NCBI GenBank assembly: GCA_003554965.1
Contig: PWHR01000020.1
Coordinates: forward strand, 1-64,000
DNA: 64,000 bases
Direction of reading: 5' to 3'
From: Thermoplasmata archaeon
GTDB lineage: Archaea; Thermoplasmatota; Thermoplasmata; Halarchaeoplasmatales; Halarchaeoplasmataceae
Program-made: the position numbers and the translations under genes
In this document: piece by piece, positions 1 through 64,000 of the stretch
How positions within the stretch are numbered: position 1 is the first letter of the stretch
How the letters are laid out: every line of letters begins with the position of its first letter
The notes under the pieces: generated by a model
Database searches by the model: none
The model's input: the letters and a program-made list of their open reading frames with translations, nothing else
Told to the model about the DNA's origin: nothing

Positions 1-692
1 ACCACCTCTTCCATCGCATAGTGATATTCAGTGATGTTGGCGTCTCTCGGCATAGGTATGTTAACGGTGAAACCTTCACCTTCATCCTCTCCTATCTCGT
101 GGATATAACCTCTACCTGGATAAAGGGTCGCGGGGTCCTGATGAAGCGAGATGAAAAGCACATTTGGATTTTTCATGAATATATCCATAGTGCCGTTTCC
201 CTGATGAGCATCGGTATCGAGCACTACCACTTTTTTCTTGTTAGAATCAAAATATTCAGCGGCTACAGCCACATCGTTGAAGATACAGAACCCCTCTCCA
301 TAATCCGGTCCAGAATGGTGAAGACCTCCAAGGTTGATGGCAAAATCATGTCCTTCATCGTGGATCATCTTAGCCGCTTCTAAACTACCCCCTACGATAT
401 ATTTACCTGCTTCTGGGGTTCCCTGTTTAACAGGGGTATCCATGGTCAAGGACCCACCGGTCTCTTCCATGCTGTAGACCTCTTCTATATATTCCGATCT
501 GTGAACTTTCCTGAGTACGTCATCATTCACCATGGGAGCTTCCTTGACTTCAACTTCTGAAGCCATCTTCTCTTCATTCTTTACCAGGTCAACAAACCTT
601 GGAAATCTTTTGGGATCGAAGGGATGGAATCTTCCGAAACGATACTTTGCGTATTTTTCATGAAAAAATAAAGGTATCTTATTTTCACTCAT
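1..692 (-). CDS. Class II histone deacetylase / acetoin-utilization (AcuC-like) deacetylase, C-terminus truncated by window edge
   Basis: Reverse-strand reading frame from ATG at 692 open to the window edge; motifs INLGGLHHSGPDYGEGFCIFNDVAVAA and VVVLDTDAHQGNGTMDIF. Not in the ORF track because it runs off the window. Confidence 0.85.
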   Translation of the reverse strand, partial: MSENKIPLFFHEKYAKYRFGRFHPFDPKRFPRFVDLVKNEEKMASEVEVKEAPMVNDDVLRKVHRSEYIEEVYSMEETGGSLTMDTPVKQGTPEAGKYIVGGSLEAAKMIHDEGHDFAINLGGLHHSGPDYGEGFCIFNDVAVAAEYFDSNKKKVVVLDTDAHQGNGTMDIFMKNPNVLFISLHQDPATLYPGRGYIHEIGEDEGEGFTVNIPMPRDANITEYHYAMEEV

Positions 693-1686
693 TTTTTTTC
701 CTCCTTTTCGTTGCCTCTATATGTGCTCTTCTTATAGGGTCCGGTATTTTATAGCGGCAGTAGCTCTTGACGAGCTTTACCGCCTCTGCATGGGAGATAA
801 GGTGACCCGCGGACACATATATAGGATTTTTCGCTCTTTTTCCCGTTAAAAGAGCATGGCCTATCAGCTTTCCGTTCCTTTTTACTTCGGTGCACTTTTT
901 ACCTTCATCTCTATCCAGTTCATCCTGCAAGTGTCCACATAATCTGCTTTTTGCAACTCCTATTGTTGGTACATCTAATTCGACACCTAAATGAGAAGCT
1001 AGGCCTACACCTTTTGGATGCATGACACCGTTGCCGTCTACCATGATAGCATCCGGTTTTCTTTTTAAAGATCCGATAACATCTACAAGAGCGGGCAGTT
1101 CCCTGAAAGCTAGAAAAGTGGGGATGTAAGGAAATCCAACTTCGAGCTTAGATATGAAAACGTCTATCTCCTCTCCACTCTCATGATCCCAGAGCGATAG
1201 TGCAGGAAATGCTTTTCTATCTGAGTATGAAACATCGACTCCCGCGATCAAAGAGAAATCTTGATGATCGTTTTCTACTCTGATTTTTTCTTTGACGTCT
1301 TCTTGTACTTCTCTCAAAGCCTTTAGAGGCTTGTCGGAATCAAAATCATCGAAAAAGATCTGGTCAAATCCTTGGATATTATCTTTTTTGATCTTAACTC
1401 CCTCCTCTTCCAATAATCTTTTCTTTTCTTCTACTCCTCCGCCATAGCCTCCCAGACTCCCATCTGATCTTACTACCCGATGACAGGGGACTTCAACGGG
1501 CCTGGGATTCTGGTTGAGCATCTTGCCTACCGCTCTGGAAGCTCTCTTATCGCCTAGACCTTCAGCTAAAGCACCATAGCTTGAAACCATACCCTCTGGA
1601 ATCTGCGACACTAAAGAATAAAAATCTTCTCTGAAAGATGTTAGACTATTGATACGATCCAAACTGGAAGCTTTATCGGTCTTCAC
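685..1686 (-). CDS. Fusion of O6-alkylguanine-DNA alkyltransferase (MGMT/OGT) and endonuclease V
   Basis: N-terminal half has PVEVPCHRVVRSDGSLGGYGGG (MGMT PCHR active site); C-terminal half has AGVDVSY, IMVDGNGVMHPKGVGLASHLGV and TIGVAKSRLCG (EndoV). Confidence 0.92.
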   Translation of the reverse strand: MKTDKASSLDRINSLTSFREDFYSLVSQIPEGMVSSYGALAEGLGDKRASRAVGKMLNQNPRPVEVPCHRVVRSDGSLGGYGGGVEEKKRLLEEEGVKIKKDNIQGFDQIFFDDFDSDKPLKALREVQEDVKEKIRVENDHQDFSLIAGVDVSYSDRKAFPALSLWDHESGEEIDVFISKLEVGFPYIPTFLAFRELPALVDVIGSLKRKPDAIMVDGNGVMHPKGVGLASHLGVELDVPTIGVAKSRLCGHLQDELDRDEGKKCTEVKRNGKLIGHALLTGKRAKNPIYVSAGHLISHAEAVKLVKSYCRYKIPDPIRRAHIEATKRRKKNE

Positions 1687-1691
1687 TGCTT

Positions 1692-2084
1692 TTACCCTCC
1701 TTCCCTGAGGAGATCGATAGCTGGTGTTCTAGTATAGGTGGGTGCCCTTTCTTTTTCAATACCTTTTTTTTCACGGTGCTCCCACGGCCATATCCTAGAG
1801 ATGTGATCTACTCTAAGATAGACTTCTTCCAGATTTACGCAAACCCAATCTACAAATCCATACATATCATCTCTAGACTTATCTTCATCACCGATGGATT
1901 CCCATTCAATCTTGGAACTAGGGCCCTCAAAAACCTGGCTCAATACGATGGTTCCATCATCGAATTCCTCTAGAACTCCCAGGAAGGCTTTTCCTCCGTC
2001 CATGACCACGATGATTTTCTGCTTTTTCAGTTTCTTCAATTTTTTTTGGAGTAATGTTGCTAACATCTTATGCCCATTGAACAA
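1692..2084 (-). CDS. LSm/Sm-like domain protein
   Basis: Small protein with VVMDGGKAFLGVLEEFDDGTIVLSQVFEG, an Sm1-like motif; directly upstream of the MGMT-EndoV gene. Confidence 0.5.
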   Translation of the reverse strand: MFNGHKMLATLLQKKLKKLKKQKIIVVMDGGKAFLGVLEEFDDGTIVLSQVFEGPSSKIEWESIGDEDKSRDDMYGFVDWVCVNLEEVYLRVDHISRIWPWEHREKKGIEKERAPTYTRTPAIDLLREGG

Positions 2085-2152
2085 TGCAGGTATAAATACA
2101 AATATGTTTTGGAACAGTTCTATGCCCTAGGATATATAAGATCAGCGGGGTT

Positions 2153-2181
2153 CACGAATGTAATGAGTGGGCTCAGCCGGA
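2153..2181. repeat. Direct repeat copy A (29 bp, cacgaatgtaatgagtgggctcagccgga) containing the 3'-terminal 13 bp of tRNA-Val
   Basis: Identical to 2253-2281, offset exactly 100 bp. Confidence 0.95.
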
Positions 2182-2235
2182 CGAATCTATTTCTTTAGAA
2201 ATCGATGAGTAAGAGGAATCTTTGATTCCTCGTGT

Positions 2236-2287
2236 TTCAAATCCGCTGAGAACACGAATGTAATGAGTGGGCTCAGCCGGATTTGAA
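2236..2287. repeat. Inverted repeat: TTCAAATCCGCTGAG (2236-2250) versus the tRNA-Val 3' end CTCAGCCGGATTTGAA (2272-2287)
   Basis: 15 paired bases with one bulged base, 21-nt loop. Confidence 0.9.
2253..2281. repeat. Direct repeat copy B (29 bp) overlapping the 3' end of the tRNA-Val gene
   Basis: Identical to 2153-2181. Confidence 0.95.
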
Positions 2288-2342
2288 CCGGCGACCTTCG
2301 CCATGTGAAGGCGACGTTCTAACCAATCTAAACCATGAGCCC
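2269..2342 (-). tRNA. tRNA-Val (anticodon CAC)
   Basis: Reverse complement GGGCTCA...TCGCC-TTCACAT-GGCGA...GCCGGTTCAAATCCGGC-TGAGCCC: 7-bp acceptor stem, 5-bp anticodon stem, T-arm; anticodon CAC. Confidence 0.95.
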
Positions 2343-2441
2343 TGACCGTAAAACAGGTAAAGTGAGCCAGCTAATAAAATTTTTTATCACACCTCTCATG
2401 GGGGCAACGATTTTATATATTACCCGATATTCAGAATACCG

Positions 2442-2828
2442 ATGGGACTCAATGATTTCGATTTCAAAGTCAAGATAAGATGCCCTTTGTATCCTACTGA
2501 AGATAAAGAAACGCTGATATTCTGTCTTTCTAACATCTTTCCGAAGACCGAGTGGGAGATCAAAGAAGAGGAAGTGGTCGGTGGATCTAGATACTTGACC
2601 AGATTTAAAATGATACTCGAGGAGATGAAGATCCGGGACACCGCCCGAGACTATTTGAGGAAGAACGCTTCAGAGAACGAATGCTCGTTCATCCTTTCAA
2701 AACAGGCCACTTGTAATGAGAAGATCAATTTCTCTCAGCAGGACCAGCCTCTAGGCGGTGTTGAGGTAAAGATCATATGCGATGACATACTTCTTCTTAT
2801 AGATAAACTGACAGAAGTGGATGAGTGA
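2442..2828 (+). CDS. UPF0201 family protein
   Basis: VKIRCPLYPTEDKETLIFCLSNIFP...FILSKQATCNEKINFSQQDQPLGGVEVKI pattern. Confidence 0.75.
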   Translation: MGLNDFDFKVKIRCPLYPTEDKETLIFCLSNIFPKTEWEIKEEEVVGGSRYLTRFKMILEEMKIRDTARDYLRKNASENECSFILSKQATCNEKINFSQQDQPLGGVEVKIICDDILLLIDKLTEVDE

Positions 2829-3604
2829 GCAATATGGAAGATCGTATACTAGCTTCGAATCCGCGTTATTCTTTGATGCCCATAGAAAAAGCACTAGAGA
2901 AGATTGAAGAGGCTTTCTATGGTTGGGAGATCGTAGCTGAGAAAAAACACGGATATGAACACAAAGATGAGATGATAGACGTCCTATCGACCACAGATAT
3001 GACATTACAGCTTCATGCTCCTCTCAACGATATAAATATAGCCAGTATAAACCCCACCATACGAGATGCCAGTATAGAGGAAGTCAAGAGATCTTTAGAA
3101 TTAGCGTCAGCGGTAGGAGTAAATGTCGTGACTGTACATCCTGGCCTATACTCTCCTCTTGCCATCTACTGCGATGATATCCTAGAACTTTCTTTGGATT
3201 CACTCAAACGATTGAAAATAACAGCGGAAGATTTCGGTGTGAAACTTGCGGTAGAAAATTTACCAGAAATGTGGTTGACTTTATGCAGTGAACCCGAAGA
3301 GATCAAAGAGCTGCTCCAGAATTCCGATCTTGGTTTCTGTCTAGATATCGGTCACGCTTACACAGCTGGAAGGCTTCAAGACTTTTTAGAGTTCTCCATA
3401 AAGCCAGTGAACGTCCACCTACATGACAACGAGGGCGGAGATGATATTCACCTACCTCTAGGTGATGGAGAGATAGATTTTCAAAATATCCTAAAAAATC
3501 TGAAAGATTATGATGGTAACTTCGTGATAGAGGGGAGAGGGACGGAGGAATTGAGAAAAAGTAAGAAATTCCTAAAAAGATTGATAAATGATCTAGACAT
3601 TTGA
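2825..3604 (+). CDS. Sugar phosphate isomerase/epimerase-like TIM barrel (AP endonuclease 2 superfamily)
   Basis: LQLHAPLNDINIAS, VVTVHPGLYSP, LAVENLPE, LGFCLDIGHAYTAG, VHLHDNEGGDDIHLPLGDGEIDF, VIEGRG. Confidence 0.85.
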   Translation: MSNMEDRILASNPRYSLMPIEKALEKIEEAFYGWEIVAEKKHGYEHKDEMIDVLSTTDMTLQLHAPLNDINIASINPTIRDASIEEVKRSLELASAVGVNVVTVHPGLYSPLAIYCDDILELSLDSLKRLKITAEDFGVKLAVENLPEMWLTLCSEPEEIKELLQNSDLGFCLDIGHAYTAGRLQDFLEFSIKPVNVHLHDNEGGDDIHLPLGDGEIDFQNILKNLKDYDGNFVIEGRGTEELRKSKKFLKRLINDLDI

Positions 3605-3646
3605 AATAGAAACAAGCTTATCGATAAAATTGGAGAGGGAAAAGAA

Positions 3647-4636
3647 ATGGATTGGGTAGTGATAATCTATCTCATCGGGATAATATTCTGTCTTTACTTG
3701 AGTGGGAGGTTTTCGGGCTCAGAGACAGCTTTGACAGCGTTAGATAAAGTAGACGTAGCTAGGATGAAGCGGGATGGCGAAAAGCACGCCGATAAGATAG
3801 AATACCTCAAGAAGAACATTGATGATACGATAACGACTATACTCATCGGCAACAACGTTGTAAACGTGATAGCTCCCACACTCGTGACCGTATTGGTTCA
3901 GGACTTGGTAGGTAGATGGGCCGTATCTATCGGCAGTGGTGTCCTGACACTCCTCTTGTTGATCTTTGGTGAGATAACTCCAAAGGGATTCTCGCTCAAA
4001 AACAGGAAAAGGTTCAGTAAAAAAAATGCAGCCATGATCTATTACATGTCGATCACTCTCAAGCCCCTTATCAAAGCTCTCAACAGAGTTTCCGACTTCT
4101 TCATCAGGATATTGGGTGGGAAAACGCATTCAGATGAGCTCCGAGTTACTGAGTCTGAGATAAAAGATCTCGCATCCATATTGGAGAAAAGAGGTATTAT
4201 AAAAAAGATAGAGAAAGATATACTCCATCAGGTATTTTGGTTCGGAGATGTTAAAGTTAAAGAAGTTAAAGTGCCAAAAGAGGATACTTACGTCTTAGAT
4301 TCTAACCTTTCAGTTAAAGAGGCCACTGAGTTCATCAAAGGGCACGGCTATACTCGTTTACCGGTCACTAAACACGGAAGTAACAAGGTGATCGGCATCC
4401 TCTACAGCAAAGAACTGTTAGGGGAAGAGGGAGGCATGGTGAAGGATTACATGAGAACACCTTATTTCGTGAGTAAAAACGCGGACGTCACTGAAGTATT
4501 CCAGATGATGAGGAAAGAAAGGATACACCAGGCCATAGTAAAAGATGAAGATGGGAGATTCGACGGTATAATCACATTGGAAGATACTCTAGAAGAACTT
4601 GTAGGTAAGATATACGACGAATTCGATGAAGACTGA
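3647..4636 (+). CDS. CNNM/DUF21 membrane protein with CBS domains (CorC-like)
   Basis: GSETALTALDKVDVARMK, GEITPKGFSLKN, CBS pair HGYTRLPVTKHGSNKVIGILYSKEL ... IVKDEDGRFDGIITLEDTLEELVGKIYDEFD. Confidence 0.9.
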   Translation: MDWVVIIYLIGIIFCLYLSGRFSGSETALTALDKVDVARMKRDGEKHADKIEYLKKNIDDTITTILIGNNVVNVIAPTLVTVLVQDLVGRWAVSIGSGVLTLLLLIFGEITPKGFSLKNRKRFSKKNAAMIYYMSITLKPLIKALNRVSDFFIRILGGKTHSDELRVTESEIKDLASILEKRGIIKKIEKDILHQVFWFGDVKVKEVKVPKEDTYVLDSNLSVKEATEFIKGHGYTRLPVTKHGSNKVIGILYSKELLGEEGGMVKDYMRTPYFVSKNADVTEVFQMMRKERIHQAIVKDEDGRFDGIITLEDTLEELVGKIYDEFDED

Positions 4637-4685
4637 ATTTCGTCAAGCGAAAAAACTTTTTAGAGTTTCAGTTAATAGTCCTTAG

Positions 4686-5234
4686 ATGATCAGATTTATC
4701 GCGGCTGGATTATTCATCTTTTTTTTACCTGGTTTCAGTCTGATAAATGCGGTTTTTCCCGCTAAAGGTGAATTAGACGAAGACTTAGACTTTCTTTACA
4801 GGATCGTTTACGGTATAGGTGTAAGTGTTGCGCTAGCGATCCTTCTTGGTTTCCTCTTGGGCTCTCTGCAGTATGGAGAAGAAGGACTCTTTACCGCGAG
4901 AAATATTTGGGTCGGTTTGATCTCTCTTACCATACTATTCTTCATCATCGGCTGGTACAGAGGAGCCTATCAGTGGTTGAGACACCTGCATCCTTCTTTA
5001 GTGAGGGAGCCCGCTTCGATCCAGCACAAGGATGAGGAGTATGAAGAAGAGATCAAAGATGTTAAGGAGCTCCAGAGGTTGAAAAGAAGACAGATGAGTC
5101 TGAAAAAAGACATCGTGGAGCTAGAGAAAAAAGGCGGAAAAGATCTGCATAAAAAGAAAAATCTTGAAGAGGAATTGAGAGATACGGAGGATGAACTCAA
5201 AGAATTAGAAAAGAAAGTGGAAGATAGATTTTGA
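4686..5234 (+). CDS. DUF1616-like membrane protein with C-terminal coiled coil
   Basis: N-terminal FFLPGFSLINAVFPAKGELDEDLDFLYRIVYGIGVSVALAILLGFLLG; charged heptad C-terminus. Confidence 0.6.
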   Translation: MIRFIAAGLFIFFLPGFSLINAVFPAKGELDEDLDFLYRIVYGIGVSVALAILLGFLLGSLQYGEEGLFTARNIWVGLISLTILFFIIGWYRGAYQWLRHLHPSLVREPASIQHKDEEYEEEIKDVKELQRLKRRQMSLKKDIVELEKKGGKDLHKKKNLEEELRDTEDELKELEKKVEDRF

Positions 5235-5244
5235 AGGTGAAAAT

Positions 5245-5604
5245 ATGAACTTTAAATATAAAATGGTATTAGTGGTTAGAAACGATCTAAATCTTTCCCC
5301 AGGTAAGCTTGCAGTGCAGGCGTCTCACGCTGCTGTGTCTTGCGCAGTCAAGAGCAGAAAACAGAAAAAGAGATATTTCAAAAGATGGTTCAAGGAAGGA
5401 CAGAAAAAAGTTCTGGTCAAGTGTGAAGACTTGGAACATCTAAAATTTTTGAAGGAAAGAGCCGAGAAAGAAGATCTCACTACAACTCTCGTAACAGATG
5501 CAGGTCTAACGGAGGTGAGCAGGGGAACCACTACTGTTCTCGGAGTTGGGCCCGCCCCGAACAATTTAGTGGATAAAATCACCGGAGATCTTACTTTATA
5601 TTGA
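5245..5604 (+). CDS. pth2: Peptidyl-tRNA hydrolase, Pth2 type
   Basis: KMVLVVRNDLNLSPGKLAVQASHAAVSC ... TTLVTDAGLTEVSRGTTTVLGVGPAPNNLVDKITGDLTLY. Confidence 0.95.
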   Translation: MNFKYKMVLVVRNDLNLSPGKLAVQASHAAVSCAVKSRKQKKRYFKRWFKEGQKKVLVKCEDLEHLKFLKERAEKEDLTTTLVTDAGLTEVSRGTTTVLGVGPAPNNLVDKITGDLTLY

Positions 5605-5615
5605 TGTGATACAAG

Positions 5616-6188
5616 ATGAAGGATCAGGTCAGAGCTATCGGGATAGATGATGCACCGTTCGATTTTTCGGATGAAAAAGTTCTAGTTATAGGAACAGTGG
5701 TCAGAGCGCCGAACTATATGGAAGGAGTACTCTCTACAGAGATTTGCATCGACGGAAGCGAAGGAACTGAAAAACTAACTAACATGATAAATTCATCTAA
5801 ATTCAGAGATCAAGCTAAGGTCATCTTCTTGGATGGAGCCGCTTTGGGAGGATTCAACCTCATAGATATCGAGATACTGAATCGAAAGACGGGCATACCC
5901 TGCATAAGCGTGTCCAGAAAAAAACCCGACTTCTCAGAGATCAAGAGAGCGCTAAAAAAGCACTTCGATAGTTGGGAAGAAAAATACGTTCAAATAAAGA
6001 AGGGAGAGATACACGAGGTAGAAACGGAGGACAATCCTATCTATATACAAAAAGAAGGTGTTGATCTAAAAACGGTCAAAAGACTACTGAACCTCTTCAC
6101 ACTGAGAGGTAGGCTACCCGAACCCATAAGGATGAGTCATATCATAGCGTCTGGTGCGACACAAGGAGAGTCTAAGGGAAAGGCCTGA
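5616..6188 (+). CDS. DUF99 family protein
   Basis: Starts MKDQVRAIGIDDAPFDF; DGAALGGFNLIDIEILNRKTGIPCISVSRKKPD; PEPIRMSHIIASGATQGESKG. Confidence 0.88.
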   Translation: MKDQVRAIGIDDAPFDFSDEKVLVIGTVVRAPNYMEGVLSTEICIDGSEGTEKLTNMINSSKFRDQAKVIFLDGAALGGFNLIDIEILNRKTGIPCISVSRKKPDFSEIKRALKKHFDSWEEKYVQIKKGEIHEVETEDNPIYIQKEGVDLKTVKRLLNLFTLRGRLPEPIRMSHIIASGATQGESKGKA

Positions 6189-9100
6189 ACTTTTTCATCT
6201 CATTTTTTTCCAAAAGTTTATTAAGCTTCTCTCACGTTTGCAGAGATTCGATATAGAACTTTCAGGTAGGCTAGAGATATTGAATAGAGTAGAAAGGCAG
6301 AAGGATAAAGAGGAAGTTTTGGATATGATGGAACCACTCATCTCCGAGTGGTTCGATGAGAAGTTCGAAGGCTTGACCGAACCTCAGAGCTATGCGATAC
6401 CTCTTATCCATGAAAGGGAAAACGTTCTCGTCTCTTCGCCCACTGGGTCAGGTAAGACTTTGACCGCATTTCTCTCCATCATCAACGAACTCTTCAAACT
6501 AGACAAAAAAGGTGAGCTAGAGGACAAGATATACTGCGTCTACGTATCGCCGTTGAAAGCCCTTGCTAACGATATACATAAAAACCTTGAGAAACCGCTT
6601 GAGGAGTTGAAAGAGTTAGCGGAGGAAAAGGGGGTGAAGATACCCGAGATAAGAACAGCTATCAGGTCTGGTGATACTCCTCAAAAAGAGAGAAGGAAGA
6701 TGGCTAAAACACCTCCTCATATATTCATAACGACTCCTGAAAGTCTAGCTCTAGCTCTCTCTTCTCCTCAATTTAGGAAAAAATTCAACGATGTTCAATA
6801 CTTCATAAATGACGAGATACACGAGATATCGTCTTCAAAAAGAGGTGTATACCTCTCATTGAATACCGAACGGCTAGAAAAACACACTAAAACCGAGATG
6901 ACAAGGATCGGCCTGTCCGCCACTCAAGCTCCGATAGAAGAGATAGCTAAATTTTTGGTAGGATATGAGAACGGCGAAGCTAGACCGGTGAATATCGTCG
7001 AGGTCGCTGGAGAGAAGAATCTTGATCTTTCTGTCATCTCTCCGGTAGATGACATGACCCTTCTCCCCTACGAAGTCGTGAATTCTCGGATGTACGATAC
7101 CCTCACAGAACTGGTCGGACAACATAGAACGACTTTGATATTTACGAACACGAGGAGCGGTGCAGAAAACGTAGCGTACAAGCTCAAAGATAGAGGAATA
7201 GAAGACATAGCGGCTCACCACGGTAGCTTGAGCAAGGAGACCAGATTGGAAGTGGAGGATGGACTAAAGACCGGAGAACTCCTTTCGGTAGTATCTTCAA
7301 CCTCTTTAGAACTCGGTATCGATGTCGGCTATATCGATATGGTGGTGCAGGTCAATTCTCCGAAAAATGTAGCTAAAGGTCTCCAGAGAGTGGGTAGAGC
7401 AGGTCATTCCCTAGGGGAGACTTCCAAAGGAAGGATGATAGTGTTCGATAAGGACGATCTTATCGAATGTTCAGTGATAACTAGAAAGGCGTATCAACAC
7501 GATATAGACCGTGTCTCGATACCCGAGAACAATCTTGATGTTCTATCCCAGGGCATCATAGGTATGAGTATAGAACACCGCTGGGATGTTGATGATGCTT
7601 ATGATGTAGTAAAAAGATCTTACTGTTACAGAGATCTTCCTAAAGAGGATTTTCTAGATGTCCTTGAGTTCTTAGGTGCTTCTCAATTCGAGAATGTTTA
7701 TCCAAAGATATGGTACAACAAAGAGGAGGGGATATTCGGTAAAAAGGGAGGGGCCCAGATGCTGTACTATATGAATATAGGTACGATACCTTCCGATTCC
7801 AGTTATCAGGTATATTCCGAAAAGGGAGTTCCTTTGGGAACTCTTTCAGAAAAATTTGTAGAAAGACTATCGAAAGGAGACGTGTTCATACTGGGCAGCC
7901 ATTCATACGAGTTCATGCACACTAGAGGGACCAGAGTTTTTGTCAAAGATGCCGCCGGCAAAAAACCTACAGTTCCGAGTTGGAGCGGAGAGATGCTTCC
8001 CAGGAGTTACGACCTGTCTGTGGGTATAGGAGAATTCCGAAGAAAATTATCCGAGAAGATGGCCGAGGAAAGTGAGGAAAAAGTGATAAACTGGTTGAAA
8101 GAAAAATACATGATAGATGTCGGGTCAGCTCAAACGATGATCAGCTATTTCAAGGAACAGACCGCAGTAATCGAAGAACTTCCGACCGATGAGAAGATAT
8201 TGATCGAAGGACATATCGGGAAAGACGGTAACTACAATATAATATTCCACGCTTGTTTTGGTAGGGAAACTAACGATGCTCTTTCTCGAGCTTATGCTTA
8301 CAAGATATCAAAGAAATTCAATTGTAATGTCAACGTTTCAATAACCGATGATAATTTCATGATAACATCGGAAAAGAAAATCCCTTTAGATAGATTAAGA
8401 AATATCCTGTCTCATGAGGATATAGAAGGCGTTCTTAAAAGGTGTATCAAAAATACTGAACTATTTGAACAGAGGTTCAGGCATTGTGCCCAGAGAGCTC
8501 TTATGATCCTGCGTAACTATAAAGGCAGGGAGATATCTGCCGCAAATCAAAAGATACGCTCAAAGAAGATATTGGAACTTCTTAAAGACGACCACGATTT
8601 CCCTATCATAAAAGAAACTTTCAATGAAATACTGCACCAAGTTTTGAAACTGGATAAAGCTAAAGAAGTTCTCAAAAAGCTGGAGGAAGAGGAAATCTCC
8701 ATCACCACGGCAGATTATTCTGATACGCCCTCGCCTTTCGCTCATAACGTTTTGATGGCGGGCATATCTGACGTTATCATGATGGAGGACAGGAGCGATC
8801 TTCTCCGGCAGTATCATCAAAAGGTCTTGGAACAGGTGATACCAGAAGAAGAGATAGAGAAGTTCAAATTCGATAAGGACGTTGTCAACGAACATTTTTG
8901 GGAGAAAAAACCATCTTTCGATTCGAAGGAAGAGATGTTAGAAGTTATAAAAGAGCTGCAGCCTATCCATGTTTTGAAAGAAAAAGGAAAAAACGTTTTC
9001 ACTCGTACCGACAGGAGCTTCGAAAAGGTAAGAGAGTGGGGAAAGGAACTTCTTAACGAAGAAAAAATCCAGTCTCTATGGATCAACGGTGTCAAGTATA

Positions 9101-11676
9101 TAGCGAGCGAAGACTTGGACAAATTTTTGTACTCTTTAGATCAAGGCGAACAACCACACGGAAGCAGTCCGATAATAAAAGAATTAAGAGAAAAAGAAAA
9201 GACCGTTCACGAGATTTATGAAGGTACGGACCTGATGCTCAAAGAGGTAAAAGAGCTGGTCAATGAATTAGAACGAAAAAGGCTTTTGAGTAGAGTTGGA
9301 CTAAATGAGGAAGAAGAACCCATCTATACGTTGTTGAATAAAAAGGATAGAAAGTTAGAATCAGTAGAAGAGACAATAACGGATCACCTCACTTATGAAG
9401 CTCCTAGAAGTTTAGAAGAGATATCTCATGCTTTGGACCTACCCGAGGATATCACGCTGAAGGCTCTCAATAATCTAGTGGAGCGAAATATACTCGTTTC
9501 TGGACTCTTGATAGTAGGGGAAGGAGAACAGTACATGCTCAAAGAAGACTATCATGAACTCCGCTTTCCCGGAGGTGAACACGTTTCCGAGGACAAAGTG
9601 AGCGAATACAAAGCGAAAAAACAATTCAGCGATGTAGGGTCGATAGAAGAATATTTCGATCTTTTCATGGAAGCCGGAACTCCATACGATGTGTACCAGA
9701 GGGTTTCAGATTTTTCAGCGGATGAATGGAATGAGATGAGGGAGAAAGGTGAGATCATCGAGGGACGCTTTATAAGAGGTAGAGTCAGGTACATCCTCCG
9801 AGAAAAGCTTCCGACCTTTGTGAGTGCCTACCGAACTGAAGGATTGGATGAAGAGGAGAAAGACATTTTAGAGCTGATAGAAAAAGGAAAGGCTAACACC
9901 ATCCGAAAGCTGAAAAGCGAAAGCGATCTAAAGAACGATAAGATAAAAGAGATAGTCAAAAAATTGGATCATAACCTCTACATAAGGCGTGAATACACTG
10001 GGGAAGATGGTTGGACTTCTAGGAACAGATACAGAAAGGTGGAAGTCGAGCCAGAAAAGGAAAAGGAAGCCAAAGAGAAAATCATCATGGGTTATCTTAA
10101 AGGGAACGGTCCGGCGTCTTTTTCCAATATCAGATATTATACAGGTTTCCAGAGAGAGGAGATAAGGGAGATCATATCTGAATTGATACAAGATGATAGG
10201 GTCAAAAAGCTAAAAGTTGGAACATCGAAGAGAGAGATGTATGTTTTCGCCGAAGAGATAAATGAAATACAGAAGGTCAAAGGCGGCGAGTACGACAAAC
10301 TTCGGGTTCTGTCCAGAAAAGATCCCTACGCTAGACCGCTTTGGGCTGAGATTTATAGAAGATACGGTGAAGATAGGGTCTTCCCGCTGATCAAAAAGGG
10401 AAGCATAGTAGGTGGCATCGAAAAATGGAAGATGAGCGGCTGCATCGAAGTGAGGCACCTTGATCTGGATGACGAATCGATGCTTCCCGAAGCTTTGGAG
10501 GCTCTAGAAGTGATGATGGATTATCACCGTTTAGAGGGTTACGATATAATCCGGATAAAAAATTATCAAAATCGTCCCATTGAAGACTTCGAAGATGAAA
10601 CTCTTTCGATATTTTACGAGAACGGTTTTAAGAAGATCCAAGGGATGCTTGTAAAAGGGAACATAGTGGAGGATGTTTTCAGCACGGAACAGATCAAATC
10701 TTACGTATTAAAAAAACAGAAGTTGGGGGAAGACCTTTACAAGGAAATAGAAGATGCTCTAGAAGGGATGAAAGGAACAAGATCTGATTTTGAATTGAGG
10801 CCTAGGGTCGAGGAATTTTACTCTATAGAATGGATGTACAAGAGAGGTAAAATACTAGCAGGAAAGATGATACCGCCCCTACATATGTATGCTCTACCAG
10901 AACATACATCTGTTTACAAGGCGGCTAAAGACCTTCCTCTAACGGAAGCAAGAGAGTCGATCCTGGACATTATCAAGGATAAACAGCCTACCCCCAAAAG
11001 AACCATCTACCATCTATCTCCTTACAGCAGGCCTAGAACTAAGGAAATATTGGAAGAACTTTACGAAGGGCTGTTGGTGACCAAAGATCACAATGGGAGG
11101 TATGTTGAAACTCCTTCCTGCGATCTTGACACGGTTGAGGCTAAAAAGAAAGTGGTTAAATGGACATTCGAAATTTTTGGAGTTTTTACCGCAGAAAAAT
11201 TGTCTTCCTATCTGGGCAGTGATTACAGGATGAAGGAACTCAGAAATATTTTAGACGATCTAGTCCAGGAAGGATACCTCTGCAAAGGTTTCCTTGAAGA
11301 GGGTGATGATTCAGTTTACTGGATGATAAAAGAAGATCTGAAAACTTTGCCAGAGATCAGTTTTGATAAAGAAGGAGTGATAACGACCAAAGACAGGTTT
11401 AATCTATATTTTAGAAGCGAGATAAAAGACCGATTCGATCTAGGAGCTTGCAACATCGTATACCAAGGTCCTGAATTCAAAGCTGGTTTCAAAGCTACTA
11501 TAAGCTCAGGGGAAGTGAATATAAAAGAATATGAAGGGAAAAAGAAGCATAGAAAGATAATCGAGGACTGGGCGTACGAGAACAATATGAGAGTTAAAAG
11601 CAGTGACAAGAAAAAGAAGAAAAAGGTCTCAGATTACGAAATCAGAAAGTGGTATGAAAAGACGAGGGGGATATAA
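6154..11676 (+). CDS. lhr: Lhr-family ATP-dependent helicase with very long C-terminal region (true start probably downstream of 6154, e.g. near 6325)
   Basis: SSPTGSGKTLTAFLSI, NDEIHEI, IGLSATQAPIEEIAKFLVG, RVGRAGH; the core is followed by about 1000 residues with repeated HTH/winged-helix-like segments. Confidence 0.9.
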   Translation: MRHKESLRERPELFHLIFFQKFIKLLSRLQRFDIELSGRLEILNRVERQKDKEEVLDMMEPLISEWFDEKFEGLTEPQSYAIPLIHERENVLVSSPTGSGKTLTAFLSIINELFKLDKKGELEDKIYCVYVSPLKALANDIHKNLEKPLEELKELAEEKGVKIPEIRTAIRSGDTPQKERRKMAKTPPHIFITTPESLALALSSPQFRKKFNDVQYFINDEIHEISSSKRGVYLSLNTERLEKHTKTEMTRIGLSATQAPIEEIAKFLVGYENGEARPVNIVEVAGEKNLDLSVISPVDDMTLLPYEVVNSRMYDTLTELVGQHRTTLIFTNTRSGAENVAYKLKDRGIEDIAAHHGSLSKETRLEVEDGLKTGELLSVVSSTSLELGIDVGYIDMVVQVNSPKNVAKGLQRVGRAGHSLGETSKGRMIVFDKDDLIECSVITRKAYQHDIDRVSIPENNLDVLSQGIIGMSIEHRWDVDDAYDVVKRSYCYRDLPKEDFLDVLEFLGASQFENVYPKIWYNKEEGIFGKKGGAQMLYYMNIGTIPSDSSYQVYSEKGVPLGTLSEKFVERLSKGDVFILGSHSYEFMHTRGTRVFVKDAAGKKPTVPSWSGEMLPRSYDLSVGIGEFRRKLSEKMAEESEEKVINWLKEKYMIDVGSAQTMISYFKEQTAVIEELPTDEKILIEGHIGKDGNYNIIFHACFGRETNDALSRAYAYKISKKFNCNVNVSITDDNFMITSEKKIPLDRLRNILSHEDIEGVLKRCIKNTELFEQRFRHCAQRALMILRNYKGREISAANQKIRSKKILELLKDDHDFPIIKETFNEILHQVLKLDKAKEVLKKLEEEEISITTADYSDTPSPFAHNVLMAGISDVIMMEDRSDLLRQYHQKVLEQVIPEEEIEKFKFDKDVVNEHFWEKKPSFDSKEEMLEVIKELQPIHVLKEKGKNVFTRTDRSFEKVREWGKELLNEEKIQSLWINGVKYIASEDLDKFLYSLDQGEQPHGSSPIIKELREKEKTVHEIYEGTDLMLKEVKELVNELERKRLLSRVGLNEEEEPIYTLLNKKDRKLESVEETITDHLTYEAPRSLEEISHALDLPEDITLKALNNLVERNILVSGLLIVGEGEQYMLKEDYHELRFPGGEHVSEDKVSEYKAKKQFSDVGSIEEYFDLFMEAGTPYDVYQRVSDFSADEWNEMREKGEIIEGRFIRGRVRYILREKLPTFVSAYRTEGLDEEEKDILELIEKGKANTIRKLKSESDLKNDKIKEIVKKLDHNLYIRREYTGEDGWTSRNRYRKVEVEPEKEKEAKEKIIMGYLKGNGPASFSNIRYYTGFQREEIREIISELIQDDRVKKLKVGTSKREMYVFAEEINEIQKVKGGEYDKLRVLSRKDPYARPLWAEIYRRYGEDRVFPLIKKGSIVGGIEKWKMSGCIEVRHLDLDDESMLPEALEALEVMMDYHRLEGYDIIRIKNYQNRPIEDFEDETLSIFYENGFKKIQGMLVKGNIVEDVFSTEQIKSYVLKKQKLGEDLYKEIEDALEGMKGTRSDFELRPRVEEFYSIEWMYKRGKILAGKMIPPLHMYALPEHTSVYKAAKDLPLTEARESILDIIKDKQPTPKRTIYHLSPYSRPRTKEILEELYEGLLVTKDHNGRYVETPSCDLDTVEAKKKVVKWTFEIFGVFTAEKLSSYLGSDYRMKELRNILDDLVQEGYLCKGFLEEGDDSVYWMIKEDLKTLPEISFDKEGVITTKDRFNLYFRSEIKDRFDLGACNIVYQGPEFKAGFKATISSGEVNIKEYEGKKKHRKIIEDWAYENNMRVKSSDKKKKKKVSDYEIRKWYEKTRGI

Positions 11677-11747
11677 AAAATCCCATAAGACGAAAAACAT
11701 TAATATAGATTGGTGTTAAGGCTTTTACTGAAGACTCAGCTTCGTAT

Positions 11748-11819
11748 GCCACTGTGGCTTAGGGGCAAAGCGATTCCTTGGTAAGGAATAGATCGCGGGT
11801 TCAATTCCCGCCAGTGGCT
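11748..11819 (+). tRNA. tRNA-Thr (anticodon GGT)
   Basis: GCCACTG...ATTCC-TTGGTAA-GGAAT...GCGGGTTCAATTCCCGC-CAGTGGC: complete cloverleaf, anticodon GGT; AT-rich TATA-like box upstream near 11700. Confidence 0.95.
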
Positions 11820-11843
11820 CTCTTCTTTCATTTTAATTATAAA

Positions 11844-11918
11844 GCGGGTTCACGAGCTGATCTCTGATCAGCGAGCGTTAGGAATCTATTCCTGACAGAT
11901 CCCCGCCAGTGGCTCTCT
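11844..11918. repeat. Partial duplication of the tRNA-Thr T-arm/3' end with two internal hairpins
   Basis: GCGGGTTCA (11844-11852) matches 11795-11803; CCCGCCAGTGGCTCTCT (11902-11918) matches 11807-11823; between them GCTGATC-tct-GATCAGC and AGGAAT-ct-ATTCCT. Confidence 0.92.
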
Positions 11919-12016
11919 ACTCTAGTAGATCCTAAATCCTACATGCTCCACAATTGTTCCCGGTCCCAAAAGCGTGCCTATCAACACTTTTTTATACAGT
12001 ATAGCTAAATCAGACT

Positions 12017-12760
12017 ATGATGATAACGCTCATCGGTTCAGCCCACGTATTGGACATATCAGATAGGATAGAAGAAGAGATAATGGCTAGGAATCCTGAG
12101 GTAGTGGCTGTTGAATTGGATAGGGTCAGGTATGAGGCTTTGAAAAGTCAGGAGGAAGATAGAGTTAGGGACGTTCCTTTGCTCTATCGCCTGATGCATA
12201 AAGTTCAGAAAAGAATAGCCGAAAAATTCGGTGTCGATATCGGCGGAGAGATGTTGACCGCCGTTGAGACCGCTAAAAATATAGGAGCCGGAATAGCTTT
12301 CATAGACATGCCGGCACAAAATTTTCTAGGTAGATTGATGAATGAGATGAGTTTGAAGGAAAAAGTGACTCTCTTCTTCGGTGGGATCATAGGTCTCTTC
12401 GTTAGCAAAAAGAGAGTGGAAAAGGAGATAGAAAGATACGAATCCGGAGGACTAGACGGAGGAGCGGACATGAACAGTATGATGAGCATAGAGATGCCCG
12501 TGGTGAAGCGTATACTTATAGATGAAAGGAACGAATTCATGGCTAAAAATTTGATCGAGCTGGATGAAAGGTTCGGCTCAGTTGTAGCAGTGGTTGGAGA
12601 CGGGCACATCTCCGGTATGAAAAGCTTGTTGAGGGAAAAAGAACTAGAGATCATCAGGTTAAAAGATATAAGAGAACAGGATCAAAATTCAGAGAATAAA
12701 AAAGATGGCGAGGACAACACAGAAGTTAGTTTTACTTACGAGTACGAATTAGAAAGTTAA
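12017..12760 (+). CDS. TraB-domain protein
   Basis: MITLIGSAHVLDIS, VVAVELDRVRYEAL, AGIAFIDMPAQNF, FMAKNLIEL, VVAVVGDGHISGM. Confidence 0.88.
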   Translation: MMITLIGSAHVLDISDRIEEEIMARNPEVVAVELDRVRYEALKSQEEDRVRDVPLLYRLMHKVQKRIAEKFGVDIGGEMLTAVETAKNIGAGIAFIDMPAQNFLGRLMNEMSLKEKVTLFFGGIIGLFVSKKRVEKEIERYESGGLDGGADMNSMMSIEMPVVKRILIDERNEFMAKNLIELDERFGSVVAVVGDGHISGMKSLLREKELEIIRLKDIREQDQNSENKKDGEDNTEVSFTYEYELES

Positions 12761-12769
12761 GATGGCTGT

Positions 12770-13831
12770 TTATGGCCATCCTGGCTCTCTCGTACCCTTC
12801 TCTTCAACGTCACTCCCGTTAGAATATCCTGGATAATCTGATCCTCTTTCCTCCCATCCGCTTTTCTGATGAGAGGAAAAGTTTCCTGCCGTGGTATTCA
12901 CAGGAGGTTTTCTTTCATCACTTGAATTTATTATTACCAGTCCCACTCCGAGACCAACGATCATTTGCCCCCCGATAAATCCATAGGTGACGATATGACC
13001 CATGCTGAACGTGTTGTCCATCTCTCTTATATTTTCCAGATCCTGTTGACATAATACACAAAAATCATCTGGCGGGGCCTCTCTTTCCTCAACCTCAGGG
13101 GAACCTCTTCTCTCTTTGTACTCCACAGCGGCGGCCATAACACAATCTCCTGCACTCTCATCACAGTGATGCTGATTTTCAGGATCTTCGTGATCACTCT
13201 CATATCCCATCCCAACAAGAGAAAGTATATGACCGAACTCGTGAGTCAGAACGCTAGTTTCGATATCTTCCGGCCCAACTTCCACTCTTTCAGCAAAGTC
13301 AAGGATAGTCTCTTGGAATATCACTATCGTCGATGGCTGTTTAGCCAAGCCCAATACATCTGGGTTTTCTTCCCATACACCATCTAGATAGAGGACGTGA
13401 AGACCGATGGTTTCGTCCTCGCGTTCGTGGGTACGGTATTCTTCCTCTAGATGGGCTAAGTCATCTCTATCGTATGAAGGCCCCTCGATTATAGGAGGCT
13501 GAAGAGTCGAAGTCCTTCCCTCTGATATCTTCGATGGTATATTTTCATCCAATACACTCTTGATCTCTTCTTTATCTGTATAATTCTCCACCTGACTTTC
13601 TAGATGTTCCCTTGCTTCTAAACTGGGGATCAGACCCGAAACGAAATCATATTCTATGACCAGATCGCTATAAGTATCATTTTTTAGATACATCTGAGAA
13701 TACTCGTAGGACTCGTAAAGACCGAAGCTTTCTTTTACAAAGGGTGGAAAAAAAGAATAGGTAACTAAAGAAGCCACTAGTATAACCACTAAGAGAAGTG
13801 CTACCGATCCATATTTTTTGAGCTTCAACAT
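12770..13831 (-). CDS. Membrane-anchored metzincin-like zinc metalloprotease
   Basis: N-terminal TM; ETSVLTHEFGHILSLVGMGYESDHED followed by candidate Met-turn GDCVMAAAVEY; second TM GFIGGQMIVGLGVGLVIIN. Confidence 0.75.
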   Translation of the reverse strand: MLKLKKYGSVALLLVVILVASLVTYSFFPPFVKESFGLYESYEYSQMYLKNDTYSDLVIEYDFVSGLIPSLEAREHLESQVENYTDKEEIKSVLDENIPSKISEGRTSTLQPPIIEGPSYDRDDLAHLEEEYRTHEREDETIGLHVLYLDGVWEENPDVLGLAKQPSTIVIFQETILDFAERVEVGPEDIETSVLTHEFGHILSLVGMGYESDHEDPENQHHCDESAGDCVMAAAVEYKERRGSPEVEEREAPPDDFCVLCQQDLENIREMDNTFSMGHIVTYGFIGGQMIVGLGVGLVIINSSDERKPPVNTTAGNFSSHQKSGWEERGSDYPGYSNGSDVEEKGTREPGWP

Positions 13832-13865
13832 GGGATTACAAGTTTATATCCATACTCCTCTTATT

Positions 13866-14777
13866 TCAATTTATCTTCGATTCCTGTTTTTTCAGTTCCT
13901 CATATGCGGTAGCTGCAGCTTCTGCACCTTGTCCTGCGGCGGTGACAACTTGTTTCAAGGGAGAATCTATAACGTCACCGGCTGCATAGATGCCCGGTAC
14001 ATCGGTCCTTCTCTCTTCATCGGTTTTCACGTAGCTGTTCTCCGTGGTCTCGATACCTAATTCCTCCGCCAATTCTGAGTTCGGTATCGATCCAATCTCT
14101 ATAAAGAGCCCTTCAATCTCATAGACCTCGTCGTTGTCCAGTTTTACGGCTTCGAGTTTTTCTTCCCCGATGAGTTCATCGACGTTCACTTCGAAAACCG
14201 GCAATATGTTTTCCTCCAACTCTACCTCTTCGATCCTCACAGGTTCTGGTCTAAAAAATTCATCCTGCCTGTAAAATATATAGACCTGTTCGGCATGCTC
14301 TGCAAGCAGTAAAGCGGAAGCTAACGCAGCATCACCTCCACCGACTACGCCCACGTTTTTTCCCCCAAATAGAGGTCCGTCACATGTAGCACAGTAGCTG
14401 ATCCCTCTACCGCTCAGTTCTCCTTCTCTCTCCAGTCCCAGCTTTCTCCTTTCTTGTCCGGTTGCAAGGATTATCTTTTTCGTTCGGTATGAATCTCTTT
14501 TCGCCTCTACCTCGAAGGATAGATCTTTACCATCAATATTCACTACTTCGTCATAGACCACTTCGACGTCCAACTCCTTCACCTGTTTTTCCATCTTGTT
14601 AGACAGTTCCATCCCTCTGATATTTTCGAACCCTGGGTAATTACAAACGTCTGGAGCTTCCGAGATCAATCCTCCGGGTTTTTTCCCGATCTGCAGTACA
14701 TCCATATTATATCGGGCGCAGTAGAGGGCAGCAGTATAGCCAGCAGGTCCTGTTCCGATTACGATTACGTCGTACAT
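13866..14777 (-). CDS. trxB: Thioredoxin reductase
   Basis: VIGTGPAGYTAALYCARY, GISYCATCDGPLFGGKNVGVVGGGDAAL, GIYAAGDVIDSPLKQVVTAAGQGAEAAATAYEE. Confidence 0.95.
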   Translation of the reverse strand: MYDVIVIGTGPAGYTAALYCARYNMDVLQIGKKPGGLISEAPDVCNYPGFENIRGMELSNKMEKQVKELDVEVVYDEVVNIDGKDLSFEVEAKRDSYRTKKIILATGQERRKLGLEREGELSGRGISYCATCDGPLFGGKNVGVVGGGDAALASALLLAEHAEQVYIFYRQDEFFRPEPVRIEEVELEENILPVFEVNVDELIGEEKLEAVKLDNDEVYEIEGLFIEIGSIPNSELAEELGIETTENSYVKTDEERRTDVPGIYAAGDVIDSPLKQVVTAAGQGAEAAATAYEELKKQESKIN

Positions 14778-14878
14778 TATTCCGGTCTAGAAGGAAAGCA
14801 GCGATTAATAATTTTGGGAATGCCTAGAAAACAAACAATTATTATAATATGAGTTTTTACACTTAACAAGGTGTTTCC

Positions 14879-15574
14879 ATGAATGAAAGGGAAGAAGACC
14901 TCGTCATATCTATCGGTGGATCGATATTACTGCCTGAAGATCACGACGTGTCAGGTCTGACTTCGTTAGCTGAGATGCTACAGAAAAATATCGACGAAAA
15001 GACCTTCTATCTTGTCGTAGGAGGAGGAAACATCGCAAGAAAATATATCGAGTGGGGAAGAGATTTGGATGCCGACGAAGCCACTTTAGATGAACTAGGT
15101 ATAGAGACGTCGAAGTTGAACGCTAGACTCTTGATAATAGCTCTTGGAAAGAGATGTTATCCCGTACCGGCAAATGATTTTGATGAAGCCATATCGGCAG
15201 GTAACCATTATTCCATAGTGGTGATGGGGGGTACCCATCCAGGCCATACGACCGACGCGGTTGCGGCTATGCTTGCCGAGAGATTGGGATCCAAAAGATT
15301 GATCAACGCCACCTCAGTTGACGGCGTCTACACTTCCGATCCTAATAAGGATGATGATGCTGAAAAAATAGAGAAATTGAGTTATGACGAGTTGATAGAA
15401 ATCGTCTCAAAAGGTGAAAGAGAGGCTGGACCCAATGTTGTTTTCGATCCGTTAGCTGCTAGGATAATCAAAAGAGCTGATATCCAGACTAGTATAGTTG
15501 ATGGAAAGGATCTTGACTCATTCGAAGATGCGATCCAGGATAATTTATCCGAGGGGAGTAAGATTGGTCCCTGA
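14879..15574 (+). CDS. pyrH: UMP kinase (archaeal type)
   Basis: VISIGGSILLPED, YLVVGGGNIARKYIEWGRDL, VVMGGTHPGHTTDAVAAMLAE, NATSVDGVYTSDPNKDDDAEKIEKLS. Confidence 0.93.
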   Translation: MNEREEDLVISIGGSILLPEDHDVSGLTSLAEMLQKNIDEKTFYLVVGGGNIARKYIEWGRDLDADEATLDELGIETSKLNARLLIIALGKRCYPVPANDFDEAISAGNHYSIVVMGGTHPGHTTDAVAAMLAERLGSKRLINATSVDGVYTSDPNKDDDAEKIEKLSYDELIEIVSKGEREAGPNVVFDPLAARIIKRADIQTSIVDGKDLDSFEDAIQDNLSEGSKIGP

Positions 15575-15719
15575 ATCTATATCCGATAATATTAGCATAG
15601 TGATATAATACGTCGGATTTCTTTGAAAAATGACCAAAGGTTATAAATTAGAGAAATAATCTCAGTTTTGAAAATAGCAATGATATCATTTTATAGGTAG
15701 ACATTCGCGAGGTGAAGAG

Positions 15720-18700
15720 ATGGAAAATAATGAGTCCTCAATCGATAAAGAGAAGATGAATGAACTCGTTCAGGTTCCTTCAATAGGTCGATTAACAGCC
15801 CGTGCTTTGATATCTGATGGATTTAAGTCGATAACTGATCTTGAAGAAGCTGACTTAGAAGAACTGAAGGGTATTCCGCATTTAGGAGAGAAAAAAGCGG
15901 AGAGGATCTACGAGGATCTTCATGGGGAGGAAGAAGAGAAAGAAGAGATAGAAAATGAATTTGAGTGTCCTCACTGTTCTAATTTCATCAGTATCGAAGA
16001 GAAAAGATGTGGAGAATGTAAAGAACCTGTAAGGATCAGGGGAGGTGTGGTACTGCCAGATAGGGGGATACTAGAATCTCCAAAAAGAATCTTAGCTGAA
16101 ACGGACAAGAAGATAATGGATGGGGGAAAAGATCCCAATCTATGGTTCATTAGAGGATCGATCCTAGAAAGCATGGGTGCGAACGAACAGGCTCTGGATG
16201 CATACGACAAAGTTATCGAATTAGACCCGCTTTTCGAACATATCTGGAACGCAAAAGCTGCGGTAAGTTTGAAGGTGGGTAAACCTAAAGAAGCTGCAAA
16301 AGCCTATAAGGTCGCTTTAAATGCCCACGATCCTCCAGTCAGCATGATGGATGTACCAGAAAAGCCTTCAAAAGCAAAAGCGCCCGAGGACATGCCAGAA
16401 GAAAGTGAAGAATCGAAAAAAGCTGAAAAAAAGATAACAAAGGCTCGTGATCATATCGAGAACATTTCAGACGAAGATCTAGATCTCACGACCATCAGAC
16501 TTAAACTTGATAAAGCCACCGATGCCAGATTAGATGGAGAATTTGAAAAAGCCGTAGATGAAGCCGAAAACGTGATAAAAGAATGTGAAAAAGCGAAAAA
16601 ATTCTTTGAACTCATCCAAGAAGCAAAAAGCAGATTGGAAGAACTTGAAGAGAAAGAAAAGGTCGGTCACGAAGAATACGAAGAGGTGCTTGAGGGTATA
16701 AAAAGCTCAACAGGAAAAGTAGATTATCATGAATTGGTCCAGAAGATCAAAGATCTGTTAGATAAGATGGAAAAGATCAAAGAAAAAGAAGAGGATATGG
16801 AAGAAAAAGTGGAGCAAAAGATAGAAAAGGCAAAGAGCATTTTGAGAGATAGAAAAGAGTCCATATGGGACTTGGACAGGATGAAAAAAAATCTTAGGGA
16901 AGGTATCAAGAAGAGGGAACTTTCAGATGATAAGGAAGCGATAGAAAGATTGGAAAAGGTCATCTCTGATGGAATGATTCTCCTCAAATGTGAGGAACTT
17001 AAAGAAAGTATCGAAGATAAGCTTGATGATCTGATAGAGGAGGTAAAGGAATTCGATTTGAAGGTAGATCTTGATCATGAAGAAGAACTGGTTAACAGAG
17101 TCAAAGAAGATCTGAAGCAAACTATCAAATTAAGTGAAAAAGGTGAGTACGAGAGAGTCAAACGATGGCTAAATAAGATAGCATACGCTCTCGAATTCGA
17201 AAAAGAAAAGCTCGATGACTTAGAAAGCGTTAAAGATTCATTGGACGAGAGGATCTCGGAAGTGGAAGAACTGAAAAGTGAGTTATCAGATGAAGTAATA
17301 GAACTAGCCAATATAGAGGAGGCCATCTCAGAGGCTGAGGAAACATTGAAAAGGGGAAACCACGAAAAGGGGATAGAGACACTAGATGATTTCATAGTCG
17401 ATGGTGTAGCCATAAAAAAGATATCGGATAATCTAGAAGCCATCGACTCAAATATTGACGAATTGAAAAAGTATGAAGATATTTTCGATAAGGTTGAGAC
17501 GAAAGATATAGAAGAGAGGATAGAAGATGCAAAAAATCACTGTGAGCAGGGGCAATACGACGAAGCCGTGATAGAATCTGAGGAAGTATTAGAAGATATA
17601 GAAAATGAGACAGCTAAATATTCTAAGAGAGCCGAAAAAGAGATCGAACATTTGAAAGATGAGATCGAAGATATGATCGAAGAGAGTAAAGAGAAAAAGA
17701 TAAACATATTCTCTGATGAGTTCTTAAAAGAGCTTGAAAATTTGAAAAAAGAAGAAAATAAATACTCTAAAGTGGAGTTATTGAAACAAATAACTTCTTT
17801 GAAGGAGAAAGGTGACCTGCTGTTGAGATTCAAGTCCAAAGTGTCGCTCATAGAAGATAGAGTCGAAGAAATGAATGAAAAAATCGATAAAGATGAATGG
17901 GCAGAAAAAATCGATGATCTGAAAGAAGAATTTGAGAAAAGAGATCCAGAGAGTGCTATAAGCAAGTGTGATGAGTTGGAGGAAGAATTGCAGAAAATAG
18001 AAGAATTATCCGAAAAGGAACCTGAAGTGGATATAGAGGATAAGTTTGAGAAAGCAAAAAAGAGACTTTCCGATCTCCGCCAGAGTGAACTCGGTTTGGG
18101 TAAGATGAAATCGCTTGTTAAAAAAGCAAATAAAGCTAGGAAGAAGAAAAAAGAAGATAAAGCATCTGAATTCATAGACAAATCTCTAGAGGTAAGTGAT
18201 GAGTTAGCTGAAATGAATAAGTTAGTAAATGATATAGAGCAAGGTATCGAGGAACATAAAGATGAAGAGCATTTTGATGAAAAAATTTACAGGGATGAGA
18301 TCAAAAAATTACAAAGGGCGACCAAATTTGGACTTTATGAAACTCCAAAAAGATTGTTAGTGGAGATCAAGAAAGAACTTGAAAACGAAGACTACAAGCG
18401 GAAAAAAGTCGAAGAGATGGAGGATCCAACCGTACATATTAAGAAAAAGATAAGTGAAGTCAAAGATCTTCACAGCTTCGTAGAAGAGAGTGGTCTCGAC
18501 GTTCAGATCGGCAAACAACATCTTAAAGAGGCAGTGGCTAAGATCAAGGACAAGGAATACGAGGAAGTGCTCGATATCCTTTCAAAAGGAGAAAAGGATC
18601 TGTTGGAGGATCTGGAAAATGAGCTCAAATCCGAGGTTAAAGAATTGGAGGAAAGGTTGGAAGATACAGATACCTGGAAAGCCAATAAAAGATGGATGAA

Positions 18701-19160
18701 TATCTTCAAAAAGGAAGTTAAGAGCCGTTTGAAGATAGGCGATCATCGTGAAGCTGTGAGTATCTTCGGGGAACTTACAGATTATCTAGATTCATTAGAA
18801 GAGATGGAAACGGAAAAAGAAAAACATATCTTCACCATCGAAAAGAAATTGGATCATTTCAGGGATTTTGGAATTGATATCGAAGAGGAAGAATCCCTTT
18901 TAAAAGAAGCAAGAGGGGCTGAAGAGTTGGAAAGAACGGACATGCTGATCGGCAGGATAAGGGACGGTTTGACGGAAAAAATTAGGGATAAGATCAAAGA
19001 TGATATTTTTGAAATAGATAAAGAATTATTTTCTGAAGAAAGAAGCTTGGAAGAGAATACGGAACTGGTAGACCATCTGACCAAAGCAGAATGGGGAAGA
19101 AGAAAAGAACACCTAGAAAGGATGATATTCCATTGGAGTAAATATTTAGAGCAAAAGTAA
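15720..19160 (+). CDS. Very large coiled-coil protein with N-terminal helix-hairpin-helix, zinc ribbon and TPR
   Basis: VPSIGRLTARALISDGFKSITDLEEADLEELKGIPHLGEKKAERI (HhH); CPHCSNFISIEEKRCGEC (Zn ribbon); TPR-like block (WFIRGSILESMGANEQALDAYDKVIELDPLF); about 900 aa of acidic/basic heptad sequence. Confidence 0.85.
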   Translation: MENNESSIDKEKMNELVQVPSIGRLTARALISDGFKSITDLEEADLEELKGIPHLGEKKAERIYEDLHGEEEEKEEIENEFECPHCSNFISIEEKRCGECKEPVRIRGGVVLPDRGILESPKRILAETDKKIMDGGKDPNLWFIRGSILESMGANEQALDAYDKVIELDPLFEHIWNAKAAVSLKVGKPKEAAKAYKVALNAHDPPVSMMDVPEKPSKAKAPEDMPEESEESKKAEKKITKARDHIENISDEDLDLTTIRLKLDKATDARLDGEFEKAVDEAENVIKECEKAKKFFELIQEAKSRLEELEEKEKVGHEEYEEVLEGIKSSTGKVDYHELVQKIKDLLDKMEKIKEKEEDMEEKVEQKIEKAKSILRDRKESIWDLDRMKKNLREGIKKRELSDDKEAIERLEKVISDGMILLKCEELKESIEDKLDDLIEEVKEFDLKVDLDHEEELVNRVKEDLKQTIKLSEKGEYERVKRWLNKIAYALEFEKEKLDDLESVKDSLDERISEVEELKSELSDEVIELANIEEAISEAEETLKRGNHEKGIETLDDFIVDGVAIKKISDNLEAIDSNIDELKKYEDIFDKVETKDIEERIEDAKNHCEQGQYDEAVIESEEVLEDIENETAKYSKRAEKEIEHLKDEIEDMIEESKEKKINIFSDEFLKELENLKKEENKYSKVELLKQITSLKEKGDLLLRFKSKVSLIEDRVEEMNEKIDKDEWAEKIDDLKEEFEKRDPESAISKCDELEEELQKIEELSEKEPEVDIEDKFEKAKKRLSDLRQSELGLGKMKSLVKKANKARKKKKEDKASEFIDKSLEVSDELAEMNKLVNDIEQGIEEHKDEEHFDEKIYRDEIKKLQRATKFGLYETPKRLLVEIKKELENEDYKRKKVEEMEDPTVHIKKKISEVKDLHSFVEESGLDVQIGKQHLKEAVAKIKDKEYEEVLDILSKGEKDLLEDLENELKSEVKELEERLEDTDTWKANKRWMNIFKKEVKSRLKIGDHREAVSIFGELTDYLDSLEEMETEKEKHIFTIEKKLDHFRDFGIDIEEEESLLKEARGAEELERTDMLIGRIRDGLTEKIRDKIKDDIFEIDKELFSEERSLEENTELVDHLTKAEWGRRKEHLERMIFHWSKYLEQK

Positions 19161-19213
19161 ATCCTATCCTGTGATAATTTTAATATAGACCAATAATTTA
19201 CCCTTCTTTGTAG

Positions 19214-20692
19214 ATGTCTATTAGAAGCACACTTAGAGAGAAGATGGGCCGTCCATCCAAAGAGGAGATACTAGATGGAGATATGATACCAGTTTTATTC
19301 AAACTAGCTTGGCCGATGATGGTCGCGTCCCTTCTTCAAACCACTTATAATCTGATAGACACGATATGGCTGGGCCGACTTCCCCCGCCGGAAAATACTC
19401 TGGCTGTAGGAGCCATCAGTGTAGCTTGGCCCTTCGTCTTTTTACTACTGTCGGTAGAAATGGGGTTAGGTATTGCCGGTATTTCCTTGATATCTCAACA
19501 CACAGGAGCCAAAAAGTATGAAGAGGCGTATCATGATACTGGACAGCTGTTTTTCATGTTTTTGGTTCTATCCACGATATTAGGAGCTGTCGGTTTCTTC
19601 ATCGCTGAGGACTTTCTCACATTCCTAACTCAAGATGCCGATATAGTTCCCTTCGCTACCGATTATCTACAGATAATATTCTTGGGTTTCCCTGTTCTAT
19701 TAACTTTTGCCGCCTTCAGTTTTTCACTCAGAGCCTGGGGCGACACTTTAACACCTATGTGGGTCATGGGCATATCAGTAGTTATCAATATAGTCTTAGA
19801 TCCCCTTCTCATCTTCGGTTTTGGGCCTATAGAGGGTATGGGTATAAGAGGAGCCGCTATTGCAACAGTTTCCGCCCGAACTGTGGGAATGATCATCGCA
19901 GTCTATCTGCTTTACGCGCGAAAGGTAGATATCAAGCTAAAACTCTGGCATCTCAAACCAGACTTTAGTAAGATCAAAAAATTCGTCAGTATCGGGATAC
20001 CAGCTACTCTCGCCAGGATCGAAGAATCTTTTGGATTCATCGTCCTCACAGGTCTGTTAGCCATGATGCCTATGCAGGAAGAAGTTCTTGCGTCCTACGG
20101 TATTGGAGGTAGGATCATCAACATAACTTTCGTCTTTTTGGGAGGTCTATCGATGGCGGTGAGTACCATGGTAGGCCAAGCACTCGGAGCAGATAAAAAA
20201 ACCAGGGCAGAAAAAACGACCAATCGAGCAACACTTGCGATGATGCTTTTCATGTGCCTGGTATCGATCATCCTTGTCGTATTCAGATATCCTATAATGA
20301 GATTCTTCATAGTAGATGAACCTTTAGTAGTAGAGATAGGTGCTAGATTTTTGGCTATCCTTGCGATCGGAGGACCATTTTTTGCCGTCTATGAAGGGGT
20401 CAGTGGAGCTTTGAACGGGTCGGGTCATACCGGTCAGCATTTCGCACTAAGTCTGCTCAGGCTTTGGGGTCTTAGGATACCCATGATATTGATCTTAGGT
20501 TTCGCTTTCGCACTTGACTCCACGGGTGCATGGTTGGCCATTGGATTCAGCAATGTGATCACCGGCATAGCCTCCTACTTGCTCTACAAAAAAGGGTGGT
20601 GGAAAGAGAAGGTTATCGATAAGGAGACAAAACTGGAGGACATCGCTAGAAAATTGAAAAAAAAGATGGGGCTAGGGCAGGAAAGTAGTTGA
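19214..20692 (+). CDS. MATE family efflux transporter
   Basis: LAWPMMVASLLQTTYNLIDTIWLGRL, repeated TM segments, GSGHTGQHFALSLLRLWGLRIPM. Confidence 0.92.
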   Translation: MSIRSTLREKMGRPSKEEILDGDMIPVLFKLAWPMMVASLLQTTYNLIDTIWLGRLPPPENTLAVGAISVAWPFVFLLLSVEMGLGIAGISLISQHTGAKKYEEAYHDTGQLFFMFLVLSTILGAVGFFIAEDFLTFLTQDADIVPFATDYLQIIFLGFPVLLTFAAFSFSLRAWGDTLTPMWVMGISVVINIVLDPLLIFGFGPIEGMGIRGAAIATVSARTVGMIIAVYLLYARKVDIKLKLWHLKPDFSKIKKFVSIGIPATLARIEESFGFIVLTGLLAMMPMQEEVLASYGIGGRIINITFVFLGGLSMAVSTMVGQALGADKKTRAEKTTNRATLAMMLFMCLVSIILVVFRYPIMRFFIVDEPLVVEIGARFLAILAIGGPFFAVYEGVSGALNGSGHTGQHFALSLLRLWGLRIPMILILGFAFALDSTGAWLAIGFSNVITGIASYLLYKKGWWKEKVIDKETKLEDIARKLKKKMGLGQESS

Positions 20693-20722
20693 AAGGATAT
20701 AGGTGAGCTTCTTCAAAGCAAA

Positions 20723-20732
20723 TTTTAAATAA
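20723..20732 (+). promoter_or_regulatory. Candidate archaeal TATA box upstream of structured RNA/ileS
   Basis: ttttaaataa, roughly 25-30 nt before the hairpin starting at 20760. Confidence 0.5.
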
Positions 20733-20759
20733 GGCATACACTTCTAAGCTAACTGATGA

Positions 20760-20828
20760 GCTGGGCAGCAGATAAAGAGGAGATCGCGATCATCATAATT
20801 ATAAGATGATCGACAACATCCGCCCAGC
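20760..20828 (+). ncRNA. Candidate structured RNA (5' leader element or small RNA) upstream of ileS
   Basis: Nested inverted repeats GCTGGGC (20760-20766)/GCCCAGC (20822-20828) and CGATCATC (20787-20794)/GATGATCG (20805-20812); followed by oligo-T runs at 20835-20839 and 20843-20847. Confidence 0.5.
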
Positions 20829-20861
20829 TTTAGGTTTTTGATGTTTTTGGAGGATGTTTGT

Positions 20862-23800
20862 ATGAGTATGAGTGAAAACGATGGACAATTCGAACCGTTA
20901 GATAAAGACGCCCCCTTGCCTGAGAAAGAAGAAGAGATAATAGAGTTCTGGAATCAAAACGACATTCCGGAGAGGAGCAGGGAAAGAGATAGGGAGAAGA
21001 AATTCGGTTTTACAGAAGGGCCTCCCACTGCAAACGGTTTGCCGCATATCGGACATGTTCTCACCCGATTAGTCAAAGACACCTTTCTCCGGTACAAGAC
21101 CATGGACGGCTATCAAGTAGTGCCCAACATAGCAGGATGGGATACCCACGGTCTGCCAGTGGAGATCGAAGTCGAAAAAAAACTAGGCATCGACTCAAAA
21201 GACGAGATAGAAGAATATGGATTGGAAAAATTCAACGAGATGTGTAAAGAGAGTGTTTTCGAATATGAGAAGGAATGGAGGGAGATGAGCGAAAGATTGG
21301 GTTTTTGGATAGATTACGATAACGCTTACATCACCATGGAAGACGATTATATCGAAAGCGTGTGGTGGAGTCTAAAGCAGCATTGGGAGAACGGTTTGCT
21401 GGAACAGGGTCATATGGTCACACCTTACTGTCCGAGATGTGAAACTCCTCTCTCAAGTCATGAAGTCGCACAGGGGTATGAACAGACCAAAGACCCTTCG
21501 ATCTATGTCCGATTTAAAGCCGAAGACGAAGACGCATATTTTTTAGCCTGGACTACTACCCCTTGGACATTGATCTCAAATCTACTCTTGGTGGTAGGTG
21601 AAGATATAGATTATGCATTGGTAGAGTATGAAGGAGAAAAGTATTATCTTGCAGAAGAAGTGGTCGATGACTTATTCGATAACGGAGAGATCTTGAAGAC
21701 CGTTAAAGGTGAAGATCTGATCGGCATGAAATACGAGCCTATATTCGACTACGTAGATTCTAAAAGTGAAAGTCATTATGTCACCTCAGCTGACTTTGTC
21801 AGCCTCGAAGAGGGGACCGGTGTAGTACACGCAGCACCTGCCTTTGGAGAAGAGGATTATGATCTTTGTGAGGAAGAATGCGTAGAGTTGGTGAATCCAG
21901 TAGATGAAAGCGGAGAATTCACCGAGGAAGTACCCGATTATAAAGGTCAATTTGTAAAAGATGCGGATGAAGACATAATGAGAAGGTTGGAGGAAAGAGG
22001 AGATCTCCTAGCTAGAGGAACAGTTACCCATACATATCCCTTTTGCTGGAGATGTGAGTCACCGCTCCTATATTATGCTTTAGAGAGCTGGTTCATACGA
22101 GCTTCTCAGGAAAAACAAAGATTGATAGACAACAATGAGGATGTATTCTGGAAGCCCGAGCATCTCAAGCACGGTAGGTTCGGCAATTTCCTGGAGGATT
22201 TAAAAGATTGGTCACTGAGCAGGAACAGATTTTGGGGAACTCCACTGCCCATGTGGACTTGTGAGAATGATCATCAGCACTGCGTAGGCAGTATAGAAGA
22301 GCTGGAGGAAATGGCTACAGAACCCATCCCAGAAGATTTCGAATTGCATAGACCCTACGTAGATAGAGTTCTACTAGATTGCCCTGAGTGCGGAGAAGAG
22401 ATGGAACGTGTAGAATACGTTATAGACTGCTGGTATGACAGTGGAAGTGCACCTTTCGCCCAGTTCCACTATCCCTTCGAAAACGAGGATAGATTCGAAG
22501 AGGCTTTTCCTGTAGATTTCATAACGGAAGCTCTTGATCAGACTAGAGGATGGTTCTACAGTCTTCTTTCCATAAGCTCACTTCTCTATGACAAGCCCGC
22601 ATACAAGAGCTGCTTGACTCTCGGCCTTGTACTGGACGAAGACGGAGAAAAGATGAGTAAAAGTAAAGGGAATGTGGTGAAACCCGATGATGTTTTTGAA
22701 GATATCGGGTCAGATCCCACCAGGTTGACCTTCTTAGATTCTCCTGTTTGGAGGTCATCACCTTTCAGTAAGAATCTGGCCGAAGAGAAGATCAACAAAA
22801 CAGTAAATACTCTCTTCAACGTCGTTACTTTTTTCACTAACAACGCCAACATAGATGATTTTGAGCCTGAGTCTGATTACGAAGTCAACGACGAGATAGA
22901 TCGCTGGCTTCTTTCAGAAGTGAATTCACTCACTAGTGAGATAAGAAAAGCGATGGATGATCTCGAAGTTCACCGAGCTGTAAGGAGTATCGAGGAATTC
23001 ATAGATAAACTCTCAAATTGGTACCTTAGAAGGAGCAGGAGAAGATTCTGGGAAGGAGATGAGGAGGAAAAGGAGAGTGCATATAATACACTTTACCAGG
23101 TTCTTAAGATCCTGACAAAATTGATGGCCCCGTTCACCCCGTTTATCGCAGAAAGGATCTATCAGAAAACTATACTGCCAGTTGAGAACGGTCGCGAATC
23201 TGTCCATCTCTTGAGATACCCAGAAGAGGACCAGAATGTCGTAGATCAAGAGTTAGAAGAGAACATGGAAAGAGTCATCGAGATCGCGGAACTCGGAAGA
23301 AAGGCCAGGCAAAAGAAGGATATAAAGTTGAGACAGCCATTGAGTGAAGCAGTGGTAGTGCATCCCGGTGAAGAAACAGATAGATCGGTAGAGACTTTTG
23401 AAGACATATTGAAGGACGAACTGAACGTTAAAGAACTGAGAGTACTTGAGGATGCGTCCGAAATGACGACTTACGAGGTAAATCCAGATTATTCAGCCCT
23501 AGGACCTAAATTCAAAGAGGACGCGGAAAAGGTTGGAGAAGCTATCGAGCAGGCAGACCCGCTAGATATCAAAAAGAGTATAGAGGAGAAAGGGTCAGTT
23601 AAAATCGAAGGTTACGAAGTAGATAAGGAAGATATAGAGATCAAAAAAGTGGTAAAAGAGAACTATCTCATGAGCGAAAGAAAGGGTTTGAAGATATATA
23701 TCGATTCCGAGATAGATAAGGAGTTGGAGATTGAAGGACTGGTTAGAGACGTGGTTCGAAGGATCCAGACTATGAGGAAGGAATTAGATCTTGGGTACAC

Positions 23801-24017
23801 CCAGAAGATAATCACCTACTACGATGGTGATGAAACGTTGGAGGAAGCTGTGAAAAAGATGGAAGATTACATACGAAAAGAAACGCTGACTAGAGAATTG
23901 AAGCCCGGAGAAGGTGAAGGCATGAAAAAGAAATGGGAGATCGAAGGTAAGACTATCACACTCTATGTTGATCCTATAGCTGATTCCGAAGACGAACCAT
24001 TAAATACAAATGGATAG
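20862..24017 (+). CDS. ileS: Isoleucyl-tRNA synthetase (archaeal/eukaryotic type)
   Basis: TEGPPTANGLPHIGHVLTRLVKDTFLRYKTMDGY (HIGH), GEKMSKSKGN (KMSKS), CWYDSGSAPFAQ. ATG at 20862 is preceded by GGAGG at 20849-20853. Confidence 0.95.
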   Translation: MSMSENDGQFEPLDKDAPLPEKEEEIIEFWNQNDIPERSRERDREKKFGFTEGPPTANGLPHIGHVLTRLVKDTFLRYKTMDGYQVVPNIAGWDTHGLPVEIEVEKKLGIDSKDEIEEYGLEKFNEMCKESVFEYEKEWREMSERLGFWIDYDNAYITMEDDYIESVWWSLKQHWENGLLEQGHMVTPYCPRCETPLSSHEVAQGYEQTKDPSIYVRFKAEDEDAYFLAWTTTPWTLISNLLLVVGEDIDYALVEYEGEKYYLAEEVVDDLFDNGEILKTVKGEDLIGMKYEPIFDYVDSKSESHYVTSADFVSLEEGTGVVHAAPAFGEEDYDLCEEECVELVNPVDESGEFTEEVPDYKGQFVKDADEDIMRRLEERGDLLARGTVTHTYPFCWRCESPLLYYALESWFIRASQEKQRLIDNNEDVFWKPEHLKHGRFGNFLEDLKDWSLSRNRFWGTPLPMWTCENDHQHCVGSIEELEEMATEPIPEDFELHRPYVDRVLLDCPECGEEMERVEYVIDCWYDSGSAPFAQFHYPFENEDRFEEAFPVDFITEALDQTRGWFYSLLSISSLLYDKPAYKSCLTLGLVLDEDGEKMSKSKGNVVKPDDVFEDIGSDPTRLTFLDSPVWRSSPFSKNLAEEKINKTVNTLFNVVTFFTNNANIDDFEPESDYEVNDEIDRWLLSEVNSLTSEIRKAMDDLEVHRAVRSIEEFIDKLSNWYLRRSRRRFWEGDEEEKESAYNTLYQVLKILTKLMAPFTPFIAERIYQKTILPVENGRESVHLLRYPEEDQNVVDQELEENMERVIEIAELGRKARQKKDIKLRQPLSEAVVVHPGEETDRSVETFEDILKDELNVKELRVLEDASEMTTYEVNPDYSALGPKFKEDAEKVGEAIEQADPLDIKKSIEEKGSVKIEGYEVDKEDIEIKKVVKENYLMSERKGLKIYIDSEIDKELEIEGLVRDVVRRIQTMRKELDLGYTQKIITYYDGDETLEEAVKKMEDYIRKETLTRELKPGEGEGMKKKWEIEGKTITLYVDPIADSEDEPLNTNG

Positions 24018-24040
24018 ATTCGAATGTAGTTGGTAATACG

Positions 24041-24475
24041 ATGCCCCGGAAAGAAAAAAAGAATGAGAAAAAGATGGAAATCATAAAGCACAACAGCACT
24101 ATCAGATTCGAAGAGGATGTGGAATTTAAGGACTTGACTCCTATATTCCCAGAACTCTACACATTATTCATGGACTTGGCAGAACAAATACCAGATGAGG
24201 GAGGAGAGGAATTCATGCAGATGATGATAGACCAGAACCTCAAAGATCTTCGCAACAATAAAAAACCTCCTGGACATAACAGAGAAGCCAGGTACAGGAT
24301 GATATTTCCTCTCGGGAGGGAAGATGTCGAGTTCATACTTTATCCCAGGATAGCAGAAGAAGAATCAGAGATCGAGATGATAACTTCGAAGATATCCGAT
24401 TTTTTAGAGGAGAACGGACTCGAACATGAAGTAATATGGGATGAGATGGAGTTCCTTATGGAGGAAAAGGATTGA
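24041..24475 (+). CDS. Hypothetical protein
   Basis: ORF with codon usage like its neighbours; no recognised family. Confidence 0.55.
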   Translation: MPRKEKKNEKKMEIIKHNSTIRFEEDVEFKDLTPIFPELYTLFMDLAEQIPDEGGEEFMQMMIDQNLKDLRNNKKPPGHNREARYRMIFPLGREDVEFILYPRIAEEESEIEMITSKISDFLEENGLEHEVIWDEMEFLMEEKD

Positions 24476-24487
24476 AATAATGGGGAT

Positions 24488-26431
24488 TCAACCCTCAAAA
24501 AACTTTTTGCATTCTTTTTTCAGATCATCAGAAGGCGAATAATCAAAGTCGTTCGGAAGATGTTCCTTATACCTGTTGTAATTGAACCTTTTGTCCATCA
24601 GCACTATCAAAGCTCTATCGTTTTTACTCCTGATGGGTCTTCCAGCTGCTTGAAGGACCCTGTTCAAGGCAGGATATATCCTAGCATATTTAAAACCCCT
24701 TTTTTCACCGAACTTTTCAGCGTAGTATTCCTCCAACGCCTCGAGCGTCAGAGTCGGAGGGGGGAAGGGTATACCAGCGATTATCACAGAGGAGAGTAAG
24801 TTATCTCTATAGTCTATACCTTCAGAAAGGCTTCCACCTTGAACTCCTAAGAGCAACTTATTCCTATTCTTTGTAAGACTCTCCACCAATTCTTTTTTCT
24901 CCTGCTTTGACTGTTCTCTCTCTTCTATCTTCATCTCTTTTTCAAGGTGCACCATACCTAATCTATCCACTATATGATTCATAAGAGAGTAAGAAGGGAA
25001 AAAGACCGCAGCGTTTCCAGGGGTATAGTTTGCTACGTCAGCGATGGAATTGGCATATGCCTGATACATGTTCAGACCTCTTTCCCTATATGCGGTGGTT
25101 ACGTGATCAACGCTGACTATCTTTCTGTTCTCCTCAGGAAAAGGAGAATCATATGTCTCTATATTGACCTCTTGTCTATCGATGCCCAACAGATCCGCGT
25201 ACATCTCCCCCGGGTGCAGGGTTCCGCTCATCATCACGGCGCTGTCGATTTTACTGAAAACTTCTTCACTGTATTTAGCCGGATCTAAAAGACCGATTCG
25301 GATCGAGCGCGGATCTTTTTGAATGGAACGAAAGACTTCTTTGCCCTCCTCTCCCCAAGTATCTAGAAAAGAATACACGTATAGAGGGGCTGTAGCCGAA
25401 GGATCCTTTTCAAGGATGTCCCTTGCAACGATATCTAAGTCCTCCAAAAGTTCTTCTAATGAACCGAACTGTGTTAAGCCGCCTTTAAGGGCCCTCTCGA
25501 TCTTTTCATCCAAAAATCCTCTTTCGATCCTTTTTTTCTTGTCGAGTTCCTCTTCTAGTTCCGAGGCCAATCGGCTCATAAAGCTGGCTAAAGGTGAAGA
25601 ATAGCCCTGGAGCAAGTTGAAAGCTTCTTCAAGCAGTCCTATCGAAAGTTCTTCCTCCAAGTTGGACCTGATCCTGTCAGGTAGATTATGAGCCTCATCC
25701 ACTATCAACAGAACATCTTCAAGTTCGATCTCAAGAAGTTCAAAAATCCTCTCTCTTATATTTGAGAATATATAATTGTAGTCACAAACTATAAGATCAC
25801 TGTCCTTTCCAGCGAGAAGAGCAGCTTTATGGGGGCAGACGTTCGCTGATCTACAGTAATCGACTATCTCAGAAACGTGGTTCGTCTCACCCCGTAACTT
25901 TTTCACCACCTTTGACATCTTTTTATTAAATAAGTTACACTTACTCTGTCCCCTCTCACTGCAGAACTCTTCAAAAACGGGATAAGGTAATCTAGATTCA
26001 TCTCTAGGACACATGTGTTTTTTCGAGATGACGTCAGTGGCGTTCACGGAAGAAGGCATCTTTTTTACCGTTTCGATGGCGATGTTGTGTTGAGATTGTT
26101 TGCTGGTCAGAAAGAAAACTTTTTGTCCTTCCTTCTTCGCTTTGACCGCCGCCGGTAGGACCGCTGCTGTTTTTCCTATACCGGTGGGGGCGTGGGCTAT
26201 CAGTATCTCCTTTTCTGCGAAGGAAGAAGAAGCGTCTTCTTTAAAATCTTTCTGCCCCTCTCTGATGTTATCGAATGGAAAGTAACGATCTTCAGTTCTC
26301 AAAGTTCCGTCCCCTTGTTGAACGGAAAAAGACTGATCTAAACTGCTCTGTTCTCTCTCACATTTTGGACAGTACCTCACTTCTTCCTTGATGCGTAGTA
26401 GAGTACCACATTCATCACAAAAGTCAGCCAT
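24488..26431 (-). CDS. XPD/DinG-like (Rad3-family) helicase with N-terminal zinc ribbon
   Basis: CDECGTLLRIKEEVRYCPKC; AHAPTGIGKTAAVLPAAV; Fe-S cysteines in CPRDES..FCSERGQSKC..YCRSANVCPHKAAL; IVDEAHNLPDRI; VLQAAGRPIRSKNDRA. Confidence 0.92.
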   Translation of the reverse strand: MADFCDECGTLLRIKEEVRYCPKCEREQSSLDQSFSVQQGDGTLRTEDRYFPFDNIREGQKDFKEDASSSFAEKEILIAHAPTGIGKTAAVLPAAVKAKKEGQKVFFLTSKQSQHNIAIETVKKMPSSVNATDVISKKHMCPRDESRLPYPVFEEFCSERGQSKCNLFNKKMSKVVKKLRGETNHVSEIVDYCRSANVCPHKAALLAGKDSDLIVCDYNYIFSNIRERIFELLEIELEDVLLIVDEAHNLPDRIRSNLEEELSIGLLEEAFNLLQGYSSPLASFMSRLASELEEELDKKKRIERGFLDEKIERALKGGLTQFGSLEELLEDLDIVARDILEKDPSATAPLYVYSFLDTWGEEGKEVFRSIQKDPRSIRIGLLDPAKYSEEVFSKIDSAVMMSGTLHPGEMYADLLGIDRQEVNIETYDSPFPEENRKIVSVDHVTTAYRERGLNMYQAYANSIADVANYTPGNAAVFFPSYSLMNHIVDRLGMVHLEKEMKIEEREQSKQEKKELVESLTKNRNKLLLGVQGGSLSEGIDYRDNLLSSVIIAGIPFPPPTLTLEALEEYYAEKFGEKRGFKYARIYPALNRVLQAAGRPIRSKNDRALIVLMDKRFNYNRYKEHLPNDFDYSPSDDLKKECKKFFEG

Positions 26432-26542
26432 CTTTCTTTCTTACAAGAGATCCACCTATAACCTTTTCGATATGATACGAAGAACGATGAGTAAAAAACC
26501 ATAAATAAACAAAATAACATCGCAGGAGTACGAGGTATAAAC

Positions 26543-26734
26543 ATGGAGTGCAGCAAAGAAGAAAATCTCGAGGAATGCAACTGTACTTACCCAAGTTGTC
26601 CTAGAAAAGGAGTGTGTTGTGAGTGTATACAGTACCATCTCAAACAGGATCAGCTACCGGCCTGTGCTTTTCCTGAAGATGCCGAAAGCACTTACGATCG
26701 CTCGTTCGATAAATTCATCGAGGTACACAGCTGA
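26543..26734 (+). CDS. Small Cys-rich protein, DUF6485-like
   Basis: CNCTYPSCPRKGVCCECIQYHLKQDQLPACAFPEDAE. Confidence 0.7.
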   Translation: MECSKEENLEECNCTYPSCPRKGVCCECIQYHLKQDQLPACAFPEDAESTYDRSFDKFIEVHS

Positions 26735-27360
26735 TGTCTAAAATCGAAGTCCATAGTTTGGTAGGAAGAGGTTACTCTTCCAACGTTTTCCTGGTCAAAG
26801 CGGAGGATGATTTTTTGATAGACGCGGGTTTGGACATCTCAAACGAAGTGATCGATACAGCTGAGAAATCAGGATTAGATGTAGACAGGATAATATTGAC
26901 CCACCGCCATGCGGATCATGTCGGGGACGCGGAAGTACTATCAGAAGAATTGGAGGCTCCACTTTTTGCTCCAGAAAAAGAAGCCGATGCATTAAGAGGA
27001 GGAGACGACAGAACCATCATGGGGAGCAACTTCGGTAAGAAAATCCCACCTCTTGAAGTTGAGGATCTGGAAAAAAATTACTCTGGATTTAGGATCATAA
27101 ATACTCCAGGACATACTGCAGGCAGTATCTGTCTTTACCATCCCGATGAAAAAATATTGTTCTCGGGTGACACCGTCTTCTCACAGGGTAGTGTTGGGCG
27201 GACCGATCTCCCTACTGGAGATCGGGAAGAGCTCAAAAAATCCGTAAAAAGATTATCAGAGTTAGATGTAAGATCACTCTATCCAGGACACATGTCACCT
27301 GTGGAAAATGATGGGGATCACCATATAGAAAGAGCATTAAAACACCTGAGATTTCTTTGA
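26734..27360 (+). CDS. MBL-fold metallo-hydrolase (glyoxalase II-like)
   Basis: ILTHRHADHVGDAE, NTPGHTAGSICLYHPDEKILFSGDTVFSQGSVGRTDLPTGDREEL, LYPGHMSPVENDG. Confidence 0.93.
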   Translation: MSKIEVHSLVGRGYSSNVFLVKAEDDFLIDAGLDISNEVIDTAEKSGLDVDRIILTHRHADHVGDAEVLSEELEAPLFAPEKEADALRGGDDRTIMGSNFGKKIPPLEVEDLEKNYSGFRIINTPGHTAGSICLYHPDEKILFSGDTVFSQGSVGRTDLPTGDREELKKSVKRLSELDVRSLYPGHMSPVENDGDHHIERALKHLRFL

Positions 27361-27369
27361 AGTGGTAAC

Positions 27370-27975
27370 ATGATGGAATTCAAATGCGATAAAAAAAAGT
27401 GTGACGAGGAATGTTCTCCTTACCTGACCTCAACAGTTAAGGAGGTGCTTAAGAACGGAGATCTCATAGTTTATCCTACAGAGACTCTCTACGGTATAGG
27501 TGGGGATCCTTTCTTGGAAGGTATGAAGGAGAAGATCATACATGTTAAGGAAGCTCCTTCCGATAAAAAGATATCTATAGCCTATAAAGATCTAGAGCAC
27601 GCTTCTGAATTTGTTGATATACCGGAATTGGGCTGGACGCTCGGGAAAGAATTCCTGCCTGGGCCATTATGTATCGTTGTTGAAACTCCTGAGGGTACTG
27701 AAGGGATCAGAGTGCCTGATCATCCTTTGGTAAAAAATATAATCGACGATTATGGGCCCATAACTTCTACTAGTGCAAATCTCCACGGTAGTCCTGGTCC
27801 AGTACAAATCGATACAGCAAAGATACAGTTAGGCGGTAAGATAAGACTTTACGTCAACTGTGGAGATTGCGAATATGGGCAAGGGAGTACGGTGGTGAAG
27901 GTCACCGACAACGACTATGAGATGTGGAGAGAAGGACCAATATCAGAAGAAATGATCGGTGATATAATTGCTTAA
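27370..27975 (+). CDS. YrdC/Sua5-type threonylcarbamoyl-AMP synthase (short form)
   Basis: GDLIVYPTETLYGIGGDP, LPGPLCIVVETPEGTEGIRVPDHPLVKNII, ITSTSANLHGSP. Confidence 0.88.
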   Translation: MMEFKCDKKKCDEECSPYLTSTVKEVLKNGDLIVYPTETLYGIGGDPFLEGMKEKIIHVKEAPSDKKISIAYKDLEHASEFVDIPELGWTLGKEFLPGPLCIVVETPEGTEGIRVPDHPLVKNIIDDYGPITSTSANLHGSPGPVQIDTAKIQLGGKIRLYVNCGDCEYGQGSTVVKVTDNDYEMWREGPISEEMIGDIIA

Positions 27976-28858
27976 GTCCGATGAGATAAAAAAACTTAGA
28001 AAGGCGGGTATAATCGCAAGGAGATCACTCCACAAAGCGAAAGAAGTATGTGGGGAAGGCGTATCTTATCTTGAAGTGGCTGAAGAGGCAGAAAAAGTTA
28101 TATTCGACCATGGTGCAAAACCCGCATTTCCAATGAATATAAGCGTCAATTCAGTGGGAGCTCATTATACTCCGATCGAGAACGATGATAAAGTTTTCAA
28201 AAAGGGAGATCTGGTCAAGCTTGACATTGGATGTCATGTAGACGGTTATATTGCTGATAATGCACTGACGATAGAGATAGGTACGTCTCGCCACACTTCT
28301 TTGATAAAAGCTGCCGAAGAAGCATTAGCTGTAGCGATAAAAACCATAAGACCCGGTATCAGAACCAAAGATATCGGGAAGAACATAGAAAACATGATAG
28401 AGAGTAGAGGATTCAAACCGATCTCAAACCTTACAGGCCACGAGCTGAAAAGACACGTTCTTCACGCTGGGACCTCTATCCCGAACGTTTCCAAGGGCTG
28501 GACAAAGATAAAAAAAGGTATGGTCCTTGCGATAGAACCATTCGCAACCGATGGTGGTGGAAAAGTCAAAGAGGATCAACCGGGAGATATATATAAATTG
28601 GAGCATAAGCGTAACTTGAAGAGAGAAGATCTCGAGTTTTATGAATGGATTGAAAATAAATACGGCACACTTCCTTTCGCTGCTAGATGGTGTGAAGATT
28701 ATGGAGACGGTCACGAAAAACTGCTACGACGTTTGCGGCGTTTTGGTTCAGCGATGAATTATCCAGTACTCGTTGAAAAAAAACAGGGATTGGTAAGCCA
28801 AAGCGAACATACCGTTATAGTCACTTCGAAGGGCTGCAAAGTTACTACAAAATCGTGA
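27968..28858 (+). CDS. map: Type II methionine aminopeptidase
   Basis: KPAFPMNISVNSVGAHYTP, DLVKLDIGCHVDGYIADNALTI, LTGHELKRHVLHAGTSIPN, VLAIEPFATDGGGKV, QSEHTVIVT. Confidence 0.95.
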   Translation: MLKSDEIKKLRKAGIIARRSLHKAKEVCGEGVSYLEVAEEAEKVIFDHGAKPAFPMNISVNSVGAHYTPIENDDKVFKKGDLVKLDIGCHVDGYIADNALTIEIGTSRHTSLIKAAEEALAVAIKTIRPGIRTKDIGKNIENMIESRGFKPISNLTGHELKRHVLHAGTSIPNVSKGWTKIKKGMVLAIEPFATDGGGKVKEDQPGDIYKLEHKRNLKREDLEFYEWIENKYGTLPFAARWCEDYGDGHEKLLRRLRRFGSAMNYPVLVEKKQGLVSQSEHTVIVTSKGCKVTTKS

Positions 28859-28931
28859 GCAGTCACAAGGTTTAATAAATGCAATCTACTTTCCTATTAA
28901 AAAGAGCGGAACAAAAGAGGAGGAGATCGAT

Positions 28932-30476
28932 TTGTCCCCTGATGATGGCGTATTAGATGAGATAGACTCTAGTCTTGTAACTCTAAAAGAGAAGGCGGAA
29001 GAGTTGAAGGAGAAAAAACAGGAACTACTAGATCTTGAAGAAGAATTAGAGATGAAGGAGGAGGACCTGAAGACCGAAAAAAGACAACTTTTAGAAAAAT
29101 CAGAGGTTTTAGACGAAAGAGAGATAGAGCTTGAAGAGTGGGAGAGAAAATTAAATGATAAAGAAGAGGGATTAGAAGAAAAAGAATTTGAACTAGAAGA
29201 AAAGGAAGAGGGCTTGAAAGATAGTGAACAAGCGGTCCAGATAGAAAAAGATAATATCAAGACTGCAAAAGAGGAATTATCTGAGGAAAGGAAAGAATTA
29301 GAAGAACAAAAAGAGGAACTACAAGAGGCTGAGAGAGACATAGAAAAGAAAAAAGAAATATTGGAAGAAAAAGAAGAAGATTTAGATGATAGGATCAAAG
29401 ATGTCGAAGAGAGAGAACAAGAGATAAAAGAAAAAGAAAAGAGGTTGGATGAGAAGGGAGAAGAACTCGAAGATAAAGAAGAAGACCTGGAATCTAAAGA
29501 GAGTCAGCTCGACAAAAGAGATGCTGAGTTGGATAAAAAAGAAGAAGAGTTGCAAAAATTGAAATCTGATTTGAAAGAGAGAGAAGAGGTGATAGAGGAA
29601 ACTCTTAAAAATACGATAGAGAAGATAAAACGATTCCAGGAAGAAGAGACGATTAAGAGCGAGAAAGAGAAAAAAGAAACTGGTCTAGAAGAAAAAGAAG
29701 AAGTCGGAAAAGAAGTGGAAAGGGAAGAGAGAATTGAAGAAGAGACGGTAGAGAGTGAAGAAGAAAGTGAAGTGGAGAAGAAAGAGATAGTAGAAGAAAG
29801 GATGGACGAACGGTGGAAAGAGATAGAACAAAGGCTAGAAGAAATACATAGGAAGAGATCCACCCTTCAAGAATTTGATCTGGTTTCGGATGAATTAGAA
29901 AGGTCGATCCATCGAGCAGAAGATGCTAAAGAGAATAAAAATTATCAGCAGGCCCTTGAGCTGTTAGACCAGAGTTCAAAGATCGCAGAGAACTTATTAT
30001 CTGATATGAAAACCTCAGATGAGGAAAAAGACGATTATGCATTCTTGTGTCCTGAGTGTGAGAGCGAGATAGAGGAAGATGCCATAGAATGTCCTAACTG
30101 TGGAGTCATCTTCGAAGAAGAAGAGGAAAAAGAAGAGATGGATGAAGAACTTATCGAAGCGAAGGAAAGAATTTCAGAAGAGTTGAAAGGATTGAAGATA
30201 AAATCAAAAGTGAAAAAAGTGGTCAAATTGGTCATAGATGAGACCGATGGTAAGATCGAAGTTCAACTCCACCCTAAGAAGACCTTCGGAAAGATACCTC
30301 CCTTCAAAAGTAAAAGATCTCAAAGAGAGATAGAGTATTACTTCCTGTCCATAGATCCTATCGATTACTCGATGGAGGATATAGAAAAGAAATTGAGGAA
30401 GTTCGAAGATAATTACAAACGAAAATGGAAGATGGATAAGGAAAAGAAGAAAGATATGAAGAAAAGAAGAAGATGA
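28932..30476 (+). CDS. Coiled-coil protein with C-terminal zinc ribbon
   Basis: TTG start; about 270 residues of E/K/L heptads; FLCPECESEIEEDAIECPNCGVIFEEEEE near the C-terminus. Confidence 0.8.
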   Translation: MSPDDGVLDEIDSSLVTLKEKAEELKEKKQELLDLEEELEMKEEDLKTEKRQLLEKSEVLDEREIELEEWERKLNDKEEGLEEKEFELEEKEEGLKDSEQAVQIEKDNIKTAKEELSEERKELEEQKEELQEAERDIEKKKEILEEKEEDLDDRIKDVEEREQEIKEKEKRLDEKGEELEDKEEDLESKESQLDKRDAELDKKEEELQKLKSDLKEREEVIEETLKNTIEKIKRFQEEETIKSEKEKKETGLEEKEEVGKEVEREERIEEETVESEEESEVEKKEIVEERMDERWKEIEQRLEEIHRKRSTLQEFDLVSDELERSIHRAEDAKENKNYQQALELLDQSSKIAENLLSDMKTSDEEKDDYAFLCPECESEIEEDAIECPNCGVIFEEEEEKEEMDEELIEAKERISEELKGLKIKSKVKKVVKLVIDETDGKIEVQLHPKKTFGKIPPFKSKRSQREIEYYFLSIDPIDYSMEDIEKKLRKFEDNYKRKWKMDKEKKKDMKKRRR

Positions 30477-30557
30477 TTTTACAAACTGGGTTTGGATAGA
30501 TCCGGCTTGTATCCTTCTCACAAAAATGTTAAATTTGACCGAACACTTTTTAGAAAC

Positions 30558-34302
<3,745 letters not shown>

Positions 34303-34324
34303 ACAGGTTCTCCTATCCTTTCTC

Positions 34325-34876
34325 CTAAATCCTGTATCGTATCTCTTCAGGGAGTTTTATATCCTCTCCCTCATCTGAATAGACCTGAAGAACGTTGTAG
34401 ATATCCGGTTTATAACATATCTCCTTCTCTATATCACACCTTTTCTTCAGAAGATTGCCAACCCTTAACACGTCAGCTTCATCTAGGTAGTTAGGTGTAT
34501 AGACCCGGATCGTATGTTCCTCAAGATCCCTTTTCTCACGTATCCAGTCGGTAGTTACTTGTCCTCCCCATATCTTGTATTCAGAGATAAGTTCCTTTAT
34601 CTTCATCCAAACTTCATCGACTTTATCTGGACAAACGAATAGTTCCCATTTTCCACTGAGATAACCATCTTCAACTGCTCTTTTATCTATCTTTTTCACC
34701 TTTGGATCCCTATCCGAATTCTGATCAGGTTCGAATCTGACTTTTTCTGGATCTTGTACTTGATTTTTTTCTAGATATTCTTCAAGCCTTTCTCCGCTTT
34801 TTTTTAAACCATTCATTATCCATTCTCTCCCCTCTGTGTCGGAGGGTAAGGCATCATCAATGTTACTTTCTGTCAT
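34325..34876 (-). CDS. DUF1917 / BLES03-like protein
   Basis: GKWELFVCPDKVDEVWMKIKELI ... TIRVYTPNYLDEADVLRVGNLL ... CYKPDIYNVLQVYS. Confidence 0.6.
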   Translation of the reverse strand: MTESNIDDALPSDTEGREWIMNGLKKSGERLEEYLEKNQVQDPEKVRFEPDQNSDRDPKVKKIDKRAVEDGYLSGKWELFVCPDKVDEVWMKIKELISEYKIWGGQVTTDWIREKRDLEEHTIRVYTPNYLDEADVLRVGNLLKKRCDIEKEICYKPDIYNVLQVYSDEGEDIKLPEEIRYRI

Positions 34877-34978
34877 ATGCGATTAATTACATCTAGAAGT
34901 GAAGTAATAAATCTTTCTTCGGGAAGAGTTGGAAAGAAAAGAAGAAAAGTGTTTTCCTCGATGGGGTTATTCCTTGCC

Positions 34979-35266
34979 TTATTCTTCCATCTTAGTTACA
35001 AGTTCATCAATGTCCATTGCCGGAAGAGTGACCGTTTCTATCGATCCTCTAGAGGCTACTTCTGTTACCGTTTTATATATATCAGCTTGGGATGGGGCAT
35101 CTACGATGGTTATGAAGTCGTACTGCCCTAACATCGCATACTGCTCGACTACATCGGCTCCTTTAGCCTCTAGTTCTTGGTTTACTTCTTTTATCCTCTC
35201 TGGTCTTTCCATTATGGTCTTTCTTCCCTCGTCAGTCAATTTAGACAATATCACATACTTACTCAT
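34979..35266 (-). CDS. GYD-domain protein
   Basis: MSKYVILSKLTDEGRKTIMERPERIKEVNQELEAKGADVVEQYAMLGQYDFITIVDAPS; start refined to the ATG at 35266. Confidence 0.8.
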   Translation of the reverse strand: MSKYVILSKLTDEGRKTIMERPERIKEVNQELEAKGADVVEQYAMLGQYDFITIVDAPSQADIYKTVTEVASRGSIETVTLPAMDIDELVTKMEE

Positions 35267-35330
35267 TTTTTCCCTCGCTTTAATGAATGTTAAAATCGTA
35301 TATAAGCATTTTTGATTTTCTCTTATACTC

Positions 35331-37583
35331 TCAATATTTTTTGAAGTCTTTCTCTTCTCCTTCATCCCACCACTCATCGAACTCTTCCTGAGATATTTCT
35401 TCGTAATGTTCTTCAATCAATTCTTCCTCTTCTTCGATCGGAATTTCAGATTTTCCAAGATTTTGGAAAATATTAAAAAATGCCAATAATCCCAGCACCA
35501 TCACCACTACAGAGGATATCACTAATGGCCATACCCATCTCGTGAACACCCATCTACTTCGTTCCTCCTCCATCTCAATCGGGCCGATATTTTTTTCCCT
35601 ACTAGGATCTAAATCCACTTCGATTTCTTTTTCAACGTATCCTTCTTTTCTAAACAGCAATTTTTCCACCTGAGAATCGATTATCAAAGTAAAGTTCCCT
35701 TCTTCATCTGACCTTACCCGAGTATAATTTCCAAAGGAATCATCAGATTGGACGATCACGTCAGATAGCGGTTCATCGTCTGTTGAGTATATTTGACCAC
35801 GAACAGTAGTCTCGGACGTAGTTATCAAAACCCTGCGTTCCTCTAGTCTATTCATTGCAAAGTCCTTCCCCGTAATTAGTACCTCGTAGCTTTCCCCATA
35901 ACTAAAATTCTCTTCAGGTATAAATCGATATATTGTTCCCTGTCCTACGACCTCACCATCCACCCCTTCTATCTCGATATCTACACTATCCTCCATCATC
36001 TCCTCTGAAAATGAGACGATTATGTTGGAATCTACTGGGACTCCTTCACCTCTTGGATAGAAATCTTCGATTTCTGGTGGGGTACCATCTGGAACTGCTT
36101 CATAATTCTTACTGACTACGCTTACGTTTTCATCGTTAGATGCCTGAAAAGAATAAATATATTCTTCTTGATTGGTCACATTTTCATCCTCCATCCCTCT
36201 GACCCCGGCTTCCACCTGTTCATAAAGGGATAGATTCCCTTCATCCTCTCCTCTATAGATATATATATGTGAAAAAGGTTCAAAAAGTGAGTACCTAGGC
36301 TCTGTCCAGTTTAATATCACTTTTCCATCTCTAGGTTGAACTGATATATTTTCTGGTGGTCCGATCAATGAGGAAAGAGGATGATTATCATATATACTAT
36401 CTCCTTCAATTTCATACGGCTCATCGATTATGCCATCTCTGTTTTCGTCAGTTCCTGTATGAGGGGCCCAATGATTACCTAAATCATCTTCAGAATACCA
36501 TCGGTTCTGTAATAAATAATTGTCATCTCTAGCCTGAGAAGGACGTTTTTCAGTATAAAAAAGTCTATCGGCGTTGTTGTATCTAAACGAATTGAGGTAG
36601 ATATGGTTATGAGCGGAGTCTTCATCTACTCTGATTCCGTATGCAGAGGAATCTTTTATCAGATTATTAGTTATGTTGTTATAATTGCTGTCCTCGATGA
36701 GAATACCGTATCCTAAGTTCGATTTGATCGTGTTCGAGCAGATACGTATCTCTTCATTTTCTCTAAGATGGATACCTTTCAGATTCTGTCCCTCTATGAC
36801 GGAATCTTTGAGAGTGATATTATCGGAATGAGCTAAAGTTATCCCAACGCTCCCTAAATCGATCTCAATCCCTTCTATATCAACCCCAGTCGAATTAACT
36901 ATCATCAATTGTCCTAGATTTTCATTCTTGATATTTTGCTCTCTTGAATCTGTGATATATCTTATGGGATTTCCGCTAACCGTATTATTTGTAGAGATGA
37001 TCTGATTGGCCAAGGTATTTTTATCCCCCTCTAAGATGAAACCATTGTTCAGGAATGTGTTATCATAAAAAGTGTTGTTGGGACTGTCTTCCTTGATCTG
37101 CATACCAATCTCCAGCCCCTCCATGATGTTGTTAGAAACAAAGGAGTTATTTCTTGCGGCTTCTAATTGTATTCCCGTCTCAGCATCTTTTATCTCATTA
37201 TTTTCCATGGTAAAGTTGGATACTTGGGAAATTCTAACTCCTATCCTAGTAGAATTTTGTATCTCACAATTCCTAACTATAAAATGCATATCAGTGTTTG
37301 ATAAATACAGACTATATTGCTCTCCTTTTCCATCTATTATTTGGCCAGAGAGAACGTAAGGATTCTCTTGGGTGCCGTTCCCTTCTAATTCATGTATTTT
37401 AGCGAATCTTTTGAGTTCAGTATTATTACCAATCTCAATATTTTCAAGAGGTTTATCTTCTAAAAAATTCTCTTTAAGAGTGTCTCCTCTACCGTTGAAA
37501 GGTAAACTCATCAGTGTACTCGTAACGATGAGCATGAGGATTATTATCGCCATAATAAATTTCTTCACCATCTCTTCCGACAT
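35331..37583 (-). CDS. Secreted/anchored NosD-like right-handed beta-helix protein with Ig-like and carboxypeptidase-regulatory-like domains
   Basis: Signal/TM N-terminus; repeated beta-helix motifs (FTMENNEIKDAETGIQLEAARNNSFVSNNIMEG, YNNITNNLIKDSSAYGIRV); SbsA-like DGTPPEIEDFYPRGEGVPVDSNIIVSFSEEM; C-terminal TM and acidic tail. Confidence 0.8.
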   Translation of the reverse strand: MSEEMVKKFIMAIIILMLIVTSTLMSLPFNGRGDTLKENFLEDKPLENIEIGNNTELKRFAKIHELEGNGTQENPYVLSGQIIDGKGEQYSLYLSNTDMHFIVRNCEIQNSTRIGVRISQVSNFTMENNEIKDAETGIQLEAARNNSFVSNNIMEGLEIGMQIKEDSPNNTFYDNTFLNNGFILEGDKNTLANQIISTNNTVSGNPIRYITDSREQNIKNENLGQLMIVNSTGVDIEGIEIDLGSVGITLAHSDNITLKDSVIEGQNLKGIHLRENEEIRICSNTIKSNLGYGILIEDSNYNNITNNLIKDSSAYGIRVDEDSAHNHIYLNSFRYNNADRLFYTEKRPSQARDDNYLLQNRWYSEDDLGNHWAPHTGTDENRDGIIDEPYEIEGDSIYDNHPLSSLIGPPENISVQPRDGKVILNWTEPRYSLFEPFSHIYIYRGEDEGNLSLYEQVEAGVRGMEDENVTNQEEYIYSFQASNDENVSVVSKNYEAVPDGTPPEIEDFYPRGEGVPVDSNIIVSFSEEMMEDSVDIEIEGVDGEVVGQGTIYRFIPEENFSYGESYEVLITGKDFAMNRLEERRVLITTSETTVRGQIYSTDDEPLSDVIVQSDDSFGNYTRVRSDEEGNFTLIIDSQVEKLLFRKEGYVEKEIEVDLDPSREKNIGPIEMEEERSRWVFTRWVWPLVISSVVVMVLGLLAFFNIFQNLGKSEIPIEEEEELIEEHYEEISQEEFDEWWDEGEEKDFKKY

Positions 37584-37730
37584 TCATATTATAAATACAT
37601 AGACAAATACTTTAACTTTACTAAGGTTATCTTCTCGTAAAACGATATAACTATTATGTTCCGACCGAAAGATAATAAAACCGCTACTCTAATTATACTG
37701 TCACAATTCCAAATAAGGTGGTAGAAGAAG

Positions 37731-38186
37731 ATGGGGCCAAAAAGTAAAGAAGAGGATGAAGGAAACTTCATCGTTCCGATCGACAAGTTCAACTTAAGCA
37801 TACTATCTTCGATAGCTTTTGGTTTCATATTGATGGTTATTGGATTAATCGTTGATGGTTCTCTTGGTTTTCATTTTATGTTTGCTCTAGGTGTTTCTAT
37901 AGCAATGGGCACGTTGATTGGATACGCTGCCTATCTCTATTTGGACTCCCCGATGGGCATACTACTGGGGTTGGTAATCGGACTATTTATACCTCCTTTA
38001 GTCTCAGCACTGATCAAGGGCCCAGAATCTTCATACTTTGCGGCTATACTAGGTCCTGCTATTGGATCAGTGATCGGAGGCTTGATGGATAGAATAAGTG
38101 AAGACAGGGAAAGGATGGAACTCGATAGATCATCAAGCTACGGATCTGATCCATACCAACAAAGAGACCAGTTTCAAAAGGAATAG
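37731..38186 (+). CDS. Small polytopic membrane protein
   Basis: Several Gly-rich hydrophobic helices (FGFILMVIGLIVDGSLGFHFMFALGVSIAMGTLIGYAAYL...), polar C-terminal tail. Confidence 0.65.
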   Translation: MGPKSKEEDEGNFIVPIDKFNLSILSSIAFGFILMVIGLIVDGSLGFHFMFALGVSIAMGTLIGYAAYLYLDSPMGILLGLVIGLFIPPLVSALIKGPESSYFAAILGPAIGSVIGGLMDRISEDRERMELDRSSSYGSDPYQQRDQFQKE

Positions 38187-38217
38187 TTTTTATCTGATTA
38201 ATACATATGGCGATACG

Positions 38218-39147
38218 ATGGTTTCGGTAAAAAGATTCGGTTCCGAAAGCACAGATCTTAAAAAAAGGCCAGATACCCTGGCTTTAGGCATTGGAGGAGC
38301 CGGTAGGAATATAATCTCCGAAGTCAATTCAAAATCACTATCCAATATAAAGATGTATGAGATCGGAACTTCGAAAAGAAAAACTGAAACATCGTTCATC
38401 AGTATTTCGAAAGACGACTTAAAAGAAGCCTACGAATCCGACATCGCTTTTGGAAATAGACCTTTGACAGCATCAGAAAACAGGATAAGTCGAAGAATAA
38501 TGTCCCCTGATCTTTTTTATCTCATATCAGGCCTCGGTGGAGAAACCGGTAGCTGGGGTTCAAAGGTGTGTGCTGAGATGACTGAAAAGTTTAGTGCTTT
38601 TACGTTAGGGTTTTTTGCGAAACCTTTTGAATGTGAAAATAAAAATCGGCGAGATTTCGCTGATAAGGTGCAAAAACAGATACAGCAGCACCTCGATGTA
38701 GCTGCTATCTTTCCTAACAGTAAACTTCTAGAGATAAATCCACATCTGCCCATAAAAAAGGCATTTCAGGTGATGAACTCGATAATCAGGCTCCCTATGG
38801 AGGAGCTTAACGGCGTCATGACTAAAAAGGATATAACTAACTTGAAGGATTTTTGTGAAGGCATAGCCGAGTTCAGGATCGGAGCAGGATATGGGAAAGG
38901 TAGGGAAAGAGGGAAAAGAGCTTCTAAAGAAGCTTTAAGATCACCTTGGCTCAATGATTTTGAGAAATACCAAACCGTTCTTGCCGTAGTCACTAGCGGA
39001 AAGGGAAGTGGAGAGATAGAAGCTCAGGACGCTATAGAAGAGATAGTTAAAAAGTGGCCAGAAGCTAATATCCTCTGGGGACTCAGGAAAGACCCGAGCA
39101 TAGGAAAGAGAACGAGAGTAACCATCCTAGCTGGAACTAAAGGATAA
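38218..39147 (+). CDS. Divergent FtsZ/tubulin-superfamily GTPase-like protein
   Basis: T1-like LGIGGAGRNII; T4-like ISGLGGETGSWGSKVCAEM; FPNSKLLEINPHLPIKKAFQVMNSIIRLPMEEL resembles FtsZ IPNDKLL..LPLLEAF; C-terminal ANILWGLRKDPSIGKRTRVTILA resembles FtsZ ANIIFG...G.RVRVTVIA. Start refined to the ATG at 38218. Confidence 0.8.
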   Translation: MVSVKRFGSESTDLKKRPDTLALGIGGAGRNIISEVNSKSLSNIKMYEIGTSKRKTETSFISISKDDLKEAYESDIAFGNRPLTASENRISRRIMSPDLFYLISGLGGETGSWGSKVCAEMTEKFSAFTLGFFAKPFECENKNRRDFADKVQKQIQQHLDVAAIFPNSKLLEINPHLPIKKAFQVMNSIIRLPMEELNGVMTKKDITNLKDFCEGIAEFRIGAGYGKGRERGKRASKEALRSPWLNDFEKYQTVLAVVTSGKGSGEIEAQDAIEEIVKKWPEANILWGLRKDPSIGKRTRVTILAGTKG

Positions 39148-39184
39148 GTCTAAGTTCAATGTAATTAATTTCAGACGATTTTAG

Positions 39185-39475
39185 CTAACCAAAAACGGTC
39201 CCTACACCTTCAGCTGCTGCCTCTTCTTCCTCTTTGATTTTTTCTCTTACTTCTTCTTTGTTGTCAGCCACTTTGACTTCGTTTTCCTCGAACATTTCCT
39301 TCGCTTTTTCTACAGCCTTTTCATCACCTTCGACCATGACATAGGTGATATCCTCTTTGAACCCTAAACTCTCGCCTTCCTTGACATCGGTGTTCTGTCT
39401 ACTGATTAGATCGTCGCTCAATATATCATCGATAACTTCCATCTGTTCGGATTTTACCTCGAATACTTCATACAT
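39185..39475 (-). CDS. Hypothetical small acidic protein
   Basis: 96-aa frame from ATG at 39475; no clear family. Confidence 0.5.
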   Translation of the reverse strand: MYEVFEVKSEQMEVIDDILSDDLISRQNTDVKEGESLGFKEDITYVMVEGDEKAVEKAKEMFEENEVKVADNKEEVREKIKEEEEAAAEGVGTVFG

Positions 39476-39522
39476 GGTAATCAAAGGGTTACAAAAGTTG
39501 TAGAATAAAAATATTTCTATTC

Positions 39523-39708
39523 TCATTCGTAGGGTGGCTGGCTTTTTTGATAAGTTAACGGCAATATTATCAAAAAGATCCCCACTATAGCCATCCCTAC
39601 CGAGATCACATCCGGCAAATCAAAGAGAATTGAAACCGCGATGGACAGAACAAAAAATAGACCTCCTAACATAAGGATGAATACTTTTGCATAGTTATCA
39701 ACTAACAT
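39523..39708 (-). CDS. Small membrane protein (two TM)
   Basis: VFILMLGGLFFVLSIAVSILF...VGMAIVGIFLIILPLTY. Confidence 0.5.
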   Translation of the reverse strand: MLVDNYAKVFILMLGGLFFVLSIAVSILFDLPDVISVGMAIVGIFLIILPLTYQKSQPPYE

Positions 39709-39990
39709 GAGTATCTATCGAAAATGATATACCCTTATGTATTTAATCTTTTTTCAAGCTCTTCATTCTTCATTGTAGCATCCCAAAATCAAAAGAAAAA
39801 CTTTGATCTCTAAAAATCAGGAGAGATCTTTAAAAAATTAGTAATGGTTATTAAAATCCGCTTCGATACGATGTAAGGCTCTCAATTATAACGGTCCTTC
39901 AAGAGATAGACCTTTCAAAAAGCGATTTCACATATCAGGATCTCAAGAAAGGTTTATATGCATACACACCGATAGACTTGGTGTCTTAAG

Positions 39991-41322
39991 ATGACAGAAG
40001 AGTGGAGTAGAAAGATCGCTACCAATACGATACCGGGTCCCAAATCAAAGGAGATATTGAAAAGAAAGGTGGACTGCGTACCCGACGGTATATCCATAGC
40101 CCATGAGATAATAGCGGATAAAGCTTATGGTCCCTATATAAAAGATGTAGACGGAAATATTTTCATAGACTTCGCCGGCGGTATCGCCGTGATCAACGCA
40201 GGGCATTCCAACCCAAAGATATTAGATGCCATGAAAAGACAGGTCGATCGATTCACTCATACTCAGGCTTACAAGGTGCCTTATGAGAAATACATAGAGT
40301 TGGCAGAGAAGATCATCTCTATCTCTCCCATAAAGGGAGAGAACAAAAAATGCTATTTTGCCAATTCAGGCGCTGAAGCCGTAGAGAACGCGATAAGGGT
40401 GGCAAGACATCATAAAAATGCACCCAGGATCATCCGCTTCACCAACTCATTTCACGGCAGGACTTCACTCACTATGGGGCTCACCGCTAACTCCACTTAC
40501 AAGAAAGGCGCATTCCCAGAAGACTCTTATGTCGATATAGCTCCTTTTCCAGATCCAAACGAATTTCCTGGAACTGAAAGAGAATGCATAGAGTATTCCA
40601 TCGATTACCTTGAATATCTGGTGGAAACGGAGTGTTCACCGGAAGAGACCGCCGCCGTAATCATAGAACCAGTTCAGGGCGAAGGGGGATATCTTGAAGC
40701 CCCCCAGAAGTTTATGAACCATTTGAGAGATGTCTGTGACAGACACGAGATAGCTCTGATAACGGACGAGGTTCAGAGCGGGGTCGGACGAACAGGGAAA
40801 TTCTGGGCATCCGAGCACTACGATGTAGAACCAGACATAATCACCTTCGGTAAATCCATAGCTAACGGACTGCCTCTGAGTGGTATAGTAGGAAGAAAAA
40901 AAATTTTAGATTCGGTCCATCCAGGCGGTATCGGAGGCACATACGGAGGCAATCCGGTCGCATGTTCCGCAGCTTTAGCCACCATAGACGAGATAAACGA
41001 AAACTTGGATCACGCTCAGATGATGGGTCAACTCATGAGAGATCATCTCGAAAGATTAAAGAAAAGATTCGATCTCATAGATGAGCTTAGAGGTATCGGA
41101 CCCATGATAGGTATAGTTTTGAGAGATCAGGAAGGCGAAGCTTTACCCGATGCTACGGAAGAAGTCATCGATCGGTCTAGAGAAAAAGGACTGCTGCTTT
41201 TGAAATCGGGTATCAAAGGCAACGTAATAAGGATATGCGGTCCTATCCTTATGACAACCTCTGAGATAATCGAAGAGGCCATGAGCATACTGGAAGAGGC
41301 TCTGGAAAAGGTCTCTACTTGA
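39991..41322 (+). CDS. Class III aminotransferase (4-aminobutyrate aminotransferase-like)
   Basis: YFANSGAEAVENAIRVAR, FTNSFHGRTSLTMGLT, AVIIEPVQGEGGYLEAP, LITDEVQSGVGRTGKFWASEHYDVEPDIITFGKSIANGLPLS. Confidence 0.93.
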   Translation: MTEEWSRKIATNTIPGPKSKEILKRKVDCVPDGISIAHEIIADKAYGPYIKDVDGNIFIDFAGGIAVINAGHSNPKILDAMKRQVDRFTHTQAYKVPYEKYIELAEKIISISPIKGENKKCYFANSGAEAVENAIRVARHHKNAPRIIRFTNSFHGRTSLTMGLTANSTYKKGAFPEDSYVDIAPFPDPNEFPGTERECIEYSIDYLEYLVETECSPEETAAVIIEPVQGEGGYLEAPQKFMNHLRDVCDRHEIALITDEVQSGVGRTGKFWASEHYDVEPDIITFGKSIANGLPLSGIVGRKKILDSVHPGGIGGTYGGNPVACSAALATIDEINENLDHAQMMGQLMRDHLERLKKRFDLIDELRGIGPMIGIVLRDQEGEALPDATEEVIDRSREKGLLLLKSGIKGNVIRICGPILMTTSEIIEEAMSILEEALEKVST

Positions 41323-41331
41323 TCTGCACGA

Positions 41332-42555
41332 TCAACTTAGGACCTTCTCCTCTCTAGAGATGACTTTGAAGTGTCTTTTACCCAACTCTTTGAAGAAGCT
41401 CTCCGTATCGATACACTCCTCAGGAGCCCATAAACCGGGTTCTATCTCTCCATGACCCAACATCTGCGCGCATATCGAAGCAGGTATCGATGTATCGGCT
41501 TCACTGTATTCTGAATAAAGCTCGTGCGGCTCTCTTATTATATCCACGATGCTCCGAACTTTAACTCCGTTCTTTTCTCCTTCGACCTTCGCTCTGTAAA
41601 TGCTGTAACCCTGGACCTCTTCCATCGACTCTGGCTCCATTATCTTGTCATCGTTAACTTCTTTATTCTTCCTCGTCAATCTCTCCAAAAAAGCTACAGG
41701 ATCGATCTTCAAGTTCTCTATCTCCACCGAATCCACTCTTCCGAAGCCGACAGCTACCAAAGAACGCATGACGGTATTCAGACTCTCCGTAGGCCACAAT
41801 CTCCAAGTCACTTCCTGTATTCCTTTATCCTCAAAAGATTCAGGGAGTGTCGCAGGTTCCGAATGGATGGTGTGGAAAGTGTTCAATTTACCGAACGGAT
41901 CCGGAAAAGAAACCGTCTTTTCACCACTGCAGGGTTCCTTCTCGACATACTCACCATCGATGAACTGAGTGGACTTGGCCGCGAATTCATCTATGAGCGT
42001 GTGTATAGAATAAGGAGGAACAAAAGTCGAGATCTCTACTTCTGACTTATCACCCGCTACTTCTTTACCCGCCCAGTAGAGCTCGATCTTTTTCACTTTA
42101 TCGTATCCTTCGGCGCCGTGTTTCGCCAATACGTTAGTCATGCCAGGAGCGGATCCCATCCCTAAAACACCCGGAACACCTTTATCCATAAACTCCTGCT
42201 CCATCTCTTTCTGTTTCAGTGTTGTATGGAAGAGTCCGCCAAGATCCATGTAAGCGGTCCCGGTCTCAAGGCACATCTTAGTTATGTTCATCTGAAATCC
42301 AGCCAGCGTAGGCACGCAGTTGACACAAACGTCGAAGTTTTTTAACAACTCCATTGTTTCATCCCTATCCGAAACATCCACTTCTTCAGCCACGAGCCTC
42401 TCGTCGTCTAAATCCTCAACGATGTCCGAAGCTCTCTCAAGTTCATGATCGCTGACCACTATCTTTTCGATGTCTTGACTAGAGTGCTCAGAAACTAAAT
42501 CTCTCACAATACCAGTACCCATAGCCCCACCACCACCTAACAAAATCATTTTCAT
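41332..42555 (-). CDS. Saccharopine dehydrogenase-like NAD(P)-dependent oxidoreductase
   Basis: MILLGGGGAMGTGIVRDL Rossmann motif, FDVCVNCVPTLAGFQMNITKMCLETGTAYMDLGGL, GSAPGMTNVLAKHGAE. Confidence 0.88.
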   Translation of the reverse strand: MKMILLGGGGAMGTGIVRDLVSEHSSQDIEKIVVSDHELERASDIVEDLDDERLVAEEVDVSDRDETMELLKNFDVCVNCVPTLAGFQMNITKMCLETGTAYMDLGGLFHTTLKQKEMEQEFMDKGVPGVLGMGSAPGMTNVLAKHGAEGYDKVKKIELYWAGKEVAGDKSEVEISTFVPPYSIHTLIDEFAAKSTQFIDGEYVEKEPCSGEKTVSFPDPFGKLNTFHTIHSEPATLPESFEDKGIQEVTWRLWPTESLNTVMRSLVAVGFGRVDSVEIENLKIDPVAFLERLTRKNKEVNDDKIMEPESMEEVQGYSIYRAKVEGEKNGVKVRSIVDIIREPHELYSEYSEADTSIPASICAQMLGHGEIEPGLWAPEECIDTESFFKELGKRHFKVISREEKVLS

Positions 42556-42667
42556 CTATATCACCTTTCCTTCTATCGTGATTCTTTTAGATAAATGTTT
42601 GTGTGACTTCTCTAGAAAGATTGATATACTGAAAAATGCCTATACTGTGTTTGCTAAAGGTGATAAT

Positions 42668-44128
42668 ATGGTAGAAAAAATGAAGATGTACATAGATGGT
42701 GAGTGGGTGGACTCTGAAAGCGGAGAAACTTTTAAGAACGTGAGTCCTGCAACGGGTGAGGTGATCGCTGAGATAGCGAAGGGAACTAGAAAAGATGTTA
42801 GAAAAGCTGTGAAAGCCGCTAAAGAGGCGCAAAAAGAATTAGAAAAATTCACGATACATGATATGGAGGATTATTGGAACAAAGTCATAGAGATACTAGA
42901 ACCAAAACTCGAAGAATATGCTGAGGAACTTTCTATGGAGAACGGAAAACCCATCACAGAGGCAAAGGAAGAAGTCTTTGAAGTCAGAGACAACATCGAA
43001 CTCGCCATGGAGGACGTCAAGCACATGGAGAACGAAGTGATCGACGGATATCTCCAACCGGACCGAAAGTACATGGTTCAAAGAGTCCCTCTTGGGGTGG
43101 TCGGTATAATCACACCTTGGAACTACCCGATGGTCATGCCCGCCGAATTCATCCCACACGCTATAATGTGTGGAAATGCGGTCGTTTACAAACCCGCTAG
43201 CAACACACCTCTAGGCGGATTAAGGTTCGTAGAAGCGATGGCAGATGTTCTTAAAGACAGCGATCTCCCTTCAGGGATGATAAATATCGTAACTGGTCCA
43301 GGATCGGAAGTCGGAAACGAGATAGCCGCAAATGATATGGTGGACGGTATCTGCCTGGTAGGTGAAGTTGGTACAGGAAAGAAAATCATCGAAGCTGGTG
43401 GACTAAAAAAGATAACGCTAGAACTCGGCGGAAACGATCCCCTGATCGTCATGGATGACGCCGATCTGGAGAAAGCTGCAGAAGATACTGTCCAAGGGTG
43501 CTGTGGAAACGCCGGACAGGTCTGCTGTGCCAATGAAAGGATTTTAGTTCATGAGGACGTTCACGACGAATTCGTCGAACTCGTCGTCGAAAAGACGAAA
43601 GATGTCAAGCTAGGTGATCCCCTTGAAGAAGATACGGGTATCGGTGCGATGAACAATGAGGATACGCTCCAAAAGGTCGAAAAGCATGTTGAAGATGCGA
43701 AAAAGAAAGGAGCCGACATACTTTTGGGATGCAAGAGAGCCGATGGATTTCCAACTGACCTCTACTACGAACCAGGAGTGATAGACAACGTGACTAGAGA
43801 CATGCTCCTGCACCAGGAAGAAACTTTCGGTCCCGTAGCTCCGATCATGACTTTTTCTTCGAGAGAGGAAGCGATAGAGATAGCAAACGATCAGGATTAC
43901 GGTCTAAGTTCCGCAATACACACCACTGGTCTCTCGAACGCTATATATCTTTCTGATAAGCTGGAGGCCGGTAACGTGATCATAAACGGACCGGTCCTCA
44001 CATGGGATATAAACCATCCCTGGGCCGGCGTCAAAGACAGCGGGATAGGAGCCACGGGAGGAAAATGGAGCGTCAGAGCATTCACTGACATAAAAGAAAT
44101 CCAGATTCCTTGGAAAGATCTAGATTGA
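42668..44128 (+). CDS. NAD(P)-dependent aldehyde dehydrogenase
   Basis: MYIDGEWVDSESGETFKNVSPATGEVIAEI, ITPWNYPMVMPAEFIPHA, LELGGNDPLIVMDDADLEKA, CCGNAGQVCCANERI. Confidence 0.94.
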   Translation: MVEKMKMYIDGEWVDSESGETFKNVSPATGEVIAEIAKGTRKDVRKAVKAAKEAQKELEKFTIHDMEDYWNKVIEILEPKLEEYAEELSMENGKPITEAKEEVFEVRDNIELAMEDVKHMENEVIDGYLQPDRKYMVQRVPLGVVGIITPWNYPMVMPAEFIPHAIMCGNAVVYKPASNTPLGGLRFVEAMADVLKDSDLPSGMINIVTGPGSEVGNEIAANDMVDGICLVGEVGTGKKIIEAGGLKKITLELGGNDPLIVMDDADLEKAAEDTVQGCCGNAGQVCCANERILVHEDVHDEFVELVVEKTKDVKLGDPLEEDTGIGAMNNEDTLQKVEKHVEDAKKKGADILLGCKRADGFPTDLYYEPGVIDNVTRDMLLHQEETFGPVAPIMTFSSREEAIEIANDQDYGLSSAIHTTGLSNAIYLSDKLEAGNVIINGPVLTWDINHPWAGVKDSGIGATGGKWSVRAFTDIKEIQIPWKDLD

Positions 44129-44153
44129 ACTTTTTAAAACCTAAACCCTTTCT

Positions 44154-45611
44154 CTATTTTTTCATCCAGCGTCTTATGACAACTTGTCTGTCGGCGAAAA
44201 AGTTGACGATGTCTTTGCCCTGGCCGTGCAGATCCCCAAAAAAAGAATCTTTCATGCCGCCAAAAGGATAATAAGACATGGGAGCAACCACGCCAAGGTT
44301 CACACCGACATTTCCTATCTTGACTCCGTTTCTGAACTCTCTAGCGGCACCTCCTTTTTCGGTGTAGATCGATGCGGCGTTGCCGTACTTATCTTCGTTA
44401 ATCATCTCTACAGCTTCGTCGAGTGTCTCAACACTGTCCAGGCAGACTATAGGACCGAATATCTCCTCATCGAATATCTTCATGCCTTTTTTTGCTTTAA
44501 AGACGGTCGGTCCCAAAAAATAACCCTGATCGTATCCCTCGACTTCGATCTCTCTACCATCCATCAATAGTTCTCCGCCCTCTTGAAGACCCTGCTCTAT
44601 ATCTGATTCTAGCCTTTCCAATGCTTCTTTGGAAACTACAGGTCCCATATCCGCTCCTTCTTCCATACCCTGATCAACCTCTATTTCCCTTGCATGATCT
44701 ATAAATGTCTCTTCTAGTTCAGGATAGATTTCACCGACTCCGAGGACTATAGAACCGGCCAAACATCTCTGTCCAGCGTTGCCAAAACAGGAGTTCATGA
44801 TGTTGGACATGACTGAGTCGAGGTCAACGTCCGGCATGACCACCAAAAAGTTGTTGGCACCGGTCTGGCACTGTACTCTTTTACCCCGGTCAGCAGCCTG
44901 TGAATATATCTCCTTACCCACTGGCGTCGAGCCAACGAAAGTGATTCCTTCGATATCTGGATGAATTATCAACCTCTCACCGACTTCTTTACCTCCGTTG
45001 ATCAGGTTTATAACGCCGTCCGGTAGATCTATCTTTTCATCGATGAGTTCAAAGATCCGCTGTTGAGTTATAGGACACTGTTCGTTCGCCTTCAAAATAA
45101 AAGTGTCTCCTACCGCTACAGCCCAGGGTGCATACCACCAGGGGACCATGGCCGGAAAGTTGAAAGGGGCTATCGTCGCGAAGACACCTAAAGGTCTTCT
45201 CACCGTGTACTCGTCGATGTTTGCCGAAACGTTCTCTGTGAAATCGCCTTTGTTGGATTCTAGAGTGGCGCAGGCTCCTTCGACCATCTGGATGGTCCTT
45301 TCAAGCTCGCCTAGGGCCGATCCATAGACCTTTCCGTGTTCTTCGGTCAATCCTCGAGCGATCCTTTCCTTCTGGTCTTTCAACCCGTGAACTAGTTCAA
45401 AAAGAGGCTCGATCCTCTCGGTCACTGGAATGTTACTCCAAGATTCAAACGCTTCTTTCGCCGCTTCAACACATTCGTCGACTTCTTCAGAAGAGGAAAG
45501 GGGTACCTCAGCGATGACTTCGTCCTTCGCCGGATTCTTAACTTCCCTGACATCTTCAGACCCTGAATTTCTCCATTCTCCACCCACGTAATTTTTCAAT
45601 CTTTTCTTCAT
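44154..45611 (-). CDS. mmsA: Methylmalonate-semialdehyde dehydrogenase-like (CoA-acylating)
   Basis: IAPFNFPAMVPWWYAPWAVAVGDTFILKANEQCPIT, GITFVGSTPVGKEIYSQAADRGKRVQCQTGANNFLVVMPDVD, GNAGQRCLAGSI. Confidence 0.93.
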   Translation of the reverse strand: MKKRLKNYVGGEWRNSGSEDVREVKNPAKDEVIAEVPLSSSEEVDECVEAAKEAFESWSNIPVTERIEPLFELVHGLKDQKERIARGLTEEHGKVYGSALGELERTIQMVEGACATLESNKGDFTENVSANIDEYTVRRPLGVFATIAPFNFPAMVPWWYAPWAVAVGDTFILKANEQCPITQQRIFELIDEKIDLPDGVINLINGGKEVGERLIIHPDIEGITFVGSTPVGKEIYSQAADRGKRVQCQTGANNFLVVMPDVDLDSVMSNIMNSCFGNAGQRCLAGSIVLGVGEIYPELEETFIDHAREIEVDQGMEEGADMGPVVSKEALERLESDIEQGLQEGGELLMDGREIEVEGYDQGYFLGPTVFKAKKGMKIFDEEIFGPIVCLDSVETLDEAVEMINEDKYGNAASIYTEKGGAAREFRNGVKIGNVGVNLGVVAPMSYYPFGGMKDSFFGDLHGQGKDIVNFFADRQVVIRRWMKK

Positions 45612-45615
45612 CCTA

Positions 45616-46902
45616 TCACCTTAACTCATTCAAACAATCTTCCAATTTTCTCGAAAGGAAATTGATCTCTTCCTCAGTAATTATCAAAGGGGGCTGTACC
45701 CGCAGTACGGACCCGCTAACTCCCCCTTTGCCGATTAGAATTTTCTTCCCTCTCATCATCTTAACGATCTTTTCAGCCTCTTCCACGGCGGGTGCTTTGT
45801 CATCTCTTACGAGCTCGATCCCAAGCATCAGTCCTTTCCCACGCACGTCACCGATCAGCTCATGATCATCTTTGAGTTCCTCGAGTATTTTTCTCGCCTT
45901 TACTCCTTTTTTCTCCGCTTTTTGTGGTATGTTATTTTTCTCCATCTCTTCTATAGTCGCTAAAGAAGCGGCAGCACTCACCGGATTGCCACCGAAGGTC
46001 GATAGATGATCCCCAGGTTCAAATGAGTCTCCTATTTCACTTGTTGCAGTACAGGCGCTGATAGGGAAACCGTTAGCTATTCCTTTAGCCATCGTCATCA
46101 GTTCCGGTTCTATATCAAAGTACTCTATACCGAACAACCTTCCCGTCCTTCCGAATCCAGTTTGAACTTCGTCGGCGATGAATTTTATCTCTTTCGAATC
46201 CAAGATATCCTCAGCTATCTCGAAGTATTCAGTGGGAGGTACTATTATACCGCCCTCTCCGAGTATGGGTTCCATGATGAAAGCTGCAACTTCATTGCTG
46301 GAAGAATACTCGATCACGTGCTCTAAAAATCTAGCGCAATTGATATCACATTCAGGATATTCTTTATCGAAAGGACACCTGAAACAGTAAGGTGCCGGAG
46401 CGAAGGAAACACTCGAAAGGTATGGACCCATATCGTATCTTCTTCTAGCAGCCTGGCCTGTGACGCTTAACGTACCTAAAGTCCTTCCATGGAAAGAACA
46501 CATCAGAGCTATCAACTCGTGCTTTCCCGTCGATTTTCTAGAGAGTTTGAGGGCAGTCTCGATCGCTTCGGCTCCACTGTTACCGAAGAAGGTCTTTTGA
46601 AGATCTCCGGGAGTCACATCAGCTAATTTTTTTGCGAGTTCCACCGCTATCGGAACTTGATATTTGTAATCACACACGTGAACGTACTTTTTTATCTGCT
46701 CGATAGCTCTTTCTTCTACACGGTCATTTCTATGTCCTAGATTAGTAACTGATATACCAGAAAAGCAATCTAGGTAATCATCACCCTCTATATCAGTCAC
46801 CGTAGTACCTTCAGCCTCGGCGACCGCAGGAGGAGGAAGTTCATCAAGCATACTAGTTATCAAATAATCTTCTATATCCCTCTCAAGGTTTTTTTTATCC
46901 AT
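45616..46902 (-). CDS. Class III aminotransferase (AGXT2/beta-alanine transaminase-like)
   Basis: FFGNSGAEAIETALKLSRKSTG, SFHGRTLGTLSVTGQAARRRYDMGP, APYCFRCPFDKEYPECDINCARFLE, FIADEVQTGFGRTGRLFGIEYFDIEPELMTMAKGIANGFPISA. Confidence 0.93.
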   Translation of the reverse strand: MDKKNLERDIEDYLITSMLDELPPPAVAEAEGTTVTDIEGDDYLDCFSGISVTNLGHRNDRVEERAIEQIKKYVHVCDYKYQVPIAVELAKKLADVTPGDLQKTFFGNSGAEAIETALKLSRKSTGKHELIALMCSFHGRTLGTLSVTGQAARRRYDMGPYLSSVSFAPAPYCFRCPFDKEYPECDINCARFLEHVIEYSSSNEVAAFIMEPILGEGGIIVPPTEYFEIAEDILDSKEIKFIADEVQTGFGRTGRLFGIEYFDIEPELMTMAKGIANGFPISACTATSEIGDSFEPGDHLSTFGGNPVSAAASLATIEEMEKNNIPQKAEKKGVKARKILEELKDDHELIGDVRGKGLMLGIELVRDDKAPAVEEAEKIVKMMRGKKILIGKGGVSGSVLRVQPPLIITEEEINFLSRKLEDCLNELR

Positions 46903-46921
46903 AGATTATAGATTCGATTTG

Positions 46922-46978
46922 AAGGTAATAACCTTTTCGTATAATCTGTAAACCAACGTATACTAATACCTTAAGGTA
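46922..46978. promoter_or_regulatory. Paired inverted repeats in the aminotransferase upstream region (candidate operators)
   Basis: AAGGT-aata-ACCTT at 46922-46935 and perfect palindrome TACCTTAAGGTA at 46967-46978. Confidence 0.4.
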
Positions 46979-47106
46979 ATCGAGATTTTTCTGTTTTTTA
47001 ATCTCAACAAAGAGAATATTCTACTTGCTACTCTTTTTATCGGAATTCTAGTAGACGGTTAACGAGTTTAAGTACCCTGAGAGAGTATCGTTATATGCTG
47101 CGAGTT

Positions 47107-48315
47107 TTAATTCTTATTTTTTGTCTTCAAAAACATGAGCAGCGATATCTGTTCTTCCTCCCAGGGGGTGATCTCAATCAGCTTTTCTTCATTCTCCTCC
47201 TTAAGCAACTTTAGCAGCAGAGGGGAACCTTTAGTGAACATCATTATCCTCTCAAGAGCTTCATCCTCTATATCCTTGTCTAATATCTTTTGAGCATCTT
47301 TTTTATCAAGAGACGTCAGTTTCATCTCTTTAACTAGATTTTTTTCAAGATGTTCTTTCTGATAGAACCGATTGTAAAAAGGAGTGCCCACTCTGCCGGT
47401 GATAATTAACCTTAGGTTTGTCTTTTCTTGAGATTCTTCGATTTTCCGCATCAGTTGATTCAAAAATTGAACGATCTCATCCTTTACTTTATGGTAATCA
47501 TCGAGCACTAATATGGCTTCCTGCTTCAATAATTGGGATAAAATCTCATCCTTACACAAGGTCTCTCCATTCTTTTCTAACCCTACATCTCCGATTTCTT
47601 TTAAGAAATTGAAAAGTTCCTTTTTAAAATTTTCAGAGGACTTTTTTTCCAAATCTACCCATAAAATATGTCTTTTTTTCACTTCCTCTATAAATGTAGC
47701 AACTAAACTGGTTGATCCCTGTCCTCTTCTTCCCAGTACAGCCATGATTGGAGTGTTCCTTTCAAGCCATCCTCTAATCTTTTGTAATTCTTCGTCTCTC
47801 CCATAAAGTTCTTCGACCTTTGGAATTTCTTCTGTGACCTGGACTGGTTCTATCGGGCGGTACTCATGCATATCAATCTCATTTTCTTCCGAATCCTTCA
47901 AGATAGATAAAGCCTTTAAAGGATCTAGTTCGCCATCGGTCTCCTCCTTCAAATCAGTTACAGCTATATTCCTTTCTTCTTCAGATCCTATTATCTTCAC
48001 ATCTACTTCTGATAGGGCTTTTTTCAATTCATCTACCTTCTCCGAGCCCTTTCGGGTGAGAAAATATGTTTTCAATCTTTTATTGTGCCCATCCACTGAA
48101 GATCTTTTTTCTTCTATGAGATCTTCTTTACCTAGTTTTTTTACTATCCTAGAAACGTGGGTTCTAGAGATATCCAAGTTCTCCGCTATACCTTTCTGAG
48201 TTATATCTTCTGGTTTTTCTTTATTATCCTCTCTGTCTATTGTCTCGAATCTCTCAAGATAAAGTAAGACTTTTTCTTTGTACGTGATCGACGAAGGTGT
48301 CACCATATTACTCAA
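47107..48315 (-). CDS. Winged-helix (MarR-like) regulator fused to AAA/STAND-type NTPase with non-canonical Walker A
   Basis: HTH: ITQKGIAENLDISRTHVSRIVKKLGKEDLIEEKRSSVDGHNKRLKTYFLTRKG; YGRDEELQKIRGWLE; MAVLGRRGQGSTSLVATFIEE; AILVLDDYH; LIITGR. Confidence 0.85.
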   Translation of the reverse strand: MSNMVTPSSITYKEKVLLYLERFETIDREDNKEKPEDITQKGIAENLDISRTHVSRIVKKLGKEDLIEEKRSSVDGHNKRLKTYFLTRKGSEKVDELKKALSEVDVKIIGSEEERNIAVTDLKEETDGELDPLKALSILKDSEENEIDMHEYRPIEPVQVTEEIPKVEELYGRDEELQKIRGWLERNTPIMAVLGRRGQGSTSLVATFIEEVKKRHILWVDLEKKSSENFKKELFNFLKEIGDVGLEKNGETLCKDEILSQLLKQEAILVLDDYHKVKDEIVQFLNQLMRKIEESQEKTNLRLIITGRVGTPFYNRFYQKEHLEKNLVKEMKLTSLDKKDAQKILDKDIEDEALERIMMFTKGSPLLLKLLKEENEEKLIEITPWEEEQISLLMFLKTKNKN

Positions 48316-48355
48316 GGCAGTAAGGCACCTCTTGCCCTATAATTTTTTCTTTTAT

Positions 48356-48982
48356 TTATTCACTTTCAACGGTTAGTTTACACTGAGAATTCTCGTACTC
48401 TACCTTTTTTTCGCCCAAAATATTTTCTAAACAGGCCTCACGATTGCTCATGTACTCCTCTCTCAAAAGATCGAACATGAGCCAATCTATTCTCTTACCG
48501 AATAGATATCCACTTTTACGAGCCCTTCCGCTTTTTTTGAAGCCCACCTTTTTAAGAACTTTGTGACTCCTTTTATTGAATGATGAACTCCATGCGCTCA
48601 AGCGATCAAAATTTTTATGATAAAAGAGCATCTCGCATAACCCCAATGTTATCTCTTTTCCGATCCCCTGATTCCAATAATTCTTATCGCCTATGTATGT
48701 TCCTATATCTGCGTTTCTTACGGCGCCTGATCTTTTTTTATAATGGGCTATCCCTATATCCTTCCCGTCATCCCTCATCTCTACAATAAAATTCTGTTTA
48801 TCGTCGTTCTCCAAATCCTCTTCAAATTCTCTCTCTATCTCCTGAGAGTTTTTAAAGACGATTGGATCGCCTCTAGCATATAATGTGACCTCCCTAGTGT
48901 TCTCCCATTTTTCCAAGAAAGTTAGATCCTCCTTTCTAAGCGGTCGTAACCTGACTCGACCTATATCAAACATTTTAGCCAC
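48356..48982 (-). CDS. GNAT acetyltransferase (RimJ/RimL-like)
   Basis: VRLRPLRKEDLTFLEKWENTREVT, IGTYIGDKNYWNQGIGKEITLGLCEMLFYHKNFDRLSAWSSSFNKRSHKVLKKVGFKKSGRAR. Confidence 0.88.
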   Translation of the reverse strand: MAKMFDIGRVRLRPLRKEDLTFLEKWENTREVTLYARGDPIVFKNSQEIEREFEEDLENDDKQNFIVEMRDDGKDIGIAHYKKRSGAVRNADIGTYIGDKNYWNQGIGKEITLGLCEMLFYHKNFDRLSAWSSSFNKRSHKVLKKVGFKKSGRARKSGYLFGKRIDWLMFDLLREEYMSNREACLENILGEKKVEYENSQCKLTVESE

Positions 48983-49005
48983 CCTCTAACTGAAAATCTT
49001 TCAAA

Positions 49006-49320
49006 TCAATATTCCCTCCAGCGGTGATCACATTCTGTACAGCGATATATCCTGGTTTCTGGTTCGTCTGCAGCTCTTGTCTGCTCAAGCCGCCAATAGG
49101 CTTCGTTGTTATCACATTTAGGGCATCTGACTTTTGTTTTCGGCTGAGTACTCTCTTCACCTTCGATAACGACCATCTCTTTCTCTTCTTCCTTCTCCGT
49201 TTTTATCTTGTCTTGATCGGATTCACTTTTCTCTTTTTTAGCCCCACACTTTTTGCAGATCCACTTTCCACCAGCGGGCTTCATGAGAGCGCCACATTCA
49301 GGACAAAACATATTCCACAC
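49006..49320 (-). CDS. tfs: Transcription factor S (TFIIS/RPB9-like)
   Basis: FCPECGALMKPAGGKWICKKCG and VRCPKCDNNEAYWRLEQTRAADEPETRIYRCTECDHRWREY. Confidence 0.95.
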   Translation of the reverse strand: MWNMFCPECGALMKPAGGKWICKKCGAKKEKSESDQDKIKTEKEEEKEMVVIEGEESTQPKTKVRCPKCDNNEAYWRLEQTRAADEPETRIYRCTECDHRWREY

Positions 49321-49324
49321 CTGC

Positions 49325-49861
49325 TCATCCGCTAAGAAGTTCTACCGCCTTTTCTCGGTCTATATCTAGAGCCTCAAGCATATAATTCAATGACTTCCTA
49401 AGGATTATATCTTCACCGACCTGTTCTACGTACTCCTCCATCATCACCGGCGCTTTATACCTGTAACCAATAGCGAGATCAGAAAGGTAATGATGCTCGT
49501 TTTCAGGATCTAATTCCGCGGCTTTCCTATAATGTTTTTCAGCCTGTTCGAATTTACCTATGTCTATACAGAATCCTGCGGTGGCCTGACGGAAAAAGGG
49601 ATTGTCATCGATTTCTATAGCTTTTTCATAGTCTTCCAGTATCTCTTCGCTCTCTATCTCGTTTATCCCCAGTGCCGCTTCTGCCTTACCGAAATGGGCC
49701 TGAGCTTTCATATTTTCATCCAGATCCTCTTCTAACAGCTCTGAAAACCTCTCATGAGCCTCTTCATATTCGAACCTGTTGAGATGCCTCTCCGCTTCTT
49801 CTAGAAGCTTGTCAACGTCTACCATAATTACTCCTCGTTCCTTTGTAAAGGACGCGTCCAA
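49325..49861 (-). CDS. TPR-repeat protein
   Basis: Helical repeats AEKHYRKAAELDPENEHHYLSDLAIGYRY, ILEDYEKAIEIDDNPFFRQATAGFCIDIGKFEQ. Confidence 0.75.
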   Translation of the reverse strand: MDASFTKERGVIMVDVDKLLEEAERHLNRFEYEEAHERFSELLEEDLDENMKAQAHFGKAEAALGINEIESEEILEDYEKAIEIDDNPFFRQATAGFCIDIGKFEQAEKHYRKAAELDPENEHHYLSDLAIGYRYKAPVMMEEYVEQVGEDIILRKSLNYMLEALDIDREKAVELLSG

Positions 49862-49897
49862 ATAAATGTTTCTACAAAACAGGTAGTATTAATAAGG

Positions 49898-50524
49898 TTA
49901 TTTCTTATCATCTCTCTCCTCGAGGATCTTGTTGACAACTTCCTGATCCTTGTCAAGTTTCTTTTTCTCGTCTTCGTCTACCTTTGCAAAACTTATATTA
50001 GATAGGGCCCAAAAGAAAAAAAATAGGGATGATGCCAAACAGATAAATGCAGGGATGGAAAGAGACCTATAAGGCATCACCGTTTCGGTGAGTGTGTAGG
50101 TATAAGTCAAATTACCTTTCTCAACATCAAATATGAGATGAGTTGGTGACCTACCGGTCAAGTCTTCAGTTCGATTTTCAAATCCATACACCGTTATATT
50201 CTCTATTATCTCTTCCGACCTAAGAATCTGTACAGTGATATTTGTCTCTTCGTTTTAACCTTTTAACTCAAGTGTAGCATTATCTACTCCTAAATCCGCA
50301 GGATGTGGATAAAATTCCCTTCTTTCATCAGGATAATATAAATCTCTGCGGATCTCGTCCCCTTTAGAACCTATCGTATCTTCCTCTATGGTGGTTTCGG
50401 TTGTAACATGATTGGCCACGACTGCTAGAGTAAAACCGAGCAAAAACAGAATAGCGGCCACCTGGAATTGTCTGTTACCCAATGTCCTAGTAAGGTAAAG
50501 TGAGGCCTTCTCCTTCACTCCCAT
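49898..50524 (-). pseudogene. Two-TM membrane protein interrupted by an in-frame TAA (50255-50257)
   Basis: ORFs 50255-50524 and 49898-50191 are in the same frame; the 21 codons between (NEETNITVQILRSEEIIENIT) are open and continue the sequence. Confidence 0.7.
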
Positions 50525-50579
50525 GATTTCGCTTTACAATCCCACAATCGATACTTATAGCTTTTCTTCTAATGTAAAT

Positions 50580-51008
50580 TCATTCATCCGTAGAGAGATA
50601 TTCTCTCATCTTTTCGATGGCGGTTTCTCTCCTAGAGGGATAGCTTTCGACCCTAGCTCTCACTCTTATACTGTTACCCCCTTCTGTTAAAACCATCTCA
50701 TCTTCAAAAGCTTGCGATTTATCGACTCTAAAGAAAAAATTGCATCTCTCGTCGATACGCCGTTCCAGTTCCTTTAAGAGTTTTCTTTTAAAATCCTTTG
50801 GAAGTTGGTCAAAAAAATCGTCCATATCCTGATTCCTGGATATCTTGCCTTCAAGTATCTCGATCGGATTTCCGTAGTAGCCTTCCGCTTCAGAGATCTC
50901 TACTTCGAGCTCTTTACCCACTAGATTATCCAATGCCTTTTTGACCTTCTCCAAATTCTCGGTCGCATGACAGTGTGTTTTGAATTCTATGTAGTGGAAA
51001 GTCACCAT
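50580..51008 (-). CDS. RNA-binding / predicted exosome-associated protein (COG1325-like)
   Basis: FHYIEFKTHCHATENLEKVKKALDNLVG...EGYYGNPIEILEGKI. Confidence 0.75.
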   Translation of the reverse strand: MVTFHYIEFKTHCHATENLEKVKKALDNLVGKELEVEISEAEGYYGNPIEILEGKISRNQDMDDFFDQLPKDFKRKLLKELERRIDERCNFFFRVDKSQAFEDEMVLTEGGNSIRVRARVESYPSRRETAIEKMREYLSTDE

Positions 51009-51592
51009 TCTCCCTCCTTCATCGTCTCTCCTCCAAGATCATTTACAAGATAGATGACTTTGCATATACTCTCAACGACGGTTATCCAGTTATAAGCCTC
51101 CTCCAGATTCTCTCCATAAGCGAAGGTTCCATGACCTTTGAGTATCGCCGCATTGTAATCTTGAAGAACGATTGGAAGTTTCTCTTCAACTTCTTCTGAG
51201 CCGATCGAATCTTCGACCTCCAAAATAGGCACCTTTTTCAAATGATACTGACCCTCGTCATCGATAGGGATTATCTCATCCCTGACCAGAGACAAGGCTA
51301 TAGCATGAGGGGTGTGTGCATGCACCACCGCAAGTGCGGACGTATTATTATAGATAGCTCTGTGAACACCGACTTCAGTAGATGCGATTATCACTCCACT
51401 GTCGTCCTTCTTGACTCCCGTCTCAACGATGTCTTCTTTTTCCAGATCGGCCATCATCGCTCCTCTTCTCTTTATGTAGATCCTGTCGCCTCTCCTGATG
51501 CTCATGTTACCGCTGTGAGACGATAAATTCAGACCTCTATTTTCAAGGAGTCTTCCGTATTTACGCATCTCCTTCAAGATGTCTTCATCCAT
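51002..51592 (-). CDS. Class II aldolase/adducin family protein (fuculose-phosphate aldolase-like)
   Basis: LSSHSGNMSIRRGDRIYIKRRGAMMADLEKEDIVET, VGVHRAIYNNTSALAVVHAHTPHAIALSL, ILKGHGTFAYGENLEEAYNWI. Confidence 0.9.
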   Translation of the reverse strand: MDEDILKEMRKYGRLLENRGLNLSSHSGNMSIRRGDRIYIKRRGAMMADLEKEDIVETGVKKDDSGVIIASTEVGVHRAIYNNTSALAVVHAHTPHAIALSLVRDEIIPIDDEGQYHLKKVPILEVEDSIGSEEVEEKLPIVLQDYNAAILKGHGTFAYGENLEEAYNWITVVESICKVIYLVNDLGGETMKEGEW

Positions 51593-51772
51593 GTTTAAAG
51601 ATTCCTCCAGCCGTTTTTGTACATACGGGATAGAAACCCATCGGTTAATAATACTTTTTGAATCACCTCGGTGTTAGTGTAGTTCCGAGATGTGAACAAA
51701 GGATATGAAATCTAAATAAGACAAATTTAAATATGTCAAAACTATTTTTCTAATTTGGAGCGTACTTTCAAA

Positions 51773-53107
51773 ATGACATATGATGTTATCATCGTTGGTG
51801 CTGGGCCCGCTGGACTTTTTGCCGCTCATGAATTGAGCCAAAGTGATGTTGAAGTCCTTATCGTAGACAAGGGTAAAGATATCGATGAAAGGACAGAAGA
51901 TGATATAATGTGCGGTGTAGGAGGTGCTGGCACCTATTCTGATGGTACAGTAAATCTACGACCGGACATCGGTGGAGATCTAAAAGAGTTCACCAGTTCT
52001 GAAAAGGAAGCCTGGAAGCTGGTAAAGCATGTTGAAAAGGTGATGTCGTCTCATGGAATGCCCACCCCAAAAAGGGAGAATCCTGAACAGGAGGAAAAGT
52101 TGAAGAGGAGAGCGGCTTCAGTGGGAGCAAGGTTCTATCCGATCAAACAAGCCCATATCGGTTCAGACCGAGCCCCTGAAGTCATCAGATCATTGAAGAA
52201 AGAACTGGAGGAAAGAGGGGTCCAGTTCAAAGTAGAAACTGAAGTAGAGGATCTGCTATTAGAAGAGGAAAGATGCGAAGGTTTCATAACAACAGATAGT
52301 GAGATCGTAAGGGCTAAAAAATGCATACTCGCTCCAGGAAGAGTCGGGATAGACTGGGTAGAGGATCTGACGGAGAAGTTCCCATTGAGGGCTGAATTCG
52401 CTCCGATTGATATCGGTGTAAGGGTCGAAGTACCCAGCCTCATAATGGATCCAGTCATAGAAGTGAATAGAGATCCAAAGTTTCACTTATACACTAAAAG
52501 TTACGACGATTTCATACGGACGTTCTGCACCAATCATAGAGGCTTCGTGGTGAAAGAGAAATATGATGGATTCATAGGCGTAAATGGTCATTCCATGAAA
52601 GATAGAGGATCGGAAAACAGCAACTTCGCCTTCCTCGTTAGAACACATCTGACAGAACCTTTAGAAGATACGACAAGATACGGCAAAGCTATAGCCCAAC
52701 TTGCAAGCACCATAGGAGGGGGAAAACCGATAGTACAGAGATTGGGAGATTTGAGAGACGGGAGGAGATCCACCCCAAACAGGATTGAGAGGAATCCTGT
52801 TCAGCCTACTTTGAAGGACTATACCCCTGGTGATATATCCATGGCGCTGACGGAAAGAGCAGTGGTGGATATAAAAGAGGGGTTAGAGATGCTGAACAAA
52901 ATCATACCTGGTGTTGACTCTAGTAGTACTTTACTGTACGCTCCCGAGATCAAATTCTACGCTAAACATCTCAAGGTTGATCAGGGACTTCAAACTTCCA
53001 TATCTGATCTTTACGCAGCCGGAGATGGGGCAGGATTATCCCATGACATAGTCAACGCAGCGGCAACAGGAGTTTTAGCTGGTAGAAGTATAAGAGAGAA
53101 CTTGTAA
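51773..53107 (+). CDS. FAD-dependent dehydrogenase/oxidoreductase (COG2509-like)
   Basis: YDVIIVGAGPAGLFAAHELSQSDVEVLIVDKG, CGVGGAGTYSDGTVNLRPDIGGDL, DLYAAGDGAGLSHDIVNAAATGVLAGRSI. Confidence 0.9.
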   Translation: MTYDVIIVGAGPAGLFAAHELSQSDVEVLIVDKGKDIDERTEDDIMCGVGGAGTYSDGTVNLRPDIGGDLKEFTSSEKEAWKLVKHVEKVMSSHGMPTPKRENPEQEEKLKRRAASVGARFYPIKQAHIGSDRAPEVIRSLKKELEERGVQFKVETEVEDLLLEEERCEGFITTDSEIVRAKKCILAPGRVGIDWVEDLTEKFPLRAEFAPIDIGVRVEVPSLIMDPVIEVNRDPKFHLYTKSYDDFIRTFCTNHRGFVVKEKYDGFIGVNGHSMKDRGSENSNFAFLVRTHLTEPLEDTTRYGKAIAQLASTIGGGKPIVQRLGDLRDGRRSTPNRIERNPVQPTLKDYTPGDISMALTERAVVDIKEGLEMLNKIIPGVDSSSTLLYAPEIKFYAKHLKVDQGLQTSISDLYAAGDGAGLSHDIVNAAATGVLAGRSIRENL

Positions 53108-53153
53108 CTCTCAGAGCAGAAGATATTTAACTTATAACAGGTTTTCTCACACC

Positions 53154-54443
53154 ATGAGTTATAAGACTATCCAGGACACGATCCACGGGAGCGTAAAATT
53201 CTCCGGTCCATTTTTAGAACTCATCGATAGTCCCGAGATGCAGAGATTGAGAGGGGTGAAACAGCTTGGGTTGACCAACCTGGTCTTTCCTGGGGCCAAT
53301 CACACCAGACTTGAACATTCCATAGGTGCTTACCACGTTGCAGAGAAGATGGCCAACCAGTTGAGATTGTCTAAGGATGAGAAAAAGTCAGTCAAATCTG
53401 CGGCTCTCCTACACGATTTAGGTCATGCTCCATTCAGTCATACTTTGGAGTTCATGATCGAAAACGATACAGGAAAGGATCATATGGACGTTACCCAGGA
53501 GATAATAAAAGGTGAAAGGAAGATAGAGGAAAGGGAGCATCCGACTATACCGGAGATATTGGAAGAGCATGGGATAGATCCAAAAATGGTGGCCGGACTC
53601 ATAAAAGAAAAGACCGAATCGATCAAGATAACCGAGATGAATGTACACGAAGGTCAAAAATATTTTGGAGAAGAAAGATACCTTTACCAGATGATACACG
53701 GTTCTTTAGACGTGGACCAGTTAGATTATCTATTAAGAGATTCACACTATACGGGTGCGGCCCACGGGGTGATCGATCTAGAACGTTTGATGCAGACTGT
53801 AGAGATCCATAATGGGAACTTGGTTATCTCTAAAGGCGGTATACCTGCGGTTGAAGGTATGCTTGTGGCGAGGGGCCTGATGTATTCTTCAGTTTACTTC
53901 CACAAGACCGCACGTATTGCAGAGCTTATGTTGACTAAAGCCGTAGATGATTTGAAAGGTTTACCGGAGAACATCTACGAGATGAACGATAGACAATTTT
54001 TGGATTTTCTTGAAAACGTAGGTGATTTTCAGAAAGAGATCGTCAGACGGATAGAACACAGACATCTTTACAAAAAATCTCTTTCCTTGAGCCAGGAGGA
54101 ATTGATGAAGGCGGAAAATATCGATATAGATGAACTGGACGGGATAGAAGGCATAAGATCTCTGGAAAAGAAAATAGCTAGAAGGATGAATGTAGACGAT
54201 AAGAAAGTGCTTGTCGATATACCTCATGAGGATCTTAAATTGTCCGAACCGCGTTTGTCTAAAACAGGAATCAAGGTGATAGACGAAGGAAAGATAGCAG
54301 AACTTTCCAGTTACAGTCCTCTAGCTAGGGCACTTCAGAGACGCCCAACTCATCAATACGCCATGATGATATCGTGTTCCCCAGAATTGAGAGATGAGCT
54401 TAAGGAAGAGGCAAAGAAAGAAATTGTGGAAGATTCTGTCTGA
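53154..54443 (+). CDS. HD-domain phosphohydrolase
   Basis: IQDTIHGSVKFSGPFLELIDSPEMQRLRGVKQLGLTNLVFPGANHTRLEHSIGAYHVAEKM, ALLHDLGHAPFSHTLE, DVDQLDYLLRDSHYTG. Confidence 0.93.
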   Translation: MSYKTIQDTIHGSVKFSGPFLELIDSPEMQRLRGVKQLGLTNLVFPGANHTRLEHSIGAYHVAEKMANQLRLSKDEKKSVKSAALLHDLGHAPFSHTLEFMIENDTGKDHMDVTQEIIKGERKIEEREHPTIPEILEEHGIDPKMVAGLIKEKTESIKITEMNVHEGQKYFGEERYLYQMIHGSLDVDQLDYLLRDSHYTGAAHGVIDLERLMQTVEIHNGNLVISKGGIPAVEGMLVARGLMYSSVYFHKTARIAELMLTKAVDDLKGLPENIYEMNDRQFLDFLENVGDFQKEIVRRIEHRHLYKKSLSLSQEELMKAENIDIDELDGIEGIRSLEKKIARRMNVDDKKVLVDIPHEDLKLSEPRLSKTGIKVIDEGKIAELSSYSPLARALQRRPTHQYAMMISCSPELRDELKEEAKKEIVEDSV

Positions 54444-54486
54444 CGATAAGTTTTTGATGCAAAAGCTTTTAAAAGTATAACTCTCT

Positions 54487-55992
54487 ATGACACATATGGA
54501 TGGGATAAGTCTGACGGAAGCCGAAGAGGATTTTCAGACCGAAGAAACCCAATCATACGGGCGAGTGGGTGTCACATTTGGTGATGTGGGGACTACATCC
54601 CTTGATTTCAATGCTTCGGCATCCGTAAATAAAGGAGAGTATGTACAGATATCACACCCGGATGTGGGATGGGTACTGGGTCAGATAGACAAGATAGAAA
54701 GGCAGAGTGACCTTTCTGTCGAAAAAGCTAGAGAATTGAACGAAGGAAACGACGTGGAAATAGATGATACCGTTGTGGCAGAGGTCAATATAATCGGTTT
54801 TAGAGACGACAAAGGGCTTTTGAGGGTTCCCGGTAATCCTTTCAGAGCCGGTGAACCTGTTTATCTGGCGGAAGAAGACTTGATAAGAGAAGTTCTCGGA
54901 TTGAAAAAAACGAAAGAAGGTGCCTATATAGGAAAATTGAGAGGGCACGATATCAAAGTGAATATGAACATAAATACTATTGCTCAAAAACATCTCTCCG
55001 TTCTCGCCAAAACGGGCAGCGGGAAGAGTTATACCGCAGGCGTGATAATAGAAGAGATGTTGAAAAATGACGTTACCATGGTAATCCTGGATCCTCATGG
55101 TGAATACAACTCACTAGCCAAGCCTGGAGATCCCCCTAATTCAGAGGAATTCGATATTGATTCAAAGGGATATGGAGAAAAACTCACTGAGTTTTCGCCC
55201 AATCCTGAGATCAATAAAGGAGCCCAACCATTGAGGTTCACGTTCAGGAATATGGACAACAAAGAGATATTAGATATGTGCGGTCTTAACAAAAGACGGA
55301 GTTATATCAACAGTCTTGAAAATGCAAAATCCAAATTGGCCGTAAAAAAGGGTGAATTTGGAGTGAAAGATGTAATAAACCTGCTTAAAAGCAATGAAGA
55401 GGATAATTCAACTACATTGGTTAAGGGTCTAGAAAAACTCAAAGATAAAAAGATTTTTGCAGGAAAAGGTACTAGGATAGACGATATAGTCAGTGAGGGA
55501 AGAGCATCGATAATAAACCTAAAAGGAACTCCTCCGGATATGCAGACATTCATAGTGGACAAACTCGCAAAATCCATCTTTGAGCTTCGCAAAAGGGACA
55601 AGATACCTCCACTGATAATGCTGGCTGAAGAATCACATAATTTCTGTCCCCAGCGAGGTAAAGTCACCTGCTCAAATATATTCAAAACCATAGCTTCCGA
55701 GGGTAGAAAATTCGGTCTTGGTTTGGGCATAATAACCCAGAGGCCCGCTAAAGTGGACAAAAACGTTTTGAGCCAATGTAACACCCAGATAATATTGAAG
55801 GTGACGAATCCCAATGATCTCAAGGCGATCGAGAAGTCTGTAGAGGGTATGACAAAAGGTATGAAAGAAGAGATAAATCGCCTTCCTGTAGGGGAAGCTA
55901 TCCTATCAGGTGCCGGACTTTCAGAGCCGCTCTTAGTTCAAGTAAGACCTAGGGAAACCCAGGATGGAGGAGAATCCATAAAGGTGATATGA
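54487..55992 (+). CDS. herA: HerA-like ATPase (DUF87)
   Basis: HLSVLAKTGSGKSYTAGVIIEEML, MVILDPHGEYNSL, IPPLIMLAEESHNFCPQ, SEGRKFGLGLGIITQRPAKVDKNVLSQCNTQIILKVTNPNDLKAIEKS. Confidence 0.93.
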   Translation: MTHMDGISLTEAEEDFQTEETQSYGRVGVTFGDVGTTSLDFNASASVNKGEYVQISHPDVGWVLGQIDKIERQSDLSVEKARELNEGNDVEIDDTVVAEVNIIGFRDDKGLLRVPGNPFRAGEPVYLAEEDLIREVLGLKKTKEGAYIGKLRGHDIKVNMNINTIAQKHLSVLAKTGSGKSYTAGVIIEEMLKNDVTMVILDPHGEYNSLAKPGDPPNSEEFDIDSKGYGEKLTEFSPNPEINKGAQPLRFTFRNMDNKEILDMCGLNKRRSYINSLENAKSKLAVKKGEFGVKDVINLLKSNEEDNSTTLVKGLEKLKDKKIFAGKGTRIDDIVSEGRASIINLKGTPPDMQTFIVDKLAKSIFELRKRDKIPPLIMLAEESHNFCPQRGKVTCSNIFKTIASEGRKFGLGLGIITQRPAKVDKNVLSQCNTQIILKVTNPNDLKAIEKSVEGMTKGMKEEINRLPVGEAILSGAGLSEPLLVQVRPRETQDGGESIKVI

Positions 55993-56011
55993 GCTGGAAA
56001 GGTGATCTATA

Positions 56012-56296
56012 TTGTTAGATGAAGAGAGAGTGAGAGAATATATCTCAAAGACTGAAGAGGCTCTTGAGAAGATAGAGCTGGTACAGCCTGAGAGGTCACA
56101 TCTCAAAAGATTAGCGGATGATTTTTTTAAGATGGTCGAGGCCTATCATGAAGACGCGGTGCATTTTTATGAGAAAGGAGACTTAGTGAACGCCTTCGCA
56201 TGCATAAACTATGCCCACGGTTGGTTGGATGCAGGAGCACGGCTGGGTTTGTTCGATACTGGAGGGGACGATAAGCTATTCACATTAGCAGAATAG
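56012..56296 (+). CDS. DUF357 family protein
   Basis: VREYISKTEEALEKIEL...MVEAYHEDAVHFYEKGDLVNAFACINYAHGWLDAGARLGLF. Confidence 0.82.
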   Translation: MLDEERVREYISKTEEALEKIELVQPERSHLKRLADDFFKMVEAYHEDAVHFYEKGDLVNAFACINYAHGWLDAGARLGLFDTGGDDKLFTLAE

Positions 56297-56380
56297 ATGG
56301 ATTATTTAGAGGGACAACAAACTTATAAATAACGATGAACAGTAATCTATATAAAAAAGGTCTCTTCGGGGTATGGGATC

Positions 56381-57709
56381 TTGGAATCTCAAAATAAAAT
56401 CACCACTCATGGAAAAGGATTGCTCCTCTATTTTTTTTTGCTTCTTATAGCGGGCATGATCATGGGTAATCTGATATTTTTGTACGCTTCGATGATACCT
56501 CTTATGTTCTTATTCTTTGGGCTTCTATTGAAGAGACCCGGAGAAATAAAAGGAAAGAAGATAATTAGAAAAGATTCCGTCAATGAAGGGGAAACGATCG
56601 AAGTCAAGATCAATTTTAGGATCGACTCAGGTATAGGACCTGTCATCTTCTATGATGAATTACCCTCGGATTTTGAATTGGTCAAGGGCAATAATTTCAG
56701 ATTGTTTTGGAAAGGGGTCAATGAAAAAAGTGGATCTTATTCATATAAAGTGAAGTGTCTAAAAAGAGGGGATAAAGAAATCGGATCTACCGTATGGACA
56801 TCCGAACATATTTTGAAGCTGAAAACCATAAAGCGCGGTTCGATCTCAGAAAAAAAACAAGTAAGGGTCTACTCCAAAACTTCTGAGCTCGAAGAGGTTG
56901 AAAGAAGACATGTCGGAGATCTGCCTACACCAAAAAGTGAACCCTCCAAGCTCGGTATAAAGACCACTGAATTTAAGGAGATAAGGGAATACTATCACGA
57001 AGATCCTTTGAGTATGATAAATTGGAAGGCGACTGCTAAAAGAGGAAAAAAAACAAGACCTTTGGTGAACGAATACGAGTATGAAGGGGAAAGAACCATT
57101 TGGATATTCCTTGATGCTGATATAGATCTCCGTTTGGGCGATACCATCACCAATCTATTCGACGGGTGTGTAGAAGCTACAATAGATACAGCCAAGTTTT
57201 TCACAGAAAGAAGATATCTTTTGGGAATTTACATATACAATTCGAACAAAGAAATACTACACCCTGAAACCGGAAAAAAGCAATACAACGAGATAAGGAA
57301 AAAGTTAACTGAGCAGAGTTGCACAGATGTGATCGTTAAGGAAGGTTTCAAGGACGCTGTGAAGGAATGTAGATCATTCCTTTCTCGATACAAACCGCTC
57401 CCTATAGTTATTACCAGTTTATCTAAAAAAGATGAGTCTTTCAAAGATGGATGCAAGCTTCTTAGGGATTTCATCATCGGTGAAAGCACGCGTAGATTTC
57501 CGATATGGGTGATAGATGTTCAGCCCTATTCTTTGAATCCTAGACCCCAAAGCTCTTTCAAAAATAACGCTGCCCTGATAAACTCTATCCTGCAAAAACC
57601 TATAAAAAATTTCATCAAAAAAAACGGTGGGGTAGTAATAGAATGGGATCCAGCAAGTGAAGATTTTCAAATGGCATTTTTAAGGGAGGTGAGTAAGTAT
57701 CAGAGTTAA
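56381..57709 (+). CDS. DUF58 membrane protein with altered MIDAS-like motif
   Basis: Two N-terminal TMs; TTEFKEIREYYHEDPLSMINWKATAKRGKKTRPLVNEYEYEGERTIWIFLDADIDLRLG. Confidence 0.85.
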   Translation: MESQNKITTHGKGLLLYFFLLLIAGMIMGNLIFLYASMIPLMFLFFGLLLKRPGEIKGKKIIRKDSVNEGETIEVKINFRIDSGIGPVIFYDELPSDFELVKGNNFRLFWKGVNEKSGSYSYKVKCLKRGDKEIGSTVWTSEHILKLKTIKRGSISEKKQVRVYSKTSELEEVERRHVGDLPTPKSEPSKLGIKTTEFKEIREYYHEDPLSMINWKATAKRGKKTRPLVNEYEYEGERTIWIFLDADIDLRLGDTITNLFDGCVEATIDTAKFFTERRYLLGIYIYNSNKEILHPETGKKQYNEIRKKLTEQSCTDVIVKEGFKDAVKECRSFLSRYKPLPIVITSLSKKDESFKDGCKLLRDFIIGESTRRFPIWVIDVQPYSLNPRPQSSFKNNAALINSILQKPIKNFIKKNGGVVIEWDPASEDFQMAFLREVSKYQS

Positions 57710-57728
57710 AAGATCGATACCTTTTATC

Positions 57729-58448
57729 GTGAGAATCATCGGAAGTTCGATCATTTTATTTTTTACCCTTTTCGTTTTTTACAATACTGGGTTTTACAAT
57801 GATATTTTCTCCCCTCTGATAGAACAGCTTTTGATAGAGTTCAGATATCATATATGGGGTGATGCTGAGATCAGAATTGTGTGGTCAGAAGTTGTGGCCT
57901 TTTTGATACCAATAGTAATCCTCGCTCCATCAGCTGTAATTTTTCTTTTGAAAAGCGCCGGGCCAGATGCATCGAAATCAGCGAAAAGATTCACCTGGAC
58001 TGCCCTGATTTTCATCTCCTTTACTGCACTCCCATTTTCTATCTATCCAGCGGTCAGTGATCATCTTGATGGAGCCATAAGTCCGGCATATGATTTTTCT
58101 CTCGCATTTTTGGCCTTTTCCGTAGTATTTACCATACATCTTGTCTTTTCTCACACATCTCTTCATGAAATGTTCAGAAATGAGATGATAAAGAAGGGAT
58201 CTAATATAAAAGCGGCAGATTTTATCAGACTTCATGTTTATAAATATGTAATTGGCATAGGATTTGTTTCTTTCTTAACTGTTCTCCTTTTCTACCTGCT
58301 TTCTATCTACTGGGACGAACTTTTACACATGGCTCGACTGAGTCCCGTTATCCAGGTTTTCATATTATCAGTGGTGCTTATTATCACATTTTCCCTGATT
58401 TACCTGTACTTAGATTATAATATAATAAAAAGAAAAGGAGACCAGTGA
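57729..58448 (+). CDS. Polytopic membrane protein
   Basis: Several hydrophobic segments; tightly spaced inside the DUF58/MoxR gene group. Confidence 0.65.
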   Translation: MRIIGSSIILFFTLFVFYNTGFYNDIFSPLIEQLLIEFRYHIWGDAEIRIVWSEVVAFLIPIVILAPSAVIFLLKSAGPDASKSAKRFTWTALIFISFTALPFSIYPAVSDHLDGAISPAYDFSLAFLAFSVVFTIHLVFSHTSLHEMFRNEMIKKGSNIKAADFIRLHVYKYVIGIGFVSFLTVLLFYLLSIYWDELLHMARLSPVIQVFILSVVLIITFSLIYLYLDYNIIKRKGDQ

Positions 58449-58509
58449 GACTCAACCAAAATGTTAATTAGCTCCCTCTCGAATCTTTTATATTAGGAAG
58501 TGATATTAG

Positions 58510-61500
58510 ATGCAGAAACCAGATAAGAAAGTACTGACCCTCCTTATTTTAGCTTTGCTGGTGTCTGCAGCTATCACTTCATTTATTTCTTTCACAGATG
58601 ACCTTAGTGAGAGATTTGAAAGGGAAGAAGAAGATAACGATAAGATTAGAGATGGAGAAAAAGAGGAGGAACAAGCTGAGGATGAAAGTGAACAAAAGTA
58701 TCCTGAAGGAGTTACCCAACCCAGTCATGATCTGGATATAGATCCTGAAGGAGAACAACCTTCATCAGAACCTCTTTTCAAAGTCAAAGGCGCTTCTGAT
58801 ACAGAATATCTCAAAAACTCGATAGGCATAGAATATACCGGGGATGTCTGGAAAACAGGAGAATCGGCGGAGGAACTTTACACAGGAGAGAGATTAGAAC
58901 ACGATGTACACGACTATACAGATATTAGTAATGAAACAATTGAAATAGAACCGATAGTGGAATTCGAACCAGGTTACATACCAGTCCCTATGTTCACTGA
59001 AAGGATAAGATTCGAACCTCTGATAGAAGATGAAAAACTGTTTTACGATCCAGAAATGAATGTTTTTCGGAGTCAAACGGATTTCACTCATGAATATAGG
59101 GCAAAAGCTACCCAGTATGATTTCGATGTAGGAACCCTTAGAGATTCCGATCCAATCGAAGATGAAAAATATTATCAGCTGCCAGATGCTATCACCCAGC
59201 GGACTTTTGATCTGGCGGATGAGATAACGGAAGGAAAAGAAGGAGCCTATGAGAAGGCCGAAGCGATACAAATATTCCTTATAGAAAATTATTACTATGA
59301 TCTTAACTACAACGTTTCTCCAGAAGACATTGAGCCCGTAGATTGGTTCCTTTTTGAAGAAAAAAAAGGGGTTTCTTCGAACTTTAATTCAGCTTTTGTG
59401 GTTCTAGCGAGGGCAGCGGAGGTCCCAGCGAGATTGGTCAGCGGATTCAATGTACCTGATTCAGAAGAAAATGTAACCGTTAGAGCTAACAATGCCCATA
59501 CCCGACCCGAGATAGGGTTAGAAGCTGGATGGATAGAATTCGATTCGACTGGTCAGCCAGAAGATCATGCTGATTATGATGACGAGATCGCGGAGAGCGA
59601 AAGGATCTCAACGCGCATCGACATCGATTCTGTCTATCCTGATATGTTAAAACGAGGAGAAAATCTAGATGTGGAGGGGACTGTAAAAACTCTCGATGAT
59701 CAACCTTTAGATGATATCCAAGTCTCGGTGTTAATAGAAGACGTTATGGTCGAGATCGCAAGAGGGCATACAAGGGATGGTAGATTCGATTTAGAAGCGG
59801 AAATTCCGAAAAACTTGGATGTGGGTGAATATAGAATTATCGCAAGAGCATTCACTGATGAAGGACATTGGGGTGATTGGACTCACAGAGTTTCAAGAGC
59901 GATCAACTCCTATGATACCAATAACAGAAGAGAAGAACATAAACTTAGGATCTACAGCGAGACTGAAATTGAGTTAGAACATTCTAAATATATCTATCCT
60001 GGAGGCGAGTTAGATCTGGATGGGAGGTTAACAGATGATCAAGGGAATAATCTAACGAACACAGAGTTGCGATTGGAAATCGAGTCTAACCAAGAAAGAT
60101 CGATAATAAGCGGCGAAGACGGCACTTTTTCAACAACTCTTCTTTTCTCTGAATTAGGGAACCATTCATTCCAAATGATCTTTAACGGTACAGAATTTTA
60201 TGAAGAGACATCAAAAAGAAGTGAGATAAAAGTACAGAACCCGACTATCGATCTCTACGATGATCTTTACTTTATCAGGGGAGAGAAAAATATGATCGAA
60301 GGTAGAGTGAATGTTAATGAAACTCCAGTTGCAGATGAGATCGTTTCAGTGCATACCGAGAATGGGTTTACTTTGAACAGCACAACCGACGATCAAGGGC
60401 TTTTCTATCACGAATTCGATGTTGAAGAAAATGCGGATCTAGAGTTAGTAGATGTGACTTGGTACCTATCCGATTTTGACACGTCAAAAGATGCGGAGAT
60501 CCCAATAAGATCTGCTACATCCATGAGCATGGATGTTGAGGAAGTCCAAGAAGACGAGTATAGGATCAAAGTTTCACTTGTTGACGATAGTGGAGAAGCA
60601 CTAGAAGAAAAAGATATATTGTTTAACGCATCAGAAGAAAATTTTGATCAAAAAGAAAAAACCACCGGAGACGGTACTGCTATCTTCTTTCATACTCTTT
60701 CAGACGATGCGAAGGGTGAAGTGGAATTTGATGTGAGATTTGAAGGTACAACGCACCATCAGGATCAAAACATTTTAAAAACTTTAGATGTCGAAGAGGA
60801 TGATGAACAGAGTACATTTATCGACAGAATTTTGAGTATGGATACTTCAAAGCTCGAAAGTATCCTGATTTTGTTACCTATAATTGTCGGTCTTTCTGCT
60901 ATAGGTTATGCATTGAAGAGCGGACGCATTAAAAAAGAAACGACTTCTCTCTTTAAAGCAGATAAAAAACCGAAGGAAGATATATCTGAAGGCGGAAAAA
61001 ATGAGATAATAAAGAAAGATAAAGTCAGTAAAAAATTGTTAAGCTTTCCACAAATAGAGGAAAAACTCCCAAACGTTTGGGGTGTCAATGAGGACCTAAT
61101 CATCAAGATCAAAGATGAAAAAAACAATGATTTGGAATTATATATCAACGATGAAGAAGAGGTTTTGAATCGAAAGAAAGAGCATCATCACAAGTTCTCA
61201 GAAAAAGGAAAACACGAGATAAAAGTTATCGGTCCAGGAGTTGAACAGGTCATAAAGTTAAGAGTTGTAGATTATAGGAGGGAAATCGAAAGAGAATATG
61301 GAAAATTTTTGAAGGAACTCGACAAAAATGGTTTTGATATCTATAATCGAACTACCCCTAGAAAACTATATCACCGGTTGGTAGATAACATTGAAAAAAA
61401 GCAACCTTTAGCTAGATTGACAGAAAAGTTCGAAAAAGCTAGATACAGCCCAGAAAGTATATCACGGAAAGATTACGTAGAAATTTTCCTATCGAAACTC

Positions 61501-61539
61501 GAAATGAGGCGAGAACTTGGATGGAAAACTGTACAATAG
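58510..61539 (+). CDS. Transglutaminase-like membrane protein (TgpA-like; Ig-like repeats, DUF4129-like C-terminus), expected catalytic Cys replaced by Ser
   Basis: IEPVDWFLFEEKKGVSSNFNSAFVVLARAAEVPARLVSGFN...NNAHTRPEIGLEAGWIEFDSTGQ; TM near residue 790; C-terminal FLKELDKNGFDIYNRTTPRKLYHRLVDNIEKKQPLARLTEKFEKARYSPESISRKDY. Confidence 0.82.
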   Translation: MQKPDKKVLTLLILALLVSAAITSFISFTDDLSERFEREEEDNDKIRDGEKEEEQAEDESEQKYPEGVTQPSHDLDIDPEGEQPSSEPLFKVKGASDTEYLKNSIGIEYTGDVWKTGESAEELYTGERLEHDVHDYTDISNETIEIEPIVEFEPGYIPVPMFTERIRFEPLIEDEKLFYDPEMNVFRSQTDFTHEYRAKATQYDFDVGTLRDSDPIEDEKYYQLPDAITQRTFDLADEITEGKEGAYEKAEAIQIFLIENYYYDLNYNVSPEDIEPVDWFLFEEKKGVSSNFNSAFVVLARAAEVPARLVSGFNVPDSEENVTVRANNAHTRPEIGLEAGWIEFDSTGQPEDHADYDDEIAESERISTRIDIDSVYPDMLKRGENLDVEGTVKTLDDQPLDDIQVSVLIEDVMVEIARGHTRDGRFDLEAEIPKNLDVGEYRIIARAFTDEGHWGDWTHRVSRAINSYDTNNRREEHKLRIYSETEIELEHSKYIYPGGELDLDGRLTDDQGNNLTNTELRLEIESNQERSIISGEDGTFSTTLLFSELGNHSFQMIFNGTEFYEETSKRSEIKVQNPTIDLYDDLYFIRGEKNMIEGRVNVNETPVADEIVSVHTENGFTLNSTTDDQGLFYHEFDVEENADLELVDVTWYLSDFDTSKDAEIPIRSATSMSMDVEEVQEDEYRIKVSLVDDSGEALEEKDILFNASEENFDQKEKTTGDGTAIFFHTLSDDAKGEVEFDVRFEGTTHHQDQNILKTLDVEEDDEQSTFIDRILSMDTSKLESILILLPIIVGLSAIGYALKSGRIKKETTSLFKADKKPKEDISEGGKNEIIKKDKVSKKLLSFPQIEEKLPNVWGVNEDLIIKIKDEKNNDLELYINDEEEVLNRKKEHHHKFSEKGKHEIKVIGPGVEQVIKLRVVDYRREIEREYGKFLKELDKNGFDIYNRTTPRKLYHRLVDNIEKKQPLARLTEKFEKARYSPESISRKDYVEIFLSKLEMRRELGWKTVQ

Positions 61540-62503
61540 TTTAAAAAAAAGAGCCCTCGTTTTATTCGGGCTACTAACAGCTTTTCTACTCATTTTATTC
61601 TTTTTTTCCGATTATCAGGATAGTTATCCTCTAAACCTTTTTTCTGTTTTTTATTTGATCCTTTTTGTAGGCGGCTTTTTTCTTAGAGAGGTAAAGAAAA
61701 AATTCGAGAGCTATGGGTACAAGTCAAGAACATCTCCCATCCTATCTTCAATCTCACTTATGATGATCGGTGTCGGTTTTTACTTGGTAAACGATAATTA
61801 TGACCCGCGTGCACCGGGTCTGTTCGTACCTTTACTTGACAATTTCTCTCTTATCATAGTCTATTTGACTTCTGGAATCGCTTTTACGAACCTTTTCTTT
61901 TATATCAAAAATATTAATAAAATAGGTCTTGACTATCTATCCAAAAAAATTTTAGATCTCCAAAAGTTAATAGTAGGTATATCAGTAACCTTCAGCTATT
62001 ACTTTTTCCATTTTAGATTTGCTCTAGCAGATGAGATCGCCTCTCCGATCATATACATCGACTGGATCATCCTTATATTATTTGCGATTATTATGGTGAT
62101 GGTCTTCTTGAACAAAATAAATAAATTCATCATGGCAGAAGGGGAGATCGATTATGGTAAAAGGCATAATAAAGACATAACAAGATATGTAGATAAAAAT
62201 TTAAGAGAATTAGAAAATCTACAAAAACGTTTCGTGGAAAAAGGAGAAAAAGCAGATCTACTTGTTTATTTGATCGATGTTCTCAACCAGAACCTTGAAG
62301 ATATTGATCAAAAAAGAATTGCGATCATCCTTGAGCCTCTAATATACCATCAAGACGAATTTTCGAAGAATATGTCTTTTAAATGGTGGAAAAAAAGGAT
62401 AAAGGAAAACAACATTAAAAAAAGGAAGATGGCTCTAATAAGAACCATGAAAAATATATCTTACGAGGTCAAAAGTGACCTCTTTTACGAAGGGAAGAAA
62501 TGA
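61517..62503 (+). CDS. Membrane protein with cytoplasmic helical C-terminus
   Basis: Multiple TM segments in the N-terminal two thirds; its start overlaps the upstream gene and its end overlaps moxR. Confidence 0.7.
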   Translation: MDGKLYNSLKKRALVLFGLLTAFLLILFFFSDYQDSYPLNLFSVFYLILFVGGFFLREVKKKFESYGYKSRTSPILSSISLMMIGVGFYLVNDNYDPRAPGLFVPLLDNFSLIIVYLTSGIAFTNLFFYIKNINKIGLDYLSKKILDLQKLIVGISVTFSYYFFHFRFALADEIASPIIYIDWIILILFAIIMVMVFLNKINKFIMAEGEIDYGKRHNKDITRYVDKNLRELENLQKRFVEKGEKADLLVYLIDVLNQNLEDIDQKRIAIILEPLIYHQDEFSKNMSFKWWKKRIKENNIKKRKMALIRTMKNISYEVKSDLFYEGKK

Positions 62504-63507
62504 TACTGAGGAAGAAAAAAATGAAAAAGAAAGAAGAACTTAAAAAAGCTAGCAAAAGATGTGAAAAGATCATAGACGCTGTAAACCAAGTCTATGTTGG
62601 AAAAAGATCGGTGGTGATCAAACTCCTCACGGCCTCTATCGCAAACGGACATGTTCTTTTTGAAGACTATCCGGGATTAGGTAAAACTCTTTTAGCTAAG
62701 GCTTTTTCGAAGGTTATAGGACAGGAATACAGTCGAATCCAGTTCACTCCTGACCTTCTCCCTTCAGATATAACGGGCATAATGGTTTGGAGGGAAAATC
62801 AAAATTTCGAACTTAAGAAGGGGCCTATATTCGCTAACGTCATATTAGCCGATGAGATTAACAGGGCACCTCCTAAAACGCAGTCAGCTCTACTCGAATC
62901 TATGGAAGAAAAGCAAGTTACCATCGAAGACAAGACACACGAATTGGGGCCCCCATTTTTTGTCATAGCAACTCAAAATCCTATCGAACAAGAAGGAACC
63001 TACCCTTTACCAGAAGCCCAGATGGATAGATTTCTTTTAAGGCTTTCTATGGGATATCCTTCTACCTTAAGGAAGGAAGTTGAAATCCATAAAAGAAGGA
63101 TAGAATGGGAAAAAGATGATCCTACAGAGGATATAGACCCTGTAGTTAAAAAGGAAGAATTTTTGGAATTGCAGAAATTTGCCGAAAAAAAGGTCTACGT
63201 AGATGATTGCATCATGGAATACATCGGGAAGATAGTAAGAGAAACTAGGAAGAAAAAAGAGGTCAAAGTTGGTGCTAGTCCTAGGGGAGGACTAGCACTG
63301 CTAAAATTATCTAGAGCCTACGCGGTTATAAAAGGAAGAGACTTCGTCACTCCAGATGATGTTCAGATGTTCATACTTGAAGCTCTTAATCATAGGATCA
63401 TTCTCGATCTTGAGTATTCACTCGAAGGACTGTCGGGAAAAAAAGTTATAAATGATATACTAAAAAAAATACCAGTTCCCAAAGAATTCGAGCGTCGAGA
63501 AGGATGA
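62500..63507 (+). CDS. MoxR-family AAA+ ATPase
   Basis: LFEDYPGLGKTLLAKAFSKVIGQEYSRIQFTPDLLPSDITG, VILADEINRAPPKTQSALLESMEEKQVTI, ATQNPIEQEGTYPLPEAQMDRFLL. Confidence 0.95.
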   Translation: MILRKKKMKKKEELKKASKRCEKIIDAVNQVYVGKRSVVIKLLTASIANGHVLFEDYPGLGKTLLAKAFSKVIGQEYSRIQFTPDLLPSDITGIMVWRENQNFELKKGPIFANVILADEINRAPPKTQSALLESMEEKQVTIEDKTHELGPPFFVIATQNPIEQEGTYPLPEAQMDRFLLRLSMGYPSTLRKEVEIHKRRIEWEKDDPTEDIDPVVKKEEFLELQKFAEKKVYVDDCIMEYIGKIVRETRKKKEVKVGASPRGGLALLKLSRAYAVIKGRDFVTPDDVQMFILEALNHRIILDLEYSLEGLSGKKVINDILKKIPVPKEFERREG

Positions 63508-63538
63508 ATGTACTAATATTCTGAAGCATTCACTGGCA

Positions 63539-64000
63539 TCAGTCTGTCTTTATCATTTCAGGTAATTTCAGCATCAAAAAGTAAAATATGGATAATGAAA
63601 GTAATGCAAACAAAATAGCACTACCGAACACCATTCCGTCTGGTCTACCTTCTAAATTTATGGAACCACCCCACACGAGGAATGATCCTATGAAAGCGAC
63701 CATAGTAAATATAAATAAATTTTTGATCAGGGAATAACGCCACTTCTTTTTGTAATGTTTCCATTCTTCATCATAGTCAAATCCTGTACTTTGAAGGATT
63801 ATGTTCCTCCCTACGAGCTCGTCTAGATAGATTGCGCCCCCCACGAATAGGGCAAAAAACACTATCATGAGGAACATGGTAGAAAGAGTCAAGTCTATAT
63901 TGATGTTTACAAGGAAGAATGATCCAGCAATCATTAAAACACCGATATAGATAAATCTTTTTTCCTTAAAGATAACACCAAAAAACGATAGAATACCCCC
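63539..64000 (-). CDS. Membrane protein, truncated by window edge
   Basis: Frame stays open upstream of the listed start at 63934 to the window end (GGILSFFGVIFKEKRFIYIGVLM...). Confidence 0.55.
   Translation of the reverse strand, partial: GGILSFFGVIFKEKRFIYIGVLMIAGSFFLVNINIDLTLSTMFLMIVFFALFVGGAIYLDELVGRNIILQSTGFDYDEEWKHYKKKWRYSLIKNLFIFTMVAFIGSFLVWGGSINLEGRPDGMVFGSAILFALLSLSIFYFLMLKLPEMIKTD

Follow-up and report, generated by a model that had tools for sequence, protein, structure and literature searches.

Repeat units built from tRNA ends around a double-hairpin element adjoin many tRNA genes in a Thermoplasmata archaeon and its relatives

Introduction

Mobile DNA favours tRNA genes as landing sites. 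The integrative elements and casposons that target these genes carry genes of their own, use the 3' ends of the tRNAs and leave no inverted copy. A different arrangement is found in the E. coli tyrT locus, where the 178-bp repeats (rtT RNA) stand in tandem downstream of the tRNA, each of them starting with a short copy of the tRNA 3' end.

Small palindromic repeats form a second group of described systems. The REP/BIME sequences are non-coding hairpins of 20-60 nt, often paired, with variable stems and GTAG or CGTC tags; their movement as folded single strands has been proposed, and the survey covers bacterial repeats (PMC3733652, PMC8266576). The PATEs of Haloquadratum are derived from IS605 and include 52-bp, terminal-only forms with two palindromes (PMC3119063).

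The present analysis concerns a window of 64,000 nucleotides (the whole stretch analysed), which is contig C17 of a Thermoplasmata MAG of 2.33 Mb and 101 contigs, hereafter G000. The closest named relatives in a protein search are Candidatus Saliniplasma halalkaliphilum and Thermoplasmata MAG B1Sed10_34, and the relatives of the source genome are haloalkaliphilic. Four congeners (G001-G004) and two genomes of another genus of the same family (G007 and G014) served for comparison. A reading made from the letters alone had noticed partial copies of a tRNA-Val 3' end in a short interval of this window, and had offered three options for it: a minimal tRNA-targeting element, an integration scar or an anti-tRNA-like cis RNA. 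We show the architecture of the units found there, their match to their own tRNA, their recurrence, the covariation of their structure, their gain and loss between close relatives and their growth in tandem.

Results

Anatomy of the Val and Thr units

The window holds only two tRNA genes, Val and Thr, and each of them has an adjoining unit (Table 1). Beside tRNA-Val, the 29-bp direct repeat at 2153-2181 and 2253-2281 is exact and its offset is 100, as had been read; it does contain the tRNA 3' end and downstream flank, in the form of 14 nt of tRNA-Val 3' end and 15 nt of trailer, and not the 16 nt of flank that had been given. The inverted T-arm copy TTCAAATCCGCTGAG at 2236-2250 is antisense to the tRNA-Val 3' end with one base missing. 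The TCAGCGG/CCGCTGA pair and the hairpin GAGGAATC-ttt-GATTCCTC at 2213-2231 are present as well, and the ATTTC-ttta-GAAAT hairpin, located at 2189-2202, proved to be the core of a longer stem (2185-2206).

In the orientation of the tRNA, the near part of the Val locus reads ...TCCGGCTGAGCCCA, CTCATTACATTCGTG, TT CTCAGC-GGATTTGAA (e, f, e'), the element part reads ACACGAGGAATC aaa GATTCCTCTTA CTC ATCGATTTC taaa GAAATAGAT TCG, and the far part, after TCG, reads TCCGGCTGAGCCCA, CTCATTACATTCGTG, AACCCCGCTGAT (e, trailer, degenerate unit start). The hairpin P3 is bordered by CTC (2207-2209) and TCG (2182-2184). The unit measures about 100 bp, with backward and forward copies of the tRNA end around a small two-hairpin element, and the tandem comprises about 1.3 units in all. 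The antisense score of e' is 25, against a mean of 10.3 for shuffles (p=0.003). In the Rfam scan the tRNA alone reached the cut-off, and cmscan of window positions 1500-3000 gave no match to RtT (RF00391) up to E=10.

Table 1. Features of the Val and Thr loci in the window
Feature	Position	Strand	Basis
tRNA-Val, CAC anticodon, intact, CCA not encoded	2267/8-2342	-	ARAGORN; Rfam RF00005, 67.6 bits
Trailer f beside intact tRNA-Val, CTCATTACATTCGTG, probably native	2253..2267	-	resembles trailer of the unit-less orthologous tRNA-Val in G003
e', inverted copy of the tRNA-Val 3' end, CTCAGC-GGATTTGAA	2236..2250	-	direct reading; antisense score
Val double-hairpin element	2182..2235	-	covariance model R1, 63.5 bits, a match by construction since this element is an R1 training sequence
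Hairpin P2, GAGGAATC-AAA-GATTCCTC	2213..2231	-	direct reading, folding
Hairpin P3, ATCGATTTC-TAAA-GAAATAGAT	2185..2206	-	direct reading, alignment, folding, covariation
e, direct copy of the last 14 nt of tRNA-Val, TCCGGCTGAGCCCA	2168..2181	-	repeat comparison
Trailer of tRNA-Val, second copy	2153..2167	-	repeat comparison
Second tandem unit, degenerate start, AACCCCGCTGAT; compare AACTCAGCGGAT at the other tRNA-Val	2141..2152	-	
tRNA-Thr (GGT), second tRNA of the window	11748..11820	+	ARAGORN
Native trailer of tRNA-Thr	11821..11843	+	G003 alignment extends through most of the trailer
Copy of T-stem 5' strand and loop start, GCGGGTTC	11844..11851	+	sequence comparison, G003 alignment
Double-hairpin element, reverse orientation, within the copy's T-loop	11853..11898	-	R1, 34.8 bits, element left out of R1 training
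Copy of T-stem 3' strand and acceptor 3' end, CCCGCCAGTGGCT	11902..11914	+	sequence comparison

At the second locus, the Thr tRNA and its trailer look untouched, and the Thr unit is therefore not a simple integration scar. G002 and G003 lack this unit at the corresponding locus, and in G001 and G004 it is absent beside the matching tRNA; no Val CAC unit is present in G003 and G004. Furthermore, the two Val units of one genome are more alike than orthologues, and some of the contigs terminate within tandem units, which is usual for repeats in an assembly. For another two-hairpin insert, a filled and an empty site can also be compared in a TnpB gene region (L215 of G001, contig C82, versus L205 of G007, contig C102): it carries two different two-hairpin inserts of about 50 nt, and the sites are empty in the relative. 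Elsewhere in the window, the ORF at 685-1686 (minus strand) appears by eye to fuse an alkyltransferase-type domain (PCHRV) to an endonuclease V-like domain.

Recurrence at other tRNA genes

The search for similar sequences at other tRNAs and in relatives, which the sequence-only reading had proposed, returned many such units. With exact matches of 11 nt or more to the terminal 25 nt counted within 250 nt of the tRNA, 5'-end copies lie upstream at 6 of the 43 tRNAs of G000 and 3'-end copies downstream at 6 of 43, one of these six deriving from a neighbouring tRNA. No 5'-end copy lies downstream (0/43), and the 3'-end copies found upstream at two tRNAs are neighbouring tRNA genes or copies. Side-matched copies of own ends are observed at 12 tRNA sides, versus 0.55 expected when flanks are swapped between tRNAs. 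At least 13 of the 44 tRNA genes examined in G000 carry them, a figure that includes Tyr and a Thr gene whose copy measures 9-10 nt, as do 13/29 tRNAs in G007 and 11/34 in G014; in the family, units flank between about one third and one half of the tRNA genes examined.

The typical 3' unit presents, in order, the intact end, the native trailer, the inverted end, a double-hairpin of about 50 nt and the direct end. The other tRNA-Val gene of G000 (contig C68) has an adjoining unit that is 90% similar, and Val-type units also adjoin Val and Ala tRNAs of relatives. In G000, tRNA-Tyr has three tandem units of 104 nt, in which the T-loop of the copy contains the element, two upstream units of 63 nt at tRNA-Gln are built from its own 5' end, and further units derive from the own ends of Thr, Ala, Ser, Leu and other tRNAs. 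The independent word GGAATCNNNGATTCC occurs at 24 sites in the 2.33 Mb, of which no fewer than 13 adjoin tRNA genes, whereas its reversed control occurs at 0. The two copies of the repeat in the window would suit a one-off local duplication without wider meaning; this explanation is refuted by the recurrence at other tRNAs and in relatives, and its probability is practically negligible.

Several related arrangements were recorded on the way. Degenerate, near-full-length copies of tRNA-Ala with the element in the T-loop occur at L104 (G000, contig C80, upstream of tRNA-Ala), L074 and L078. In G007 and G014, tRNA-Glu genes (L237, L245, L266, L269 and L273) have arrays of hairpin units 3', mostly on both sides, and the last stem of these arrays extends into the first bases of the tRNA. 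A tRNA-Met intron (L111, G000 contig C97, 66547-66692) seemingly contains a two-hairpin insert.

Structure and match to the own tRNA

Since the 26 cleanly aligning copies of alignment A1 came from a scan for paired hairpins, their covariation is biased, and we used in its place alignment A2, which comprises 17 Val/Ala 3' units gathered by sequence similarity. With P1 defined as e' paired with the direct copy e, 90.6% of the P1/P3 cells of A2 are paired, versus 80.5% in shuffled alignments. The covariation reaches 0.319 versus 0.144 shuffled, and at most 0.083 when the partner is slid by 1-3 columns; the A2 sequences share a history, so that part of this covariation may be inherited and not independent. 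P1 changes with the tRNA, from U-A to C-G and from C-G to G-C between Val and Ala. Furthermore, the intact tRNA has either A or G at one T-loop position, and in 16 of 17 units e' matches this base, which is absent from the far copy.

Over 82 units, the antisense score averages 15.9 for the own tRNA, versus 11.3 for other tRNAs and 10.6 for shuffled sequences. It reaches p<=0.01 in 30 of the 82, namely 23/42 3' units and 7/40 5' units; e' is not universal and is present in many 3' units. RNA folding predicts a three-way junction in most units tested, with z values against shuffles down to -4.9; the control, a non-unit stretch (L068), gives a z of -0.08.

These results bear on the main rival model, in which the units would be functional RNA domains, transcribed within pre-tRNA leaders or trailers and folded as three-way junctions, whose end copies (5' start upstream, 3' end downstream) would act as RNase P and tRNase Z sites and free unit-length RNAs, in a manner comparable to rtT RNA from the tyrT operon of E. 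coli. The covariation of P1 and P3, the better folding of the units relative to shuffles and the location of the copies on the matching side, where they mark RNase P and tRNase Z ends, are consistent with this model. A trained promoter-like motif also scores 3.78 upstream of the far copy versus 2.53 beside the intact tRNA (background 2.51, p=0.02). This promoter signal is weak, the units turn over fast at orthologous tRNAs, the element occurs in both orientations and the part of the tRNA end to which e' pairs varies, all of which argue against the model, and we consider it unlikely.

The double-hairpin element and its spread

The element is about 45-60 nt long. In A1, GGA and CTC are invariant, the terminal TC is fixed and TCG is found in most rows, and the stems vary in sequence; the motifs GGAA/TTCC and CTC...TCG are kept and the stems covary. 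The covariance model R1 finds 40 matches in G000 at E<=1, and the strong matches in the window are exactly two, one beside each tRNA. At E<=1e-3, 37 of the 60 matches in four genomes are no further than 500 bp from a tRNA that RF00005 detects, a neighbourhood that represents about 2% of these genomes, and three more flank a Tyr gene missed by RF00005, which brings the count to 40/60; this association is inflated because R1 was trained on tRNA-adjacent copies. The same tRNA-adjacent trend is given by the independent word GGAATCNNNGATTCC.

The element occurs in both orientations, in tandem and within non-tRNA repeats. Its distance to the 3' end of the tRNA copy is 13-15 nt for sense elements and about 15-18 nt for reverse ones, and some 5' elements are placed at position 7/8. 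The copies away from tRNAs reside in hairpin arrays and in repeats with common TATAGTCAA-type ends. Hairpin-rich repeats of this kind were observed at L144, L145, L146, L148 and L149 of G000 (contigs C96, C28, C35, C45 and C5) and at L285 and L289 of G002 (contigs C116 and C127); they have ends such as TATAGTCAAGGACACGACTTTT and a double-hairpin at a fixed spot, and several contigs break inside them.

Among 200 genomes of the class, R1 matches all 16 of the own family and 3 of the 184 others; these three are two genomes of family f10 and one of f11, and the matches examined in them are located next to or at tRNA genes, in the layout described above. Side-matched copies were found at 13/21 tRNAs in f4, 2/2 in f2, 3/3 in f10 and 1/1 in f11, three of the four f10/f11 loci having been picked via R1 matches, and at 0 of 53 sampled tRNAs in 13 other families of the class. 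The wider architecture is present in at least five families. In f4 and f2, where R1 scores are weak, the order is e-f-e'-hairpin-e or e-hairpin-e'-f-e, and some units have hairpins other than R1.

Could template switching at tRNA hairpins produce the order e-f-e'-hairpin-e alone, with no mobile element? The hairpins would then be by-products kept palindromic by selection or by repeated switching. A double switch would leave the order e, e', e, the same order stands in f2 and f4 around unrelated hairpins, and the stems differ yet stay complementary. What this explanation does not account for is the shared double-hairpin with its GGAA/TTCC, CTC and TCG motifs, which is not derived from tRNA sequence and recurs beside many tRNAs, in tandem arrays and away from tRNAs; we judge template switching alone quite unlikely.

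Candidate sources and the integration scar

Several candidate sources were examined and rejected. Orthologues show the native near-side trailer, which does not suit a target-site duplication from insertion into the tRNA; likewise, an att scar, expected to result from insertion within the tRNA and to leave the displaced end on the far side and a foreign near-side trailer, was discarded as this trailer matches that of a unit-less orthologue. IS605 right ends were not retained as a parent, the IS605-type ends examined closing with ..TCAC and not with TCG. Of three PF01797 matches, the intact one is IS605-like and one is degenerate inside a hairpin array; no mobilising enzyme could be linked to the element, the sole intact Y1 transposase being the IS605-like one. 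G000 encodes a Y1 transposase on contig C19, at 69210. Casposase integration was rejected on the lack of any PF01867 (Cas1) match in the draft genomes G001, G007 and G014, the last two of which are rich in units. The phage blast and the viral-contig pattern search gave no match, and the plasmid blast returned two Curtobacterium plasmids with matches of 49-50 bp, mostly within the tRNA part.

An integration scar was one of the options first offered; such a remnant, reduced to about 100 bp, could stem from an integrative element, a casposon or another integrase that targets tRNAs. Sense elements do lie 13-15 nt from the tRNA 3' end, that is within the usual att or casposon target. Upstream copies of 5' ends are as frequent as downstream copies of 3' ends, the same double-hairpin is found in either orientation at different tRNAs, and the unit stands beyond a trailer that is native at Thr and probably at Val. 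Together with the results for Cas1 in the G007 and G014 drafts and for viral sequences, these observations disfavour a scar, which is very improbable and largely refuted by the orthologous empty sites. The element is flanked by tRNA-end copies that appear to have been copied locally rather than to represent a target duplication, a feature that PATEs lack.

Discussion

The Val interval belongs to a family of repeat units that flank tRNAs, each composed of a double-hairpin between tRNA-end copies and placed just beyond the tRNA's own trailer or leader. The far-side copy is e, and many 3' units have e' as a near-side copy. The reading that we prefer, tentatively and with something close to even confidence, is that of a REP- or PATE-like mobile palindrome situated within tRNA ends that have been duplicated locally and folded back. 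The element would spread as a non-autonomous mobile palindrome, probably via a folded single strand, and the tRNA-end copies would arise when replication slips and folds back at the tRNA, the foldback copying producing the end backwards (e') and then forwards (e) around the element. The intact tRNA would be spared because the duplication takes place outside it. Once formed, e' may be kept for tying up the stray copy e, thereby preventing the misfolding of the tRNA. A palindrome that is mobile or dispersed in some other way explains the shared double-hairpin, its two orientations, its nesting and the tandem growth; e', e and the match to the own tRNA are accounted for by foldback copying in place. 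Against this reading, no single insertion has been traced to its source, the covariation of the stems would fit a functional RNA too, and f2 and f4 have units with non-R1 hairpins. In a rather unlikely alternative, the units would result from a dedicated capture of tRNA ends, in which small elements would copy the 5' or 3' end of the adjoining tRNA both ways, each unit thereby being tailored to its tRNA, and would be spread by, or cut out as RNA by, tRNA processing signals.

The interpretation given in the sequence-only reading is partly supported. Of its three options, the minimal element, taken as tRNA-associated, comes closest, given the similar units at many tRNAs and in relatives. The literature searched yielded no elements that rebuild tailored ends of the neighbouring tRNA on either side of it and do so at one third to one half of a genome's tRNA genes. 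If this reading holds, the units would be a natural record of the spread of short palindromes and of the behaviour of replication at tRNA genes or, alternatively, a new origin of small RNAs linked to tRNAs in archaea. The presence and absence of the units among close relatives make their origin directly testable.

How do these units compare with the known systems? Like the tyrT repeats, they are tandem units with a copy of the tRNA 3' end, 1.3 units here at Val and three of 104 nt at Tyr. The tyrT system is a single locus without an inverted copy or a 5'-end version, and it has no double-hairpin element shared by many tRNAs. The element resembles REP/BIME sequences in its small, non-coding, often paired hairpins with variable stems, and differs from them in that the units lack the GTAG tag and, apparently, a linked RAYT gene, prefer tRNA ends and copy the host tRNA. 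Indeed, the foot of P3 in A1 is CTC/TCG and not an unpaired GTAG/CGTC tag, and GTC or CGTC precedes GGAA in some copies only. With PATEs, the element shares a length of about 50 bp, two near-terminal palindromes, halophilic archaeal hosts, heterogeneous copies and nesting in mobile elements; PATEs, however, match IS605 ends, and the copying of tRNA ends is not described for them. As with integrative elements and casposons, a tRNA 3'-end repeat of about 14 nt is present, whereas the units also copy 5' ends and hold an inverted copy.

In conclusion, the tyrT, REP and PATE systems each lack the fit in at least one of the defining features tested, so that the unit works partly like them and is not a member of any. 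Our search of the literature on tRNA-flanking palindromic repeats in archaea, in which few subscription journals were covered, found no description of such units. The element resembles dispersed palindromic repeats, its tailored tRNA-end copies are without a described counterpart in the literature searched, and the units apparently represent an undescribed kind of tRNA-hugging repeat.
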